Shown: positions 1 to 64,000 of the stretch, piece after piece | Position numbering within the stretch: position 1 is the stretch's first letter | Layout of the letters: the number at the start of each line of letters is the position of its first letter | NCBI GenBank assembly: GCA_028714255.1 | Contig: JAQTMR010000002.1 | Coordinates: forward strand, 1 to 64,000 | Source of the DNA: Phycisphaerae bacterium | Lineage (GTDB): Bacteria; Planctomycetota; Phycisphaerae; Sedimentisphaerales; Anaerobacaceae | Direction: 5' to 3' | DNA: 64,000 nucleotides | Position numbers and translations under genes: made by a program | Notes under the pieces: model-generated | What the model was told of the DNA's origin: nothing | Seen by the model: only the letters and a program-made list of their open reading frames with translations | Database searches by the model: none

Positions 1-764
1 CGCAGCCGTTCAGCGTGGAACCTGTCCAACTGCTCAATCGCCAATATTTTCTTCATCGTGGTTTCGTAATCGTACTCTAGTCGGACAAAATTCACCTCGT
101 TGCCCTCGACATATACGTAGCTGGCGCGGTTGTCCCCATCCCTCGGCTGACCGACCGAACCGATATTTATAATCGCCTTTTCCTTTTCGATAATCGGATA
201 GACATTGCCCAGTTCATCGGGCAGATAAAAATCAGGCTCGTCGAGAAACACGCCCGGCAGATGCGTATGCCCCACAAAGCAGATGTGCTTGACGCGGTCA
301 AAAAGGATACGAACCTTTATCGGATTGGTATAAACATCATCCGGAAAGATGTACTCATTAATCGGCTTTCTCGGACTGGCGTGAACAAAATCTATTACCG
401 CCGAGCTATCCCCCAGTTTCGTTTTGAAAGTCCGCCGCATCGGCAACTCGCCCAAAAAGCCCCACCGCATATTACGCTTGTCCGCCTGCTGCTCGTCTTC
501 GAGTACAAATCGCGTCCAAAAACTCGCCTGCTCGGCCCCGTAATTAAAATTCGTCGGCTCGTAAAAGACCGCGTAATCGTGGTTGCCCAGAACAGTCCAC
601 TTGGTTTTCTCGATAATCAAATCCAGACAAGGCCTCGGGTCCGGGCCGTAGCCCACCACATCACCAAGACAATAAATAGTCTTGATGCCGCGTTTTTCTA
701 TGTCGGCCAAAACTACCGTCAGGGCCTCTAAGTTCGAATGTATATCACTTATTACCGCAAACAT
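1..764 (-). CDS. Metallophosphoesterase (calcineurin-like), 3' end beyond the window
   Basis: The minus strand is open from an ATG at 764-762 to the window edge, giving about 254 residues without a stop. The N-terminus MFAVISDIHSNLEAL is the D-x-H metal-binding motif of calcineurin-like phosphoesterases. It is followed by YCLGDVVGYGPDP (GDxxxxGP), TVLGNHD (GNHD) about residue 65, and FVGHTHLPG (GHTH) about residue 175. All the expected metal ligands are therefore present in order. The spacing and the GPDP signature fit the small Metallophos_2/YfcE-like group, which acts on phosphodiesters or nucleotides; the substrate cannot be told from sequence. The gene is divergent from lptB across a 163-bp gap. 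Confidence 0.85.
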   Translation of the reverse strand, partial: MFAVISDIHSNLEALTVVLADIEKRGIKTIYCLGDVVGYGPDPRPCLDLIIEKTKWTVLGNHDYAVFYEPTNFNYGAEQASFWTRFVLEDEQQADKRNMRWGFLGELPMRRTFKTKLGDSSAVIDFVHASPRKPINEYIFPDDVYTNPIKVRILFDRVKHICFVGHTHLPGVFLDEPDFYLPDELGNVYPIIEKEKAIINIGSVGQPRDGDNRASYVYVEGNEVNFVRLEYDYETTMKKILAIEQLDRFHAERL

Positions 765-865
765 ACGCTGCTCCAATGAATAAAACGACCAGGCCAAAGG
801 TATAGCAAAATTGCACAGGAAACGCCAGTATATTTATCGGCGCCGTTTTCGCACTTGCTATTTGT

Positions 866-893
866 TTGCTTTGCCCGCCGAGGTTGTTATAAT
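866..893 (+). promoter_or_regulatory. Sigma-70-type promoter for lptB
   Basis: TTGCTT at 866-871 and a perfect TATAAT at 888-893, separated by 16 bp, lie 34 bp upstream of the lptB ATG. The 16-bp spacer recurs in promoters at 44627 and 45432 of this window. Only the sequence match supports this. Confidence 0.55.
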
Positions 894-927
894 ACCGCAG
901 ACAATATACAGGATACGAATCGCAAAA

Positions 928-1692
928 ATGACGGATACCTATGACAAAAATTCGACTCTCCTCGAAGCCGCCGAGCTGGTAAAGGAATACACCGGCCGGG
1001 CCGTCGTCAACAAAATATCAATCAACATCTCCAGACGCAGCATTGTCGGCCTGCTCGGCAGAAACGGAGCGGGAAAAACCACCACCTTCAGAATGATTAT
1101 GGGTATGGTTGTCCCTAACACCGGAACTGTGGTCTTCGAAGGTATGGACATCACGAAACTGCCGATGTATAAACGTGCCCGCCTCGGCATAGGCTATCTC
1201 TCGCAGGAGCCGAGCATATTTCAAAGACTAAGCGTCCGCGACAACCTCTACGCGATTCTCGAAACTATGTCCATCACCCGCGCCGAACGCGACCGCAGGG
1301 CCGATATGCTCATCGACCATTTCGCGCTGATCGAGGTCGCCGAAAGTCAGGGAAGGTTCCTCTCCGGCGGCGAACGCAGAAAACTCGAAATCGCCCGCGC
1401 TATGGTAACAAACCCCTCGCTGATTCTTCTCGATGAACCGTTCAGCGGCGTTGACCCTATCGCCGTCGGCGAACTCCAGCACGAACTCCGCAGGCTCGTC
1501 GCTTCAGGCGTAAGCCTTCTTATCACCGACCATAACGTCGAAAGAACGCTCGAAGTAGTCGATAGGGCCTATATTGTTGACCACGGCAAGGTAATCGGGA
1601 ACGGAACGCCCGCTGAAATCATCAAAAATGAAACTGTCAAAAAACATTACCTCGGAAATATATTCGACGGCGACGAATTCGACGAAAACTAA
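928..1692 (+). CDS. lptB: LPS export ABC transporter ATP-binding protein LptB
   Basis: Predicted 254-aa cytoplasmic ATPase that powers LptFG extraction of lipopolysaccharide from the inner membrane. Visible motifs: Walker A GRNGAGKTT (residues 44-52), Q-loop in YLSQEPSIFQRLSV (Q93), ABC signature LSGGE (145-149), Walker B LILLDEP (165-171) and H-loop H202 in ITDHNV. The sequence after the Q-loop (QEPSIFQRLSV) and the length are typical of LptB rather than general ABC ATPases. The ATG at 928 was preferred over an upstream in-frame ATG at 811, because homology begins near LLEAAELVKEY and the promoter lies between the two. def follows 42 bp downstream and probably shares the transcript. No lptF/lptG is in the window. 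Confidence 0.93.
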   Translation: MTDTYDKNSTLLEAAELVKEYTGRAVVNKISINISRRSIVGLLGRNGAGKTTTFRMIMGMVVPNTGTVVFEGMDITKLPMYKRARLGIGYLSQEPSIFQRLSVRDNLYAILETMSITRAERDRRADMLIDHFALIEVAESQGRFLSGGERRKLEIARAMVTNPSLILLDEPFSGVDPIAVGELQHELRRLVASGVSLLITDHNVERTLEVVDRAYIVDHGKVIGNGTPAEIIKNETVKKHYLGNIFDGDEFDEN

Positions 1693-1734
1693 ACAGCCAA
1701 TTCAATAGCGAGCCGTAAAACAGAGGGATGAGAA

Positions 1735-2256
1735 ATGATAGATATTCAGAAATGCCAGATAACACATTACCCCGCTGACGTTTTAGCAGGCCGCGCAAAG
1801 CCGGTCGAAAAAATCGATGACGATATCCGTCAGCTCGTCCAAAAAATGACGGACATTATGCTCAAAAATAAAGGCATCGGCCTCGCGGCTCCGCAGGCAG
1901 GTGTGCCGCTTCGGCTGTTTATCATATCGCTGACTGGAACAGCAGATAACGTCAGGGTATATATAAATCCGAGTGTTACTCCGACCGGCGACTTCAGCAC
2001 AACAGAGGAAGGCTGCCTGTCGGTACCGGGCGTCTATACCAAAATTCGAAGATACAAAAATTGCTCCGTCACCGCCACCGACCTCGACGGCAATAAATTT
2101 ACCGAAGAAGCAGATGGCCTTTACGCAAGGGCTTTGCAGCACGAGTTCGACCACATCGAGGGAACAACCATCGTCAACCGAATGGGCCAGGTAGCGAAAA
2201 TAGCACATCGAAGACGGCTAAAAGCTTTGCAGGATGCAGTACAAAACAAAGAGTAA
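1735..2256 (+). CDS. def: Peptide deformylase
   Basis: A 173-aa metalloenzyme that removes the formyl group from the N-terminal methionine of new proteins. All three family motifs are intact: GIGLAAPQ (residues 47-54), EGCLS (92-96, Cys94 is a metal ligand) and HEFDH (136-140, two His ligands and the catalytic Glu). The length is normal. An SD-like GAGGGATGAG lies just before the ATG. In many bacteria def is directly followed by fmt. Here the two are separated by a small gene bounded by 7-nt-period repeats, so the ancestral def-fmt pair may have been interrupted. Confidence 0.96.
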   Translation: MIDIQKCQITHYPADVLAGRAKPVEKIDDDIRQLVQKMTDIMLKNKGIGLAAPQAGVPLRLFIISLTGTADNVRVYINPSVTPTGDFSTTEEGCLSVPGVYTKIRRYKNCSVTATDLDGNKFTEEADGLYARALQHEFDHIEGTTIVNRMGQVAKIAHRRRLKALQDAVQNKE

Positions 2257-2287
2257 AAACAGTTGGTCCTTTATACTAATACAGGCT

Positions 2288-2320
2288 GATGGATGAAAGA
2301 CGACGGACGACAGACGAAAA
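2288..2320. repeat. 7-nt-period repeat array (left of four-helix-bundle gene)
   Basis: Successive heptads ATGAAAG, ACGACGG, ACGACAG and ACGAAAA cover 2293-2320. The start codon of the next gene lies in the first heptad. The pattern matches other ACGAGCG-like arrays in this window (2712, 27220, 38602, 42947, 43089, 52565, 60884). Confidence 0.6.
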
Positions 2321-2694
2321 GAATAAGAAGTGTAAGAGAATTAGATGTTTATAAACTTGCCTTCGATACTGCAATAGAGATATTTGAGATATCAAAAGGT
2401 TTTCCAAAGGAAGAAACGTATTCTCTGACTGACCAGGTACGCAGGTCTTCCAGGTCCGTTTGCACAAGTCTCGCAGAAGGATGGCGTAAACGCAGGTATA
2501 AAGCCGTGTTTATTAATAAACTATCAGACGCAGCACAAGAAGCGGCAGAGACACAAACCTGGCTGGAATTCGCTTTAGCTTGCGGGTATATTGACAAAGG
2601 AATATTGGAAAAGCTGGATGAGAAATATGAGCATATATTTGCCATGTTATTTACTATGGAGCAAAAAGTTGACAGCTTTTGTAGCGTTCGATAG
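2293..2694 (+). CDS. Four-helix bundle protein (S23/IVP family)
   Basis: A 133-aa protein of the family first seen in 23S rRNA intervening sequences and now known as free-standing genes (four helix bundle, S23-like). Family features are VRELDVYKLAFDTAIEIFEI near the N-terminus, the central YSLTDQVRRSSRSVCTSLAEGW (residues about 42-63), and the C-terminal ETQTWLEFALACGYI. No biochemical role is established for the family. The gene sits between def and fmt and has 7-nt-period repeats at both ends (2288-2320 and 2712-2744). The first ten codons (KDDGRQTKR) are encoded by the repeat, so the extreme N-terminus is probably not conserved. An inserted cassette is plausible. Confidence 0.85.
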   Translation: MKDDGRQTKRIRSVRELDVYKLAFDTAIEIFEISKGFPKEETYSLTDQVRRSSRSVCTSLAEGWRKRRYKAVFINKLSDAAQEAAETQTWLEFALACGYIDKGILEKLDEKYEHIFAMLFTMEQKVDSFCSVR

Positions 2695-2711
2695 TCCTTT
2701 TTATTCTCGCC

Positions 2712-2744
2712 CCTCTTCCATCATCCCTCGTCTCTCGTCCAGCG
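2712..2744. repeat. 7-nt-period repeat array (right of four-helix-bundle gene)
   Basis: CCTCTTC, CATCATC, CCTCGTC and TCTCGTC follow one another at 2712-2739, the reverse-complement form of the array at 2288-2320. The two arrays bracket the four-helix-bundle gene in opposite orientation. Confidence 0.6.
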
Positions 2745-2796
2745 ATAAATTATGGTTGTCTCGAAAATTAGAAATGGGCATTGAAAGCTAAATACT

Positions 2797-3750
2797 ATGA
2801 ATATAGTGTACCTCGGCAGCGGCGAATTCGGCCTTCCGTGCCTTAACGCTTTGGCACAATCAAACCATAGTCTGGATTTTATTGTCACCCAGCCTTCCCG
2901 CCAGGCCGGCAGAGGCAGAAAACCGACACCAACATCCGTCGCCGAATGGGCAAAGAGCCATTCAATCCCCTTTACGGAAACAGAAAACGCGAGCGACCCG
3001 CAAATGCTCGAAACAATCGCAGGCCATAAGCCGGACTTGATTCTCGCAATTGCCTTCGGCCAGAAAATCAGCAGCGACCTGATAAAGCTGCCGTCTAAAG
3101 CCGCTATAAATGTGCACGCATCCCTGCTGCCGAAATATCGCGGAGCCGCCCCGATAAACTGGGCGATAATCAACAGCGAAACACGAACAGGCAACAGTAT
3201 AATAACGCTCGCTGAAAGAATAGACGCCGGCGACATCCTCGCACAAAACCAAACAGACATAGCTCCCGATGAAACAGCGGGCGAGCTTCACGACCGCCTG
3301 GCAAATTTGGCTGCGCCGCTGCTATTGGAAACCATTGATAAAATAGCAAATGGAACTGCCGTTTACACAAAGCAGGACGATTCAAAAGCAACCGTGGCGC
3401 CGAAATTAAAAAAATCACATGGCTTTTTGGATTTCGCCGAATCGGCGGAATTTCTCAAAAGAAAAATCAGGGGCCTTTGGCCCTGGCCCGGCGCTTCGGC
3501 AAATTACCTCTCCCAAAAAACCGCCAAACCACTGCGGGTGAATATAGCAATGGCGCAGATAGTCCCCGCCTCGAATACTGCTCACCTTCCGCCGGGCACG
3601 CTGGACGAAAACCTGAACGTCATCTGCGGTCGAGATGCCCTGAAGATTACGAAAATCAAGCCGGACGGCTCCGCACTTATGGATTTCAGAGATTTCGTCA
3701 ACGGCAGACAAACCCGCCCCGGTGATACGTTTGTCAATATGGAAAAGTAA
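2797..3750 (+). CDS. fmt: Methionyl-tRNA formyltransferase
   Basis: A 317-aa enzyme that formylates initiator Met-tRNA using 10-formyl-THF. The N-terminal MNIVYLGSGEFGLP is the formyltransferase Rossmann start (commonly GTPEFA; here GSGEF). The catalytic/folate region reads NVHASLLPKYRGAAPINWAI, containing the Asn-His pair and the SLLP signature, followed by TLAERIDAGDIL with the catalytic Asp. A C-terminal OB-like tRNA-binding domain (about residues 205-317) begins near LDFAESAEFLKRKIRGLWPWPGA. The length matches the family. It completes the N-terminal methionine cycle with def upstream. Confidence 0.95.
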   Translation: MNIVYLGSGEFGLPCLNALAQSNHSLDFIVTQPSRQAGRGRKPTPTSVAEWAKSHSIPFTETENASDPQMLETIAGHKPDLILAIAFGQKISSDLIKLPSKAAINVHASLLPKYRGAAPINWAIINSETRTGNSIITLAERIDAGDILAQNQTDIAPDETAGELHDRLANLAAPLLLETIDKIANGTAVYTKQDDSKATVAPKLKKSHGFLDFAESAEFLKRKIRGLWPWPGASANYLSQKTAKPLRVNIAMAQIVPASNTAHLPPGTLDENLNVICGRDALKITKIKPDGSALMDFRDFVNGRQTRPGDTFVNMEK

Positions 3751-3880
3751 AAATAACTCAAAATACTTGCACTTTTATGATAGGCTTGATAATTTGCTGT
3801 GATTGCGGTCGTAGCCTGAAAATATATAACAGTGTTACGAAACATGCGTAAGGAAAATCTTAAATAAAAGGAGGTTGGCA

Positions 3881-4357
3881 ATGGCAGAGGGCAAAATTAC
3901 AAAGAGAAAAATAACAAGAATGTGCTGGGTTTTCATCGTCTTGGCAGTGACCACATTAACGGGATGTATGACAATGAAGATGGAAATGGGAGGAAGACCT
4001 TTAACAAAGAAAAATATAGCCAAAATTGAATCGGGCAGAACAACAAAAGACGACATTATCCAATGGTTCGGGATGCCCAAAAGTGTCTCTAAGCCGAATC
4101 AATCGGATCAAAGTACAAACGTGAATATCCCTAATTTTGCAGGCGCTCCGGGCGTCAGGGATCTTTTTGAGTTTTTTTCGTCGAAGCATAAGATTACTGA
4201 GACTCATCGTGTCTACTATTATTATTATGTGCATAGCGATTCGGCAGGGGTACTCTTTTTCCATGAGTGGAAACAACGTCAAGATGAGCTATTCATACTT
4301 ATCGACGAATCGACTCAACTTGTTGTTGATTACATGTTTGTGCCAGATAAACACTGA
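3881..4357 (+). CDS. Putative lipoprotein with BamE/SmpA-like N-terminal region
   Basis: A 158-aa protein. A basic N-terminus and hydrophobic segment end in a lipobox (LTGC, about residue 27), predicting lipidation and export. The following GGRPLTKKNIAKIESGRTTKDDIIQWFGMPKSVS resembles the SmpA/OmlA (BamE-like) pattern of a G-x-T-x-x-D/E-V step before a G-x-P turn. The C-terminal half, with a YYYYY run and FFHEWKQRQDELFILID, looks like a beta-rich domain that I cannot assign. ATG 3881 is preceded by a strong AAGGAGG at 3868-3874. I infer an envelope protein; the BamE relation is a motif-level resemblance only. Confidence 0.7.
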   Translation: MAEGKITKRKITRMCWVFIVLAVTTLTGCMTMKMEMGGRPLTKKNIAKIESGRTTKDDIIQWFGMPKSVSKPNQSDQSTNVNIPNFAGAPGVRDLFEFFSSKHKITETHRVYYYYYVHSDSAGVLFFHEWKQRQDELFILIDESTQLVVDYMFVPDKH

Positions 4358-4431
4358 ATGTATATAGGGAGCAATAGAATAAAAAAGAATGTTTACTAAA
4401 GAGCGGTTTCTTGAATTGCATAGTTTTAAAA

Positions 4432-5901
4432 ATGAGGCTCAGCGGTGCAACTCCGTATAAATGGGAAATCCCAAATATTGTAATAAATAGGAAGATAAGC
4501 CCAAAATTGAAAACTGCTCGTGCTATTGCAGTTAGGGCGTTAAATCAGCTCGACAAAAAACTCGGCTACGCCGGGATAATTTTGGACAAACTCCTGCCGC
4601 AAACCGAAGAAAAGCAGCGCGCCACAGACCTCGTCCTCGGCAGCATAAGGAACCGCCCCGCCCTCGATATGATAATAACCAAATTGGCCGATTGCCCCAT
4701 CGAAAGAATCCCCGCCAAACCGCTAAACATCATTCGCGTCGGAACTTACGAACTTATCTATAGTCCCCAGACGCCGGAATATTCAATCGTCAACGAAGCT
4801 GTTGAAAATGCAAAGGCCGTCGCGGGCAAAAAGCAAACCGCCTTCGTCAATGCCGTCCTCCGCCAAATCACAAGGCACTTGCGAAATCGCCAAATCCCGC
4901 TTTCGCAGGCCGACACGCAAAAGATTATTCCGCAAACATTTGTCACTGGCTGTGAATTCGATACCGACATTCTGCCGAACCCCAAGGATTCGTTAGCTGA
5001 TTACCTAAGCGCAGCCTTTTCGCTGCCGAACTGGCTGATAAAAAGCTGGCTCAATGAATATGGCAAAGAATCCGCCCGGCAAATTTGTTTCGCCTGCAAC
5101 CGCAGGCCGAGCATCTATATCAGACCCAACATACTAAAAACAACCGCGCAGAAATTGCTCGAAAATCTGCGGACGGAAAATATCGACGCTGAAATAGCAT
5201 CTTTTGTCATTCCTGCGAAAGCAGGAATCCAGAAAGACAGAGTTACTGATGACTCAATGATAAGAATCAAAAGCCCCAAGGCGGTAACAGAGCTTCCGTA
5301 TTTCGATAAAGGCTGGTTTACTATTCAGGATATAACTGCCGCCCTGCCTGTGCAGCTCCTTCAGCCGAAGCCGGACTGGACAATCCTCGACCTCTGCTCC
5401 GCCCCCGGCACAAAAACAACCCAATTAGCCGAGCTCTCCGGCGACAAAGCAAAGATTATAGCGACCGATATCGACGGCAAGCGTCTGATAAAAGTCAAAG
5501 AAAACCTCGCCCGCCTCGGAGTGAAAAATGTAACCGTCGTCGAGTACGAAAAACTTCCTGAAAATTCTAAATTCGATGCGGTCTTGCTGGATGTCCCCTG
5601 CTCGAACACCGGCGTATTGGCGAAAAGACCCGAAGTCCGACTGCGAATAACGCCGAAGACAGTCACAAAGCTGGCGAAAACACAGGCCGAGCTTCTCGAA
5701 TACGCCGCTTCTGTGATAAAGCCGAAAGGCAAAATCTGCTACAGTACCTGCAGCATCCAAAGGGCCGAAAACGGTGACGTCATAAAAACCTTTATAAAAA
5801 AGCATTCCGGGTTTTCACTCGAAGAGGAAAAAATGTCACTTCCCAGTACTGAAACATTCGATTTCGATGGCGGTTACACCGCAATCCTCGTCAAAAAATA
5901 A
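4432..5901 (+). CDS. rsmB: 16S rRNA (cytosine-967-C5) methyltransferase RsmB/Sun
   Basis: About 489 aa. The N-terminal NusB-like domain (KTARAIAVRALNQLDKK to NAVLRQITRHL) is followed by the RsmB/NOP2-type methyltransferase domain. SAM-binding motif I reads LDLCSAPGTKTTQLAEL. The Pro-Cys motif LLDVPCSNTGVLAKRPEVR and the catalytic-Cys motif CYSTCSIQRAEN are intact. Homology begins near 4507, so a TTG there (AGGAAG upstream) is an alternative start; the ATG at 4432 has no clear SD. Codons at about 5206-5232 encode VIPAKAGIQ from an inserted GTCATTCC...GGAATCCAG repeat lying between the two domains. The frame stays open through it, so the protein is probably functional. Confidence 0.9.
   Translation: MRLSGATPYKWEIPNIVINRKISPKLKTARAIAVRALNQLDKKLGYAGIILDKLLPQTEEKQRATDLVLGSIRNRPALDMIITKLADCPIERIPAKPLNIIRVGTYELIYSPQTPEYSIVNEAVENAKAVAGKKQTAFVNAVLRQITRHLRNRQIPLSQADTQKIIPQTFVTGCEFDTDILPNPKDSLADYLSAAFSLPNWLIKSWLNEYGKESARQICFACNRRPSIYIRPNILKTTAQKLLENLRTENIDAEIASFVIPAKAGIQKDRVTDDSMIRIKSPKAVTELPYFDKGWFTIQDITAALPVQLLQPKPDWTILDLCSAPGTKTTQLAELSGDKAKIIATDIDGKRLIKVKENLARLGVKNVTVVEYEKLPENSKFDAVLLDVPCSNTGVLAKRPEVRLRITPKTVTKLAKTQAELLEYAASVIKPKGKICYSTCSIQRAENGDVIKTFIKKHSGFSLEEEKMSLPSTETFDFDGGYTAILVKK
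5206..5232. repeat. GTCATTCC...GGAATCCAG inverted repeat inside rsmB
   Basis: The inverted repeat ATTCCTGC-gaaa-GCAGGAAT with flanking GTC and CCAG is the same element as at 18913, 19003 and 40864. It resembles the Neisseria dRS3 class (ATTCCC-N8-GGGAAT). It is read in frame as VIPAKAGIQ within the methyltransferase gene. Confidence 0.85.
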
Positions 5902-5949
5902 AAACTCGACGCCAAAAAGGTCTATTTCAGGCAAACTACCGACCAACTG

Positions 5950-5992
5950 CAATCCACAGCTTTTCCACAATATCGAGTTACGTTGTGCATAA
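5950..5992. promoter_or_regulatory. DnaA-box cluster upstream of dnaA
   Basis: In the 290-bp gap before dnaA, TGTGCATAA at 5984-5992 is the reverse complement of TTATGCACA, a perfect match to TTATNCACA. TTTTCCACA (5961-5969) and CAATCCACA (5950-5958) are one and two mismatches from TTATCCACA. An AT-rich run follows at 6001-6010. This fits dnaA autoregulation and could be part of an origin. No DNA-unwinding element or larger box array was clear. Confidence 0.5.
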
Positions 5993-6191
5993 CCTGTTCA
6001 AAACATTTTTTTTTCGTGCGCAACATCAATACTGACAACGCTCTTTATCCGGTGGAAAAGAAATTCCGGAAAAGGGGGTTGATTCAATTGTTTTGCCGCC
6101 CAATAATAACAGTTAAAGAATTTAAAAAGAAGTCCTCTAACACAGAGCCCGTTACAACTAAAGAGCAGGACGTCCTGGGCAGGAGAGTATT

Positions 6192-7601
6192 ATGCAAAGC
6201 ACAATCACGGATGAGACCAGTGCCGTCAGCGAAGCGCTCGCCGAGAAGGTGGGGCCTCAGAAGTTTCGTATATGGTTCAAGAACTCGACGAAGCTGACAC
6301 TCACCGACGGATACTTAAAAATAGGTGTCCCGAACCTTTTCATAGCAAGCTGGATTGAAAGTCATTTTTCGAATGAAATCAGCCAGGCTGTTATGGCAGC
6401 TACCGGCGCCGAGCGGGAGATTACTTTCGCCGTTGACCCCGAGCTTTCCGGCCACCAGAAACGTACTCAACTGGATTCGCAGGCAAAACTGGTGGAAAAT
6501 GCCCGCAACCAAACCCCCGGCAGAAAAGCCAAAGCTCGGCCGGCTCAGGGGAACCGGACAAAACTAAGTTTGGATACGTTCGTTGTAGGCTCGTCAAACG
6601 AACTGGCCTACAACGCCGCTAAAGCAATTGTTAGAGAACAGCAAAGTCCTTTTAATCCGCTGTTTGTTCACGGAGGATACGGGGTCGGAAAAACTCATCT
6701 GCTGCAAGGGATTTGCACGGCAGTGACAAATGACCGCCCCCAAACTAATTGGCTGTACCTGTCAGCGGAAGATTTTGCCAATCAGTTTGTGCTGGCCTTG
6801 AAGACAAAAAAGCTGGAGGCTTTCAGACGCCGAATGCGACAAACGGACTTGTTGGTTATCGACGATATTCACTTCTTGGCCAGCAAGCCTTCAACGCAGG
6901 AAGAATTCCTGCATACTTTCAATACGATAGATTTGGCAGGAAAACAGGTCATCCTCGCATCCGACGCGCACCCAAGAATGATAGGCCAGCTTTCCGAAAA
7001 ATTAGTCAACCGTTTCATCTCCGGCATGGTCGTAAAGATTGACACGCCGGACTTCAAGACGCGCTGCCAAATCTGTAAACAATACGCACAGGCCATGCAA
7101 AAGAATATCCCTGACGGCGTAATAGAATATATCGCCGAAAACCTAAAGACCAACGTCCGCGAGCTTGAAGGGGCCCTTTTGAAATTAATCGCTTATGGTG
7201 CGCTGCAAAATCAAAAAATCAACCTGAATATGGCCAAGGAAATCCTCGCCGAGCACCTCGAAAGATGCGACCCAATTGTCCACATATCCGATATCGAATC
7301 CGCCGTAGCGACTTATTTCGGAATCACCCCGGCCAACATACACTCATCAAAAAAGGACAGGACAATATCCCTGGCCCGGCATTTCAGTATGTATTTGGCC
7401 AGAAAGCACACTAATATGTCGTCCTCGGAGATAGGCAGATGTATGGGCAATAAAAATCACGCCACCGTGCTCTTGGCCTGCAAAAATATCGAGGAGCGAA
7501 TCAAGCGAAATGCCGAACTGCACTGGCGCAGCACCGCCGGCAACAAGGTCTCAAAAGCCAGAACCATCCTTGCCAGCCTCGAAGAAAGCATCTCCAACTA
7601 A
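6192..7601 (+). CDS. dnaA: Chromosomal replication initiator protein DnaA
   Basis: A 469-aa AAA+ initiator. Domain I (about 1-85, GPQKFRIWFKNSTKL) and a short linker precede the AAA+ domain. This carries Walker A GGYGVGKT (161-168), Walker B LLVIDDIHF (220-228), sensor I (QVILASDAHP) and a sensor II/arginine region (NVRELEGALLKL). Domain IV ends with the DnaA signature, here GRCMGNKNHATVLLACKNI; GNKNHATV replaces the more usual GGRDHSTV. The ATG at 6192 has GGGCAGGAGAG upstream. DnaA boxes lie 200 bp upstream and a strong terminator immediately downstream, so it appears monocistronic. dnaN is not adjacent. Confidence 0.95.
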   Translation: MQSTITDETSAVSEALAEKVGPQKFRIWFKNSTKLTLTDGYLKIGVPNLFIASWIESHFSNEISQAVMAATGAEREITFAVDPELSGHQKRTQLDSQAKLVENARNQTPGRKAKARPAQGNRTKLSLDTFVVGSSNELAYNAAKAIVREQQSPFNPLFVHGGYGVGKTHLLQGICTAVTNDRPQTNWLYLSAEDFANQFVLALKTKKLEAFRRRMRQTDLLVIDDIHFLASKPSTQEEFLHTFNTIDLAGKQVILASDAHPRMIGQLSEKLVNRFISGMVVKIDTPDFKTRCQICKQYAQAMQKNIPDGVIEYIAENLKTNVRELEGALLKLIAYGALQNQKINLNMAKEILAEHLERCDPIVHISDIESAVATYFGITPANIHSSKKDRTISLARHFSMYLARKHTNMSSSEIGRCMGNKNHATVLLACKNIEERIKRNAELHWRSTAGNKVSKARTILASLEESISN

Positions 7602-7634
7602 CCGGTATATCGATTTGCCTGCTCAAAAACCCAT

Positions 7635-7686
7635 AAAAAACAATGGCGGCATCGATTCCCTCGGTGCCGCCGCAAAATTGTTTTTT
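7635..7686 (+). terminator. Rho-independent terminator after dnaA
   Basis: AAAAAACAAT (7635-7644) pairs perfectly with ATTGTTTTTT (7677-7686), enclosing GGCGGCA (7645-7651) paired with TGCCGCC (7665-7671). A 5-nt bulge GCAAA lies on the 3' side. The symmetric A/T arms could serve either strand. Confidence 0.8.
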
Positions 7687-7699
7687 GAGGAGGAGAAAA

Positions 7700-7780
7700 A
7701 TGACTTTTTTATTTACTTTCTTTACTTTTATATACGCCGCAGCCCTAATGCGGTTCGGTAAATTCCGGGAAAATCACTAA
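7700..7780 (+). CDS. Possible 26-aa membrane microprotein
   Basis: An ATG at 7700 follows a very strong SD (GAGGAGGAG, 7688-7696) with 3-8 nt spacing. It opens a 26-codon frame MTFLFTFFTFIYAAALMRFG... that is almost entirely one hydrophobic helix with a basic end. It begins 14 nt after the dnaA terminator. Only the SD and hydrophobic composition support translation. It may be chance, and no family is recognised. Confidence 0.3.
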   Translation: MTFLFTFFTFIYAAALMRFGKFRENH

Positions 7781-7834
7781 AAATCTTAAGTTTCCGGCTT
7801 GGGGGGGGGTATTACAGCAGCGAGAGACCAAAGC

Positions 7835-8752
7835 TTACTTCAGGCCGAAGTGTGCCGGATAACGGTATTTGACCAGGTACAGTGCCGTCAACGCCTGTAT
7901 CGTGGCATGTTGGTTGCTTGCCGGAGTAGTAAAACCAAATACAGGCCTCCTGTTTGAAGTAAAACAAAACCACCTGTCATTCCACCCCCCATCAGGTAAC
8001 TGATTGGCAATTATCCTTTCCACCCATCGCCGGCGAATTTTCTCTGGAAAGCCGGCCCTTAAAACAAACGCAACTTTCTGGATATAAACATCCACCACCG
8101 CCACATCGAAAACAAGCTCGCCGCTCAGCCGCTCACAAAGATGTTCTATGATTTCGTCAAATCTTTCATCTGACCTTCCGCTCCTTTTTTTTAACGTAAC
8201 CAGGGCGTTGAGCTGGTGCGTAAGCTGCCGCCGGTGCCACCGCTGCGGGTCGAACAAGTGCATCTCTTCGGGAGTTATTTTTGCCTCTCCCGCTGCTATC
8301 GCATACAAAACCCACTTATTATCTATGGGCTCGTTTTCAATCATTTTATTCAACTCCAGCACATCCACAGGCCAGTTCGGGTCTATCAGCCGCTTCCAGC
8401 ATTCGGGCCGGCTCCTTGCAGCCAGAAAATTCCCGACAATCTCCTCGAATAACGGATTGGCTCTCGCCTCATCACATTCACTGAGCATCTTCAGAAGCGC
8501 AACATTTTTCCTCACTAAAATATCTATCCTGTGACTTTTAACCCAACCCTCCGCCGATTCTATCGCCGTATCCACGCGCCTTGCAAAAACAGCATCACTA
8601 ACAACGGAAACATTGTTATAAAGCAGTGCTGCCGCACCGGACATAATTATTAAAACAGCCAAAACAAGCCCGGCTGTCGCCGCCTTGCGCAAAATCGGAT
8701 GCTTGGCTTTTGTGCCGCCTTGTTCATCTGATGATTTGTGTTCGTTATCCAT
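7835..8752 (-). CDS. Membrane-anchored hypothetical protein with alpha/alpha-toroid-like C-terminus
   Basis: A 305-aa protein. A polar N-terminus precedes one transmembrane helix (about residues 27-47, AGLVLAVLIIMSGAAALLY); the rest is predicted extracytoplasmic and helical. Near the C-terminus, ANQLPDGGWNDRWFCF and SNQHATIQALTALYLVKYRY resemble the QxxDGGW and HAT-x-A-LxAL repeats of terpene-cyclase/prenyltransferase-like alpha/alpha toroids. No catalytic motif was seen. The start codon overlaps the stop of the upstream gene (8745-8752), so the two are translationally coupled and probably work together at the membrane. Confidence 0.6.
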   Translation of the reverse strand: MDNEHKSSDEQGGTKAKHPILRKAATAGLVLAVLIIMSGAAALLYNNVSVVSDAVFARRVDTAIESAEGWVKSHRIDILVRKNVALLKMLSECDEARANPLFEEIVGNFLAARSRPECWKRLIDPNWPVDVLELNKMIENEPIDNKWVLYAIAAGEAKITPEEMHLFDPQRWHRRQLTHQLNALVTLKKRSGRSDERFDEIIEHLCERLSGELVFDVAVVDVYIQKVAFVLRAGFPEKIRRRWVERIIANQLPDGGWNDRWFCFTSNRRPVFGFTTPASNQHATIQALTALYLVKYRYPAHFGLK

Positions 8753-9248
8753 TTAGCTGCTTCTGTCCCCGGCCCTTTTCTTTAACCGGGCCGAAACATA
8801 TAAGCGAAGTAAGAATCAAAAGACCGCCCGCTGAAAAAAGAATTATCCGCCTCGATGGTTCGCTGCACCTGACAATCCACTCGGGCAATTCCGCCCCCGA
8901 TTGCTGCCGCTCCAAATCCTTCGCCAAAACCTTGCGGGCGGCATCCAATTGCTCAGCCGTCACTTCAGGATAAATAGTGTTCGCGTCGTTTGGTTCAATC
9001 CCCAGAGCCGCAGGAGCAATGCGTTCGACAAGGCCGGGATTCTCCCCCAACTGCTTCAGCAGCGCATCGTAATCGGTATTGAGCGACTCCAGCTTGCCTA
9101 AGGCCTCTTCCGCCGATGCCAAAAGCTGTTTGCTTCGATAGTACTCGAGCAAATCATCATAGAGGACAGCTCCTGCCAGCGCCGCCGTGCCTATGCTGAA
9201 AAAAATAACAAACAAAATCATTCGCAGGATATTTTGACTTCGCAACAT
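8745..9248 (-). CDS. Two-transmembrane hypothetical protein
   Basis: A 167-aa protein. An N-terminal helix (MILFVIFFSIGTAALAGAVLY) and a C-terminal helix (IILFSAGGLLILTSLICFG) bracket an acidic extracytoplasmic domain of about 95 residues (coiled-coil-like KQLLASAEEALGKLESL...). Start chosen at ATG 9248, preceded by GGCGGA at 7-nt spacing; an in-frame ATG at 9278 is an alternative. Coupled to the 305-aa gene by an 8-bp overlap. Family not recognised. Confidence 0.55.
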   Translation of the reverse strand: MLRSQNILRMILFVIFFSIGTAALAGAVLYDDLLEYYRSKQLLASAEEALGKLESLNTDYDALLKQLGENPGLVERIAPAALGIEPNDANTIYPEVTAEQLDAARKVLAKDLERQQSGAELPEWIVRCSEPSRRIILFSAGGLLILTSLICFGPVKEKGRGQKQLNG

Positions 9249-9310
9249 TAAAAATCCGCCAAAGAAAAAGTTAACCACGAATGAACACGAATTAACCAGA
9301 ATTCAAAAAT

Positions 9311-9340
9311 ATTTAGCCCCCAGTTTTACTGGGGGTTTCT
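9311..9340. repeat. TTTAGC-type hairpin repeat
   Basis: ATTTAGCCCCCAG-ttttac-TGGGGGTTTCT: the TTTAGCCC opening and GGGTTT closing match hairpins at 18943, 19063 and 40893. Just to its right, 9273-9300 carries TTAACCACGAATGAACACG, the reverse complement of the TTCGTGGTTAA words at 20310-20350 and 42800-42837. Confidence 0.65.
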
Positions 9341-9515
9341 AATAAAGTGTAAATCCCGTCTTAATCCACGTCAAATATAAATTTGCGCAAGCCCATCGAC
9401 AGAATTTGCCGCCATTCCCCAACCTTCTCATACTTACCTTTCGATTGCCTGCTCCTATAACAAGAAGTGCGATAGAGGGCCATACCCTGCACAGGACGGT
9501 AAATGGAAAACAACC

Positions 9516-9818
9516 TCACTGGTTCTTCTTCTTTAGGTTGTAGGAACATTCAGGGCAAAGCATCTGGCCGGAATCTATTTTTTTGAGCAGAGTTTCGTCA
9601 AAATTTTCGTTACACCCGTCGCATAACGGCAAAGAGGCGTCGTCCTCGGCAGAGTTTGAACTTTGCTTCTGAATAGCAGAATAGATATTTTTAAGAAATG
9701 TTTCTATCTCGTTGATTTTAAATAACCAACGTATGATTGCGACTATAGCTGCGATTACAAAAGCTACGCAGACCAAAGCAAAAATGACTAAAAGCAGTAT
9801 TAAGATACCATCGTCCAT
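9516..9818 (-). CDS. Small membrane protein with C-terminal zinc-ribbon-like motif
   Basis: A 100-aa protein. The N-terminal MDDGILILLLVIFALVCVAFVIAAIVAIIRWLF is one long hydrophobic segment. It is followed by an amphipathic linker and two CxxC knuckles (LCDGCNENF and LCPECSYNL) about 25 residues apart, fitting a zinc ribbon. ATG 9818 has GAGAGGACTG upstream. A longer frame reaching 9992 exists, but its extra N-terminus is poor. Function unknown; the gene lies alone between eno and the two-gene membrane cluster. Confidence 0.5.
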   Translation of the reverse strand: MDDGILILLLVIFALVCVAFVIAAIVAIIRWLFKINEIETFLKNIYSAIQKQSSNSAEDDASLPLCDGCNENFDETLLKKIDSGQMLCPECSYNLKKKNQ

Positions 9819-10068
9819 CAGTCCTCTCTCGTTTTCCCCTTCTGCGGACTCTGAAATAGCCACCCCCCGGCAAATTATGGGGCAAACTTGACAAATGGCA
9901 CCGGAAATAAGGGTATCCGTGTCTTGCCAGAGGGCTTCCATACTACAATGGGAATTATAACAAATCCCGGCGATTAAAGCCAAGCAAAACACTGCCCAGG
10001 GAATTGCCTTATCGCAACCGTAGGCGAAGCTGGGGCGGATTTCGTGCTTTGAAATTTTCTTTTCTGTT

Positions 10069-11592
<1,524 letters not shown>

Positions 11593-11621
11593 TTGACAAC
11601 TCCTCTGCCGACTGATATAAT
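11593..11621 (+). promoter_or_regulatory. Consensus sigma-70 promoter for the lipoprotein-cdaA-ybbR operon
   Basis: TTGACA (11593-11598), a 17-bp spacer and TATAAT (11616-11621) form a perfect consensus promoter about 150 bp before the first CDS, leaving a long leader. Confidence 0.8.
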
Positions 11622-11646
11622 GGTTTTAGCTTCGGAGGTATTTGTA

Positions 11647-11746
11647 TTCGCCTATGGCGAAGACCTTTGCAGGTCGGGTGATGTTAAAAGGGGCTGCCGT
11701 TTTGACGGGGCCTGATAACCTCGTCTGGAAGACAGGCTGGGGTTAT
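11647..11746 (+). promoter_or_regulatory. Structured 5' leader of the cdaA operon
   Basis: Four hairpins follow each other: TTCGCC-tat-GGCGAA (11647-11661), GACCT-ttgc-AGGTC (11662-11675), GGC..CCGT-tttg-ACGG.GCC (11692-11712), and ATAACC...GGTTAT (11715-11746). There is no T-run before the CDS at 11770. I do not recognise a known riboswitch. It may be a regulatory RNA or only a stable leader. Confidence 0.4.
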
Positions 11747-11769
11747 TAAATCTCAAAAGGGAAAAAATA

Positions 11770-12042
11770 ATGAAAAACGCTTTCGTTCGGACGATTTCGA
11801 GTATCGTCAGGGGTATCAAACGCACATCTTCTTTGCTATTGGCCGGCCTTTTATTTATCTCGGTTTTTTGCCTCGTCGGTTGTGAACAGCATGGCGAAAC
11901 CGCGGACAAGGGCCATCGCAGACATCTGCGAAATCTCTCCATCAACGAGCAAAGCTTGATGTCCGACTTGGACCGTGCCCTGCTCAACGACAGACCGAGC
12001 AGGCTCACAGAAAAAAGGATACCACCGGATATCAGTAATTAA
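11770..12042 (+). CDS. Small putative lipoprotein
   Basis: A 90-aa protein. The hydrophobic stretch SSLLLAGLLFISVFCLVGC ends in a lipobox (LVGC, about residue 38), followed by a short charged tail (EQHGETADKGHRRHLRNLSINEQSLMSDLDRALL). An AAAAGGGAAAAAATA region precedes the ATG. It is the first gene after a consensus promoter and lies 68 bp before cdaA, so it is probably cotranscribed. No family is recognised. Confidence 0.55.
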   Translation: MKNAFVRTISSIVRGIKRTSSLLLAGLLFISVFCLVGCEQHGETADKGHRRHLRNLSINEQSLMSDLDRALLNDRPSRLTEKRIPPDISN

Positions 12043-12110
12043 CAATCGCACGGACGGGCAAACCCAAAAGCCTTTTACCGCCTTTGGGAATCTGCAAAGG
12101 GATTTGACCA

Positions 12111-12971
12111 GTGGAAACACTCATCGATTATTTCAGCCGAGTGGCAAGGTATGATTGGTGGGTCGTTGCTATTGAACTGCTTCTTATAGGCCTGGTTGTT
12201 TACTGGGCCGTTGACTTCCTCGAAGGAACCCGCGGGGAAAGATTGTTCCACGGCGTTATGTTCATCCTCATCGCGGGCTTTCTAATCTTAAAATTAGTCG
12301 TCGGACGCTTTGCCTTCGAGCGCCTGCAGTATCTCTACAACGGCTTCTTGATTGCCGTTTTAATTATCGCCGTCGCAGCATTTCAGCCGGAAATAAGAAG
12401 GGCTCTAATGCGAATAGGACGAACCGATTTCCTCGCACGCTCGTCACGCCTGCTCTCAAGAAGCGCAGAAGAGATAATCGCCGCCGTAACCGGACTTGCC
12501 GCTATTAAAACCGGAGCTATTATTGTTATTGAAAGACAAGTCGCTCTCGGAGAATTTATAGAAACAGGAGTTAGTCTCGACGCCAAAGTTACCGCCGAAT
12601 TAATCAAAACTATTTTTTACCCCGGCACCTCGCTTCACGATATGTCGCTTATAATCCGGGGAGATAGAATTGTCGCCGCGGGCGTACAACTGCCCCTGGC
12701 TGAAGCAGGCAGCGTGGACGGCACAGAACTCGGCTCTCGACACCGTGCCGCCATCGGAATAACAACCGGTTCCGACGCTATCTGCCTGGTGATATCCGAG
12801 GAAACAGGCGTCATCTCCGTTGCTCAAAACGGAACCCTGACCAGAAATCTCGACGAACTTCAGTTGAGAAATTGCTTAATCGGCACAATGGACGAAACAA
12901 AGCCGATTATCGAAAAAATCTTGAAATTCTCCAGAAGAAGCGGCGACCAAAAAACCAATGACTCCGTATAG
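12111..12971 (+). CDS. cdaA: Diadenylate cyclase CdaA-like membrane protein with altered DGA motif
   Basis: A 286-aa protein. Three N-terminal transmembrane helices (about 17-35, 45-63, 76-91) precede a DisA_N/DAC domain. The RHR motif is intact (GSRHRAAIG, R210-H211-R212), as is VISEETGVISVAQNG. The DGA motif, normally LHDGAVII, here reads LHDMSLII (D177-M178-S179): the catalytic Asp is kept but Gly-Ala is replaced. CdaA makes c-di-AMP from two ATP at the membrane and is usually followed by its YbbR-domain regulator CdaR, as here. GTG start at 12111. The altered motif leaves activity uncertain. Confidence 0.88.
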   Translation: METLIDYFSRVARYDWWVVAIELLLIGLVVYWAVDFLEGTRGERLFHGVMFILIAGFLILKLVVGRFAFERLQYLYNGFLIAVLIIAVAAFQPEIRRALMRIGRTDFLARSSRLLSRSAEEIIAAVTGLAAIKTGAIIVIERQVALGEFIETGVSLDAKVTAELIKTIFYPGTSLHDMSLIIRGDRIVAAGVQLPLAEAGSVDGTELGSRHRAAIGITTGSDAICLVISEETGVISVAQNGTLTRNLDELQLRNCLIGTMDETKPIIEKILKFSRRSGDQKTNDSV

Positions 12972-13024
12972 TAACGGTCACTGGAGACATTAAATATTTT
13001 TTGTTGCGTTTGGCAGCTTGAAAA

Positions 13025-14074
13025 ATGGTGAAAAAAAAAGTCAATTACGGAAAAATACTGGCTGTTGTCTTCATAACGGTCTTGATTTGGGTATGGGCGG
13101 ACCTCGCGTTGGATGAGTCGTTCTCCGTCACTAATATTAACATAAATATCACCAAATCTGCCAATCCGGACCTCTGGGTAAGTTTCAGCAACGCTTCATC
13201 TGTGCCTATTAATAAGATAGCCCTCAGGGGGCCGGCCTCGAAGGTCGCAGATGTAAAGAGAAGATTGAACGACGGCTCGCTTGTCCTTAAATTCTTCCTC
13301 GGGCCCGAACAGACCGAAATAATCGCAAGTCCCGGCGAACACAACCTGAATATGCTGACCTTCCTGAGACAAAGCGACCAGATAAAACAGCTCGGCCTTA
13401 CGGTGCAATCCTGCGAGCCGGAAACCGTCTCGGTAAATGTTGTTCGGCTCGTTAAAAAACTGCTGACTATAACCTGCATCGACGAAACTCAGAACGTGAT
13501 AAAGACCGTGAACATTGACCCGAAACAACTCGACGCATTTGTGCCCGAAGACTGGAGCGGAGAAAAACTCACCGCAAACGTTAAGCTCACCCGAAGGGAA
13601 ATCGACCAGGCCAGATTGGCTGCCGTCGAAAAAACACCTTTTATCGAGCTTGCTCCCGGACAAACCAGAGACCTGCAGGCAACCGTGAAAATCGCCCTCC
13701 CGCCAGAAGAGGACCTGCTCGCCGACTATACCATAACATCCGCAAGATTGAGATTCTCACTAAGCCTCAACACGCAGGGAAAATACAAGGTCGTCGTAGA
13801 TAACCTTGACGAAGTGATACGAACAATTACCATCAGGGCCACCGCGGACGCCAAACGTGCCTACGAAAAAATGCCTTACCAGGTTACTTTGCAGATTGAC
13901 GATGAGGATGTCGTTTCCACCGAGCCTCTAAGAAGAAATCTCGTTTACAACTTTCCGGAAGAATACGTTCGCAAGGACGATATCAGGCTGAACCAGCAGC
14001 CCGTTACCGCAAGATTTAAGCTGATACCTCTGACTCTTGCCCCCGCCGAAACCCCGCCGGCCATAGGACAATAA
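13025..14074 (+). CDS. YbbR-domain protein (CdaR-like)
   Basis: A 349-aa protein. An N-terminal transmembrane helix (ILAVVFITVLIWVWADLAL) is followed by an extracytoplasmic region of repeated YbbR-like beta modules. Examples are VPINKIALRGPASKVADVKRRL and the PETVSVNVVRL repeat end. In Firmicutes the YbbR protein CdaR binds and modulates CdaA, and the cdaA-ybbR order is conserved. ATG 13025 lies 53 bp after cdaA. The 3' end is convergent with cstA, 22 bp away. Confidence 0.8.
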   Translation: MVKKKVNYGKILAVVFITVLIWVWADLALDESFSVTNININITKSANPDLWVSFSNASSVPINKIALRGPASKVADVKRRLNDGSLVLKFFLGPEQTEIIASPGEHNLNMLTFLRQSDQIKQLGLTVQSCEPETVSVNVVRLVKKLLTITCIDETQNVIKTVNIDPKQLDAFVPEDWSGEKLTANVKLTRREIDQARLAAVEKTPFIELAPGQTRDLQATVKIALPPEEDLLADYTITSARLRFSLSLNTQGKYKVVVDNLDEVIRTITIRATADAKRAYEKMPYQVTLQIDDEDVVSTEPLRRNLVYNFPEEYVRKDDIRLNQQPVTARFKLIPLTLAPAETPPAIGQ

Positions 14075-14096
14075 CCCCCCGCATCGTTTTGCTGTA

Positions 14097-15728
14097 TCAG
14101 GCAAAAATTACCTTCCTGACCGTCCTGTACGCCTCGATAATCAAAACTATCGCCAGCAGCAGCAATATGCCCGCGATAACCCCAATCACCGAGAACCTGT
14201 ACTTTAGAAGCAGCAACACCAACGCCCACACCGTCATAACATTCATAAAAATCATCGGGCCGATTACGAAACCGATTTTCCTGCCGGTCTTTTTCAACCA
14301 GACCGCGACAACCAAAAGAACCAGGCCCGCCAATAGCTGGTTGGTCGCGCCGAATACGGGCCAAATCGCCTTCCACGCCGGTATAGGATTGCCGGCAGGG
14401 TCCTTCAAAGTCACCATAACAAAAAACGCCGGAAGCGCCAGTGTCCCCAGCGTCGATATGTATCGCGAAGAACCGCCTTTCAGGCCGAAGAACTCCTCGA
14501 ATACGTACCTGCCCAGACGAGTAGCGGTATCGAGCGTTGTCAGGACAAAAGCCGATAGCGCCAATAGCCCGAACGAAACACCTAACGCCGGCGATGCGCC
14601 AAATACCGAAAAAAACCTGCCCATCCCTTCGCCATAGATAACCAGCGGAACTTTCTTCGTAATCGGGTCGTCTTTCACGAGTATCATAACCGTGACAAGG
14701 GCGATGACCGCTACGATACCTTCGATTAGCATCGCTCCGTATCCGATGAACTTCACATCGGATTCCTTGTCTATTTGCTTCGAGCTTGTCCCAGACGCGA
14801 CCAGCGAGTGAAAACCGGAACACGCCCCGCAGGCAACCGTGATAAACAACATCGGAAAAAGCGTCCCCAAATCAGCGCTGTTCCACCCCTTGAACGCCGG
14901 GTAGTTAATTTGCAGCCCACCTAACAGTATCCCCGCGAAACCTCCCAGAACCGAGCCGTAGAGAAGGAATGAGGACAGATAGTCCCTCGGCTGAAGCAAA
15001 AACCACACGGGCAGGGTCGATGCAAGGAAACAATAAATAATCAGCACTACCGACCATACCTTTTTCGGGTCCCATGCAATGACACCGTTGATTGCTTCTG
15101 CATTTATGGGCATCTGTTGACCGAGCCAGACAGAGAAAAAAACCAACGGCACAAAAATCAACGACGCGGGCAAAACCCCTATCTTGAGTCGATACACGCT
15201 TACGCCGAAACCGATTGCCAGAACGATAAACAAAAGTGACGACGATGCGACCCCGCCGTTTTCAACAAATGACGCCGCCGTCAAATCGGCAAAAACACCC
15301 AGAACGTAAACCAGCGAAAACCAGATGAACGCCAAAAACAGCTTCCAGGCCAAAGGTGACATGTATTCCCTCGCGACCTCGGCAATGCACCTGGCCCTGT
15401 GACGCACCGACGCAATCAACGCAGAGAAATCGTGTACCCCACCGATAAATATCGAACCAAGAATAATCCACGCCAGCACAGGAGCCCACCCGAACGCCAG
15501 AGCAGCAATCACCGGCCCGACAATCGGACCGGCGCCGGCTATCGACGAAAAATGATGACCCAGCAGTATCGCCCTGTGCGCAGGTACACGGTCTATACCG
15601 TCATAATCCGTGTGGCTGGGCGTCGGCCTGCCGTCGTCTATCCCGTATCGCTTTACTAAAAACCGCCCGTATATTGCGTACGCTAGCAAAAACAAAACCG
15701 TCGCACCAAGAAATATTAACGCTAACAT
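14097..15728 (-). CDS. cstA: Carbon starvation protein CstA family transporter
   Basis: A 543-aa polytopic membrane protein. The N-terminal AYAIYGRFLVKRYGIDDGRPTPSHTDYDGIDRVPAH and LLGHHFSSIAGAGPIVGPVIAALAFGW are hallmark CstA segments, as are GGVHDFSALIASVRHRARCIAEVAREY and the central GFHSLVASGTSSKQIDKESD. About 16 hydrophobic helices are visible. Family members take up peptides or pyruvate; substrate unknown here. It lies 75 bp after der on the same strand and could be cotranscribed with it. Confidence 0.92.
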   Translation of the reverse strand: MLALIFLGATVLFLLAYAIYGRFLVKRYGIDDGRPTPSHTDYDGIDRVPAHRAILLGHHFSSIAGAGPIVGPVIAALAFGWAPVLAWIILGSIFIGGVHDFSALIASVRHRARCIAEVAREYMSPLAWKLFLAFIWFSLVYVLGVFADLTAASFVENGGVASSSLLFIVLAIGFGVSVYRLKIGVLPASLIFVPLVFFSVWLGQQMPINAEAINGVIAWDPKKVWSVVLIIYCFLASTLPVWFLLQPRDYLSSFLLYGSVLGGFAGILLGGLQINYPAFKGWNSADLGTLFPMLFITVACGACSGFHSLVASGTSSKQIDKESDVKFIGYGAMLIEGIVAVIALVTVMILVKDDPITKKVPLVIYGEGMGRFFSVFGASPALGVSFGLLALSAFVLTTLDTATRLGRYVFEEFFGLKGGSSRYISTLGTLALPAFFVMVTLKDPAGNPIPAWKAIWPVFGATNQLLAGLVLLVVAVWLKKTGRKIGFVIGPMIFMNVMTVWALVLLLLKYRFSVIGVIAGILLLLAIVLIIEAYRTVRKVIFA

Positions 15729-15803
15729 CTAACGCTCCTGAATATTTCTAAAATCGCAGACAAAAGCTCTTACGCTCTAAAAATCATTATATCATATTAT
15801 TGC

Positions 15804-17135
15804 CTATACTCGCTCTTCTCTTCTGTGCGCACGCGCTAATAATTTTATCGGCACCTCGCCTACCGGCAGCAGCTCTCGCAGCCTGCCGATAATAAATCTG
15901 CGATGATTTTCGTCGAAAAGCTCCGGATTATTCACGAACATCAGTAGAGTAACAGGATTGACCGACACCTGCGTGGCATAGTAAATATTCGGACGCCCGC
16001 TACTGCTTCGTTTGCCCGCGCTCATACTTTCTGACTTTATCGACTCGAACGCCTTGTTCAGTCTGCCGGTAGTTATCCACCTCGTCGTCTGCCCGAAAAT
16101 CTCCGTCGCCAAATCCAGAACGCTCTGAACGTTCTTCGATTCCGTCGCCGTCGTAAAAGCTATCGGAGCATACCTCAAACCCGGCAGCAATTTTGTTAAA
16201 TACTCCTCGTACGCACCGGTAACAGTTATCTCCTTCGCGAGGTCCCACTTGTTGATAATTATAATACAGCTTTTGTACTCTTCGGCGATGAACCCGCCTA
16301 TTTTCTTGTCAACATCAGAAATCTTCGCCGTCGCGTCAATCATAAACAGCACAACGTCCGCACGCTGAATCGACCTGGTCGCGCGAACATAGCTGTAAAA
16401 CTCGATACTGTCCGCCATCCTGCTTTTTTTTCTCACCCCCGCCGTGTCGATAACAACTATCGTCTTGCCGTCTTTCTCTATCCGCACGTCAATCGCGTCT
16501 CTTGTTGTCCCCGGCGTCTCGCTGACTATCACACGCTCCGAACCCGCCATAGCGTTTATCAATGAGCTCTTGCCGACGTTCTGCTTGCCCACTATCGCCA
16601 ACTTCATCACAGGCGTCCTCGGTTTGTCCGACTCGACGCCCGAAAGCCCCTCGAAAACCCTGCCAAGCAATACCTGCTTGTTAAGATTGTTCGTCGCCGA
16701 AACACAGATAAATTCACCGAACCCCAATTTCGCAAACTCACCCGCCGCCGGAAATATCCCCGCGTTATCCGCCTTGTTGGCGACCCCGATAACAGTAAGC
16801 TTGCCCCTGCGCAGAAGCTGCGCTATCCTCTCATCTAACGGCACGACCCCCTGCCGAATATCAACCACAAACAGCACGATATCCGCCGACTCTATCGCCG
16901 TAACAATCTGCTGCTCGATATGCTCGCTCAACTGCTGCACATCGACTATCCCGTATCCGCCCGTATCAATCAACTCGAAGTATTTATCGCCCCTTGCGAT
17001 AATGGTGCTAACGCGGTCCCTCGTAACACCCGCCGTAGGCTCGACAATACTTATCATCTCGCCCGCAAGCGCATTGAACAGACTGCTCTTGCCAACGTTA
17101 GGCCGACCAATTATCGCTACTACAGGTAACGCCAT
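15804..17135 (-). CDS. der: Ribosome biogenesis GTPase Der (EngA)
   Basis: A 443-aa protein with two tandem GTPase domains. Domain 1: GRPNVGKSSLFN (G1), DTGGY (G3) and NKAD (G4). Domain 2: GKQNVGKSSLINAM (G1), DTAGVRKKSRM (G3) and NKWDLAKE (G4). A C-terminal KH-like domain begins near FESIKSESMSAG and ends with IGRLRELLPVGEVPIKLLARAHRREE. Der acts in 50S subunit assembly. Length and domain order are canonical. Confidence 0.95.
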   Translation of the reverse strand: MALPVVAIIGRPNVGKSSLFNALAGEMISIVEPTAGVTRDRVSTIIARGDKYFELIDTGGYGIVDVQQLSEHIEQQIVTAIESADIVLFVVDIRQGVVPLDERIAQLLRRGKLTVIGVANKADNAGIFPAAGEFAKLGFGEFICVSATNNLNKQVLLGRVFEGLSGVESDKPRTPVMKLAIVGKQNVGKSSLINAMAGSERVIVSETPGTTRDAIDVRIEKDGKTIVVIDTAGVRKKSRMADSIEFYSYVRATRSIQRADVVLFMIDATAKISDVDKKIGGFIAEEYKSCIIIINKWDLAKEITVTGAYEEYLTKLLPGLRYAPIAFTTATESKNVQSVLDLATEIFGQTTRWITTGRLNKAFESIKSESMSAGKRSSSGRPNIYYATQVSVNPVTLLMFVNNPELFDENHRRFIIGRLRELLPVGEVPIKLLARAHRREERV

Positions 17136-17290
17136 CTCTTTATTCTGTCTCCTGTCTTCTGACTACTGAATTCTCCCCTGCAATTCTACCAGAACAATCC
17201 CCAGACTTAAAGTCATTTAACTTTATCCAATTGCCGCCCGCGAAACTAACCTGTTGTGCCGAATAAGCGACTGCCTTATAATCCCTGCTT

Positions 17291-18103
17291 ATGATGAATT
17301 GGCTCGAAAACATCCATCCCGTTCTCCAGGCACTCGTCGCCGGAATCTTTACCTGGTCGGTAACCGCCACCGGTGCCGCCGCCGTATTCACCACCAAAAA
17401 ATTCAATCAAAAAATCCTCGACTCTATGCTCGGCTTCGCAGGCGGGGTCATGCTCGCCGCCAGCTTCTGGTCACTGCTCGCACCCGCCATCGAAATGTCC
17501 CAGGACAACAGCATCGCCCCCTGGGTACCCGCCGCCGTGGGTTTTCTATTGGGAACAATCTTCCTAAGAGTAATAGATAAAATACTGCCCCATCTCCATA
17601 TAGGCTTTCCCATCGAAGAAGCAGAGGGCATAAAAACTTCCTGGCAGCGAAGCACCCTGCTCGTCACCGCAATAACACTGCACAATATCCCCGAAGGCCT
17701 GGCTATAGGCGTCGCCTTCGGCGCAGTCGCAGCGGGATTCCCGTCCGCTACCCTGCCGGCAGCAATTGCATTGGCAATCGGAATAGGAATCCAGAACTTC
17801 CCCGAAGGTTTTGCCGTCTCAATCCCGCTTAGACGCGAAGGCATGTCCCGCCTGAAAAGTTTCTGGTATGGCCAGTTGTCCGCGATAGTAGAACCAATCG
17901 CCGCCGTTATCGGCGCCGCTGCCGTTATGCTGGCAAGACCCTTATTACCTTACGCACTCGCCTTCGCCGCCGGTGCTATGATTTTTGTCGTCGTTGAAGA
18001 AGTAATCCCCGAATCCCAGCGAAATAATAACACCGACCTCGCCACAACCGGGGCCGTATTGGGATTTCTCGTTATGATGATTCTCGACGTCGCGTTCGCT
18101 TAA
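17291..18103 (+). CDS. ZIP-family divalent metal transporter
   Basis: A 270-aa membrane protein with about eight hydrophobic helices. The conserved helix-IV motif [18 protein letters not shown] (here [17 protein letters not shown], about residues 134-150) and helix-[19 protein letters not shown] carry the His/Glu metal-site residues of ZIP/ZupT. A later [10 protein letters not shown] fits helix VI-VII. It is most similar in layout to the ZupT/GufA group (zinc/iron uptake). Tandem ATGs at 17291 and 17294. Confidence 0.9.
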
Positions 18104-18138
18104 GAACGAAATGAATTTGCAAAATAGGAAAGATAACT

Positions 18139-18882
18139 ATGAAACGTCTTTTTAATTGGCAAGTCACCTTCGCCCTCGTACTGCTGCTTCTGTCAGCCGT
18201 CTTCTATTATATCCACTATTTGATTTTCAGAGACGCTCACCATATCTTCATATACCTCCTCGGCGACATCGCCTTTCTCTTCTTGAATGTCCTGATAGTT
18301 ATGCTCGTCCTCGAGCGCCTGCTTGCCTATAGGGACAAGCAGTCAATCCGAAAAAAGCTCAATATGGTAATAGGCACGTTCTTCGGCGAGGTCGGAACAG
18401 AACTGTTAAAAATATTCTCCCGCTTCGACCCCAAAGCCGCCGACATCGCCCAACTGCTTGTGGTGACAAAAGACTGGTCGAAAAAAGATTTCTTAAAGGT
18501 AGGCAGAAAAATCCGAACTCACCAAAGCGATATAAACAGCAAAAAAGAATCCCTCAAAGACGCAAGGGATTTCCTTATCTCCAAAAGACAGTTCCTGCTC
18601 ATGCTGTTGGAGAACCCCAATTTGCTCGAGCACGAATCCTTCACGGACTTGCTCTGGGCCGTGTTTCATTTAACCGATGAATTGGCCCACCGGACTGATT
18701 TAAGAAAACTGCCCGATTCGGATTACGAGCACCTCGCTGGTGACATGAAACGCGCTTACTATCAATTGCTTATCCAATGGCTGGAATATATGAAACACCT
18801 CAAGCGCGACTACCCTTATCTGTTCTCGTTGGCTATACGCACAAACCCCTTCGATCCGAACGCCTCCGTAGAAGTAAAATAG
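18139..18882 (+). CDS. Hypothetical two-helix membrane protein
   Basis: A 247-aa protein. Two N-terminal transmembrane helices (VTFALVLLLLSAVFYYIHYLIF and IFIYLLGDIAFLFLNVLIVMLVLERLL) are followed by about 180 residues of predicted cytoplasmic helices. These include NSKKESLKDARDFLISKRQFLLMLLENPNLLEHESFTDLLWAVFHLTDEL. No catalytic motif was seen. It lies 35 bp after the ZIP gene and may share its transcript. The stop codon abuts a repeat mosaic. Confidence 0.6.
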   Translation: MKRLFNWQVTFALVLLLLSAVFYYIHYLIFRDAHHIFIYLLGDIAFLFLNVLIVMLVLERLLAYRDKQSIRKKLNMVIGTFFGEVGTELLKIFSRFDPKAADIAQLLVVTKDWSKKDFLKVGRKIRTHQSDINSKKESLKDARDFLISKRQFLLMLLENPNLLEHESFTDLLWAVFHLTDELAHRTDLRKLPDSDYEHLAGDMKRAYYQLLIQWLEYMKHLKRDYPYLFSLAIRTNPFDPNASVEVK

Positions 18883-19117
18883 GTTAGCCCTGCCATCACC
18901 ATGGCAGGGTTTGTCATTCCTGCGAACGCAGGATTCCAGAAATATTTAGCCCCCGAATTTATTCGGGGGTTCTGTTCCATGTTTAGCCCCGCGACGTACC
19001 TTGTCATTCCGCACTTGATGCGGAATCCAGAAACGTTTAGCAGTCGCCGGCACGGCGACTGCGTTTAGCCCCCAAGCCTGCTTGGGGGTTGTTTACCCCA
19101 GCCGCTCGCGGCTGGGG
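18883..19117. repeat. Mosaic of hairpin repeats
   Basis: Elements abut head to tail: GTTAGCCCTGCC-hairpin (18883-18912), GTCATTCC..CCAGAAA inverted repeat (18913-18942), TTTAGCCCCCG-hairpin (18943-18974), a partial GTTTAGCCCCGC (18981-19001), a second GTCATTCC element (19003-19033), GTTTAGCAGTCGCCG-hairpin (19035-19062), GTTTAGCCCCCAAG-hairpin (19063-19094) and CCCCAGCCG-ctc-CGGCTGGGG (19096-19117). The 30-nt element at 18883-18912 is identical to 40924-40953. Confidence 0.85.
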
Positions 19118-19568
19118 ACATCACCCGCTGTTACTGCCTTCTGCCCGAAAACTATTTTTATTTACTTCCTGCCTTTCAGGGCACATCCTGCCGTTGTTGT
19201 CTCCAGTTCGGGAACTTTTTTATCATTCGCCTTCGGCGAATCTTTGCATGTCTCCTCATCCAGCCTCCGGCAGTAACAGTTGCGGGCCGACCTCCGGTTG
19301 CACTACGCAAACTAATTTTAGACTGCTCAACTATCTCCGTCTTTGGCGGTGCCATCAGCGCGACAAAACAGGGTAGATGCAAAATGTTGTTTATTAGGGA
19401 GCATGGGGCTACCCTTCTCTTGCTTTCCAACCTTTCTCACTTTTCCCACCATTCATACTTTTCACACTTTTTAATAATGAACTTGTTTGGCCTGAGTAAA
19501 ATCGAAGGGCTTGTGTTGCCAGAGTTTACCACGTGGGATACGCCGTTTGCTATCCCATCGGGGCTTGG
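19118..19568. other. Gene-poor, repeat-derived stretch
   Basis: No convincing gene. It contains further hairpin-like words (TTCGCCTTCGGCGAA at about 19226-19240 and CCTCCGGC-type stretches), a pyrimidine-rich tract (19412-19470) and CCTGAGTAAAATCGAAGGGC (19491-19510), a relative of the CCTGAGCTTGTCGAAGGGG word at 43275. Confidence 0.5.
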
Positions 19569-20144
19569 TTACTTTTTTTCAGCATCTTCATAAACTGGAA
19601 TCACTTTCCCATCTATGACGTCATAGCCAATAAATTTCCCGCGGTTTTGAATAGTTTCATTGGGGCCTGTAACATTTGTGGTGGCCTTCTCGTCTTTTTC
19701 TTTGTTTTTTATAGCTTCACGAGTAGTGGACTCGGGATTTATAAAATTAAAATGAACCTCTTTAGGAACAAGCTCATCGCTTGCACCAGAAGAACAATCA
19801 ACTATTAAACCAACAACCCCGCCCAATAAGATATTTCCCCAAACCCAGCCTTGAGCTTTATTATGTAGCCTTAGTTGTTGCGGTTCGTAATCTGAGTACT
19901 CTGCCAGTAAAGTATGTTCTTGATTCCTGATTAGATGAAAATTGCCTGGCGTTATAATCGACTCACCACTATCTGCCCTGACTTTTACTCCTGGTGGGTC
20001 GGATGTCACGGGTACAGTTTGATATTTGCCGGTCATGACTGTCGCGCATCCTGATGAGGACATAATGATGCCGGACAACAACATAAGTACCAATGGCTGT
20101 TTGATGCCGCAGACTCTCTTAAAAAGTGCTTTTCCCTTCCTCAT
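19569..20144 (-). CDS. Putative lipoprotein with PEGA-like domain
   Basis: A 191-aa protein. The signal segment LVLMLLSGIIMSSSGCATVMTG has a lipobox (SSGC, Cys about residue 33). The next section, TVPVTSDPPGVKVRADSGESIITPGNFHLIRNQEHTLLAEYSDYEP, has the short beta-rich pattern of PEGA-like surface domains. A hydrophobic glycine segment (WGNILLGGVVGLIVDCSSGASDEL) resembles proteins that carry PEGA followed by a GG-rich helix. The C-terminus is charged. An SD-like AGGAAGGGAAATGAGG precedes the ATG. Function unknown. Confidence 0.6.
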   Translation of the reverse strand: MRKGKALFKRVCGIKQPLVLMLLSGIIMSSSGCATVMTGKYQTVPVTSDPPGVKVRADSGESIITPGNFHLIRNQEHTLLAEYSDYEPQQLRLHNKAQGWVWGNILLGGVVGLIVDCSSGASDELVPKEVHFNFINPESTTREAIKNKEKDEKATTNVTGPNETIQNRGKFIGYDVIDGKVIPVYEDAEKK

Positions 20145-20485
20145 TTCCCTTCCTTTCAGAATTGCCTCCTATTAAATGTAAATGCTTAATTCTGCGATGC
20201 TTCCTCCCAAAAGTTGTTTACCCAATTTTACCCTTAAATTTCCCAATCCGTCAAATCAAAAATCAGTGAAATCCGTGTTAATCCGTGTCTGAAAAATCCC
20301 CGCGTCCTCAGCGGTAAAAAATTGTGTCCCTTCGTGTTTATTCGTGGTTAATTTTCTTCGCCTGTCCGCCGTAGCCTTGGCGAAGGCGGATTGATGCTGC
20401 CCCAGACTGCCCATCTTTTCCATTTTACGACGCGAATTATCTCTTAAAATTCCACTATTTTTCCTTAATCTCCGATATATACCTG
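20145..20485. repeat. Intergenic region with CCGTG/TTCGTGG word repeats
   Basis: 20260-20350 contains ATCCGTGTTAATCCGTGTC and TTCGTGTTTATTCGTGGTTAA, words found again at 9273-9300 (inverted), 42790-42870 and 43040-43076. The rest has no gene that I can support. The promoter for the following gene is presumably within 20430-20480. Confidence 0.6.
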
Positions 20486-21298
20486 ATGGAAACTTTTACG
20501 ATAAATCAGCCGCAGACAAAGCCCTGCCCATTCTGCGCCGAGACCATCCAGGCCGCCGCAATTAAGTGCCGTTTCTGCAACGAGTTCCTTAACACCAATA
20601 AAGCCAAGGCCTTACAAGCAGGTCAGGATTCCGATTCTAGGCCAGCCGACAAGAAAAAACCAGACGACAGCGTCCTCTTCGCAGGCAAACCTTCACTCTG
20701 GGCGATGTCCGCCTCGATATTCCGAGGCCTTATTTTCCTCGCCCTCGCATACTTTCTGATTTCCTACCCAATCGAAAACCTCTCACTCTTCCAACAGCCG
20801 CAACCCATTGCCGCACCTGAAGTTACATCACAGCCAGACTACACGGCTGAATCGGCTCCGAACCCTGAAATTGCTGAAAATACCACCGAAGAGTCTTACT
20901 CACTTGCGCTTAACGAAAGCCAGCTTTCAACGTTCCGCAAGTATCGTACTATCGCCGGCCTAAGCCTGGCAGGTTTGGTTATACTCCTGCTTCTGATAAA
21001 GATAGCCAACTTAAAAGCAACCTATTATGAGGTCTCCTCCGACCGAATCGAGTGGAGTAGAGGCCTTCTCGATAGAAAAGTGGACAATCTCGATATGTTC
21101 CGAGTCGTTGACCTGAAACTCCGCAGAAGCCTGCTCGACTGTGTCGTCGGCGTAGGTTCAGTAACGGTAATGACTACCGACAAGACCGACCCCGAATTTA
21201 CTTTTGAAAAGGTTCGGCACTCCCGTGCTCTTTACAACGCCGTCAAGAAAGCCAGCCTTGACGCCGACCGCCGAAGCGGCGTCGTCCATATTGAATAA
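20486..21298 (+). CDS. Zinc-ribbon and bacterial PH-domain membrane protein
   Basis: A 270-aa protein. The N-terminal KPCPFCAETIQAAAIKCRFCNEFL is a CxxC/CxxC zinc-ribbon. Two transmembrane helices follow (about 72-90 and 158-178), bracketing a polar loop. The C-terminal YEVSSDRIEWSRGLLDRKVDNLDMFRVVDLKLRRSLLDCVVGVGSVTVMTTDKTDPEF fits the bacterial PH (bPH2/YdbT-like) domain. These are integral-membrane proteins of unknown function. Convergent with ogt, 5 bp away. Confidence 0.75.
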   Translation: METFTINQPQTKPCPFCAETIQAAAIKCRFCNEFLNTNKAKALQAGQDSDSRPADKKKPDDSVLFAGKPSLWAMSASIFRGLIFLALAYFLISYPIENLSLFQQPQPIAAPEVTSQPDYTAESAPNPEIAENTTEESYSLALNESQLSTFRKYRTIAGLSLAGLVILLLLIKIANLKATYYEVSSDRIEWSRGLLDRKVDNLDMFRVVDLKLRRSLLDCVVGVGSVTVMTTDKTDPEFTFEKVRHSRALYNAVKKASLDADRRSGVVHIE

Positions 21299-21303
21299 GA
21301 ATA

Positions 21304-21858
21304 CTAACCACTCTTGTTGCTAATTAGTGCCTGCTCTTCGTGTTTTAGCAATTTCTCCTTCAAATTTTTTCCGCCCGCAGCAGAGAAACCGCCAACTTTA
21401 CCATTTGAACAGATTACCCTGTGGCAGGGAATTATCAAAGGCAGGGGATTTTTAGATAGTGCCCCTCCGACCGCCCTTGCGGCGGCGGGACTGCCGACCA
21501 ATTCAGCCAATCTGCCATAACTAACCGTCTGGCCAAACTCGATACCCATGCAGGCATCCAAAACCCGCTTTGTAAAAGTACTCATTCCGTTCAATTCAAC
21601 GGGGATATCGCTGAAATTTACGCGAGCTCCTTCAAAATAAGCTGCTATCTGCCTCTGGGCCGATTCGAAAAGGCCACTGTCATATTGGGCGGATGGGAAG
21701 TAACGCAAAAGCTGTGATTTGACCTTCTCCCGACTGGCTGTCGGCAGGAAAGTACGCAAAAGGCCATTATCAGTACCGGCAAGGCCGAAATAGCCCCATT
21801 TCGTCCTGAAAATCGTGTATCTTGCCGTATTTCGCATCTTTTCGCTTTCTGCGCTCAA
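21304..21858 (-). CDS. ogt: Methylated-DNA--protein-cysteine S-methyltransferase
   Basis: A 184-aa suicide repair protein for O6-alkylguanine. The active-site motif PCHRVI (LIIPCHRVICSNGKVGGFSAAGG) and the preceding helix-turn-helix FTKRVLDACMGIEFGQTVSYGRLAELVGSPAAARAVGGALSKNP are intact. The N-terminal ribonuclease-H-like domain is short. No Ada regulatory domain is present. The gene is divergent from pheA. Confidence 0.93.
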   Translation of the reverse strand: MSAESEKMRNTARYTIFRTKWGYFGLAGTDNGLLRTFLPTASREKVKSQLLRYFPSAQYDSGLFESAQRQIAAYFEGARVNFSDIPVELNGMSTFTKRVLDACMGIEFGQTVSYGRLAELVGSPAAARAVGGALSKNPLPLIIPCHRVICSNGKVGGFSAAGGKNLKEKLLKHEEQALISNKSG

Positions 21859-21987
21859 TTTTCATATCTAATATATGCCAAATTCATTGACGCAAGCGTA
21901 AAATTTTGTTAAATATAGTAGTTTTTATGCAAAAGATGTTTATTAAAGATTCGCCCGTAACTTTATTCTTCCTCTCGGTATTGGTTT

Positions 21988-23058
21988 ATGTCGCTTGAAG
22001 AACTGCGAAATCAAATTAATCGACTCGACCTCCAGCTCGTAAAGCTGCTGAATGAGCGTGCGCGCGTTGTCGTGGATATAGGCAAACTGAAAAACGAATC
22101 CGGCAAGCCCATTTATTCTCCTGACAGGGAAAAAGAGGTCTTTGCCACGATTATCGGGGCCAATGAAGGTCCGCTGCCGGACAGGTGCCTGACAGCTATT
22201 TGGCGCGAACTGATGAGCGGCTCTTTCGGACTGGAAAGGTCGCTGCGTATCGGCTATCTCGGGCCCGGCGGCAGCTTCAGCCATACCGCGGCAATGCTCA
22301 AGTTCGGACAGAGCGTCGAATATGAACCGCTGGCCGACATCAGGAGTATCTTTGACGAGGTCAGCAAGGGTCATTGCGATTTGGGCCTTGTCCCCATAGA
22401 GAACACGACCGGCGGCGGTGTGATAGAAACGCTTGACGCACTGGTAGATTCCGATGTGAAGATTTGCGCCGAGGTGCTGATGGCGATTCACCATAGCCTG
22501 CTGGCCAACTGCCCGCTGAACCATATAGAGAAGATTTACTCCAAGCCTGAGATATTTGTCCAGTGCCGAAACTGGCTAAGCGCGACCTTAAAAGAAATCC
22601 AAACTGTTTCTGTCGCCTCCAGCGCCAAGGCCGCACAGTTGGCCGCCGACGAATCGAGAGCCGCAGCGATTGGCTCATCTGTCGCAGCGGAGCTGTATGG
22701 GCTGAAGGTTGTCTGTGAAAATATCGAGGACAACGCCAACAATATAACCCGATTTTTGGTAATTGCCCGGGAGGACGCGAAGCCGACCGGCGAGGACAAA
22801 ACCGCTATATTGTTCAGCACCGCCCATAAAGCCGGCGCGCTGGCTGATGTGCTCGAGGTCTTCAAGAAATACGGTATCAATCTGACAAATATAGAATCCA
22901 GGCCGAGCAAAAAAAGACAGTGGGAGTATTATTTCTTTATGGATTTCCTCGGACACAGAACCCAGGAGCGGGTACAAAAAGGTCTGGATGCGGCCCGCGA
23001 GCACTGCCTGCAATTATCGATATTAGGAAGTTTTCCCAGGGCAATAGAATTGCTTTGA
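21988..23058 (+). CDS. pheA: Bifunctional chorismate mutase / prephenate dehydratase
   Basis: A 356-aa phenylalanine biosynthesis enzyme. AroQ-type chorismate mutase occupies about residues 1-85 (LEELRNQINRLDLQLVKLLNERARVVVDIGKLK). The prephenate dehydratase domain (about 88-265) starts at RIGYLGPGGSFSHTAA and includes VPIENTTGGGVIETLDAL, SSAKAAQLAA and the catalytic-Thr region NITRFLVIAR. A C-terminal ACT domain follows (about 275-356, ILFSTAHKAGALADVLEVFKKYGINLTNIESRPSKKRQWEYYFFMD). This ACT domain carries the ESRP Phe-binding motif, so feedback inhibition by Phe is expected. It is the first of a long plus-strand gene run. Confidence 0.95.
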   Translation: MSLEELRNQINRLDLQLVKLLNERARVVVDIGKLKNESGKPIYSPDREKEVFATIIGANEGPLPDRCLTAIWRELMSGSFGLERSLRIGYLGPGGSFSHTAAMLKFGQSVEYEPLADIRSIFDEVSKGHCDLGLVPIENTTGGGVIETLDALVDSDVKICAEVLMAIHHSLLANCPLNHIEKIYSKPEIFVQCRNWLSATLKEIQTVSVASSAKAAQLAADESRAAAIGSSVAAELYGLKVVCENIEDNANNITRFLVIAREDAKPTGEDKTAILFSTAHKAGALADVLEVFKKYGINLTNIESRPSKKRQWEYYFFMDFLGHRTQERVQKGLDAAREHCLQLSILGSFPRAIELL

Positions 23059-23125
23059 TGGTGTAAACCGTCTTTAGATTTAGATTACGTTTTATAGCTT
23101 GTAACTTATTATTTAGGAGAGTATT

Positions 23126-23896
23126 GTGAGTTTTATGAGAAAACCATTTGTAGCCGGTAATTGGAAAATGAACACGAACAGTCACGCCAGCGCAGAGCTG
23201 GTCAAGGCCATTGCCTCCAAGGCCCCTGCGATTGCCGAGGGCAGCGTTCATGTAGCGGTCTTTCCGCCTTTTGTATATCTGCAGAATGTGGTTAAGGCTA
23301 TTAACAGTTCGGGCATCGCCGTCGGCGCCCAGGATATTTATTACGAGAAAGAAGGCGCTTTCACCGGCGAGATAAGCGCATTAATGCTGAAAGACATCGG
23401 CTGCACTTACGCCTTGTGCGGCCATTCGGAACGCAGGCACGTCATCGGCGAGACAGACGAGTTGATAAACAAGAAAGTTACCGCTACCATCATGAGCGGG
23501 CTTTTGCCTATACTCTGTGTCGGAGAGCTGCGTGAAGAGCGCGAAGCATCCAAGACAGAAGAGGTCGTGACCCGGCAGATAAGGAAGGGACTGGCCGGCC
23601 TAAGCGCCGAGAAGGTCTCCGCGATAACCATCGCTTATGAGCCGGTTTGGGCCATCGGAACAGGCCTGACAGCAACGCCGCAGCAGGCCCAGGAGGTGCA
23701 CGTCCTAATAAGAAAACTGCTTGAGCAGATGTATGACGCCAAATTAGCTGAAGAGACCCGTATTCTCTACGGCGGCTCGGCAAAACCGAGCAACGCTGCC
23801 GAATTGATGGGGCAGAAGGATATAGACGGCCTGTTGGTCGGCGGAGCAAGCTTAAAGGCAGATGATTTCGCCGCGATGATTCAGTCGGCGGTATAA
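23126..23896 (+). CDS. tpiA: Triosephosphate isomerase
   Basis: A 256-aa glycolytic enzyme. The catalytic Lys is in GNWKMN, the electrophilic His in CGHSERR, the catalytic Glu in AYEPVWAIGTG, and the phosphate-binding loop in LYGGSAKPSN / DGLLVGGASL. The length is normal. GTG at 23126 was taken as start because AGGAG lies 6 nt upstream; ATG 23135 is an in-frame alternative. Followed by secG, a common neighbour. Confidence 0.96.
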   Translation: MSFMRKPFVAGNWKMNTNSHASAELVKAIASKAPAIAEGSVHVAVFPPFVYLQNVVKAINSSGIAVGAQDIYYEKEGAFTGEISALMLKDIGCTYALCGHSERRHVIGETDELINKKVTATIMSGLLPILCVGELREEREASKTEEVVTRQIRKGLAGLSAEKVSAITIAYEPVWAIGTGLTATPQQAQEVHVLIRKLLEQMYDAKLAEETRILYGGSAKPSNAAELMGQKDIDGLLVGGASLKADDFAAMIQSAV

Positions 23897-23958
23897 TTCG
23901 TAATTAGCGTATAGCGTTTAGTCTTTCCTGTTTGCTATTTGTAAAAAGGGAAATAAAT

Positions 23959-24384
23959 ATGACAGTTCTTCCAATGTTGGCAGTGAATTTTTTTATGAGT
24001 TTTGTCGCGGTCGTCTTTGTTATTTGCGCGGTGGTGCTGATGTTACTCATTTTGATTCAGAAGGGCCGGGGCGGCGGGCTGGGCGCTGCGTTCGGCGGCG
24101 GGCTGGCAAGCGGAATCTTGGGCTCCAAGACCGGCGACTTTTTGACATGGGTTACCATAGCGCTTGTGGGCGTGTTTCTGACACTCGCGGTTGTTATGGC
24201 CAAATACTACAAACCAAGTATCAGTGATTTCGGCGCTAACCAACTCCAATCGACTCAGCAAGAGGAACCTGCCCCCGCGTCTCCTGACGCGAGTCAGGGC
24301 GGCGGGCCGCAAAATCCGAAGCAGTCATCCGCTCCAGACCAGGCCGGCAGCGAAAACGCTGACGTGAACCTGCTCGGCGAGTAA
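23959..24384 (+). CDS. secG: Preprotein translocase subunit SecG
   Basis: A 141-aa membrane protein of the SecYEG channel. Two helices (AVVFVICAVVLMLLILIQKG and WVTIALVGVFLTLAVVMAKYY) flank the signature loop GRGGGLGAAFGGGLASGILGSKTGDFL. The C-terminal 50 residues are a low-complexity polar tail (QSTQQEEPAPASPDASQGGG), longer than in E. coli SecG. ATG 23959 is preceded by AAAAAGGGAAAT. It follows tpiA by 62 bp, the usual order in many bacteria. Confidence 0.92.
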   Translation: MTVLPMLAVNFFMSFVAVVFVICAVVLMLLILIQKGRGGGLGAAFGGGLASGILGSKTGDFLTWVTIALVGVFLTLAVVMAKYYKPSISDFGANQLQSTQQEEPAPASPDASQGGGPQNPKQSSAPDQAGSENADVNLLGE

Positions 24385-24431
24385 CCTCGTCGCGCAAAAA
24401 AGTTCGCAATACGAATTGAAAGTGCATCGGT

Positions 24432-25316
24432 ATGATAAATAGTATGACCGGATTTGGTGAGTCGCAGGGCGAGATTAACGGCGTAACTTACATTGTGGAA
24501 ATAAAAACCGTCAACAACCGTTATCTGAAAACTTCCGTAAGACTGCCGGAGGCAACAGCGTTTCTCGAAGAAGATATCGACGGGCTTCTGCGGAAAAACC
24601 TTTCGCGCGGAATGGTAAACTGTTCGCTCCACCTGAAAAACGCACCGGCAAATGCGCTCTTTGATATCGACGAGACCGCTTTGCGGGCGTATATAGAAAA
24701 ATTGAGCCGGTTCGCCTCTTCAGCCAACACCAACTGCTCCCTCGATATAGCCGGGCTGCTGACTCTTCCCGGTATTGTTCAGCCGGCGTTGCCGGACGAA
24801 GAAAAAGCCGGGCAAATAAAAAAGACGGTCTTAAGTATTACGAAAAAGGCAATAGACCGGCTCAAACAGATGCGGGCCGCAGAAGGCGCCAACCTGGAGG
24901 CCGACATGAACAACCACTGCGAAGCCATAAAACAGGCACTCGAACAAATACGTGCCCGCAGCGGAACTGTTATTCAGGAATATCAGAGGAAGCTGAAAAA
25001 AAGGGTTAACGAGCTTCTGGCGGACGCAAAACTTAAACTGAACGAAGAGACTCTCGCCAGAGAGGTAGCCATCTTCGCCGACAGGTCGGATATCTCCGAG
25101 GAGATTGCCCGGCTGGATTCGCACCTGCAGCAGTTTGCCGAGTGCTGCCGGACAGATGCCCAGGCCGGACGCAGGCTGGACTTCATCAGCCAGGAAATGC
25201 TCCGAGAGGCCAACACCATTGCAAGCAAGGCATATGATACCGAGGTTGTCCGCTGTGTGGTCGATATAAAGTGTCTGGTGGACCGGATTAAAGAACAAGT
25301 TCAGAATGTAGAGTGA
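24432..25316 (+). CDS. YicC family endoribonuclease-like protein
   Basis: A 294-aa protein. The N-terminal INSMTGFGESQGEINGVTYIVEIKTVNNRYL and LSRGMVNCSLHL are the YicC_N signature. The C-terminal DUF1732 region contains REVAIFADRSDISEEIARLDSHLQQF and GRRLDFISQEMLREANTIASKA. YicC proteins are stress-linked and have been shown to act as endoribonucleases in E. coli. In many genomes the gene precedes gmk and rpoZ exactly as here, which supports the assignment. Confidence 0.93.
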   Translation: MINSMTGFGESQGEINGVTYIVEIKTVNNRYLKTSVRLPEATAFLEEDIDGLLRKNLSRGMVNCSLHLKNAPANALFDIDETALRAYIEKLSRFASSANTNCSLDIAGLLTLPGIVQPALPDEEKAGQIKKTVLSITKKAIDRLKQMRAAEGANLEADMNNHCEAIKQALEQIRARSGTVIQEYQRKLKKRVNELLADAKLKLNEETLAREVAIFADRSDISEEIARLDSHLQQFAECCRTDAQAGRRLDFISQEMLREANTIASKAYDTEVVRCVVDIKCLVDRIKEQVQNVE

Positions 25317-25407
25317 CGGAAAGACTCCATTAAAAAGATATTGCGGGAGAGAGCAAGCTTTTTTCCGCGTCTGTGAACCCATAAAAAGCAATCTTTATAT
25401 TAGTCAA

Positions 25408-25992
25408 ATGGCAACTAAAAACTCGGAATCAAAAGAGAAAAGCAACAAAGGCAAAGTGGTGATAGTGAGCGGCCCATCCGGCGTGGGCAAAAGCACGATT
25501 TGCAAAGAGGTGATTAAGCGGTTAAATAACGCTCACCTCAGCGTTTCAGTCACCACCAGGCCCAAAAGCGAAAATGAAGTTGATGGCAAAGACTATTGGT
25601 TTATAACAGAAGAGCAGTTCCGCAAGCGAATCAACGAAGGTTCGCTGCTCGAATATGCGGAAGTATTCGGCAATCTGTATGGAACGCCGAAGGACAAAAC
25701 CGAAGAAGCGCTGCGGGCCGGCGAAACCATCATTTTAGAAATCGACGTTCAGGGCGCCAAGCAGATAAAAATAAGATATCCGGCTGCGGTAATGATTTTT
25801 ATTTTACCACCAACACAGAAGGAATTGGCCGAGCGTATGAACCTGCGAGGCAGAGAAGACGCCAAAGCGGCCGAAGAAAGATTGAACGGGGCAAGCATTG
25901 AAGTCGCTGCCGCCTGGCAATACTATGAACATATGGTTATAAACGATGATTTGGAACAAGCGGTAAAAGAGGTTGTTCAAATCATAAAATAA
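25408..25992 (+). CDS. gmk: Guanylate kinase
   Basis: A 194-aa enzyme phosphorylating GMP to GDP. P-loop SGPSGVGKST (about residues 19-28) and the GMP-binding VSVTTRPKSENEVDGKDYWFI are clear. EYAEVFGNLYGTPK and ILEIDVQGAKQIK complete the active site, and the lid region LRGREDAKAAEERL is intact. A lysine-rich N-terminal extension of about 15 residues is present. 18 bp before rpoZ. Confidence 0.95.
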   Translation: MATKNSESKEKSNKGKVVIVSGPSGVGKSTICKEVIKRLNNAHLSVSVTTRPKSENEVDGKDYWFITEEQFRKRINEGSLLEYAEVFGNLYGTPKDKTEEALRAGETIILEIDVQGAKQIKIRYPAAVMIFILPPTQKELAERMNLRGREDAKAAEERLNGASIEVAAAWQYYEHMVINDDLEQAVKEVVQIIK

Positions 25993-26009
25993 AGCATTGG
26001 AGAAAAAGA

Positions 26010-26234
26010 ATGATAGAAGATTTGAAGAGTACAGAAATAATCAACAAGGTCGGCGGTAAATACAAACTAACGGCGCTGATTCAAAAACGGCTGGAGGAAT
26101 TGCTGGAGGGCGGCAGACCGCTTATCGAGGACGCCAAAGGCAAGACGCAGCTGGAAATCGTCGTTCAGGAAATCCTGCAGGACAAGATTGCCATTGACCC
26201 CGGAACCGACGATACTAACAAGCTAAAAGATTAA
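26010..26234 (+). CDS. rpoZ: RNA polymerase omega subunit
   Basis: A 74-aa protein. STEIINKVGGKYKLTALIQKRLEELLEGGRPLIE matches the omega core, where the conserved helix normally reads GGRFKLTVLIQKR..ELL.GARPLV. The position directly after gmk and before coaBC genes is the classic gmk-rpoZ-coaBC arrangement. The ATG has GGAG 8 nt upstream. Omega assists assembly of the beta' subunit. Confidence 0.87.
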   Translation: MIEDLKSTEIINKVGGKYKLTALIQKRLEELLEGGRPLIEDAKGKTQLEIVVQEILQDKIAIDPGTDDTNKLKD

Positions 26235-26245
26235 CCGGGCCGGCA

Positions 26246-26827
26246 ATGGATAAAATGGGACTTAATATCCTGTTGGGTGTCACCGGCGGAGTCGCCGCAT
26301 ATAAGGCGGTCGATTTGGCAAGCAAGCTAACCGCCGGCGGCGCAAAGGTCAATACGGTAATGACAGATAGCGCCTGCCAGCTTATCTGCCCCAAAAGCTT
26401 CGAAGCGGTAACGGGACAGCCGGTTTATACCTCGCTATGGGGCGCAAGCGAAGAATACCAAATAGGCCATGTGAACCTGGCCGACTGGGCGGATGTCGTT
26501 GTCGTCGCACCGGCAACGGCGAATATCATAGGTAAAATTGCAAACGGCATTTGTGATGACTTGCTTAGCACAACCCTTTGTGTCTGCTGGCCGTTGATTA
26601 AATTGGGCAAGGCGATTCTGGCGCCAGCGATGAACAACAATATGTGGAACAATCCCGCTGTGCAGCGCAATATCGAAACGATAAAAGAAATGGGCTTTCA
26701 GTTAATAGGCCCTGTTGAAGGTCGGCTTGCCTGCGGCACAGAAGGCATCGGAAGAATGGCCGAATCGCAGGATATTCTAAAAGCGATTGCAAATATCGCC
26801 TCGAAAATTAAACACAAAAAAAGATAA
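26246..26827 (+). CDS. coaC: Phosphopantothenoylcysteine decarboxylase (CoaC-type flavoprotein)
   Basis: A 193-aa FMN-dependent enzyme of CoA synthesis. GVTGGVAAYKAVDLASKL, the active-site His in YQIGHVNLADWADVVVVAPATANIIGKIANGICDDLLST, and the PAMNNNMWNNPAVQRN motif are canonical for the HFCD family. The catalytic Cys is in RLACGTEGIGRMAE. In most bacteria this domain is fused to CoaB. Here it stops at 26827 and the CoaB domain is a separate frame starting 13 bp later. Confidence 0.92.
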   Translation: MDKMGLNILLGVTGGVAAYKAVDLASKLTAGGAKVNTVMTDSACQLICPKSFEAVTGQPVYTSLWGASEEYQIGHVNLADWADVVVVAPATANIIGKIANGICDDLLSTTLCVCWPLIKLGKAILAPAMNNNMWNNPAVQRNIETIKEMGFQLIGPVEGRLACGTEGIGRMAESQDILKAIANIASKIKHKKR

Positions 26828-26840
26828 ACCCTTCGGTAAA

Positions 26841-27473
26841 ATGCATTTTCTAATAACAGCAGGCGGAACACGCGAATATATCGACACAGTCCGCTTCATT
26901 TCCAATGCGAGCAGCGGCAAAATGGGCTACGCCCTTGCGGCAGCAGCAATCAAAGCCGGCCACAAAGCCACACTCATCAGCGCTTCGGATTTGCAGCCGC
27001 CGGTGGGAGCAAATTTCATCGGAGTTGACAGCACAGGCGAAATGTTCACCGTCGTGAAAAAACGCTTCCCAAAATGCGATTGTCTGATTATGGTAGCGGC
27101 GGTTTCGGATTATACGCCCGTTAAAAAATCGAAAACAAAAATTAAAAAAACAAAAAAGAACTTAACTATAAGATTAAAGCCAACAGTTGATATTCTTGCC
27201 TGGGCCGGCAAACATAAAAACGAGCGACGAGCCACAAGCGACGGGCCACGACTTGTCGTCGGCTTCGCCCTCGAAGATAAAGCCGTCCGAGCCGGCGCCG
27301 AGAAGAAATTAAAAGAAAAGAACCTTGATGTAATAATCGCCAACACCCCTGCTGAAATCGGCTCTGACAGCGCTGCCGTTCAAATAAAAATGCCCGGCCG
27401 GAAATGGCTCAAACTGCCGCGCGCAGCCAAAACCCAAATCGCCAAAAAAATCATCGAACTGCTGGCCTGTTAA
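26841..27473 (+). CDS. coaB: Phosphopantothenate--cysteine ligase (CoaB-type)
   Basis: About 210 aa. ITAGGTREYIDTVRFISNASSGKMGYALA is the nucleotide-binding signature of CoaB. VAAVSDYTPVK and LVVGFALEDK correspond to the catalytic Asn/Lys region and the dimer motif. The start ATG 26841 sits 13 bp after coaC in another frame, so this is a split CoaBC. Residues about 126-138 (ERRATSDGPRL) are encoded by a 7-nt-period repeat (27220-27254) inserted in frame before LVVGFALE. The last four bases overlap the convergent pyrE. Confidence 0.9.
   Translation: MHFLITAGGTREYIDTVRFISNASSGKMGYALAAAAIKAGHKATLISASDLQPPVGANFIGVDSTGEMFTVVKKRFPKCDCLIMVAAVSDYTPVKKSKTKIKKTKKNLTIRLKPTVDILAWAGKHKNERRATSDGPRLVVGFALEDKAVRAGAEKKLKEKNLDVIIANTPAEIGSDSAAVQIKMPGRKWLKLPRAAKTQIAKKIIELLAC
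27220..27254. repeat. 7-nt-period repeat inside coaB
   Basis: ACGAGCG, ACGAGCC, ACAAGCG, ACGGGCC and ACGACTT run uninterrupted; 35 nt are five heptads. It is the best copy of the ACGAGCG family in the window and is translated as part of CoaB. Confidence 0.85.
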
Positions 27474-27994
27474 TCTTTTATTCCGAGGTCGTCTTTTGTG
27501 AGGATGCTCTCGAATTCATAGCCTGCGTCTGCTATATTTTCGCCTGCGCCTTGTTTGCGGTCGATTACGCAAACTATTTTTTTGACCTTCGCGCCGGCTT
27601 CGGCAATAACCTTGGCCGCTTCGAGTACCTGCCCGCCGGTGGTGGCAATATCCTCGACAAGCAGAACTACATCGCCTTTTTTTAATACGCCTTCGATTAG
27701 TTTTCCCGTGCCGTAACCTTTTTTGCTGTTGCGGACGATTATCCAGTTCTTATTCGTCTGCATCGCCGTTGCCGCCGCCAAAGCAACGCCGCCCAGTTCG
27801 GCACCGGCTATCAGGGTAACATCGCTTGTTACATATTTCGCGAATTCCTCGCCGAGGGCTTTTAGAATGTCCGGGCAGGTCTCGAAAAGGTATTTATCGA
27901 GATAATATTTGCTTTTCTTTCCGCTGCGAAGGGGAAAATCCCCTTCGAGATACGCTGTTTCCTTGATACGTTTTATTAACTCGTCACGATTCAT
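27470..27994 (-). CDS. pyrE: Orotate phosphoribosyltransferase
   Basis: A 174-aa pyrimidine-synthesis enzyme that makes OMP from orotate and PRPP. The PRPP-binding loop VVLLVEDIATTGGQVLEAA is the type I PRTase signature with two acidic residues. The N-terminal FPLRSGKKSKYYLDKYLFE is the typical OPRT start, and VTLIAGAELGGVALAAATA forms the PPi loop. Monocistronic; 3' end overlaps coaB by 4 bp. Confidence 0.94.
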   Translation of the reverse strand: MNRDELIKRIKETAYLEGDFPLRSGKKSKYYLDKYLFETCPDILKALGEEFAKYVTSDVTLIAGAELGGVALAAATAMQTNKNWIIVRNSKKGYGTGKLIEGVLKKGDVVLLVEDIATTGGQVLEAAKVIAEAGAKVKKIVCVIDRKQGAGENIADAGYEFESILTKDDLGIKD

Positions 27995-28107
27995 ATTTTG
28001 ACCCTAAAGATAACGCATTATAATTTTGAATTCCCTCGTAAGCAAGTATTCTTTGAATCCTGCCTGGATAATGTTACATTATCCTGCGCAAGAAAAAGGT
28101 GAAACCT

Positions 28108-29217
28108 ATGGATGTGAAATCTATGCCCGCCACAGAGGGTATAAAATACGCAGGGTCAAAGCTTAAGCTCCTGCCTTACATACTCCAGATGATACAAAAA
28201 ACAGATGCCGAGACCATTCTGGACGGATTCTCGGGAACGACGCGCGTTTCGCAGGCCCTTGCAAAAACCGGCTATCAGGTTTTTTCCAACGATATCGCGG
28301 CCTGGTCCGAAGTGCTCGCAACTTGTTATCTGTTAAATAAAAAAACTCCAGCCGAGTATCAGGGGCTTATCGCTCATCTTAATTCCGTAAAACCAATCGA
28401 TGGCTGGTTCACGGAACACTACGGCGGAAAACCAAACAAGGGACGTGCTGCACAAACGGATGGACTTAAAAAACCCTGGCAGATTCACAACACAAGAAAG
28501 CTCGACGCAATCAGAGAGGAAATCGACAAACTGTCCCTGCCAGCCGTCGATAAAGCTGTGGCGCTTACCAGCCTGATTCTTGCTCTCGACGAAGTTGATA
28601 GCACGCTCGGACATTTTGTCTCATATCTGCAGGATTGGTCGCCTCGCTCTTATAAAGAGCTTGTTCTCAAAGTGCCCCGCGTGTTTATAAATGAAAAGGT
28701 GCACAAAGTCTTTCGGCGGGATGTGTTCGACCTTGCCGGCGACGTTTCCGCAGACCTTGCATACTTCGACCCGCCCTACGGCTCCAACAACGAAAAGATG
28801 CCGCCCTCACGCGTAAGGTATGCTTCGTATTATCACTTGTGGACTACGATATGCCTTAACGATAAGCCGAAATTATTCGGCAAAGCAAAACGACGCGAAG
28901 ATACGTCGGACGTGGTCGCAGGTTCGGTGTTCGAGGAATTCCGCAGAAACGGCGATGGAAAACTTATAGCCGTCGAAGCTATCGAGCGCTTAATCAAAGC
29001 TGCGAACGCCCGATGGATTCTGCTGTCGTATAGCTCCGGCGGACGCGCAACCGCCGAGGAATTAAACGAGGTGCTTACCAATTCCGGCAGGATTCTGGAC
29101 TTCGTGGAAGTGGATTATAAAAAGAACGTGATGGCTGAAATGAAATGGACAAACCAATGGTTGCGCGATTCGGCGCAGCCTCACCGGGAATTTCTTTTCC
29201 TGATTGAAAAAAAGTAA
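28108..29217 (+). CDS. D12-class N6-adenine DNA methyltransferase, orphan
   Basis: A 369-aa enzyme. Motif X-like IKYAGSKLKLLPYI, SAM motif I ILDGFSGTTRVSQALAKTG and the catalytic motif IV DPPYGSN (LAYFDPPYGSN) are in the D12/Dam order, with a target-recognition region between. ATG 28108 has AAGGTGA upstream. The neighbours are pyrE and purB, and no restriction enzyme or specificity subunit is near. It may be a solitary methyltransferase, for regulation or epigenetic marking, or the remnant of a restriction system. GC content looks like that of the neighbours. Confidence 0.85.
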   Translation: MDVKSMPATEGIKYAGSKLKLLPYILQMIQKTDAETILDGFSGTTRVSQALAKTGYQVFSNDIAAWSEVLATCYLLNKKTPAEYQGLIAHLNSVKPIDGWFTEHYGGKPNKGRAAQTDGLKKPWQIHNTRKLDAIREEIDKLSLPAVDKAVALTSLILALDEVDSTLGHFVSYLQDWSPRSYKELVLKVPRVFINEKVHKVFRRDVFDLAGDVSADLAYFDPPYGSNNEKMPPSRVRYASYYHLWTTICLNDKPKLFGKAKRREDTSDVVAGSVFEEFRRNGDGKLIAVEAIERLIKAANARWILLSYSSGGRATAEELNEVLTNSGRILDFVEVDYKKNVMAEMKWTNQWLRDSAQPHREFLFLIEKK

Positions 29218-29228
29218 CCGGTTAGCAA

Positions 29229-30662
29229 TTACACCTTAAGGTCAACTTTCCGGTTTAGCCCTGCTCGGTACTTTCGGATTACTGGAGCAACGACTTCTTT
29301 TACAAACCCATCGACCTGCTGCGGCGCCCTGCCGACATAATCTTTCGGATTCAGTACCTTTTTGAAATCCACCTTCGCAAAAGCGGGGTCGCCTTTGAGC
29401 CGGCCTATTAAATCATTAGGCCTGCCGAACTTTTTGACCTGCTCGGAGGCCTCGTGCGAATGGACTCTTATTCTTTCGTGAACCTTCTGCCTGTCGCCGC
29501 CCGCTTTGACCACAGCCATTAAGATATTTTCGGTGGCCATAAAGGGAAGCTCCGCAGCGACGTGCGCCGCTATAACCTTCGGATAAACGACAAGACCATC
29601 TAATACATTAGTCAAAATTTCGAGAATGCCATCAACGGCCAGAAATGTCTCTGGAATAACAACCCTTCTGTTGGCAGAATCGTCGAGCGTCCTTTCGAGC
29701 CACTGCTCCGAAGCGGTCATCTGCGGACTGGAGGCAAGACTCAATACTAATCTGCTAAGGGCCGTTACCCTTTCGCAGCGCATCGGATTTCTCTTATAAG
29801 CCATCGCCGAGGAACCGACCTGAGATTTTTCAAATGGCTCTTCAATCTCTTTCAGGTTCGCCAGCAGCCGAAGGTCGTTGCATAATTTATGTGCCGATTG
29901 TGCTATTGACGCCAGTGAGTTTACAACAAGCGAATCAACCTTTCGCAGATAGGTTTGGCCGGTAACGGCGCAGGTTGTTTTGAAACCGAAAGCGGCGGCA
30001 ACCATTTTGTCCAGACGCTGGACCTTTTTCTGGTTACCGTCGAACAACGCTAAAAAAGACGCCTGTGTCCCCGTGGTGCCCTTGATTCCCCTAAACGGCA
30101 GCTTGTCTAATCGATGCTCGATTTCTTCGAGGTCCATCGCAAATTCATAACACCACATCGTCGCGCGTTTGCCTACCGTAGTCAGTTGTGCCGGCTGATA
30201 GTGTGTAAAACCGAGGCTCGGCAGCGCGCGGTATTTTTTGGCGAATTTAGCCAACAGGTTAATTACGGCTGCGAGCTTGCCCGCGGTGATTCGCAGGCCA
30301 TCTCGAATGATAATCAAATCGGCGTTGTCGGTGATGTCGCAGCTTGTCGCACCAAGGTGGATTATCGGCGCAGCCTTCGGCGCAGCTTCGCCGAACGTGT
30401 GAATATGGGCCATAACATCGTGGCGAAATTTCTTCTCATAACCGGCCGCCTTGTTGAAATTGATATCGTCAAGATGACGGGCCATTTCGCTGATTTGCAC
30501 CTGGCTGATTTTCAGCCCGAGTTTTCTTTGTGCTTTTGCAAGTTCCAGCCAAAGCCGACGCCAAGTGATGAATTTTTTCTGCGGCCCGAATAACTCGGCC
30601 ATTTCCTTCGACGCGTTTCTCTCGACCAGCGGACTTGTGTAGATGGTTTTATTGTCTGCCAT
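29229..30662 (-). CDS. purB: Adenylosuccinate lyase
   Basis: A 477-aa fumarase-superfamily enzyme acting twice in purine synthesis. The signature loop GSSAMAYKRNPMRCE (about residues 285-299) is intact, as are HLGATSCDITDNADLI, GFTHYQPAQLTTVGKR and GTTGTQASF. The layout (extended N-terminus, GSSAMAYKRNP form) is like the longer ADSL group rather than B. subtilis PurB. Convergent with the methyltransferase, 11 bp apart. Confidence 0.95.
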   Translation of the reverse strand: MADNKTIYTSPLVERNASKEMAELFGPQKKFITWRRLWLELAKAQRKLGLKISQVQISEMARHLDDINFNKAAGYEKKFRHDVMAHIHTFGEAAPKAAPIIHLGATSCDITDNADLIIIRDGLRITAGKLAAVINLLAKFAKKYRALPSLGFTHYQPAQLTTVGKRATMWCYEFAMDLEEIEHRLDKLPFRGIKGTTGTQASFLALFDGNQKKVQRLDKMVAAAFGFKTTCAVTGQTYLRKVDSLVVNSLASIAQSAHKLCNDLRLLANLKEIEEPFEKSQVGSSAMAYKRNPMRCERVTALSRLVLSLASSPQMTASEQWLERTLDDSANRRVVIPETFLAVDGILEILTNVLDGLVVYPKVIAAHVAAELPFMATENILMAVVKAGGDRQKVHERIRVHSHEASEQVKKFGRPNDLIGRLKGDPAFAKVDFKKVLNPKDYVGRAPQQVDGFVKEVVAPVIRKYRAGLNRKVDLKV

Positions 30663-30809
30663 TTTTTGCTCCCTGCACGGATTAACTTAGCACGGGTTAA
30701 TACTGTTTATAATTCATTATCATCGTTTCTGAGCATCCAACAGCATATTATGATTTCAGGCGTTTATCAATACTTTTGTTGCCTGCCGGCCTGATAAGAC
30801 CCCAGCCCG

Positions 30810-30838
30810 TTGATACTTTTACCGATTTTTGTTATGAT
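30810..30838 (+). promoter_or_regulatory. Sigma-70-type promoter
   Basis: TTGATA (30810-30815), 17-bp spacer, TATGAT (30833-30838), 44 bp before the peptidase-MA-like gene. Confidence 0.55.
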
Positions 30839-30882
30839 AGATTTGGCCGATAAACCAAGCAGTCATTTTTGAGCAAGACCCT

Positions 30883-31800
30883 ATGAAACCCAAAGCTGTT
30901 ATAGTCTGGCTTTTATTTTCCCTCGGCGGCATCGCCGGCGCAGCAAACTCTAACTCCTACGAGTCGGGAATTTGTATATTCGCCCTGCACAATTACAAGC
31001 TCGCCCCGCACGTCGAAAGGGCCATCGTCTTCGGCGTCTCAAGAATACTCGATACGTACAAAGACACCTTCGGCTTTTCTTTCCCCGATAATTTCAAGAT
31101 GAAAGTTGTTATTTTCGGCGACGAAGATGATTTCCTGAAATATCAAAAAAAGCAGCTTGGCCTGGTTATTTCCGAGACAGGATATTGCTCCGGCAGACAT
31201 CTCGAAACAGTCGTCCTGCAGAGAAAAAACACAAAGAAAACAGAAGACGCAAAGGAAATGGTCGCGGTAGTCTTCCACGAAGCAAACCATCTCATATTGA
31301 TGCACTGTGTCCCCCGCTGTCCAATGTGGGCCAACGAAGGTCTCTCCGAATACTTCGAAGGCCTGAACGTATTCGGGGAAAATCGCCGCGTTTATCTCGA
31401 GGAGAGTCGCAGTAAATGGTGCAAATACTGGGTCAAAAAAGGCTTTCCGATAGAGCTCGACAAATATCTCAGCCTAAGCTACGACGACTGGATGAAGTTT
31501 AGAAATAAAGATGGTAACGCCGCGTACACCATCGGCTATTCCCTCGTATATTTTATGATGTCACGCAGCGACACCGAAGGAATCCTAAAAGAACTTCTAT
31601 GGGGATTCAAAAGAACCGGCGATGACACCGATTCGATAAAAATCATTAACGAGCATTACCCCGGCGGCCTGGAAAAACTCGAGAGGAACTGGCGGGAATG
31701 GATACCAAAAGCCCGGTCATATCGGCCGCTTCGCGCCCTTAGAGAAGAAGCTGAAAAAGCAAAAGAGGATTCCCCTGTCGAGGAACCTAACGAAAATTAA
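30883..31800 (+). CDS. Secreted gluzincin-type metallopeptidase (DUF1570/peptidase MA-like)
   Basis: A 305-aa protein. A signal peptide (AVIVWLLFSLGGIAGAANS) precedes a zincin domain. The zinc motif is HEANH (residues 132-136, VVFHEANHLILMHC), with the downstream Glu-containing helix NEGLSEYFEGL (151-161). A later YTIGYSLVYFMM helix fits DUF1570/peptidase MA proteins that are abundant in planctomycetes. Both His and the catalytic Glu are present, so activity is plausible. A charged C-terminal tail (EEAEKAKEDSPVEEPNEN) follows. Substrate unknown. Confidence 0.8.
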   Translation: MKPKAVIVWLLFSLGGIAGAANSNSYESGICIFALHNYKLAPHVERAIVFGVSRILDTYKDTFGFSFPDNFKMKVVIFGDEDDFLKYQKKQLGLVISETGYCSGRHLETVVLQRKNTKKTEDAKEMVAVVFHEANHLILMHCVPRCPMWANEGLSEYFEGLNVFGENRRVYLEESRSKWCKYWVKKGFPIELDKYLSLSYDDWMKFRNKDGNAAYTIGYSLVYFMMSRSDTEGILKELLWGFKRTGDDTDSIKIINEHYPGGLEKLERNWREWIPKARSYRPLRALREEAEKAKEDSPVEEPNEN

Positions 31801-31854
31801 ATTTGGCAGAAAGTTCCGCCTAAATCAACAGGAACGCTTTTCATCGGTGCCGAT

Positions 31855-32553
31855 TTAATGATACCCAGCTCCGGGATATAATATATTAAGTGCAAGTGTA
31901 TGAATAGGGTCAAAGACAGGACTAAAAACCTGCCAGGCAATAATCAATCCCATTATTCTATACGCCGGCTGATACAGAAGGGCTTCATAACGTCCCGCAG
32001 CACGGTCGCTCAGGAAAAATAGCAGTATATTACTTCCATCAAGAGGCGGCAGTGGAATCAGATTAAAAACCAACAAAATCAGATTCAGCGAAAAAAGGAT
32101 ACTTACAACTACCGCCGCAGAGTTCGCCAACCCTAAAACGCCTGCTTCGGTAACCTTAGTGAAAGTGCTTGCTTCGGGAGGATGGAAAAAACCCAAAAGC
32201 ATCCCGCCCCGAATTATCAGAGCCGCCAATAAGACAAGAACCAAATTTGCCGCCGGGCCGGCCAGGGACATCAATGCCGCCCTTTTCCTGTTGTTCATCG
32301 CCCAGTATGGGTCAAATGGCGCACTGGCCCAGCCTATCATCCAGCCGGAAAGCAAAAACGAAACTATAGGAACAACTACCATACCAAAAGGGCTTCTTCT
32401 GATATGCGGCACGGGGTCTAAAGTGACCAGGCCGTGATGGTGTGCGGTAGGGTCGCCCAGCTTTACAGCGGCGAATCCGTGGCACGCTTCGTGAAAAGTC
32501 ACGGAAACTATAAAAACCACATACCATATCATTCCAAGGGCAACATAATCCAT
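31855..32553 (-). CDS. Site-2 protease family membrane metallopeptidase (M50)
   Basis: A 232-aa polytopic protein. The HExxH motif HEACH (residues 21-25) lies in the first helix (VSVTFHEACHGFAAVKLGDPTAHHHGLVTLDPVPHI). The second motif, NLIPLPPLDGSNIL, supplies the metal-binding Asp. This is the small FtsH-less rhomboid-like S2P subgroup without PDZ. It would cleave within membranes; the target is unknown. It lies 4 bp after trxB on the same strand. Confidence 0.88.
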   Translation of the reverse strand: MDYVALGMIWYVVFIVSVTFHEACHGFAAVKLGDPTAHHHGLVTLDPVPHIRRSPFGMVVVPIVSFLLSGWMIGWASAPFDPYWAMNNRKRAALMSLAGPAANLVLVLLAALIIRGGMLLGFFHPPEASTFTKVTEAGVLGLANSAAVVVSILFSLNLILLVFNLIPLPPLDGSNILLFFLSDRAAGRYEALLYQPAYRIMGLIIAWQVFSPVFDPIHTLALNILYPGAGYH

Positions 32554-32556
32554 CGC

Positions 32557-33552
32557 TTACCATCCGCCCGGCTGGAGTATATCGCTGACTGTCTCGTTCC
32601 ACCACTTCGGGTCCCTGAAATATTGTTTCTGCATCATCGCCGCAACGACTCCGTCACCCACCGCCGTGGCCAGCTGCATCGCCGCTCCGACCCGACAGTC
32701 ACCTGCCGCGAATACGCCGGGCACCTTCGTGCGAAGATACGCGCAGTCGCACTTGATGAATCCTTTCTCGGTCAGCTCCACGAAGCCTTTCAAAAAGCCG
32801 GTGTTCGGCACCATACCCACAAATATAAATACACCGTCACAGGGATAACTTTCTTCTTCGCCGGTCTTCACATTTTTGAGTTTGGCCGACTGGACCTTTC
32901 CTTCGCCTTCTATGGCTGTTGCAACGGTGCTGTATTTTATAATCAAATTGGAATTCGGCTCGTTTGTCTTTGCCAAAAGCTCTTCCTGTAAAACTTTGGT
33001 CGCCCTGAACTCGTCCCTGCGGTGTATCAATGTCACCTTGTCGGCGAATTTGGTCAGATGCAGTGTTTCCTCCAGCGAGGTGTTGCCCCCGCCGACGGCG
33101 ACGATTTGTTTGCCCTTGAAAAACGGCGCATCACAGGTTCCGCAATAACTGACGCCTGCGCCGGCGTTGCGGAATTCCTCTTCGCCGGGGACGCCGAGCC
33201 TGCGATAATCGCTGCCCGGAGCCAGAATAACGGCCCTTGCGGTATATTTGTCCTCATCACAGCAAATCTCGATTTTGCCGTCCGGTAGTTTCTTCAAAGA
33301 GGTAACTTCGCTGCTGGTTTTTATTTCCGCCCCGAAGCTCTCGGCTTGTTTCTGCATCCGCTCAATCAGGCCCGGGCCGTCTATCCGCTCAATGCCGGGG
33401 TAATTTTCTATCCTGTCCGTGGTATTGATTTGCCCGCCGGGCATAAGTTTTTCGAGCACAAGAGTTTTCAATCTGTCACGAGACGCGTAAAGTGCCGCCC
33501 CCAGCCCGGCCGGGCCCGCGCCGATTATAATACAATCATAAGACTCCGACAT
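32557..33552 (-). CDS. trxB: Thioredoxin-disulfide reductase
   Basis: A 331-aa flavoprotein. The FAD motif IIIGAGPAGLGAALYASRD, redox centre YCGTCDAPFF (CxxC with Thr-Gly in place of the usual Ala-Thr order), NADPH motif AVGGGNTSLEE, and the C-terminal FAD motif GVFAAGDCR are all in order. ATG 33552 has AAGGGG upstream; a GTG at 33561 is an alternative. Its stop lies 4 bp before the M50 peptidase. No thioredoxin gene is adjacent. Confidence 0.93.
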   Translation of the reverse strand: MSESYDCIIIGAGPAGLGAALYASRDRLKTLVLEKLMPGGQINTTDRIENYPGIERIDGPGLIERMQKQAESFGAEIKTSSEVTSLKKLPDGKIEICCDEDKYTARAVILAPGSDYRRLGVPGEEEFRNAGAGVSYCGTCDAPFFKGKQIVAVGGGNTSLEETLHLTKFADKVTLIHRRDEFRATKVLQEELLAKTNEPNSNLIIKYSTVATAIEGEGKVQSAKLKNVKTGEEESYPCDGVFIFVGMVPNTGFLKGFVELTEKGFIKCDCAYLRTKVPGVFAAGDCRVGAAMQLATAVGDGVVAAMMQKQYFRDPKWWNETVSDILQPGGW

Positions 33553-33617
33553 AACAAACACCCCTTAGAATTCAGTTGTCAATTTATCACGCAATCAAAT
33601 GCGATTTGCAAACAATG

Positions 33618-35120
33618 TTATTTACTATCTTCCTGCGGCTGCTCTCCCTCCGACATCTCACCCTCCTGCTGCAAGGCTCCTCTTGCGGAACTTTGTAAAA
33701 TATAACTGCCCTGTTCGGGAAATTCTTTTAATAAGTTTTCTGTGCTGGTGCGTTCGAGGATATATATGTTTTCATGCCGGAGCAATATTCTCAAAACCTG
33801 CATTTGACCGTCAAGATACACCTGCTCGGAAAAACCCCGCCCGTCCAGAAGCTCTATACTGAAGACATGGGCCGGCTCTTCTCCGGCGACATCGATTCCG
33901 CCGCTTTGATTTTGTGAATCAAAAGAATTCGGCGTTTCGGCCCGGCGAATACACGCCGGTATAATCTCGCCATCGGCCTCGATTATATCCACAAGGATTT
34001 CTTTTAGGTCGCTATCGAGCATTTGGCTGAAAATAAACTCGCTCAAAACATCCGGCATCGCGGCAGGGCCGATTTGGTAATTTTTTTCTTCGACCCGCCG
34101 GCTGAATTGCTTAACGGTCATAATTCCATCTTTGCCGACTATCTCCGTACCGCCTCTGCCGCCCGGCCGGCTGGTCCTGCCCCGCCAGATAAATTCGCTG
34201 AAGCTGTTATCGCTTTGAAAAAATGCCGCCTGTTCCTGCCCGTACCGCCCGCCAATATAGTAAAAACTTCCCGCCGTTATATTCAATTGAGCTTCCGGCT
34301 CCACATCGGCTTGCGGCTTTTCCGCCAAACGGGAATCCATCACTTCCATCGCAAATCCGATGGTGCTTTCCTTCTCATCTTTAATCAGAAAAAAGATTTC
34401 CCGGCCGTCGCCTTGCGGGCTTTTCGCAGAAAGGTCACTATCCGCAAAACGGGGGCTCAAAAAACTTTCAAGCCCCTTGTTTTTAATTTCCGAGACTATT
34501 TTGCCGCCGGCCTCGAGCATCCGGTTATCCGTGAATTCTAAACCGCCGGCAACAGCCTTGAAAATCTCCTCCGCCATGCCGGCATCGCCCACAGCCTGAT
34601 GCACCTCAATATCAAGCCGACGGTTGTTCGGCAACTGTACGACACCGACAAACGTGTGGAACTGCGTTTTTGATTTTTCTATACGCGCCCAATCAATCGC
34701 CGGAACACCCCTGCCTTGCGAACCTTCCGCAGCCCCGCCTGTTTCGATTCGGCCTGTTTCGGCAACAGTGCCGCCAACTTCAGAAGCCTTTTCCTCGAAC
34801 AGCACTTCCGGGGCAGCCTTTTCGGCCGCCAGCAAATACCGGCAGGAAACCAGGGTGGTTATACTGCTGGAACCCGAGGCTAAAAAACTGCCCAAAGCGA
34901 AGGAGCTTTGCTCGTATTTCCATTGCTTCTCGGTTTGCCAGCCATTTCCCATCGGCATACAAACCGATAAGCCCGCAAACTCCAGTTTTATCGGGCCAGA
35001 GAGCACAATGGCAGACTTCCAGAGGACTACGAAGCGTGCTATCAGCAGGGCTGCGATAAAAAGGCCAAAAAATGCTGCTTTATTTGCCCAATATGTTTTC
35101 TTTTTATAAGTTCCGTTCAT
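33618..35120 (-). CDS. Membrane-anchored hypothetical protein
   Basis: A 500-aa protein. One N-terminal transmembrane helix (AAFFGLFIAALLIARFVVLW) is followed by a large presumably extracytoplasmic region. This contains CMPMGNGWQTEKQW..., DGREIFFLIKDEKESTIGFAMEVMDSRL and YYIGGRYGQEQAAFFQSDNSFSEFIWRG, and ends in a Gln/Glu-rich tail. The pattern suggests beta-rich domains. No catalytic motif or family is recognised. 57 bp upstream of trxB on the same strand, so it may begin that operon. Confidence 0.6.
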   Translation of the reverse strand: MNGTYKKKTYWANKAAFFGLFIAALLIARFVVLWKSAIVLSGPIKLEFAGLSVCMPMGNGWQTEKQWKYEQSSFALGSFLASGSSSITTLVSCRYLLAAEKAAPEVLFEEKASEVGGTVAETGRIETGGAAEGSQGRGVPAIDWARIEKSKTQFHTFVGVVQLPNNRRLDIEVHQAVGDAGMAEEIFKAVAGGLEFTDNRMLEAGGKIVSEIKNKGLESFLSPRFADSDLSAKSPQGDGREIFFLIKDEKESTIGFAMEVMDSRLAEKPQADVEPEAQLNITAGSFYYIGGRYGQEQAAFFQSDNSFSEFIWRGRTSRPGGRGGTEIVGKDGIMTVKQFSRRVEEKNYQIGPAAMPDVLSEFIFSQMLDSDLKEILVDIIEADGEIIPACIRRAETPNSFDSQNQSGGIDVAGEEPAHVFSIELLDGRGFSEQVYLDGQMQVLRILLRHENIYILERTSTENLLKEFPEQGSYILQSSARGALQQEGEMSEGEQPQEDSK

Positions 35121-35373
35121 AAATAAAGCGAAAATTTCATTACTAACACTAATTTCGGAAAAGCATATCCGCCTAGGGCAGATTTTGCAACTACGTATTG
35201 CCTATCAGCTCTTTATTCACCTGCCGGCGTATTAAAAACAGATAGACTCACCGCAAAACAGCAAATTTAGGCCCTGTTCTCATAAAATTACAGGTATTAT
35301 GAATTTTGCCTAAAATTAATTTTGTTTATTGCCGATTTACATATATGCTTTACGAAGGGAGCCACAGTTCGAT

Positions 35374-36336
35374 ATGGTCCTTGGGATTCTAAAAAAGCCC
35401 CTGTTTAAGTACAGAGTCAAGTTCTTGAAACACCGTGATAGGGGGGCGGACATGAATGATGTTGCAATGTTAAGCCGAGCCCAGCCAAGGGAGATTCTAC
35501 GGGCTGCAATCGATAAAAAAACGCCCGCTATTTTGTCTTTCCTGTCAAAGGGCAAATGGCACGTTGCCAAGGTGTTGCTAACCAGCCTCGGGGCGGACAA
35601 TCTGGATATTCAGGTCTCTCCGAGGAAAATGAGGCCCATTTTGCAAAAAGCCTGCCAATTGTCGGCCCCAAAACCGTCGCCGATAAATATCCGTGTTCAT
35701 CAGCCGGTCGGAATATCGCTGAAGTATGGATACGGCAAATTTATTTTCGAGACGACCGTGGTGGCTATCCAGCCTCCATTAGAGCCGACAGACGGCGGTT
35801 TAACTCTGCCAACAATAGCTCTCAAGGTGCCGGACCGAATCGAGTTTGTACAGAGGAGAAGCTATTTCCGTGTTGACGTACCCGGTTCTCTAAAGGTAAA
35901 CGTGATGCTGTGGCATCGCAGCTATAAAGATGAAACGTCCGAAACACAAAAGGCAGGGACGCAAACTCCAGGCCCTCTTCGAATGCCTACTGAATGCTAT
36001 TGGCAGGGCAAGCTAACCGACATCTCCGCCGGAGGCGTGCAGATTATAATAGACGCCTCGCGAAAACCGGACTTCGAAAGGGGACAGCTTATCGGGCTGC
36101 GATTTACACCTATGCCGTATGAAACACCGTTGATGTTCAATGCCCAGATTAGGAGCGTCCTGCCGACAGCAGACCATAAAAGTATCTGTCTCGGCCTGCG
36201 AATCATCGGTCTGGAAGCAAGTCCTGAAGGCAGACAGGTTTTGCAAAGGCTATGCAATGTTGCTGAGCATTATTATCAGATAAATCAGTGCAGCGTCAAA
36301 CAGCAGGACTTCCAAATGATAGGTTCTCTCCGCTAA
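35374..36336 (+). CDS. PilZ-domain (c-di-GMP binding) protein
   Basis: About 320 aa. The C-terminal PilZ domain has the RxxxR element in VQRRSYFRVDVPG (about residue 170) and the DxSxxG element in LTDISAGGVQIII. An N-terminal domain (about 1-165) with KWHVAKVLLTSLGADNLDIQV resembles the YcgR N-terminal domain. A c-di-GMP effector controlling motility, secretion or polysaccharide is inferred. Start uncertain: ATG 35374 (AAGGGAG 12 nt upstream) or ATG 35452 (GGGGGGCGG upstream). Gene-free DNA at 35121-35373 contains TTTAGGC...GCCTAAA arms (about 35267-35310) and nothing else notable. Confidence 0.8.
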   Translation: MVLGILKKPLFKYRVKFLKHRDRGADMNDVAMLSRAQPREILRAAIDKKTPAILSFLSKGKWHVAKVLLTSLGADNLDIQVSPRKMRPILQKACQLSAPKPSPINIRVHQPVGISLKYGYGKFIFETTVVAIQPPLEPTDGGLTLPTIALKVPDRIEFVQRRSYFRVDVPGSLKVNVMLWHRSYKDETSETQKAGTQTPGPLRMPTECYWQGKLTDISAGGVQIIIDASRKPDFERGQLIGLRFTPMPYETPLMFNAQIRSVLPTADHKSICLGLRIIGLEASPEGRQVLQRLCNVAEHYYQINQCSVKQQDFQMIGSLR

Positions 36337-36372
36337 AGATTTGCGCCGAAATCGTAGCGGCCCACCCGCCGG

Positions 36373-37350
36373 CTAATCATCGTCTTCCTGTTCAGCCGTT
36401 TGGTCGTGATTGATAGACGCCACAGCCGGCAATTCACCTGACAAGGCAAAATCACTTTTCCTGTGGATTATTTTATAATAAAACCATTTCGAAAATCCGC
36501 TTGCCGCGAAACCGCAGAAAATCAGCACCAACGCCACCTGCCTGCTCCAGATAACAAGGGCCAGGAACAACACCGCTCTTATAAGATGCGCGAAAGGTTT
36601 TTTGCCCTTTATATATTGATTCAGGATATGCGGATACCGAATCCTGCTGACCATTAAAACCGCCACCCCCAGAACCATTATCGGCAGGCCGTACATAACA
36701 ATGTCTTCGCAGATAAGATAAAGCCGTGAACTCCCCGCCGAAAGCTCCAGCAGTGTTTCCTGATGAAATATTACCAAACTCACTACAACTCCCGCGGCTG
36801 CCGGAGTAGGCAGGCCCATAAAACTCATATGGGCGGATTCGTCTTCCTCGTTCTCCACGTTGAACCTGGCCAGGCGAATGGCTGCGCAGCTTATATACGT
36901 CGCCGCCGCCAGCCAAACGAAACGCTCCGCAAAACTTACAAAAGCTGTACTCTGCCCGGCAAAACTGTCTAATTTGTACTCGAAAAGTTTGAGCATCAAA
37001 AATGCCGGCGCAACCCCGAAGCTTATTATATCACACAGGCTGTCAAGCTGACCGCCGAAGCTGGATGTGTTCTTGCTCATTCGCGCCAAGCGCCCGTCCA
37101 GAACATCGGCAATCATCGCCAGAAGAATCATATAGCCGGACATAGCAAAATACGGCAGGCTAAGTCTGTGATACGAAAAATGGTTAATCCCTGCGACGGC
37201 GCCTTTGCTGGCAAAAACAATCGCCGCAAAACCGCATACTCCGTTTAGAATCGTTACCAGCGACGGCAGGATGGTGATGTACTTCAATCTTTGCCTTCGC
37301 ACACGCCTAAGCAAACTTTCTCTGGCAGCCTGCGTTTTTAATCTGGTCAT
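36373..37350 (-). CDS. pssA: CDP-diacylglycerol--serine O-phosphatidyltransferase
   Basis: A 325-aa membrane enzyme making phosphatidylserine. The CDP-alcohol phosphotransferase motif DGRLARMSKNTSSFGGQLDSLCD (DGxxAR-x8-GxxxDxxxD, about residues 85-107) is complete. Multiple hydrophobic helices follow, and the C-terminal 50 residues are polar. Its start overlaps the stop of psd by 4 bp, so the two are translationally coupled for phosphatidylethanolamine synthesis. Confidence 0.93.
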   Translation of the reverse strand: MTRLKTQAARESLLRRVRRQRLKYITILPSLVTILNGVCGFAAIVFASKGAVAGINHFSYHRLSLPYFAMSGYMILLAMIADVLDGRLARMSKNTSSFGGQLDSLCDIISFGVAPAFLMLKLFEYKLDSFAGQSTAFVSFAERFVWLAAATYISCAAIRLARFNVENEEDESAHMSFMGLPTPAAAGVVVSLVIFHQETLLELSAGSSRLYLICEDIVMYGLPIMVLGVAVLMVSRIRYPHILNQYIKGKKPFAHLIRAVLFLALVIWSRQVALVLIFCGFAASGFSKWFYYKIIHRKSDFALSGELPAVASINHDQTAEQEDDD

Positions 37351-38039
37351 AATTCGTACCTCACAAGCGGCGTCAGCCCGGCCTTGACCTTATCGCCTAT
37401 TTGAACCAGGCATTTTACATTTGCCCGGGCAGGCACATACAGCTCCGTTCTCGAGCCGAATTTTATCATACCGAACTTCTCGCCGCTGCTCAATTCCTGG
37501 CCCTCTTTCGCGGCACATACGATTCGCCGGGCAATCGCTCCGCTGATTTGCCGGACAATCAGCTTGTCTTCGGGACTATCGGTCCTGGTTACATAAAGGG
37601 CATTGGACTCATTAACACGCCCCGATTCCGGGTTCATCGCGTTCTCGTACCGGCCTTTCTTGTAATGGATTCGCTCAACTTTCACATTACACGGTGCGCG
37701 ATTTATATGCACATTAAAAATGCTCAAAAATATCCCTATTTTAAGCACAGACGTGCCGAGAAAATCATTTTCTTCGATAACTTCGATGTCGGTTACCCCG
37801 CCGTCAGCAGGTGACAGCAGCAGGTTCTTATCAGCAGGACAAAGTCTGTAAGGGTCACGAAAAAACGACAAACCCCATATCAGGACAATAGTCAGAATAA
37901 CTTCTATCGAAATGACCGCCCAGATGCTCAAGTACAAAACGCCCGCAACCATACAAACAACCATCGCCCCAAGCACCAACGCCGGAAAAACCGCCACCTC
38001 CGGCCAGCCGTATTTAGTCAGCGAAAATCTCATACGCAA
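37347..38039 (-). CDS. psd: Phosphatidylserine decarboxylase (short, PSD-A type)
   Basis: A 230-aa enzyme. Two N-terminal membrane helices precede the catalytic domain. LSPADGGVTDIE, FLSIFNVHINRAPCNVKVERIHYKKG and the pyruvoyl-forming site FGMIKFGSRTELYVP are those of the short PSD-A group. The Gly-Ser there is the self-cleavage site that creates the pyruvoyl cofactor. Coupled with pssA by overlap. Confidence 0.93.
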   Translation of the reverse strand: MRMRFSLTKYGWPEVAVFPALVLGAMVVCMVAGVLYLSIWAVISIEVILTIVLIWGLSFFRDPYRLCPADKNLLLSPADGGVTDIEVIEENDFLGTSVLKIGIFLSIFNVHINRAPCNVKVERIHYKKGRYENAMNPESGRVNESNALYVTRTDSPEDKLIVRQISGAIARRIVCAAKEGQELSSGEKFGMIKFGSRTELYVPARANVKCLVQIGDKVKAGLTPLVRYEL

Positions 38040-38084
38040 TCATCATAATCGCCGGCCTTGAGGCAATCAACAAAAAAGCCGACC

Positions 38085-38579
38085 CTATGATTTCGCTTCC
38101 GACGAACCCTGCCGCGGCATCGCAATCGTTCCCGTTCTGGCCACGTTCTTTATGCCGTAAGGCTTGCAAAGGTCGATAAACGCCTCTATCTTGCTTTCAG
38201 GCCCGCAGACCTCAACCATAAGCTGCCTGGTCCCGATATCAACCACTTTGGCCTTGAACATCTCTATCAAGGATAAAATCTCCGGCCGTTTCTCAGGCGG
38301 AGCGGAAATCGTTACAAGCATCAGGTCACGCGCAACCATCGGCTGGCCGGCAAAATCCTGAACCTTAACAACAGGAACAATCTTCGCCAACTGCTTGCGA
38401 ACCTGCTCGACTACCCTGTCATCACCGACAACAACTATCGTCATTCGGCTAAGCTTCGGGTCTTCCGTTCGGCCGACAACCAGAGAATCAATATTGAACG
38501 CTCGGGCCGCGAACATACCTGCAACGTGCGCCAGAACGCCGGGTTTATTTTCAACTAATGCACTTATTATATGTTTCAT
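38085..38579 (-). CDS. ilvN: Acetolactate synthase small regulatory subunit
   Basis: A 164-aa protein. The N-terminal ACT domain HIISALVENKPGVLAHVAGMFAARAFNIDSLVVGRTEDPKLSRMTIVV is followed by a C-terminal ALS_ss domain (LVTISAPPEKRPEILSLIEMFKAKVVDIG...). It should confer valine feedback on IlvB. The gene lies 59 bp after ilvB in one operon, with a 7-nt-period repeat in the gap. ilvN/ilvH naming is interchangeable here. Confidence 0.94.
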   Translation of the reverse strand: MKHIISALVENKPGVLAHVAGMFAARAFNIDSLVVGRTEDPKLSRMTIVVVGDDRVVEQVRKQLAKIVPVVKVQDFAGQPMVARDLMLVTISAPPEKRPEILSLIEMFKAKVVDIGTRQLMVEVCGPESKIEAFIDLCKPYGIKNVARTGTIAMPRQGSSEAKS

Positions 38580-38601
38580 ATCTCACACCTTATCTTCCGT
38601 A

Positions 38602-38637
38602 ACCCGTGACCCGAGCGACGGGCCACGAGCAACGAAT
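38602..38637. repeat. 7-nt-period repeat between ilvB and ilvN
   Basis: ACCCGTG, ACCCGAG, CGACGGG, CCACGAG and CAACGAA follow with a 7-nt period, filling the gap between the ilvB stop and ilvN. Confidence 0.65.
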
Positions 38638-38638
38638 T

Positions 38639-40342
38639 TTATGCCATGCTTTCCAGTATATCAAGTCCGTCCATCTCATTTATATTTTTGCCCGCAGGGA
38701 CCATCGGCCAAACATTCTCTTCCCGCTCGACCCTGAAGTCAACCACGCAGGGCTTCTTTTCTCCCAGCATCTTCTTTATCGCCCCGGCAACATCGGCCTT
38801 TTTATCGACGGTAATCCCGACCGCGCCGAGCGCCTCGGCTACCGTCGCGTAATCAGGGTTGGACAGGTAGCTCTTGGAGTAACGCCTGCCGTAGAAAAGC
38901 TGCTGCCACTGCCGAACCATTCCCATGTACCCGTTGTTCAAAATGCAAACCTTTATCGGCAGCTTATTCTCGACCGCCGTTGAGAGCTCCGTCATCGTCA
39001 TATTAAAACTATGGTCGCCGTCAATATCAATAACTATCGCATCGGGCCTGGCCACCTGCGCGCCAACAGCAGCAGGCAAACCGAAACCCATTGTCCCCAG
39101 CCCGCCCGAGCTTATGAAATGCCGCGGGCCGTGGAATTTGAAAAATTGAGCAGCCCACATCTGGTTCTGCCCGACGCCAGTGGTCACGATCGCCCTGCCT
39201 TCGGTCTGGCGACACAATTCCTCGATAACATACTGAGGCTTAATCGTCGATGCCTTCCTGTCATAACTAAACGGAAATTTCTTCTTCCACTCGGCTATTT
39301 TCTTGAACCACTCGGCCCTCTCACGATGCTCGACTTCTTTGAGTAGTTCAGTCAGTATATGCTTCGCGTCGCCGACAACAGGAATATCGACTTTAACATT
39401 CTTCGATATGCTCGTCGGGTCGATATCAATATGTATTATTTTCGCGTTCGGAGCAAAGCCTTTGACCTTGCCCGTAACCCTGTCGTCGAAACGAGCGCCT
39501 ATCGCTATCAACAGGTCGCATTCCTGAACTGCGTAATTAGCGTAAGCCGAACCGTGCATCCCGAGCATATCCAATGACTCGGGGTCGTTCTGGTCGAAAC
39601 TGCCCAGCCCCAAAAGCGTCATCGTTACAGGCAGATGCGCTTTCTGCGCCAACGCCCTTAACTCTTCGCTCGCATTAGCAATGACAACTCCGCCGCCGAC
39701 ATAAAGCACCGGCCGTTCCGATTTATTTATCGCCGCTGCCGCTGCCGATATCTGCCTCGCGTGACCTTTTGTCGAAACCTTATAGCCCGGCAAATTCATC
39801 TCGTTTCGCCCGTCCGTCTGGCACTTGGCAACCTGAACATCAACCGGTATATCGACAAGCACCGGCCCGGGCCGTGACGTCGAAGCGATATGAAACGCCT
39901 CTCGAATTACACGCGCCAGGTCCTTAACATCCTTAACAATGCAGTTGTATTTCGTAACAGGCCGCGTAATGCCGGTAGTGTCTGCCTCTTGAAACGCGTC
40001 ATTGCCGATAAGGTCCGTGCGAACCTGTCCCGTAAGAGCGACTAACGGAACAGAATCCATCATCGCCGTCGCAAGACCGGTAACAAGATTGCACGCGCCC
40101 GGCCCGCTGGTCGCGATAACAACGCCGACCTTACCGCTCGCACGCGCGTATGCGTCAGCCATGTGACAGCCGCCCTGCTCGTGACGCGGAATAATAAAAT
40201 TTATCGGCGCATCATATAATCTGTCGAACAAAGGCAGCACCACGCCGCCCGGATAGCCGAACACCGTATCAGCGCCCTGTTCGATGAGCGTATCGACGAT
40301 TATCTGGGCGCCTGTTTTTGTCTCATCTGATTTCTTTGCCAT
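38639..40342 (-). CDS. ilvB: Acetolactate synthase large subunit
   Basis: A 567-aa ThDP enzyme for branched-chain amino acids. N-terminal TGAQIIVDTLIEQGADTVFGYPGGVVLPLFD contains the GYPGG motif. The catalytic Glu is in PRHEQGGCHMADAYARASGK and the FAD region in IGARFDDRVTGK. The ThDP motif is DIDGDHSFNMTMTELSTAVENKLPIKVCILNN (GDG-x26-NN form, here GDH). ATG 40342 has GGAG 7 nt upstream. The frame continues upstream without a stop to an SD-bearing ATG at 40528, adding 62 residues that repeat the enzyme's own N-terminus (see separate entry). Confidence 0.95.
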   Translation of the reverse strand: MAKKSDETKTGAQIIVDTLIEQGADTVFGYPGGVVLPLFDRLYDAPINFIIPRHEQGGCHMADAYARASGKVGVVIATSGPGACNLVTGLATAMMDSVPLVALTGQVRTDLIGNDAFQEADTTGITRPVTKYNCIVKDVKDLARVIREAFHIASTSRPGPVLVDIPVDVQVAKCQTDGRNEMNLPGYKVSTKGHARQISAAAAAINKSERPVLYVGGGVVIANASEELRALAQKAHLPVTMTLLGLGSFDQNDPESLDMLGMHGSAYANYAVQECDLLIAIGARFDDRVTGKVKGFAPNAKIIHIDIDPTSISKNVKVDIPVVGDAKHILTELLKEVEHRERAEWFKKIAEWKKKFPFSYDRKASTIKPQYVIEELCRQTEGRAIVTTGVGQNQMWAAQFFKFHGPRHFISSGGLGTMGFGLPAAVGAQVARPDAIVIDIDGDHSFNMTMTELSTAVENKLPIKVCILNNGYMGMVRQWQQLFYGRRYSKSYLSNPDYATVAEALGAVGITVDKKADVAGAIKKMLGEKKPCVVDFRVEREENVWPMVPAGKNINEMDGLDILESMA

Positions 40343-40528
40343 TATATTTCTCCAATTTTCAGAATCTATCTCGTCGAACAGTGGAAGTACCGCCGCACCG
40401 GTATAACCGAAGATTGTATCGACCCCAAGCTCCAGCAAAGTGCGAACGATAATTTGCGCACCGGTAAGATACTCGATAGTTGGTTGGTTCCGGGCGGACG
40501 CGCCCGAAGAAACGACGTGAGAACACAT
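40343..40528 (-). pseudogene. In-frame partial duplicate of the ilvB N-terminus
   Basis: Sixty-two codons in frame with ilvB start at an ATG (40528) with its own AGGAG. They contain TGAQIIVRTLLELGVDTIF-GYTGAAVLPLFDEID, which matches IlvB residues about 10-42 at roughly 23 of 33 positions. Proline in GYPGG is changed to Thr (GYTGA). It is either a decayed remnant of a second ilvB, joined in frame, or an alternative N-terminal extension giving a 629-aa protein. Confidence 0.7.
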
Positions 40529-40529
40529 T

Positions 40530-40722
40530 GTCTGATACTCCTGATAAACATACCGTTATTCCAGCCGTGCACAGTTTTGCGGGCATTTCCCAATTGGCCG
40601 CCGTCGCCATACGCAGGCTAAGCTGCCAAATCAGGCTTTTACGCCCTTTCTGTAACACTGTAATCGCCCCTAATGGGCGTTTCAGGCTCGTGTTTGCATG
40701 TTTTTCACACAAACACGCCCAA
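40530..40722 (-). promoter_or_regulatory. Leader region of the ilv operon
   Basis: On the transcribed strand, CGTGTTTG (40717-40710) pairs with CAAACACG (40696-40689), and CGCCC/GGGCG (40665-40679) forms a second stem. No leader peptide rich in Leu, Ile or Val codons and no T-box is seen. Possibly regulatory. Confidence 0.35.
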
Positions 40723-40751
40723 ATTATACAAAGAAAATCAATCCCTGTCAA
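40723..40751 (-). promoter_or_regulatory. Consensus sigma-70 promoter for ilvB-ilvN
   Basis: On the minus strand, TTGACA (40751-40746), a 17-bp spacer and TATAAT (40728-40723). About 195 bp of leader separates it from the upstream ATG at 40528. Confidence 0.8.
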
Positions 40752-40829
40752 TTATTTTTCGACTTTTCCCGCCCCCGCCAATAACTCTTTTTACCCTTTT
40801 AAACGACCCCCCCCTTGCCCAATCCAAAA

Positions 40830-41062
40830 GCCTGCCGGTTTATCCGGCGGGTTTATTTCTTTTGTCATTCCTGCGCAAGCAGGAATCCAGAACCGTTTAG
40901 CCGTCGCCGCCTCGGCGACGCTGGTTAGCCCTGCCATCACCATGGCAGGGTTTGCTTGCCCCGTGAGATGCGCAGCTATCTCATCGGGGTCATTGCGAAT
41001 CCGCCGCAGGCGGATGCGGCAATCTCAAAATCGGTTAGCCCACATCTTTATGTTGTGGGTTT
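40830..41062. repeat. Second mosaic of hairpin repeats
   Basis: In order: GCCTGCCGG-ttta-TCCGGCGGG (40830-40854), GTCATTCC..CCAGAA (40864-40892), TTTAGCCGTCGCCG-hairpin (40893-40923), a 30-nt GTTAGCCCTGCC element identical to 18883-18912 (40924-40953), CCCCGTGAGAT..ATCTCATCGGGG (40959-40989), an ATTGCGAATCCGCC..GGCGGATGCGGCAAT hairpin (40991-41025) and GTTAGCCCACA..TGTGGG (41034-41061). No other gene lies in 40752-41047. Confidence 0.85.
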
Positions 41063-41266
41063 ACTTGTACTGCCCTCTGTCTTTATTCTTTGTTCTGCAT
41101 ATTGTGCCAGAAGCGATTCAAAACACTGCCAAAGCTCTTGCCGTTCTTTTGCTGTCAATTGGCATTGTAAAGCAAGCAATATTTCCCCAAGCGCCTCTTT
41201 CGTTGAATCCAATTCTTTGGTAGAGGGAAGTTTTCTGTTTTCAATTGCTGTTTGTGTATCCGACAT
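41048..41266 (-). CDS. Small hypothetical helical protein
   Basis: A 72-aa protein, MSDTQTAIENRKLPSTKEL..., followed by a helical segment (STKEALGEILLALQCQLTAKERQELWQCFESLLAQYAEQRIK). ATG 41266 has AAAGG 7 nt upstream. The last residues (SKPTT) and the stop are encoded inside a GTTAGCCC hairpin repeat, so the end was set by repeat insertion. No family is recognised. It probably belongs to the accessory region with the 442-aa gene upstream. Confidence 0.45.
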   Translation of the reverse strand: MSDTQTAIENRKLPSTKELDSTKEALGEILLALQCQLTAKERQELWQCFESLLAQYAEQRIKTEGSTSKPTT

Positions 41267-41343
41267 ATGTTTGCCTTTCAAAAAGCGTTAGTAAAAAACA
41301 ATCAATACTTCTAAAGGCAAACTACTCCAGATATGAAAATTTG

Positions 41344-42672
41344 TCAGTCCTGACGTTTGTCCTGACTTCGGCCTGACTTGCTTATGAGGAAGTGATACTT
41401 AGGTTCCAGAAAATAACCGGGGGCCTTGTTCCCAAGAATCCCTCTCTTGCGCAATGACGAAAGGGTACTTTTGAAGTTAGAGTTATATGGATAACCGGCC
41501 TTTGCAGCAAGTTTTTCACCAGTCATCTCATTTTTGTTCAATGCTTCGACTATATTGCTCTCTGTGTCTGTGAGGTCGTTTTGCTTTGCGTTAGCTGGAT
41601 TAGATATTTGCTGATTGCCGTTTGTATTCCGACTCTCAATATCACTCAATACCTCATTGTCTGATAGTTCTTCCAATAGATTGTACTGATGATAGCCAGC
41701 CTCGCTCCTCACCGCTCTACCGAGTTGGGCAATAGCGTACATAGCCTTTTCCGCATATTGCTTTTTGTCTTCGTGTAAAGTGTTATATAGCTGTCTAATA
41801 GGCGGTAATGTAGATATGTCTTTAGAGCTTCTGTATTGCTTCAACGCCCTAATAATTTCTTTTATTTCAAGTGGTTTAGAAGCAACAAGATTTTCTTCGA
41901 GTTCAGAAAAATGTCTTTTAATATCTCTGCTGGTATTGGCAATGCTTTCATCTAATTTAGAAAAATGTTGCGCAATGTCTATTTTAACTTTGCCAATGCT
42001 TGCATATAGTTCATCTCTGCTCCGCTCCAAAACCCCTATATAACCTGAGATGTGCCCCAGTATTTCAAACAAATAATAAAGATAATGATATTTATTGGCA
42101 TCTTCTGGATGTATTTTTTCTACCAATTTTCTTAGTAGCTTGATTTTTTCAGACAGTAAGCATAATCTCTCAATTTCTGCATTATACCAGCTATTAGAGG
42201 GCCTCGGTGGGTAGTTGGTAATGTGTTCACTATTTTCAATGTCACGCAATAATCTATCGATACTTTCTTGGCCTCCAAGAATCAATCTCTCAGGGACATA
42301 TTCGTATAATTTTTCAGTAAGGCTTTCTTTTAATAATTGAAGCCTTCGGCTTTCAATATCATCAAGCTGGCCTTTTTCTCTACCTTGCTTTAACCACTCA
42401 TACAAATCCTTAATATAATTATCAATTTCTTGTAATAGGACAACGTTACCATATGCCTGTCGATAAGCCCATTGCCTAAATAACACAATGTAATGGGTTA
42501 AATAATCTAATGTTTTAGACCATTTTTCTTTCCTACCATTAAAATATTCCAAAACCAGCGGCTCATCAATTTTCCCCCTAAGGTTTCCTTCCTTAAAAAG
42601 CGAGGCTATCCTGTCCGGGCTTATTGCGAGCACGCCCCCTAATGTTCCATATCTTATAAAGTCGTCAGTCAT
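41344..42672 (-). CDS. Hypothetical helical protein with C-terminal winged-helix-like domain
   Basis: A 442-aa protein, AT-rich relative to the housekeeping genes. A long helical N-terminal and middle region has coiled-coil character (IAQHFSKLDESIANTSRDIKRHFSELEENLVASKPLEIKEIIRALK). It is followed by a polar linker and a C-terminal TESNIVEALNKNEMTGEKLAAKAGYPYNSNFKSTLSSLRKRGIL, a winged-helix pattern. ATG 42672 has GGCGGGCGAAAG upstream; an upstream in-frame start at 42714 is less likely. Function unknown. It could be a regulator or the sensor part of an accessory system. Confidence 0.6.
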   Translation of the reverse strand: MTDDFIRYGTLGGVLAISPDRIASLFKEGNLRGKIDEPLVLEYFNGRKEKWSKTLDYLTHYIVLFRQWAYRQAYGNVVLLQEIDNYIKDLYEWLKQGREKGQLDDIESRRLQLLKESLTEKLYEYVPERLILGGQESIDRLLRDIENSEHITNYPPRPSNSWYNAEIERLCLLSEKIKLLRKLVEKIHPEDANKYHYLYYLFEILGHISGYIGVLERSRDELYASIGKVKIDIAQHFSKLDESIANTSRDIKRHFSELEENLVASKPLEIKEIIRALKQYRSSKDISTLPPIRQLYNTLHEDKKQYAEKAMYAIAQLGRAVRSEAGYHQYNLLEELSDNEVLSDIESRNTNGNQQISNPANAKQNDLTDTESNIVEALNKNEMTGEKLAAKAGYPYNSNFKSTLSSLRKRGILGNKAPGYFLEPKYHFLISKSGRSQDKRQD

Positions 42673-43088
42673 CTTTCGCCCGCCTTTCCTCGGGTCAATA
42701 CAGCATACTATCAATCAGCATAATTGACAACCAATTCCGATTAAAGCAAACCTAAATCGCCCTTCGGCCTAATCTGCGTAAATCCGCGAAATCAGCGTCA
42801 AAAAAATCCGTGTCCATTCGTGTTTATTCGTGGTTAACTTTTCTCTGCGAGCTTTGCGTTCTCTGCGGTTAAAACTTTCAATCAAAATCGCACCTACCAA
42901 CCCACCAAAACCGGCTAATTTAAAAATTTTTAATCCTTTTCTTCCCTCGAGTTACGAGAGACTAACGACGAGCGACGATTACATTTTTCAACCATTTGCG
43001 CATCTCCGCCCTTACTAAGAGAGAGATATTACATTATGAAAAAATCCGTGACAATCCGTGTTCATCCGTGGTTGCTTTTCTTATTTTA

Positions 43089-43130
43089 CTCGATACGAGA
43101 TACGCTTCACGCAATACGAGATTCGTTCAA
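43089..43130. repeat. 7-nt-period repeat array, CGAGATA type
   Basis: CTCGATA, CGAGATA, CGCTTCA, CGCAATA, CGAGATT and CGTTCAA run consecutively. A related array (TCGAGTT, ACGAGAG, ACTAACG, ACGAGCG, ACGATTA) lies at 42947-42981. Confidence 0.65.
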
Positions 43131-43320
43131 TCAAAAATAAAAAATTATGCAAAACGAACCCAATTTTAGAAAAAGTCAAATGCTTGTAACATTATTAAAA
43201 ACAACCAATTACAACGAAAAATCAACAATGGACACTTGGTCAAAACGAACCCAATCTGTAGTGAGCCTGCCTGCCCTGAGCTTGTCGAAGGGGTCGAACC
43301 GTTCGGCCCCCGTTCCTATT

Positions 43321-43350
43321 TTACTGCGTGGCTTCGCCACTGCGTAATAC
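43321..43350. repeat. 30-nt direct repeat, left copy
   Basis: TTACTGCGTG-gcttcgcc-aCTGCGTAATAC. The right copy at 44205-44234 matches at 28 of 30 positions. GAAACAACAGCAA also recurs (43414 and 44259). The pair brackets the 182-aa gene. Confidence 0.8.
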
Positions 43351-43591
43351 TAACGTCCCTCATTCCATGCCCTGTGAGATGCGCTGTTTGCTATCTCTCC
43401 GGGGCTGCCTACTGAAACAACAGCAACTTTTCCCTTGATTTTTCCTCGAAAATATGTTAAAATACTCGCCAGTTTGCAAGTAAGCAGACGACAAACCGCC
43501 CAGATAGGGCAAGTCTTCAGGCCGGCAGGCCAAGTTCAAATAATCATTAGTCAACAATGAACTATTAACTAATAACTAAGCGGAGCTTATA

Positions 43592-44140
43592 ATGGCAACC
43601 GACGCTCAAATCCTCGCCAATCGTCTTAATGCACTAAAATCAACAGGCCCGCGCACACCACAAGGCAAGGCCATCGTCTCACAAAACCCCGTTAAGCTCG
43701 GCCTGTTAGCCCAGCGCGATGTAATCGCCTCCGAGTCCCGTGCCGATTTCGACCTCTACCGTCAGCAGTTGCTCGATGAATTGAGCCCTATCAGCCCAAT
43801 GGAATCTATGCTCGCTGAACGCATTATTACCCTCTCTTGGCGTTTGAAGCGCATCTGCCGCTTCCAGAACCAGGCCATCGACACATTGAACGCAGATATT
43901 ACTTCCTCCCCATTAAGAAAACTCACCCAATCCTTCTTCCCCAAAACCCCCGGCCAACTGTCCGACTCCTCCGCCGACAACCTGCCCCTTGGCCGCTTGG
44001 CCGTAAAGGATTTCTCCAATTCAAGGGTTCTCGATAGATTGTTGATGTATGAAAGAAGGCTTGAGAGCAGTCTCTACAAAACCATCCTCGAATTTCAACG
44101 CCTGAACATCACCAGAAAACTTAAAGCCGAAGGCTTCTAA
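43592..44140 (+). CDS. Repetitive-family hypothetical protein (ANRLNALKSTGP type)
   Basis: A 182-aa protein. ILANRLNALKSTGPRTPQGKA near the N-terminus is the hallmark of a family found in many copies in planctomycete and acidobacterial genomes. The helical remainder (MESMLAERIITLSWRLKRICRFQNQAID, RVLDRLLMYERRLESSLYKTILEFQRL) has no catalytic motif. AAGCGGAGC lies upstream of the ATG. Near-identical direct repeats (43321-43350 and 44205-44234) flank it, suggesting a cassette that can be copied or moved. Confidence 0.7.
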   Translation: MATDAQILANRLNALKSTGPRTPQGKAIVSQNPVKLGLLAQRDVIASESRADFDLYRQQLLDELSPISPMESMLAERIITLSWRLKRICRFQNQAIDTLNADITSSPLRKLTQSFFPKTPGQLSDSSADNLPLGRLAVKDFSNSRVLDRLLMYERRLESSLYKTILEFQRLNITRKLKAEGF

Positions 44141-44442
44141 ACAATGAACTATGAACCACGAACTATTTGCTGTTGTGTCCTCCAGTTCGGCCACTGTTCT
44201 CATATTACTGCGTGCCTTCGCCCCTGCGTAATACACTGGTTCCTCATTCCGGCTTCCGGAAACAACAGCAAACTATTTTTACGTTTCCTCGTTCCGGCCT
44301 CCGGCAGCCCTGCGCAATACGGTTCAATCGAAATTGAACTATTCTTAAAAACAAACCCAATTTCCGAGAAACCCAAAATGAGCGAAGTATATACTAAACG
44401 CACAAACCTTGAAAACACCCCATTTAGCCAAAAACCCTGTTT
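44141..44442. repeat. Repeat-filled gap
   Basis: Holds the right 30-nt direct repeat (44205-44234), GAAACAACAGCAA (44259) with an inverted TTGCTGTTGT at 44167-44176, an AAAACAAACCCAATT word (44348) and the left copy of a 23-bp inverted repeat (44384-44406). No gene. Confidence 0.75.
44384..44406 (+). repeat. 23-bp inverted repeat, left copy
   Basis: GAAGTATATACTAAACGCAC plus three further bases. The exact reverse complement is at 47493-47515. It contains the palindrome GTATATAC. The two copies enclose the tRNA/IS1595/toxin-antitoxin segment. Confidence 0.85.
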
Positions 44443-44592
44443 TTAATCAGATTTTGGTGGCTTCTTGCCTTCTTTTGGCCAACCTTCTTTAGGGCGTTTC
44501 TTCTTAAGTGCTTTATTTACAGCACTTTGCCAATCGCCGTTGATTTTAAGTTGGTCTTCTTTTGGGCCTCTTTTGCCTACTCTTTTCGCCAT
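44443..44592 (-). CDS. 49-aa basic hypothetical protein
   Basis: Minus-strand ATG at 44592 opens MAKRVGKRGPKEDQLKINGD, then WQSAVNKALKKKRPKEGWPK and EGKKPPKSD, ending at TAA 44443. A high Lys/Arg content and repeated PKEG/RPKEGWPKEG units suggest nucleic-acid binding. I recall similar short proteins (GPKEDxLKIxGDWxxAVxKALxKKRPxxGWP) in mobile or phage contexts, but cannot name a family. It is divergent from the 130-aa gene, and codon use is that of a real gene, not chance. Confidence 0.6.
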   Translation of the reverse strand: MAKRVGKRGPKEDQLKINGDWQSAVNKALKKKRPKEGWPKEGKKPPKSD

Positions 44593-44626
44593 AATCCAAC
44601 TTTTTATTAAAAAAATAATTTTTTTC

Positions 44627-44654
44627 TTGGCGCTACAACGCCTAATGCTATAAT
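44627..44654 (+). promoter_or_regulatory. Sigma-70-type promoter
   Basis: TTGGCG (44627-44632), 16-bp spacer, TATAAT (44649-44654), followed by TGCTA. The transposase promoter at 45432 shares TATAATTGCTA. Confidence 0.6.
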
Positions 44655-44697
44655 TGCTATTTAGTTAATAACGCCTTATTATCATAAGGAGCTTAAT

Positions 44698-45090
44698 ATG
44701 AGTAGTATTATAAAAGAACGAATCGCAGAAATCAAATCGGAAATCCAAAAATTGGAAGCCGAAGTAAACCTCAAAAAAAATGTTCTCAAAGAATTAGAAT
44801 CATTAAACAGCACAAAAAAACAAAAATCCTCAAAGCGAAAAAACAAACAACCTCGAAAAGGTTCTTTAGTTGAATATCTCGTAACAGTATTAAGTGAATC
44901 GCCTGTCCCTATGCCGAATCCTCAAATTGTTGAATCACTTTTAAAACACGGATATAAAACTAATGCAAAAGTAAGCGTGAATAATCTTGTGCCGTCATCG
45001 CTCTCAAAACGCCCCGACCTTTTCTTCCGTGCTCGGCACGGCGTTTATGGCCTTATAGGTAAACATCAACAGACGAATCAAGGAGATTAA
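44698..45090 (+). CDS. Coiled-coil plus winged-helix hypothetical protein
   Basis: A 130-aa protein. An N-terminal coiled coil (IKERIAEIKSEIQKLEAEVNLKKNVLKELESL) and a lysine-rich linker precede a winged-helix-like domain. This reads GSLVEYLVTVLSESPVPMPNPQIVESLLKHGYKTNAKVSVNNLVPSSLSKRPDLFFRARHGVYGL. The domain resembles the HARE-HTH/HB1 pattern (final F..R..GVYGL). An AAGGAG lies 10 nt before the ATG. It is probably DNA-binding; target and role are unknown. It lies inside the inverted-repeat-bounded segment. Confidence 0.65.
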   Translation: MSSIIKERIAEIKSEIQKLEAEVNLKKNVLKELESLNSTKKQKSSKRKNKQPRKGSLVEYLVTVLSESPVPMPNPQIVESLLKHGYKTNAKVSVNNLVPSSLSKRPDLFFRARHGVYGLIGKHQQTNQGD

Positions 45091-45097
45091 AAGGATT

Positions 45098-45131
45098 GGG
45101 CCGAAGCGATGCTTGTAACATCGTCCGGCCC
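45098..45131 (+). terminator. Strong hairpin after the winged-helix gene
   Basis: GGGCCG-aag-CGATG-cttgtaa-CATCG-tc-CGGCCC, immediately after the stop at 45090. There is no long T-run; a rho-independent role is possible but weak. Confidence 0.5.
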
Positions 45132-45222
45132 TTACGAAATTTTGTATGTCACGGATTAGGCAACATACGCTTACGTTTTTATTATGGCCTCGTGCGCCAC
45201 CACTGTCAAGAAAAAATCCTTT

Positions 45223-45256
45223 GGATTAGGCGTGGATTCCCGTCTGCGCCTAATCC
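45223..45256. repeat. 10-bp perfect hairpin upstream of the tRNA
   Basis: GGATTAGGCG (45223-45232) pairs with CGCCTAATCC (45247-45256) around a 14-nt loop, 8 nt before the tRNA. GGATTAGGC also occurs at 45153-45161. It may be part of a precursor RNA or a mobile-element recognition site. 45132-45222 holds nothing else. Confidence 0.7.
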
Positions 45257-45264
45257 TCTTTCGT

Positions 45265-45349
45265 GCCCCTGTGGTGAAATTGGCAGACACGCGGCATTTG
45301 GAATGTCGCAGCCCGCGTGGCTATCTCGGTTCAACTCCGAGCAGGGGCA
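45265..45349 (+). tRNA. Class II tRNA, leucine-like body, anticodon UGG (Pro)
   Basis: Acceptor GCCCCTG (45265-45271) pairs fully with CAGGGGC (45342-45348), discriminator A 45349. D-arm GTG/CAC with an AAATTGGCAGA loop, close to leucine tRNAs. Anticodon stem CGGCA/TGTCG, loop TTTGGAA, giving anticodon TGG at 45299-45301. A long variable arm (AGCC-cgcgt-GGCT) and T-arm CTCGG-TTCAACT-CCGAG complete a class II fold. A leucine-type tRNA would need A35; UGG reads CCN proline codons. CCA is not encoded. A T-run follows. It may be a mutated tRNA-Leu(UAG), a specialised tRNA or a decaying copy. Confidence 0.8.
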
Positions 45350-45431
45350 CATTTTTTATATCGTCTATATTAGCGTTTTGTCATAAGAAAATCAAGTTAA
45401 AAAGAATTTTTAATAAATTATAACTTTTTAC

Positions 45432-45459
45432 TTGACGCACAAAATTGCCGATGTATAAT
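45432..45459 (+). promoter_or_regulatory. Sigma-70-type promoter of the transposase gene
   Basis: TTGACG (45432-45437), 16-bp spacer, TATAAT (45454-45459), 7 bp before the transposase ATG. The message would be nearly leaderless, with no SD visible. Confidence 0.65.
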
Positions 45460-45466
45460 TGCTACT

Positions 45467-46450
45467 ATGAGAAACGAAAACAAAAAACCCATTAAAGCAA
45501 AAGACAAGATTGTTGCAGAATTGCCATTAGCCTGTATGGACGAAACGGCGGCTGTTGAGTTTATAGAAAAGCAACGTTGGGGTAATATGCCTGCTTGTCC
45601 GCATTGTGGCAGTCTTAACGTAACCAAAATGACCGATGGTAACGGTGGACGAAATAGGCGGTTTTTATGGCGTTGCCACGATTGTAAAGAACAATATACA
45701 GTCCGCATCGGTACGGTCTTTGAGGATTCCAGATTACCTTTAAGGCATTGGTGTTATGCTTTTTGGGCCGCTTGCGCTCATAAAAAAGGTGTAAGTGCTT
45801 TACAGATTAGTAGGCAATGTTTGATTACTTATAAATCGGCCCTTTTCCTAATGCACCGTGTTCGTTATGCTATGACCGAACCAAATCCTAAACAGCAATT
45901 AAAAGGTGTAGTAGAAGCGGACGAAACTTATGTAGGCGGTAAACCCCGACGGGGAATAAAAGATATTCAGATAGACCACCGCAAACACAACCGCTACGTA
46001 GGTCGAGGTACAAAGAAAACCCCCGTGTTAGCATTAGTTGAACGTGGCGGCAATGTTCGGGCAAGAATAGTCCCGAATGTTACGGCAAAGACATTAGGCA
46101 AGATAATGCCAAAAGAAATACACCCTTCATCGCGCCTTATGACTGATAGCTTTAGAGTATATCGTAGCATCGGAAAGAATTTTGCAAGTCACGATACTGT
46201 TAATCACGAAATCGGCGAATATGCTCGTGGTGATGTTACATCGAATACGGCAGAGTCGTTTTTTGCTATTCTAAAACGTGGCATTTACGGGACTTTTCAC
46301 GCAGTTTCAAAAAAGCATTTGCATAGATACATTGATGAATTTTCTTTTCGTTGGAATACACGCAAGATAACTGATGGGGAAAGAATTACAGCGGTGATAA
46401 AAGGCGCAGACGGCAAACGCTTAATGTATCGACAACCAATAAATAGTTAA
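45467..46450 (+). mobile_element. IS1595-family (ISXO2-like) transposase
   Basis: A 327-aa transposase. An N-terminal zinc ribbon (CPHCGSLNVTKM...WRCHDCKEQYTVRIGTVFEDSRLPLRHW) is typical of IS1595. The ISXO2-like DDE domain follows, with VVEADETYVGGKPRRG (first Asp), LMTDSFRVYRSI (second Asp) and NTAESFFAILKRGIYGTFHAVSKKHLHRYIDEFSFRWN (final acidic/Asn region). The frame is intact and the length normal, so it may be active. I could not identify its own terminal inverted repeats or target duplication. It ends 4 bp before a convergent toxin gene. Confidence 0.9.
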
Positions 46451-46454
46451 TTGG

Positions 46455-46877
46455 TTAAGAATTGTAACACTTATGATGGCGGTCTAACCATCTTACAAAG
46501 AAAGTATCGCCAATTATAAAGCCCAATACTCGACCGTGTTCGTGTTCTGTGATATTAAATTGATAAGCTTCATCATTTAAATCAGTTCTGTTGGGTATAT
46601 TAAAACCATTTACCGAGACGCGTCTATCGACCCAATTAATTGGGTGCATTCTTAAAGATTTACTTCGGTTTTGGTGAAACTCCTTCATTGGCCAAGTAGA
46701 TACGTCTCTTAAACGACTTAACAAAGTGGAAAGGTAAGTTTCGGTGACATCTTTTATGGAAAATGAACTATGTGATAGGTCTAAGTATTTAAAAGAAAAT
46801 CTAATCAAACCCTTGGCAGTATCTTCTAATCGTGGAAACGCAGAATCTTTAGGAACTGGTGTCTTGCCAAACTTCAT
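46455..46877 (-). CDS. Putative toxin partner of the Panacea antitoxin
   Basis: A 140-aa protein. LEDTAKGLIRFSFKYLDLSH, LSTLLSRLRDVSTWPMKEFHQN and LRMHPINW lead to the C-terminal GRVLGFIIGDTFFVRWLD followed by RHHKCY. That ending is the GRVxGFxxxxxFYxxWLDxxHxxY pattern of a family often encoded next to DUF4065/Panacea genes. It looks RelE-like in its final beta strands. The start is 6 nt after the panA-like stop (46884), giving an antitoxin-first operon. Toxicity is inferred from context. Confidence 0.6.
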   Translation of the reverse strand: MKFGKTPVPKDSAFPRLEDTAKGLIRFSFKYLDLSHSSFSIKDVTETYLSTLLSRLRDVSTWPMKEFHQNRSKSLRMHPINWVDRRVSVNGFNIPNRTDLNDEAYQFNITEHEHGRVLGFIIGDTFFVRWLDRHHKCYNS

Positions 46878-46883
46878 CGTTTT

Positions 46884-47342
46884 TTAGACAGGAGACTTTA
46901 ACAGGGACATAAAATAATTTTTCATTGTCAGTGGGTTTATCGGGTTTGTGCAAAGTGCATCTATTGGCAAGCCGCCTCTTGCCTCAATCCAAGGAACTTC
47001 ACGATGAACCATTTTTTCTAATTCAAAGGCATCAATAGACAGATAAGAATTAAGAAATCTATCTAACCATTTTTTCAATTCTTCCGGTAAAGAAGGAAGT
47101 TCTACTTCTTCATTAATTGGCAACCAAGCTTTTCTATATTTTCTATAAATGGAAGGTATAACAGGGCCGTGAACCCAAGCTTCAAATTTATCTTCAAATA
47201 AATTTTCGTTTTTATGTGCTAAATGCCAACCTTGTGCATAATACAGCAATTTTTGAAGTTTAAGATTGGTGATTAATTCGCCTGTTTTGTTGGCAAAATA
47301 AATAATGTATTTAGCAATATCTAATGCGGTTAGCTGTCCCAT
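46884..47342 (-). CDS. Panacea-domain antitoxin (SocA-like, DUF4065)
   Basis: A 152-aa protein. TNLKLQKLLYYAQGWHLA and FEAWVHGPVIPSIYRKY are the two core motifs of the DUF4065/SocA/Panacea family. The family is known as a versatile antitoxin domain (PanA) that neutralises diverse toxins. ATG 47342 has AGGAG upstream; a longer frame to 47477 lacks family similarity in its extra part. It directly precedes the 140-aa gene, so it is the likely antitoxin of a PanAT-type module. No DNA-binding domain is fused. Confidence 0.8.
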   Translation of the reverse strand: MGQLTALDIAKYIIYFANKTGELITNLKLQKLLYYAQGWHLAHKNENLFEDKFEAWVHGPVIPSIYRKYRKAWLPINEEVELPSLPEELKKWLDRFLNSYLSIDAFELEKMVHREVPWIEARGGLPIDALCTNPINPLTMKNYFMSLLKSPV

Positions 47343-47699
47343 TTTTCTTACTCTCCTGTGCCATCCATTATATACCTTTTCATCGGATTTCAAAAGTAAA
47401 CTTGATAAATATTTTAAAAATTTACGAATTAACATTGGTTTTTCCCTTAAATTTTGCGGTTTTTGCTGAATTGACAAAAAATCCCCTATTTATTTGTGCG
47501 TTTAGTATATACTTCCGCAAAATGAACTTAACCATCTATTTGACAACAACTAACAACCAAAAACTATGAACAATGAACCATCAAAAACAAACCCAATTCA
47601 AACCCAAACAAAGCCAATTTCAAAACGTACAAAAAGTAACTGGCTTAAAGCCAAATGGATGCTATAATGAGTTCTTGTAATAAAATTAGGAGGCTTTTT
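47343..47699. other. Gap upstream of the toxin-antitoxin pair
   Basis: It contains the right 23-bp inverted repeat (47493-47515) and an AAAACAAACCCAATT word (47584). A TATAAT at 47663-47668 probably serves the NifU-like gene. 47343-47477 is open on the minus strand upstream of panA, but without recognisable content. Confidence 0.55.
47493..47515 (-). repeat. 23-bp inverted repeat, right copy
   Basis: Exact reverse complement of 44384-44406. It marks the right edge of the 3.1-kb segment. Confidence 0.85.
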
Positions 47700-47972
47700 A
47701 TGTGTGAAAAATGCGGCTGCAGCGGAACCAACGCCGAGCAAACATTAGAGCAAAAAGTAACTGACCTGATAGACTCCGTAATTCGACCTGCCCTTCAGGG
47801 CCATGGTGGAGATGTCGAGTTGATAGGAATAGACGACGACAAAAATATCAAATTGCGCCTGCAGGGTGCCTGCCAGGGCTGCCCCGGCGCCGCGATGACT
47901 ATGAAAGCCGGCATCGAAAGACTCCTCAAGGAAAAACTTCCAGAAGTCAACAAGGTCATCGCCGTAAATTAG
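47700..47972 (+). CDS. NifU-like Fe-S scaffold protein
   Basis: A 90-aa protein. The Nfu/NifU C-terminal domain LIDSVIRPALQGHGGDVELIGIDDDKNIKLRLQGACQGCPGAAMTMKAGIERLL carries the cluster-binding CxxC (CQGC). A short Cys-rich N-terminus (CEKCGCSGTN) is extra. ATG 47700 has AGGAGG 8 nt upstream, and TATAAT lies at 47663. It would deliver Fe-S clusters to apoproteins. The 3' end overlaps mtnA by 4 bp. Confidence 0.92.
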   Translation: MCEKCGCSGTNAEQTLEQKVTDLIDSVIRPALQGHGGDVELIGIDDDKNIKLRLQGACQGCPGAAMTMKAGIERLLKEKLPEVNKVIAVN

Positions 47973-49045
47973 TTATCTACTGTTTGCTTGAAGTGCTCGG
48001 TGATTTTTTCAGGCGTTGGCTTTTCTATTACCCCTCTTTCGGTAATAATAGCGGTAATGTCCTTTGCGTCTGTAACATCGAAAGCGGGATTATAAATCTC
48101 AACTCCATCAGGCGCGATTCTTTCACTGCCCAGGAATCTAATTTCATCCGCCGACCGTTGCTCGATAGGAATTTGGCTGCCGCTTTTTATATTCAAATCG
48201 AATGTGCTCGATGGCGCAGCTATATAAAAAGGTATCCCATGTTCCCTCGCCAGAATACTTACGCTGTAAGTTCCGATTTTATTCGCCGCGTCCCCATTGG
48301 CCGTGATTCTATCGGCCCCTGTTACAACAGCGCCGATTTTGCCCTGCTTCATCAGCCAACCCGCCATATTGTCGCAAATAACCGTTGCGCCAATCCCTGC
48401 CTGTTTCAATTCCCACGCCGTCAACCTGGCGCCTTGCAGCAAAGGCCTTGTCTCATCGGCATAAACCTTGAACTTTTTTCCTCTCTTGTGCGCCTCGAAT
48501 ATTACCGACAGCGCCGTCCCCTGCCCTGCGGTCGCCAGAGCGCCAGCGTTGCAGTGCGTCAAAACACCAATGCCATCCTTGATAAACTTCTCCCCGTTTT
48601 CCCCGATTCGCCGGCACATATCCACGTCTTCCTGACAAATCGCATTCGCCTCGCCTAAAACAACTTCCTGCAGTTTCGACAAGGCTGCATTGGTTTGGCC
48701 AACGGCAAAATCCTTAGCTTTGTCTTCGACCCTCTTCAGCGCCCAGAATAAATTCACCGCCGTCGGACGCGACGAGCCAAGATACTCGACAGCTTTTTTC
48801 AAACATTCAATCGCATCGGATATCGACGCTTGAGATTTAAGTTTCTGTATAGCCAGAACCAGCCCGTAAGCTCCCGCAACACCTATCGCCGGGGCACCAC
48901 GAACAGTAAGCGTCTTAATCGCTTCGTAGAGCTGCTCGATGTCCCTGCATTGCATTTTGACAAATTCGCCGGGCAATCGCCGCTGGTCCACAAGCTCCAG
49001 AAAGCCATCAACACCGCCAACCCATTTAACTGCTGCTGTAATCAT
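47969..49045 (-). CDS. mtnA: S-methyl-5-thioribose-1-phosphate isomerase (MtnA family)
   Basis: A 358-aa protein of the eIF2B-like isomerase fold. TVRGAPAIGVAGAYGLVLA, LTHCNAGALATAGQGTALSVI (catalytic Cys), VYADETRPLLQGARLTAWEL and GADRITANGDAANKIGTYSVSILAREHGIPFYIAAPSSTFD (catalytic Asp) match MtnA. It converts MTR-1-P in methionine salvage; some homologues act on related sugar phosphates. No other salvage genes are near. Confidence 0.92.
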   Translation of the reverse strand: MITAAVKWVGGVDGFLELVDQRRLPGEFVKMQCRDIEQLYEAIKTLTVRGAPAIGVAGAYGLVLAIQKLKSQASISDAIECLKKAVEYLGSSRPTAVNLFWALKRVEDKAKDFAVGQTNAALSKLQEVVLGEANAICQEDVDMCRRIGENGEKFIKDGIGVLTHCNAGALATAGQGTALSVIFEAHKRGKKFKVYADETRPLLQGARLTAWELKQAGIGATVICDNMAGWLMKQGKIGAVVTGADRITANGDAANKIGTYSVSILAREHGIPFYIAAPSSTFDLNIKSGSQIPIEQRSADEIRFLGSERIAPDGVEIYNPAFDVTDAKDITAIITERGVIEKPTPEKITEHFKQTVDN

Positions 49046-49071
49046 TAAAAAGCCCCACTTGCCAAAATCTC

Positions 49072-51933
49072 TTACTTCTTGCTATCAGCTTTTAATTTGT
49101 CCTTTAAATACCTTGCCGTATAACTCTTTTTGTTTTTGATAATTTCCTCCGGCTCACCAGAGGCCACTATCTCTCCGCCGGCCTCTCCGCCTTCCGGGCC
49201 GAGGTCTATTATATAGTCCGCCATCTTGATAACGTCAAGATTATGTTCGATTACCACAACGGTATTACCCATATCGCACAATCGGCCAAGCACATTCAAG
49301 AGGTTGTGGATATCGGCAAAGTGCAGTCCCGTCGTCGGTTCATCGAGCAGATACAAAGTACGCCCCGTAGCGGCCTTGCCCAATTCAGCGGAAAGCTTTA
49401 CCCGCTGCGCCTCCCCGCCTGACAGCGTCGTTGACGACTGGCCCAATTGCAGATAGCCCAGCCCGACATCGTTGAGCGTCCGCAGTATCCGCACAATCGT
49501 CGGAAAATTAGTAAAGAAATCTATCGCTTCTTCAATCCTCATATCGAGTATCTGTGCGATATTCTTGCCTCTATACGTAACCTGCAGCGTCTCCGGATTA
49601 TATCGACTGCCTCGGCACGCCTGGCAGGTCACGTAAACATCGGGCAGGAAATGCATTTCTATCTTTTTTGTCCCCTGTCCCCTGCACTCCTCACATCGCC
49701 CGCCTTTGACGTTGAAGCTGAATCTTCCCGCCTTATAGCCGCGAATCTTCGCCTCCCGCGTCATCGAAAGAAGTTTTCTTATCAAATCAAACGTGCCGGT
49801 ATATGTCGCCGGATTGCTCCTCGGCGTTTTGCCTATCGCCGACTGGTCTATTTCTATTACCTTGTCTATCTGAGAAGCGCCGAGAATCGTCTTGTGTTTG
49901 CCGGGCTTTTCGCGAGACGAATAGAGCCGGTGCTTCAACGCCCTCAATAAAATCTGACTTACGAGAGTGCTCTTTCCGGAGCCCGAAACGCCTGTCACGC
50001 AGGTAAATACCCCCAGCGGAAATTTCACATCGAGATTTTTAAGATTGTGCTCTGTTGCGCCTTTTACTTCGAGGCACCTCTTAAGATTGTAACTTCTTCT
50101 CTTTGTCGGCAGGGTTATGCTTTTTCTCCCGCTTAGATAATCGCCTGTCAACGATTCGCAGCAGCCGAGAATCGTCTCGTAGCTGCCCTGGACGACGAGT
50201 TCGCCGCCACGCTCACCCGCCGCCGGGCCGATATCGATAATATGGTCCGCACTTTTGATAATATCCTCATCGTGTTCCACAACCAAAACCGTATTGCCGA
50301 TTTTGCTGAGGTGCTTGAGTATGCCCAGCAGCCGGTCGTTATCCCGCTTATGCAGACCTATTGTCGGCTCATCAAGAACATAGCAGACCCCCACCAGGCC
50401 GCTGCCGACCTGTGTGGCCAGGCGAATCCGCTGCGATTCTCCGCCTGCGAGCGTGCTGCTTTTTCTATCCAGCGTCAGATAACCAATCCCGACATCGACC
50501 ATAAATTGCAGCCGGGCCTTTATCTCCTTTAGTATCTGCTCTGCAATTATGGACTGTTCATGGTTCAATACCAATTTGTTGAAAAATCCCCGCGCCTTCT
50601 CGATACTCAACGAGGTCAACTGATTTATATTCAGGCCTCCTACTGTCACGGCAGCAGCTTCGGGCCGAAGCCGTGTCCCGTTACAACTTTGGCATGGCAG
50701 CTCTCCAAAATAACTGTGCAGCCTGGCCTTAACATACTCGCTGCTGGTCGTCTTCCATCGCCGCGTAAGGTTCGGTATAATCCCTTCGAACCGAAAGCCG
50801 TAAGTTTTTGTATCCGACGTTGTCGTGCCATACATTAGAATATTTCTTATCTCTTTCGGTATCTGCTCGAACGGAATCGTTTTACTAATACCGACATTCC
50901 TGCAGAACTTTTTTATCAGCCGGTTGTAGTAAATGTTCATTCGCTTGCCGCCTTTGCGCCAGGCCTCGACGGCCCCGTGCTCCAGCGAGATGCTCTTGTC
51001 CGAAACGATTAAATCCGGGTCAAACTCCAGTATTGTCCCAAGGCCGTCGCAGCTTTTACATGCGCCGTAAGGACTGTTGAAGCTGAACAGCCGTGGTGAC
51101 AGCTCCTCGAGAGACGCCTGCGGATGCTTCGGACAGGCAAACTTTTCGCTGTATATGACTTCCTTCCACTTATTGTCCTTGCCGCTTTTTGCATCCGTGT
51201 CCGGCTTCTGCACCAGAACAAGCACTATCCCCTCAGCTAACTTCAGCGCCGTCTCCACCGAATCCGCCAGCCGAATACGGACCGACTCTTTAATAATCAA
51301 CCTGTCAACGACTGCGGCGATGTCGTGTTTTTTGTTCTTGTCCAAAGGCGGAACATTCTTCAAATCATAAATCTCACCATCAACACGCACACGCACAAAG
51401 CCCTGCTGTTGTATGCCGGAGAAAATATCTCGATGTTCGCCTTTTTTGCCGCGAATCAGCGGAGCGCATATCTGGACTTTCGTGCACTCCGGCCGGGTGA
51501 GTATCGATTCGACTATCTGCGATGAGTGCTGGCTTGTAATTTCTTTGCCGCAAACCCAGCAGTGCGGCTGGCCTGTGCGGGCGAAAAGCAATCTGAAATA
51601 ATCATAGATTTCGGTAGTTGTAGCAACCGTCGAGCGAGGGTTGCTGCTTGCGCTGCGCTGCTCGATTGCAATAGTAGGCGGCAGACCCGTAATCTCTGCG
51701 ACCGCAGGCTTTTGCATCTGTTCGAGAAACTGTCTGGCGTAAGCGCTGAGCGACTCGACATATTTTCTTCTGCCCTCGGCGAAAATAGTGTCAAAGGCCA
51801 GTGAGCTTTTGCCGGAGCCGGAAATCCCCGTAATCACCACCATCTTGTCCCGCGGAATGGTCAGGTTGATGTTTTTGAGGTTGTGCTCGGCCGCACCTGT
51901 AATCTTAATCACTTTTTCCGCTCTTCCCGCCAT
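49072..51933 (-). CDS. uvrA: UvrABC excinuclease subunit A
   Basis: A 953-aa ATPase for nucleotide excision repair. Two ABC modules are present. Walker A motifs are GISGSGKSS and GVSGSGKST; signatures are LAGGESQRI and LSGGEAQRV; Walker B is [12 protein letters not shown] and [11 protein letters not shown]. The first zinc module is shown by CWVCG, and the second by [32 protein letters not shown] 51933 was chosen because [22 protein letters not shown] is the usual start. Divergent from nfi. Confidence 0.96.
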
Positions 51934-52060
51934 AATTATCTCTTTACTGCCGAAAGCATCTGTCCGTGAAAAATGCACAATAACACAAACTAATAATTGT
52001 ACCAAAATGCCATAAGAAAGTAAAATGTTTTCGTTGCGCGAGCAGGAAGTCTTAATAAGT

Positions 52061-52780
52061 ATGAAAATAAAAAAGCTGCATAACTGGAACCTGTCTTATT
52101 CTCAGGCGATAGCCTTGCAGAAAAGCTTATGCAGGAAGGTGCAACTGATTGAATTGAAAAAACGGCCCAAAACCGTCGCCGGCATCGATTGTGCCTTCAG
52201 CATGGATAAGAAAAGAATCATTGCGTGCGTCGTCCTTTTGAAGCTGCCGGATTTCGAACTAATAGAAACAAAAAACGCCGTGCAGGACCTTACATTTCCT
52301 TATATCCCGGGTCTGCTTTCCTTCCGCGAAGCTCCCGTTGCAATCGCCGCTGTCAAAAAATTAAAAAATGAGCCGGACGCATTTCTTATCGACGGCCAGG
52401 GCACCGCTCATCCCCGCCGATTCGGACTGGCTTGTCACCTGGGATTGTTTTTTGATAAACCAACTATCGGCTGTGCAAAAAGCAGATTAACCGGCTATTT
52501 TGAAAATCCGCCCCCTGAAAAAGGCTCATATACTTTATTGAAGGATAAAAAAAGCTCAAAGTGCGATACGAGCGACAAGCGACAAGTAACGAGCGACGAA
52601 ATAATCGGCGCAGTAGTCAGAACGCGCACTAATATCAAGCCTGTTTTTGTTTCCGCAGGCAATAAGTGCCTGCTGAAAGATGCGATAAAAATTACACTCG
52701 ACTGCATAACTAAATACCGCATCCCCGAACCTGCCCGCCTGGCACACCAGATGGTTAGCGAGCTAAAGCTAAAAACCTGA
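52061..52780 (+). CDS. nfi: Endonuclease V
   Basis: A 239-aa repair nuclease for deaminated purines. Catalytic regions AGIDCAFS, FPYIPGLLSFREAP and FLIDGQGTAHPRRFGLACHLG are canonical, followed by IGCAKSRLTG and GAVVRTRTNIKPVFVSAGN. ATG 52061 has AGGAAGT upstream; an earlier in-frame ATG (52025) lacks homology. Residues about 169-180 (CDTSDKRQVTSDE) come from an in-frame 7-nt-period repeat (52565-52600) lying in a surface-loop position before IIGAVVRTR. Together with uvrA it forms a repair pair. Confidence 0.93.
   Translation: MKIKKLHNWNLSYSQAIALQKSLCRKVQLIELKKRPKTVAGIDCAFSMDKKRIIACVVLLKLPDFELIETKNAVQDLTFPYIPGLLSFREAPVAIAAVKKLKNEPDAFLIDGQGTAHPRRFGLACHLGLFFDKPTIGCAKSRLTGYFENPPPEKGSYTLLKDKKSSKCDTSDKRQVTSDEIIGAVVRTRTNIKPVFVSAGNKCLLKDAIKITLDCITKYRIPEPARLAHQMVSELKLKT
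52565..52600. repeat. 7-nt-period repeat inside nfi
   Basis: ACGAGCG (52568), ACAAGCG, ACAAGTA, ACGAGCG, ACGAA: five consecutive heptads, preceded by GAT. Same family as 27220-27254 in coaB. Confidence 0.85.
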
Positions 52781-52796
52781 CCGAATTCGCCCGCTT

Positions 52797-53390
52797 TTAT
52801 TTGTCGGAAACAACCTTGGCCGATTTTATCACTACCGGCTCTACGGGTACGTCGCCATGCGGGCCTTTTTGTCCCGTTTTAACAGCCGCTATTTTATCGA
52901 CCGTCTCTAACCCATCGACTACTTTTCCAAACACGGCATATCCCGGATTGCCGGGTCCCGAATAATTTAGAAAATCATTGTTCTTATGATTGATAAAAAA
53001 CTGACTGGTAGCGCTGTTCGGATTATTCGTTCGGGCCATTGCGATAGTGCCCCTGTCGTTCTTCAGGCCGTTATTTGCCTCGTTGGCAATGGGCGGATGT
53101 GTTTTCTTCTCTGCCATATCGGGCGTAAATCCGCCGCCTTGTATCATAAAGTTCGGTATCACCCTGTGAAATATCGTCCCGTCAAAGAAACCTTCCTCGA
53201 CATACTCAAGGAAATTCTTGACCGTAACCGGCGCCGCCTTCTCATCAAGTTCAATAACAATATCACCCATAGTTGTTTCGAGCTTTACTTTCTTTGGCTT
53301 TGCATCCATTTGCTTGGGCTCCTCAGTTTTTGCAGTAACGACAGTTAAAATTGTCACCGACAGTAGAAGAAATAAAATTTTGCGAACCAT
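52797..53390 (-). CDS. Exported cyclophilin-type peptidyl-prolyl isomerase
   Basis: A 197-aa protein. A signal peptide ([18 protein letters not shown]) precedes a cyclophilin domain: [41 protein letters not shown] (catalytic FHRV/FMIQGG). It continues with [22 protein letters not shown] and [18 protein letters not shown]. It would assist protein folding outside the cytoplasm, consistent with the outer-membrane biogenesis genes upstream. Confidence 0.93.
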
Positions 53391-53420
53391 AAATCCTCCA
53401 ACAAAAAAGTTTGCGATTTT

Positions 53421-54428
53421 TTAATCCCACTTATGTTTTTTAATACAAGCAAGAATCATCTCGGCACATTCAAGCGCCGCCAGGCCCTGCTCGGCGCTGA
53501 CTTCAGGCGTTAAGCCTTTATCTGCCACCGCCTCTAAGAAGGATTCCTGCTCGAGACGCAACGGCTCCTTGTCATCTATCTGCAACTTCTCATAATGAAC
53601 CAGCTTTGTCCAGTCGGTCCTCAACAAATCAAATGTCCCGCCGTTTTTAAGCTGACGGATTTTATTTATCAGTTCGATGTTGTCGGTGTCGGCCTTTATA
53701 ATCGTGCCGGTCTTTCCGAAATAATCCAGGCTCAGATACGCCTGCCTGCTGAAGACCCTGACTTTCCGCTCGGTTTTAAGCGCAAGCCTCGAAGCGGTAA
53801 CATTTGCGATACAGCCGTTCTCGAAAACTATCCTCGCATTGCAAATGTCCTCTTTGTCCGGGTCAATAACACCTATACCGACGGCTTCGACCCTTTCCAC
53901 CTTGCTCGCCGCCAGAGACAAAATGATGTCGATGTCGTGAATCATCACATCCAGCACAACTCCGATATCAGTCGAACGGAAAGGATACGGACTGATACGG
54001 GTGGACTCGATAAATCTCGGCGAAATCTCAAGCCGCTTTAGCGCCTGAACGACGGGATTGCACCGTTCGGAATGGCCGACCGCGGCGACAACACCCCGAT
54101 TTTTCGCAAGCTCCACAATCTCCCTGCCCTGGCCCGCGTCAGAGGCCAACGGCTTTTCTATCATCACCGCAATACCGTTCTCGATGAAAAGCTTCGCCAA
54201 CTCATAGTGCGAAATCGTCGGCGTTGATATCGTTACCGCATCGACCTTACCCAATAACTCGGAGCACTCGGCAAGCGCATCGCAGCGGTATTTCCTCGCG
54301 AGCTTCTTGGCCTTACTTACATCCGTATCAACGACAGCTGCCAACTCACTTTGCGGCAGGCTGTTATAGACCTTCGCGTGTATCGCCCCCATTTTACCGG
54401 CGCCTATAACGGCAGTACGTATTTTCAT
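53421..54428 (-). CDS. Gfo/Idh/MocA oxidoreductase, GnnA-like
   Basis: A 335-aa NAD-dependent oxidoreductase. Rossmann motif VIGAGKMGAIHAKVY, MIEKPLA (EKP motif) and a C-terminal domain with DIGVVLDVMIHDIDIILSL. The position 42 bp after lpxA matches gnnA of Acidithiobacillus and Leptospira. There GnnA oxidises the 3-OH of UDP-GlcNAc so that lipid A can be built on a 2,3-diamino sugar. The partner aminotransferase gnnB is not in the window. Gene symbol withheld because the assignment rests on context. Confidence 0.75.
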   Translation of the reverse strand: MKIRTAVIGAGKMGAIHAKVYNSLPQSELAAVVDTDVSKAKKLARKYRCDALAECSELLGKVDAVTISTPTISHYELAKLFIENGIAVMIEKPLASDAGQGREIVELAKNRGVVAAVGHSERCNPVVQALKRLEISPRFIESTRISPYPFRSTDIGVVLDVMIHDIDIILSLAASKVERVEAVGIGVIDPDKEDICNARIVFENGCIANVTASRLALKTERKVRVFSRQAYLSLDYFGKTGTIIKADTDNIELINKIRQLKNGGTFDLLRTDWTKLVHYEKLQIDDKEPLRLEQESFLEAVADKGLTPEVSAEQGLAALECAEMILACIKKHKWD

Positions 54429-54470
54429 ATATGGTATATCTCTTAAGAAGACAGGGCTTTGCGCCCTCTG

Positions 54471-55298
54471 TCACCTGAATTTCTCGAGGTATCTGCCGAA
54501 CCGTTGTTCGCTGCTCCTGATTATCGCTTCGAGCATAGCCCGAACGTTCTCATCCAGCCCATCCTCCTGCTCTCCCGTAAGGGATGCCTCACGGTACATC
54601 GCTTTGGCATTCTCAAGAAGCGCTCCGCCCTTACGATAAAGTTTTCTGTATGCCTCGTCTATTTTCTTCTGCTGCTGTTCGCTCAACCCGGCCCTGGCCA
54701 GCCCGCGTTTATTAACGCCGCGAACCGTAGGCGGATAATGACCGCTTACAATAAGAAAAGGCGGAACGTCTTTATTAATCCCGGCGAGACCGGCGGCATA
54801 ACACCACTTGCCGACGGTTACGAACTGATGCAGCAAAACCACGCCGCTAAGCCATACTCCCGTTTCTATCCTGCAATGCCCGCTAACCTGAACATAGTTG
54901 CTCATAACAACTTTGTCTTCGATGATGCAGTCGTGCCCGATGTGCACTCCAATCATAATCAGATTATTATTTCCTATTTTCGTAACCACGCCATGATGAA
55001 TACTCGGATGAATTGTTACCTGCTCTCGAATGACGTTGTTATCGCCTATGACAAGCCTGCCGACCTTGTCACCGGCCTTCAGACTCAGCAGTTGCGGACT
55101 GCCGCCTATCGCACAATTGGGAAAAAAGTGATTGTTCTGGCCGATATCGACGCCTTTACTGATTATCACATTAGCATCGAGTATTGTCCCGGCGCCAATC
55201 GAAACATCGCCATCGACAACACAATTAGGCCCGATTACAACGCCCTCAGCCAAACGGGCTTGCTTATCAACTACCGCACTGGGATGCACCTGAACCAT
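54471..55298 (-). CDS. lpxA: Acyl-ACP--UDP-N-acetylglucosamine O-acyltransferase
   Basis: A 275-aa left-handed beta-helix enzyme for the first lipid A step. Hexapeptide repeats start at VHPSAVVDKQARLAEGVVIGPNCVV. The catalytic-His region reads MIGVHIGHDCIIEDK, and NNVIREQVTIHPS and GLNKRGL-like GVNKRGLARAGLS are typical of LpxA. ATG 55298 has AGGAG 12 nt upstream; homology starts at once. Downstream is a GnnA-like gene, which may mean a 3-aminated substrate. Confidence 0.92.
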   Translation of the reverse strand: MVQVHPSAVVDKQARLAEGVVIGPNCVVDGDVSIGAGTILDANVIISKGVDIGQNNHFFPNCAIGGSPQLLSLKAGDKVGRLVIGDNNVIREQVTIHPSIHHGVVTKIGNNNLIMIGVHIGHDCIIEDKVVMSNYVQVSGHCRIETGVWLSGVVLLHQFVTVGKWCYAAGLAGINKDVPPFLIVSGHYPPTVRGVNKRGLARAGLSEQQQKKIDEAYRKLYRKGGALLENAKAMYREASLTGEQEDGLDENVRAMLEAIIRSSEQRFGRYLEKFR

Positions 55299-55343
55299 TC
55301 CGTATTTCAACTCCTATATCTAACCTGGTTTCTATATCAGGAA

Positions 55344-56654
55344 CTACACTTTATCTTCATCTACAAGCATAAACATAATTTGCGCTTCAGCAACCAGCGT
55401 TTTGCCTACCATCGCCTTACACCGGCATTGCGCCGTTCTTTTTCTCATTCTAATTGTCTCAGCAATAAGGACGAGCTGGTCGCCGGGGACAACCGGCTTG
55501 CGCAATTTAACGCCATCCATACCCAAAAGCACCGCTAATTTACCGGCATGTTCCAGTTTCTGCGCGAACAGCAGGCCAGAGACCTGCGCCATCGCCTCTA
55601 CGATGAGAACGCCCGGCATAATGGGTGTCCCCGGAAAATGCCCCTGGAAAAACTGCTCATTGAAGCTTACATTCTTTATCCCCGTTATTCGCGTATCACC
55701 CTCGATACCAATAACCTTGTCCACCAGCAAAAACGGATACCTGTGCGGAAGAATCCTGGCAATTTGCCGAATATCCAAAAGCGCGTCAGTTCCGAGTTTC
55801 GCCATGCGCTCCTGCCGCTCGGCCGCTTCATACAGTTTTCTCACAAGCTGCTGGTTTAACGAATGCCCGCTCTTATAGGCCACCACCCTGCCCTTAACTG
55901 CACGCCCGAGCAGCATGAGGTCGCCAATCAAATCAACAATTTTGTGCCTGGCGCACTCGTTGGGAAACCTGAAACTGTTTTTAATCGGGCCGTCCGAGTT
56001 GATAACCAAAATGTCACGGGGGCTAAGGTGTGTCCCTATTCCGCGAGCCTGGAGCTGCATCGCCTCCGCCTCGGACAAAAAAGTCCGGGCAGGCGCAAGA
56101 TTTCTCTCAAAACCATCCGGAGTCACCCGACAACTGAAAACCTGCCTGCCAATACCTGTATGGCCGCCGTAATCCAGGTCGTAGGTAATATTCAAACCGT
56201 CATCCGCGTATGGCAGAGCGTATATCGACGCGTCACCAGAGGCAATAGTTATCGGCTCGCTAATAACAAATTCTTTACGCGGCTCCGCCTGCTCAACCAG
56301 CCCGGCACGCTTGAGAACTTTGAAATACTCGGCGCTGCTGCAGTCCGAAGCCGGCATTTCCGGGCCGCTGACTTCAATTATCAGATTATCTATCTCCAGC
56401 GCGCTCACCGCCGACAGACAATGCTCGACCGTCTCTATGCTCACCGAACCTTTTTTTAATGCCGTGCGCCTGCCGCGCTCGGCAACATTTGTAATAACCG
56501 CGCCCATCCGCACCGGCTCGGCAACGTCGGTCCGAACAAAAACCACTCCGCTGTCAGCGAGGGCGGGGCGAAAAACAACTTTCGCCTCCTTGCCGCCAAA
56601 CATGCCTTTGCCGGACACCTTCGCTTCACTTTTTATTGTTTTCTGCTGCTTCAA
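55344..56654 (-). CDS. LpxC-FabZ fusion: UDP-3-O-acyl-GlcNAc deacetylase / 3-hydroxyacyl-ACP dehydratase
   Basis: A 436-aa protein. LpxC occupies residues 1 to about 280, with zinc-binding [17 protein letters not shown] and catalytic GHSLNQQLV. FabZ occupies about 290-436, with [15 protein letters not shown] and the active-site [24 protein letters not shown]. This LpxC-FabZ fusion is known in Bacteroidetes and relatives. It links lipid A commitment and fatty-acid supply. The start overlaps lpxD by 29 bp, so translation is coupled. Confidence 0.93.
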
Positions 56655-57666
56655 GTATTTCCATCCTCTTATGCAGTTGCTTGAGCGACTCAGCCATTTT
56701 CGGCAGACGCTTCATCAAACCGAATACCTTCATCGCGTCTCTAATATCCATCGCAGGCGAGCCGAGCAATTTTTCGCCGGGTTCGGTGCCGCTCATAACA
56801 CCGGCCTGAGCGCCAATCATAGTGCCGGCTCCTATCTCTATATTATCCACCAGCCCAACCTGACCGGCCAACACGGCGCCGTCGCCGATTTTGCAGCTGC
56901 CGGAGACGCCTACCTGCGAGACTATCAGGCAGCATTTGCCTATTACCGCATTATGCGCAATCTGCACAAGGTTATCTATTTTTGTCCCTGCTCCGATTAT
57001 GGTATTTCCGAACTTCGCCCTGTCAACGCAGGTGCCGGCTCCTATCTCGACGAAGTCCTCTATCACTACTCCGCCGTTATGCGGAATAAGTTTATGGCTG
57101 CCGTCGATAAATGAATAGCCGAAGCCCGTCGAGCCGATAGTGGCGTTGGCCTGAATAATAACATTGTTGCCGATTGTGCAGTTGTGATAAACAACGACGT
57201 TGCCGTCGAGCCGGCAGTTTTCCCCTATTCTCGAACTCTCACCTATTTTGCAGCCGGCGGCGATTACGCTGTTCTCGCCAATTTCGACTCCGTCGTCGAT
57301 TACAACGCCCGCCCCGACGGAAACGCCCTTGGCGATTTTTACATTCTGCCCCAACTTCGCCGTCGGGTCAATTCCCTCAGCCGCCGCTTTCAATTTGGGC
57401 GCAAAAATATTCAATACCTCTATCAGCGCAGCATCGACATTTTTAACGACTAATTGCGGCCTGCCCAGACCCTCAACACGCTTGGCGACAATGACCGCCC
57501 CGGCCTGTGACTTTTTGAGTAGAGGTATGTGTTTGTCATTTGCAACAAAAGTAACCTCGCCCGGCCCGGCGGTCTTTACCGCCCCAACAGCGATTATCTC
57601 GCCGGAACCCTCGCCCGTCAATTCAGCGCCAATCCGCTCAGCCAATTCTGCAACCGTCAATTTCAT
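56626..57666 (-). CDS. lpxD: UDP-3-O-acylglucosamine N-acyltransferase
   Basis: A 346-aa enzyme. The N-terminal uridine-binding domain ([43 protein letters not shown]) is followed by a hexapeptide beta-helix from about residue 105. The catalytic-His segment reads [25 protein letters not shown]-terminal helix ([27 protein letters not shown]) completes the family pattern. Transfers the second hydroxyacyl chain to lipid A. Overlaps lpxC/fabZ. Confidence 0.95.
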
Positions 57667-57715
57667 CCCAAGTCCTTCTATCGGATTCAGTTTTGAGCTT
57701 CAGTTATAGCTCAAC

Positions 57716-58483
57716 TTATTTACCTGCATCCAGCCGGGCTGTTATTTCATTGGTGATATCCAAACAACCGCCGCTATACAGCACTTTCTGCATCCTCATT
57801 GCCAGGCCGATTTCGTTACTGTTTGTCTCGGTAAAATCTATTTCATCCTCCCTAAACACCAAATCCAATCCCTTTTCCTTTGCAATTGCGCTGACTATCC
57901 GCAAGATGTCCTGATAAAGTTCCTTTGTCCACAACTGGTCCTTAAGGTCCATCTGCTGTTTGTAGAACTCCTGTTGAGCCTGATAGCTGGCTTGTTTCTC
58001 GAACAGAGCCTTCGCACGCACCATATAATCACTGCTGTCTTGCCTCAGCGTATTTAGCCCCGCCTTTTCAGCCTCGATTTCCTTCGAAAGCGTCTGCAGT
58101 TCCGCAATCGCCTTGTCCTGTTCGGCAATAGCTCCTTCCCTGTAGGCGGCGCTTCTCCTGCACTCCTGAAAAATCTTCCGAATGCTGACAAACGCAATAT
58201 TCAGCCCGTCACCGGACTGTTGTTTCCGGGCCTGCTTCTTCATTACTTCCTCTGTATCCACAGAAGAGCCCTTACTACCGCCCTGCTTAACTGTATCAAG
58301 CTCGTTCTGCAGGTCTTCTACCTCCTCGGTGAGTTTCTCTACTTTAAGAAGGGCTTTTTTCATATCCGCAGTGGCTTCTTCCGCGCTTTTAGGTTCGCTT
58401 TTGGGTTTGCTGCTCCTGGCGCCGACAACTGCCAGAACTACAATACAAGCCAACACCGCCAGAACAATATGCTTAGTTTTCAT
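57716..58483 (-). CDS. OmpH/Skp-family periplasmic chaperone
   Basis: A 255-aa protein. An N-terminal signal/transmembrane segment (HIVLAVLACIVVLAVVGA) is followed by a coiled coil (KKALLKVEKLTEEVEDLQNELDTVK). The OmpH domain follows: IAFVSIRKIFQECRRSAAYREGAIAEQDKAIAELQTLSKEIEAEKAGL, then helical arms and IVSAIAKEKGLDLVFREDEI. The extra N-terminal coiled coil makes it longer than E. coli Skp. Lying between bamA and lpxD is the classical skp position. Confidence 0.9.
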   Translation of the reverse strand: MKTKHIVLAVLACIVVLAVVGARSSKPKSEPKSAEEATADMKKALLKVEKLTEEVEDLQNELDTVKQGGSKGSSVDTEEVMKKQARKQQSGDGLNIAFVSIRKIFQECRRSAAYREGAIAEQDKAIAELQTLSKEIEAEKAGLNTLRQDSSDYMVRAKALFEKQASYQAQQEFYKQQMDLKDQLWTKELYQDILRIVSAIAKEKGLDLVFREDEIDFTETNSNEIGLAMRMQKVLYSGGCLDITNEITARLDAGK

Positions 58484-58522
58484 AATCTGAACCTTTCTAT
58501 ACTTTAACTGCTTGTTGAAATT

Positions 58523-60859
58523 TTAAAACATTCTGCCCACGGAAAAACTGAAAATCTGCGTATCGTCATCGCCGTCTTTCATAAGAGGTGCGGCAATCTC
58601 CAGCCTCATCGGAACAGGCCCAAACCATTGAGGTATCAATATCTGTATTCCTGTACCCACCGACGCTCGATATCCTCCCGAATCAATCATCCCGCTGTCG
58701 ATAAAAAACATCGCTGCGAATGTATCGCTCGACAAAGGCACGGTTACCTCGGCATTGGCCAGAAGTATCCAGTCGCTGCCCACTGGGTCATTGCCAGGAC
58801 CGCTTCTGGTGCTCACGCCACGGTACTCGAAACCTCTGATGCCGTAAGCGCCCGTGCCGCCGCCATAAAATTTCTCAAAGGGTGGCGCATCTCCTATCAC
58901 AGAAGCCGCAAGCAGTTTAGTTGCCAGAATCGTCTTGCGGTCGGCCAAATCCATAGAGAGCGTCCGGTAACGCCTGTAAACACCGCTTAATACCCCGAAA
59001 GTGTGGTCGCCGGCAACTTGTTCGTAACCAACGTTAAAACTATAACCCTTGCTCGGATTAAGCCTGTCATCGGTAAGGTCCCTTCCGGCGCCAATCCTGA
59101 CCCCCATAAGAATATTGTCGCCTTTAACAGACTCTATTTCCCTGGGAGCATCGTAATCGAGATTATCAATTCGAACCCTTTCCATCCTAACGCCGATATT
59201 TCTGCGCCAGCGGTTTCTGTATCGCTTCTCGAACCCTACGTATCCCTTCAACCTGTCTTCGTCATAGCATTCCCTGTCTCTCATCCAGCTTGAACCGCCC
59301 ACATCAAAAGAAATAGGTTTATTTAGAAAGTACGGCTCGGTAAAACTAACTGAATATTCACTGACTTCTGTTCCCGGCTGCAGAGAAATCTTCAAACTTT
59401 GCCCCGCGCCCTTGAATGCTTGTCCCGTAATAAGCTCGCTAAGGCTTTCAGGCCTATCGCTGATGTCGAAATTCCGCTGCTCAAAAACTATCTGGCCTAC
59501 AGCGCCGCTGTCGCTCGTTACGCCGGCGCCGAGCATAATCATGCCGGTCTGGCCTTCAATAATGCTCACATCTGCGTCCCTCTGGCCGGCCGACTCACCA
59601 CGGGGTGTAATCGTCGCCGACTCGGTTACCGCCATTCCTTTTACCTCTTTCTCCAGTTCACCGCTTCCGTCCCCGCGAGCTATATCGGCGTTGTACCACT
59701 CCCCGGGCAGAAATCCGTATTCATTCAGCACCCGCCGAACAACTTTATCCTGCGTCTGTTCGTTGCCGGTTATATTAATCCGCCCGATGCGAAAACGCTC
59801 TCCCTCTGTTATCGCAAATTGAACGTCAACCTTATCCTCGGAAATAAAATTGATGCCTCGCTCAATCCGTACATAAATAAAACCGCTTTCGCGGTAACGC
59901 TTAAGCAGTGATTCAATCTCCGAAGTAACTCTCTGCTCGTTATAGGTTTGTCTCTCTTCTAATTTTGAGCCGGTTCGCAATTGTTCCGTATTGAAGTGTT
60001 TATTCCCTGTGATAACAACCCTCTCAATGGTATAGGCTTGCCCCTCGGAAATTTTGAAGGTGACACGAATCTTGCTCTTGTCCGTGGTAAACTCAGGCTC
60101 GGCCGTTATATCAACGCCCAAAAAACCGTTCCTGTAATAAATATTCTGCATGGCCGTGATGTCCTTGTCTATTTTCTCTTCGGTATAATAGCTCGGCAAA
60201 ACTAACCACGCCTTGTTGCGGGTCTTTACAACCCCTTTAAGCGACCTGGTTTTCAGGGCCTTATTGCCTTTGAATTTCACCGATGTTATCTTGGCCCTCG
60301 GACCCTCGTCAATCGTATAAACCACCTCCCCGGCGGCCAACTTTCCCGTATCAAGGCTTACCTGGGCAAAAGCAAAACCCTTTTTATGATAATACTCCTC
60401 TATGTCCCTTCTGCCGGTCTCGGCCATAACCGCATCAAGGTAATCCGCTTTCTTAAAGGCCAGTTTACCCTGAAGTGTCTTGTCTTTATACTTACGGTTG
60501 CCGTTGAAAACTATCGATCTGACAATACTCCTCTCGACAACCACAAAAGTCAGTTGGATTTGCCCGTCAGCAACAGCGGTATTGTAATAACTGTATTCGA
60601 CACCCTGCAGTTCAGCTATACGCTTGGCATCCTCGGCGGCAATAGCAGCATCGAACCGCTGACCGACCCTGCTGCGAACCTTCGACAAAATCTTGTCGCT
60701 GTTGATGCTGACGTTGCCTGCTGTGCTGATGCCGCCAATCGCCAAATCGGTATCGACGGCAGGAATACTATTCGGCTCTTCTTCCTCCGAAAGCAGGCAC
60801 GCGGGACTAACCAACAGTAAACAGTAGAGGATGGATAGTAAGTAGTATGACTTTTTCAT
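58523..60859 (-). CDS. bamA: Outer membrane assembly protein BamA
   Basis: A 778-aa protein. A signal peptide (YYLLSILYCLLLVSPA) is followed by POTRA repeats (about residues 45-440), each ending in patterns such as VVERSIVRSIVFNGNRKY and GPRAKITSVKFKGNKAL. A C-terminal Omp85 barrel (about 460-778) contains FYGGGTGAYGIRGFEYRGV (RGF motif) and the terminal Phe signature FSVGRMF. It inserts beta-barrels into the outer membrane. It heads the envelope gene run and lies 57 bp after dnaB. Confidence 0.95.
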   Translation of the reverse strand: MKKSYYLLSILYCLLLVSPACLLSEEEEPNSIPAVDTDLAIGGISTAGNVSINSDKILSKVRSRVGQRFDAAIAAEDAKRIAELQGVEYSYYNTAVADGQIQLTFVVVERSIVRSIVFNGNRKYKDKTLQGKLAFKKADYLDAVMAETGRRDIEEYYHKKGFAFAQVSLDTGKLAAGEVVYTIDEGPRAKITSVKFKGNKALKTRSLKGVVKTRNKAWLVLPSYYTEEKIDKDITAMQNIYYRNGFLGVDITAEPEFTTDKSKIRVTFKISEGQAYTIERVVITGNKHFNTEQLRTGSKLEERQTYNEQRVTSEIESLLKRYRESGFIYVRIERGINFISEDKVDVQFAITEGERFRIGRINITGNEQTQDKVVRRVLNEYGFLPGEWYNADIARGDGSGELEKEVKGMAVTESATITPRGESAGQRDADVSIIEGQTGMIMLGAGVTSDSGAVGQIVFEQRNFDISDRPESLSELITGQAFKGAGQSLKISLQPGTEVSEYSVSFTEPYFLNKPISFDVGGSSWMRDRECYDEDRLKGYVGFEKRYRNRWRRNIGVRMERVRIDNLDYDAPREIESVKGDNILMGVRIGAGRDLTDDRLNPSKGYSFNVGYEQVAGDHTFGVLSGVYRRYRTLSMDLADRKTILATKLLAASVIGDAPPFEKFYGGGTGAYGIRGFEYRGVSTRSGPGNDPVGSDWILLANAEVTVPLSSDTFAAMFFIDSGMIDSGGYRASVGTGIQILIPQWFGPVPMRLEIAAPLMKDGDDDTQIFSFSVGRMF

Positions 60860-60883
60860 CGCTTCCTTTCAACTCAAATCAAA

Positions 60884-60918
60884 GACGTCCTTTGTCCGTT
60901 CTCTTTCGTCCATCGTTA
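60884..60918. repeat. 7-nt-period repeat overlapping the dnaB stop
   Basis: TTTGTCC, GTTCTCT, TTCGTCC and ATCGTTA follow consecutively (reverse strand ACGATGG, ACGAAAG..). The array reaches the dnaB stop codon at 60916-60918 and fills the dnaB-bamA gap. Confidence 0.6.
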
Positions 60919-62391
60919 AAACGGTGACTCACCCCCGCCTTCGGCGGACGCATAAGAGGTATTTTCAAACCGCGTAAATTTCTCCCTGAATACAAGTTCG
61001 ATAGTTCCGGTAGGGCCGTTACGCTGCTTCGCTATTATCACCTCGGCCTTGTTGGTCTGTTCATAACCCTCTTCGCCGCGATGATAATAATCTTCACGGT
61101 GCAGCAGCATAACAACATCGGCATCCTGCTCGATACTGCCGCTTTCCCGCAAATCGCTCATCCTCGGCTTATGGCCCTCTCTGCCTTCAGGAGAGCGGTT
61201 CAACTGGCTAAGAACCACAACAGGAATATTCAACTCGCGCGCGATAGCTTTTAAGTATCTCGATATCGTCGTAATTTCCTGCTGCCGGGATTCAATCCTG
61301 CCCGTCCCCACATGCATCAATTGCAGATAATCCACCATGATGCACCGGATATTGTGTCGGCTTTTTAATCTCCGCGCCTTCGCCCGCAGCTCCAGCGGGG
61401 TCACGGACGCGGTGTCGTCAATAAAAATCGGCGATTCAGACAGCTCTCCGCAGGCCTTAACCAGAGCCTCGTAATGCTCCGTATCCAGCATGCCTTTCCT
61501 GACCCTTTGCGCATCGGTTTCACTGCTGCTGCACAAAAATCTCTCCGCCATCTGCTGCCTGCTTGTCTCTAACGAGAATATCGCAATCGGAGCCTTCTCT
61601 ACCACGCCGATATGCTCGGCAATATTCAATGCCAGGCTCGTCTTTCCCATACTTGGTCTGCCGGCTATGATTATCATCTCCCCGTCCTGCAGGCCGCAGG
61701 TACACTGGTCAAGTTCGAAATAGCCGGTTGGCAAACCGGTTACGTGACTGCCTTCCCGCTTCTCTATGAGCTCATAAGCGCGAACTACCAGGTCCTTTAA
61801 TTCGAAGGCCGAACCGCTTATCTTTTTATCGGTAACGGCAAAAATCTTGCGCTCGGCCTCGTCGAGCTTCTCGCTTGCCTCGCCGTCCCCGCTAAATGCG
61901 TCATTTAAAATATCACCGGCAGCAGCAGCAAGCTCGCGCAAAACCTGTTTATCTTTGACAATCCCCGCGTAATATACCACGTTGGCCGACGAAGGTACGG
62001 AATCCATTATTTTAGCGATGTATTCCACCCCGCCAACTTCCACCAACTGCCCGCGCTTCTCGAGTTCATTGCGAAGAAGCACAACATCGATAGCCCCGCC
62101 CCTGTTTTTCTCGTAAAGCGTAATCAAAGCATCGAATATCATCTGATGCTCGACTCGATAGAAGGCCTCCGCCTTGAGCTGCTCGACAACATCGTTGATA
62201 CACTCCGGGTCGATTATCATCGAACCTAAAACCGCCGCTTCTGCCGCGAGAGATTCCGGCATACTCCTCAACGGCATACTGACCGGGCCCGCACCGGTAT
62301 TGGGTGCGGCAACGCCAACGGCCTCATACTTCCCGGCCCCAGCGACTTTCCCTCGACCCTGCCGAACAGCTTCTTTACCCATTTTGGTCAT
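60916..62391 (-). CDS. dnaB: Replicative DNA helicase DnaB
   Basis: A 491-aa RecA-fold helicase. The N-terminal DnaB_N domain (LRSMPESLAAEAAVLGSMIIDPECINDVVEQL) and linker precede the P-loop IAGRPSMGKTSLALNIAEH. Walker B is in IMVDYLQLMHVG, with QEITTISRYLKAIARELNIPVVVLSQLNR and SGSIEQDADVVMLLHREDYY. ATG 62391 overlaps rplI by 17 bp. The order rplI-dnaB is common across bacteria. Confidence 0.95.
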   Translation of the reverse strand: MTKMGKEAVRQGRGKVAGAGKYEAVGVAAPNTGAGPVSMPLRSMPESLAAEAAVLGSMIIDPECINDVVEQLKAEAFYRVEHQMIFDALITLYEKNRGGAIDVVLLRNELEKRGQLVEVGGVEYIAKIMDSVPSSANVVYYAGIVKDKQVLRELAAAAGDILNDAFSGDGEASEKLDEAERKIFAVTDKKISGSAFELKDLVVRAYELIEKREGSHVTGLPTGYFELDQCTCGLQDGEMIIIAGRPSMGKTSLALNIAEHIGVVEKAPIAIFSLETSRQQMAERFLCSSSETDAQRVRKGMLDTEHYEALVKACGELSESPIFIDDTASVTPLELRAKARRLKSRHNIRCIMVDYLQLMHVGTGRIESRQQEITTISRYLKAIARELNIPVVVLSQLNRSPEGREGHKPRMSDLRESGSIEQDADVVMLLHREDYYHRGEEGYEQTNKAEVIIAKQRNGPTGTIELVFREKFTRFENTSYASAEGGGESPF

Positions 62392-62872
62392 CTGGTTTAT
62401 CTTCTTCCGCCTCCGGCGAAACTTCAGCCGAATAAGCGACAATTGTAACCTTGACGGTAGCAGTCAAATCCTTATCGAACTTAAGAGTTACTTCATGCGT
62501 CCCCACCTGCTTTATATGTTCGGCCAGCCGAACTATGCCGTCGGCAACCACAAAGCCTTGCGCACGAAGATTCTCCGCTATCTCACCGGCCCCGACCGAG
62601 CCGAATAAAACTCCCTGCTCGTTTGCTTTGGCGGCAATAACCACTTCCGCTCCTTCTACAGACGCCGCCACTTTTTCCATGCGCTGCCTGTCGAGCTTTC
62701 TTTCGTCCGCCCGCTTGGCCGCTTCCTTTGCCAGAGAACGCAAATTCGCATCCGTCGGCACAATCGCCAGCCTTTGTGGCAGCAAATAATTCCTCGCATA
62801 TCCGGTGTTGACTTCAACTACGTCTCCAAGCCAGCCAAGTTCCTTAACATCTTCACAGAGTAAAACCTTCAT
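62375..62872 (-). CDS. rplI: 50S ribosomal protein L9
   Basis: A 165-aa protein. The N-terminal MKVLLCEDVKELGWLGDVVEVNTGYARNYLLPQRLAIVPT is the L9 signature, then a connecting helix (SLAKEAAKRADERKLDRQRMEKVA) and the C-terminal domain (LFGSVGAGEIAENLRAQG..VRLAEHIKQVGTHEVTLKF). An acidic tail (SPEAEEDKPDDQNG) makes it longer than E. coli L9. Confidence 0.96.
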   Translation of the reverse strand: MKVLLCEDVKELGWLGDVVEVNTGYARNYLLPQRLAIVPTDANLRSLAKEAAKRADERKLDRQRMEKVAASVEGAEVVIAAKANEQGVLFGSVGAGEIAENLRAQGFVVADGIVRLAEHIKQVGTHEVTLKFDKDLTATVKVTIVAYSAEVSPEAEEDKPDDQNG

Positions 62873-62936
62873 ATATCCTTTCCTCTCTACTCAAGGCAAT
62901 AGCACATTTCGGCTACCGCCGAGACAATCTGCGTTA

Positions 62937-63197
62937 TTAAACTGTATACGGTAATAGCGCCATATATCTGGCTCGCTTAATTGCCGTTTTTACTTTTCTC
63001 TGACAGCTGGCACAATTACCGCTGCGCTTGCGCGAGTATATCTTGCCGCGATGAGTCAGCAGCCGTTCCAGCGTCCCGATGTCCTTATAGTCAACGTAGT
63101 CTTCACGCCTTCTGCAAAAACGACATTGGGTCTGCTCTCGAACACTCGCATGTCGCGATTTGGTATCATTGTCTTTTTTCTTTATTGGTGTTCCCAT
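62937..63197 (-). CDS. rpsR: 30S ribosomal protein S18, zinc-binding form
   Basis: An 86-aa protein. CRFCRRREDYVDYKDIGTLERLLTHRGKIYSRKRSGNCASCQRKVKTAIKRARYMALLPY is S18. Two CxxC pairs (CRFC and CASC) make it the zinc-binding C+ paralogue type. It lies 64 bp upstream of rplI. Confidence 0.96.
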   Translation of the reverse strand: MGTPIKKKDNDTKSRHASVREQTQCRFCRRREDYVDYKDIGTLERLLTHRGKIYSRKRSGNCASCQRKVKTAIKRARYMALLPYTV

Positions 63198-63304
63198 TTG
63201 CTACCTGTCCGTTTACCTTTCTTTTATAGTGAGAATGACCGAACCATCTCACAAAATGTTCATCCGCCCGCGGCGGAACAAAAAATCAATAAACCTCAAA
63301 ACTA

Positions 63305-63742
63305 TTAAAACGGTATATCGTCTGCCCCGCCGCCGCCTTCTTCCGCAGCAGGACCTCTATCCTGTTCACTTCCGCCCTCGGCGGCGACCGGAGCCGAACC
63401 GCCGGCTCCTGCCGGGCCTCCCAGAAACTGAAAGTTCTCTACGGTAACGCGGTGCTTGCTTCGCTTCGACCCATCCTGCGCCGTCCAGCTATTGAAACTC
63501 AGCCTGCCTTCGACGAACAACGGCCTGCCCTTGGTCAGGTATTTGTTTATGTTCTCTGCCGTCCGACCGAACGCCTGGCAATCCACAAAACAGGTGTCTT
63601 CCTTGCTCTGGCCATCCTGACCTTTCCATTTGCGGTTCACCGCCAGCCCGAAATCAACTACTGCCGTCTGATTCGGGGTGTATGACAGCTGTGGGTCGCG
63701 AGTCAGATTACCCATCAGTAAAACTTTATTAAAATTAGCCAT
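63305..63742 (-). CDS. ssb: Single-stranded DNA-binding protein
   Basis: A 145-aa protein. FNKVLLMGNLTRDPQLSYTPNQTAVVDFGLAVNRKWK and FGRTAENINKYLTKGRPLFVEGRLSFNSW form the OB fold. A Gly-rich tail ends in GGGADDIPF, the DDIPF tip that recruits partners. The rpsF-ssb-rpsR order is standard. Confidence 0.96.
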   Translation of the reverse strand: MANFNKVLLMGNLTRDPQLSYTPNQTAVVDFGLAVNRKWKGQDGQSKEDTCFVDCQAFGRTAENINKYLTKGRPLFVEGRLSFNSWTAQDGSKRSKHRVTVENFQFLGGPAGAGGSAPVAAEGGSEQDRGPAAEEGGGGADDIPF

Positions 63743-63773
63743 TTTAAGCTGTCCTTTACAATTGATAGTTCAA

Positions 63774-64000
63774 CTATCCCTGTTCTTCAGCCTCTTTCTC
63801 ATCCTGTCCCCGTCCGTCATCTTCAACTGCTGGTTCGCTGGCTCCGGTTTCATCTGCCACATGGGGGACAGTTTCTGTTTGGGTGGCTTCCGCCTCCCTG
63901 CCCTCGGCACACAGAACCAAAGCTCGGACAATCCGTTCCGAAAGCTGAATATCTCTCTCGATGTCCTGCAGTTTGCCGCCCACCGCCTTGAAATAACAAA
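63774..64000 (-). CDS. rpsF: 30S ribosomal protein S6, partial (5' end beyond window)
   Basis: The minus strand is open from the window edge: CYFKAVGGKLQDIERDIQLSERIVRALVL matches the S6 C-terminal region, followed by a long acidic tail (AEGREAEATQTETVPHVADETGASEPAVEDDGRGQDEKEAEEQG). The tail of about 43 residues is unusually long and low complexity. It lies 31 bp before ssb, completing the rpsF-ssb-rpsR-rplI-dnaB cluster. Confidence 0.88.
   Translation of the reverse strand, partial: CYFKAVGGKLQDIERDIQLSERIVRALVLCAEGREAEATQTETVPHVADETGASEPAVEDDGRGQDEKEAEEQG

Follow-up and report, generated by a model that had tools for sequence, protein, structure and literature searches.

Leucine-type tRNAs with non-leucine anticodons in IS1595-family transposons: a UGG tRNA from a Phycisphaerae bacterium and its relatives

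To our knowledge, there are few natural tRNAs with a mismatch between anticodon and identity, and they have mostly been viewed as curiosities. Among the described cases are the allo-tRNAs (Mukai et al. 2017, reviewed in PMC7609411), class II tRNAs of environmental bacteria with a mismatch between anticodon and body. Their acceptor branch has 12 bp (8/4 or 9/3), their identity is that of serine or alanine, and a link to a transposon was noted for one of them and suggested in general (PMC7609411). The tRNA-ProX/ProRSx system of Streptomyces is likewise a natural mismatch of anticodon and body and a potential deliberate mistranslator; it combines a proline body with Ala, Asn, or Thr anticodons and a dedicated synthetase (PMC11415595). 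As to charging, E. coli tRNA-Leu owes its identity to A73 and the hinge region, the determinants being A73, A15-U48, G18G19, and A20a, and not to the anticodon (PMC9976931). The determinants of bacterial ProRS are C1-G72, G15-C48, and G35/G36, and A73 is also a proline determinant (PMC9976931).

We analyzed a stretch of 64,000 nucleotides from a Phycisphaerae bacterium (the window), in which ARAGORN finds one tRNA only, at 45265-45350 on the + strand, with the label Pro(tgg). ARAGORN, RF00005 (47.3 bits, above the cut-off), a cloverleaf check, and covariation support a class II tRNA of the leucine type with a UGG anticodon at 45265..45349 (+). The acceptor, D, and T stems have 7, 3, and 5 bp, and the 5-bp anticodon stem CGGCA/TGTCG encloses the loop TTTGGAA, which yields the anticodon UGG. 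A variable arm of 16 nt has a 4-bp stem, and the layout of D arm and variable arm is that of leucine tRNAs. A73 is present, and CCA is not encoded. The initial annotation had described the same closure with 7, 3, 5, and 5 bp and the same A73, both confirmed by reading the strand, as well as a leucine-type class II body with a long variable arm, which the cloverleaf check and RF00005 bear out, and the UGG anticodon, on which ARAGORN and the cloverleaf check agree. A GGA (Ser) register of the anticodon arm was rejected since the stem is unpaired in that register.

The host genome (2.41 Mb) has a complete leucine set of its own (UAA, CAA, GAG, UAG, CAG) and, elsewhere than at the window gene, proline tRNAs with UGG, GGG, and CGG. 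Hence, the window tRNA is an extra gene. An origin by a single A35G change from a UAG anticodon had been proposed, together with a comparison with the host tRNA-Leu(UAG). This comparison revealed widely differing bodies, and the proposal does not fit this distance, the lack of a second blastn match to the window tRNA in the host genome, or the presence of the UGG form in dozens of elements from many phyla. Searches of plasmid and phage records following up the window locus gave no match.

The tRNA is enclosed by an IS1595-family transposon of 3,136 bp (44382-47517). The left terminal inverted repeat GCGAAGTATATACTAAACGCACAAA (44382..44406, +) and the right one (47493..47517, -), which reads CGGAAGTATATACTAAACGCACAAA on the - strand, match at 24 of 25 positions. 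Identical 8-bp copies of the target-site duplication CAAAATGA flank the element at 44374..44381 and 47518..47525. Its DDE transposase of 327 aa (45467..46450, +; PF12762, E 4.6e-43) carries a zinc ribbon (PF12760, E 8.5e-13), and a promoter-like TTGACG-16-TATAAT with 11 of 12 consensus positions precedes the gene (45432..45459, +). DDE transposase with zinc ribbon, inverted repeats, and 8-bp duplication are all those expected of the IS1595 family, and judged by its repeats and perfect duplication, the unit is an intact element. Synteny with the same-genus genome G152 is lost before the insertion site, and no empty site was seen there. We conclude from this architecture that a cut-and-paste transposon carries the tRNA as cargo. 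The mobile surroundings that had been suspected are thus borne out by repeats, target duplication, and transposase. The transposase reported beside the tRNA is present, but the tRNA actually lies inside the transposon. Similarly, the suspected toxin-antitoxin pair is a gene for a Panacea (SocA-like antitoxin) domain protein (46884..47477, -; PF13274, E 2.7e-19), which is cargo of the same transposon.

Further cargo comprises an ORF of 140 aa (46455..46877, -) with no Pfam or PADLOC family and a small accessory ORF of 49 aa (44443..44592, -) with the motif GPKxxxLKIxGDWxxAVxKALKKKRPxEGWPK. The latter has no Pfam family, and its homologues adjoin a tRNA or transposase at nine other loci, including L073, L089, L148, L174, L178, and L194. 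Panacea-domain genes occur near UGG tRNAs at two unrelated loci, in the window and, as seen by eye, upstream in L177.

Relatives were searched in viral contigs and about 85,000 genomes with patterns for a leucine-type D arm followed by UGG. A14, A15, G18G19, and A20a were part of the pattern; the independent identity checks are A73, U48, and the T arm only. Among 397 genomes of the class, there is one close relative only (L032, from another family), a class II UGG tRNA that adjoins an IS1595-type transposase. The cloverleaf check kept 50 genes, 46 of them distinct, as well-formed class II UGG tRNAs; 95 of the 145 pattern matches were set aside because the anticodon stem, the T stem, or the acceptor did not pass. 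Read from their sequences, many of the latter look like tRNA-Leu genes split by group I introns.

For 25 of the 46 distinct UGG tRNAs, the fetched DNA contains an IS1595 transposase, mostly less than 100 nt from the 3' end of the tRNA. The available DNA around the other 21 shows no such gene, in some cases because the contig breaks off. As a control, the same scan with UAG, the anticodon of an ordinary tRNA-Leu, gave an IS1595 transposase at 0 of 120 loci. On viral contigs alone, 7 of 13 UGG tRNAs are accompanied by the transposase compared to none of the 120 UAG controls (Fisher p = 1.4e-8); with one duplicate removed, it is 6 of 12 (p = 1.4e-7). According to the record titles, hosts of the transposase-linked tRNAs include Planctomycetota, Acidobacteriota, Alpha- and Gammaproteobacteria, and Chloroflexi. 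In related elements, CGGAAGTATGTACTTGACGCAA-type inverted repeats bracket the upstream gene, the tRNA, and the transposase jointly, with the same CGGAAGTATGTACTTGACGCAA-like consensus as in the left repeat of the window. When we started from transposases, 92 elements with inverted repeats and identical 8-bp flanks were obtained, of which 24 enclose a class II tRNA. Repeats are weak (14/22) in a few of the 92, which may be chance findings, and match at 16-22 of 22 positions in the elements with a tRNA.

Two other kinds of tRNA came up. In Prevotella (L163:5483-5569 and L176:863-949), a class II UGG-like tRNA with a damaged acceptor end and T73 lies near a VapC-like PIN-domain gene; no IS1595 was seen, and it is probably a separate case. 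At L377:5149-5331, the halves of a leucine-type tRNA are split at the anticodon by a long GC-rich insertion, outside a nearby transposon.

So that the anticodon would not be selected for, we queried with IS1595 transposases and scanned the DNA around them with ARAGORN and a covariance model. From this side, 23 leucine-type tRNAs were reached, with the anticodons UGG (14), UGC (4), AGG (2), UUA (ochre; 2), and GGA (1). None of the 23 has a leucine anticodon. As the query alignment itself was built from UGG-linked transposases, the share of UGG may be inflated. In one genome (G066), an element with UGG coexists with another that has UUA. By this comparison, the body of the cargo tRNAs stays class II and leucine-type, and their anticodon is never that of leucine and usually UGG.

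The fold itself is conserved. In an alignment of 20 tRNAs, 97.1% of the pair cells hold standard pairs, compared to 65.6% after shuffling, and for 20 of 24 pairs, both partners have changed. The covariation score of the cloverleaf is 0.862, compared to 0.225 for shuffles and at most 0.165 for slid controls. The variable-arm stem, which lay outside the filter, is paired in 88.8% of the cells, again with both partners changed. A FastTree tree of 156 transposases places that of the window in a clade of 28 with an SH support of 100, in which 22 carry a tRNA. Over the whole tree, the label "tRNA-carrying" needs 17 changes, whereas shuffles need 32.9, and 0 of 500 were as low. The UGC elements L324, L326, L548, and L549 form one sub-clade together with one UGG element (L550). 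The clustering of the label at the level of clades and the UGC sub-clade imply that the tRNA and the kind of anticodon are retained over long periods. According to these alignments and this tree, a deep clade of IS1595 transposons, present in several phyla, has persistently carried such tRNAs.

Upstream of the tRNA, the element encodes a coiled-coil protein (44698..45090, +), and a gene of this kind recurs on the strand of the tRNA in many tRNA loci. The protein probably contains a winged helix; its matches are sub-threshold, with HARE-HTH as the only one (E 0.07), and a structure model from the lone sequence (pLDDT 64.5) is confident for the coil only. The gene could be a regulator. Directly 5' of the tRNA lies a hairpin of 15 pairs (45223..45256, +) with a score of 12.6 compared to a maximum of 8.2 in shuffled sequences. 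Most related loci have a comparable hairpin at most about 100 nt upstream of the tRNA; these hairpins have 10-15 bp, an unconserved sequence, and loops often with CTAGGA/TTAGGA-like motifs. A role as terminator was rejected: the window copy passes the scan, but most relatives have no T tract after the hairpin, which is thus unlike an ordinary terminator. In L167 and L189, a ribosome site and a short ORF of ~20 codons (MLRR...SNRA) are found about 100-133 nt upstream of the tRNA. The ORF is conserved between both, overlaps a hairpin, and is leader-peptide-like.

Inside or beside several IS1595 elements, there are also tRNA-like RNAs with no D arm (L194:2970-3037, L544:5174-5244, L403:2514-2582, L418:4701-4769, L322:5909-5975, and L455:6029-6102). 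They have a tmRNA-like acceptor GGGG...CTCCA with G3:U70; acceptor and T arm are common to all, and they match none of the families examined. One is 17 nt upstream of the UGG tRNA in L194, another 3 nt downstream of the UUA tRNA in L544.

Which amino acid would such a tRNA carry? The window tRNA resembles bacterial tRNA-Leu in its class II cloverleaf and in the LeuRS determinants A73, A14, A15-U48, G18G19, and A20a; it differs in the anticodon, which is UGG in place of NAG or NAA. A73 and U48 are each found in 45 of the 46 UGG tRNAs. G35, G36, and A73 are features of tRNA-Pro as well, but with G1-C72 and A15-U48, the window tRNA does not have the C1-G72 and G15-C48 of tRNA-Pro, and the host has a ProRS of bacterial type. 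As the leucine determinants are present and the bacterial ProRS determinants C1-G72 and G15-C48 are absent, the window tRNA is likely charged with leucine by the host LeuRS rather than with proline.

We therefore favor, with some reserve, the reading that the transposon carries a missense tRNA which is charged by the host LeuRS and puts leucine at CCA and CCG. The tRNA would be transcribed, perhaps together with the upstream coiled-coil/winged-helix gene as its candidate regulator, and matured by RNase P and the CCA-adding enzyme. LeuRS, which in bacteria recognizes A73 and the corner of D loop and variable arm instead of the anticodon, would then charge it, and leucine would be inserted at the proline codons CCA and CCG. 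That the element gains from miscoding is a matter of speculation; a controlled toxin or addiction module or a module for mistranslation under stress may be examples. Leucine in place of proline throughout the proteome should carry a high cost, which makes strong expression unlikely. In a small sample (window 38639-52005), CCA accounts for 6 of 74 proline codons in three host genes and for 12 of 38 in the element genes. A tRNA misreading with UGG should thus meet few CCA codons in host genes, as far as this sample goes. An extended proposal is that a broad IS1595 clade maintains leucine-accepting tRNAs that have been retuned to codons for proline, alanine, or serine or to stop codons, and spreads them along with a regulator gene. 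The accuracy of the host code would then be under the control of a selfish element, with a tRNA as toxin or switch. We put this forward tentatively and consider it more doubtful than the reading for the window tRNA.

Of the alternatives, mimicry of a tRNA with no role in decoding survives best, yet we regard it as unlikely. The gene would then supply a tRNA-like RNA that the element needs for processing by RNase P, for stabilizing RNA, or as a decoy that draws off synthetases or tRNA-cleaving toxins, and the non-leucine anticodon would avoid competition with leucine decoding of the host. The D-armless RNAs with G3:U70 in some IS1595 elements, beside the class II tRNA in L194 and L544, are in line with this, as are the hairpin preceding most of the tRNAs and the finding that some irregular allo-tRNA-like RNAs from soil are not charged by E. 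coli enzymes (PMC7609411). However, the anticodon loop of 7 nt with U33 is intact in nearly all relatives, and UGG is kept across deep divergence of the transposases. Since an inert anticodon should drift, this retention argues for selection on decoding.

It is less probable still that the gene is a proline tRNA in class II shape, charged by ProRS through G35/G36, which decodes proline normally and aids the CCA-rich genes of the element. G35, G36, and A73 are proline determinants (PMC9976931), and the CCA counts given above, small as the sample is, point the same way. Apart from the bacterial type of the host ProRS, this is opposed by the pair 1-72, which is G-C in 35 of 46 tRNAs, by A at position 15, and by position 37, which is A in 33 of 46 and G in the host tRNA-Pro. 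Moreover, the cargo tRNAs of sister elements with UGC, UUA, or GGA do not fit a role in proline decoding.

We give very little credit to a dedicated missense or nonsense suppressor that reads a codon of the transposon's own gene as leucine. The variation of anticodons among elements, including UUA (ochre), would suit such a function. Yet, in comparison with relatives, the CCN codons of 16 tRNA-linked transposases correspond to proline at 18-41% and to leucine at 1-2%, and the transposase of the UUA element is without an internal stop. As these CCN positions align with proline, reading them as leucine was rejected, and the transposase does not need the misreading. Finally, a degenerate leftover, as in the pseudogene option of the initial annotation, or a sequencing error of tRNA-Leu(UAG) can practically be dismissed: the gene occurs only once in a draft assembly with 39 contigs, but the same form recurs at many independent loci with perfect stems, a conserved and strongly covarying cloverleaf, and conserved A73, and the comparison with the host also speaks against a slip.

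The missense reading aside, a large set of mismatched tRNAs is given a specific and recurring genetic home, the IS1595 transposons, across phyla. It seems that tRNAs with the potential to misread the genetic code are being spread by a whole family of transposons. Why miscoding tRNAs persist hence becomes a testable question on mobile elements, the IS1595 association is a simple rule for finding more mismatched tRNAs, and these natural class II tRNAs may serve as starting points for genetic-code work.

A literature search with partial coverage gave no description of tRNA cargo in IS1595 elements. The association of leucine-type tRNAs carrying non-cognate anticodons with IS1595 appears to be new with respect to the papers covered, and the Ser-type allo-tRNAs appear to be the nearest described case. 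With the IS1595 family (DDE_Tnp_IS1595, ISXO2-like), the elements share the transposase domains, the terminal repeats, and the 8-bp duplication; the members found here differ in that an intact tRNA gene and a regulator-like gene belong to their cargo. Compared to tRNA-ProX, the window tRNA has the reverse arrangement of a leucine body and a proline anticodon and is borne by a transposon, and no synthetase gene, and hence no ProRSx, is found among the cargo genes of the element. Unlike the allo-tRNAs, it has neither the 12-bp acceptor branch noted above in its 8/4 or 9/3 form nor serine identity but a regular 7+5 branch, a leucine-type D loop, and A73, and among the tRNAs inside IS1595 transposons to which it belongs, UGG is the usual anticodon.
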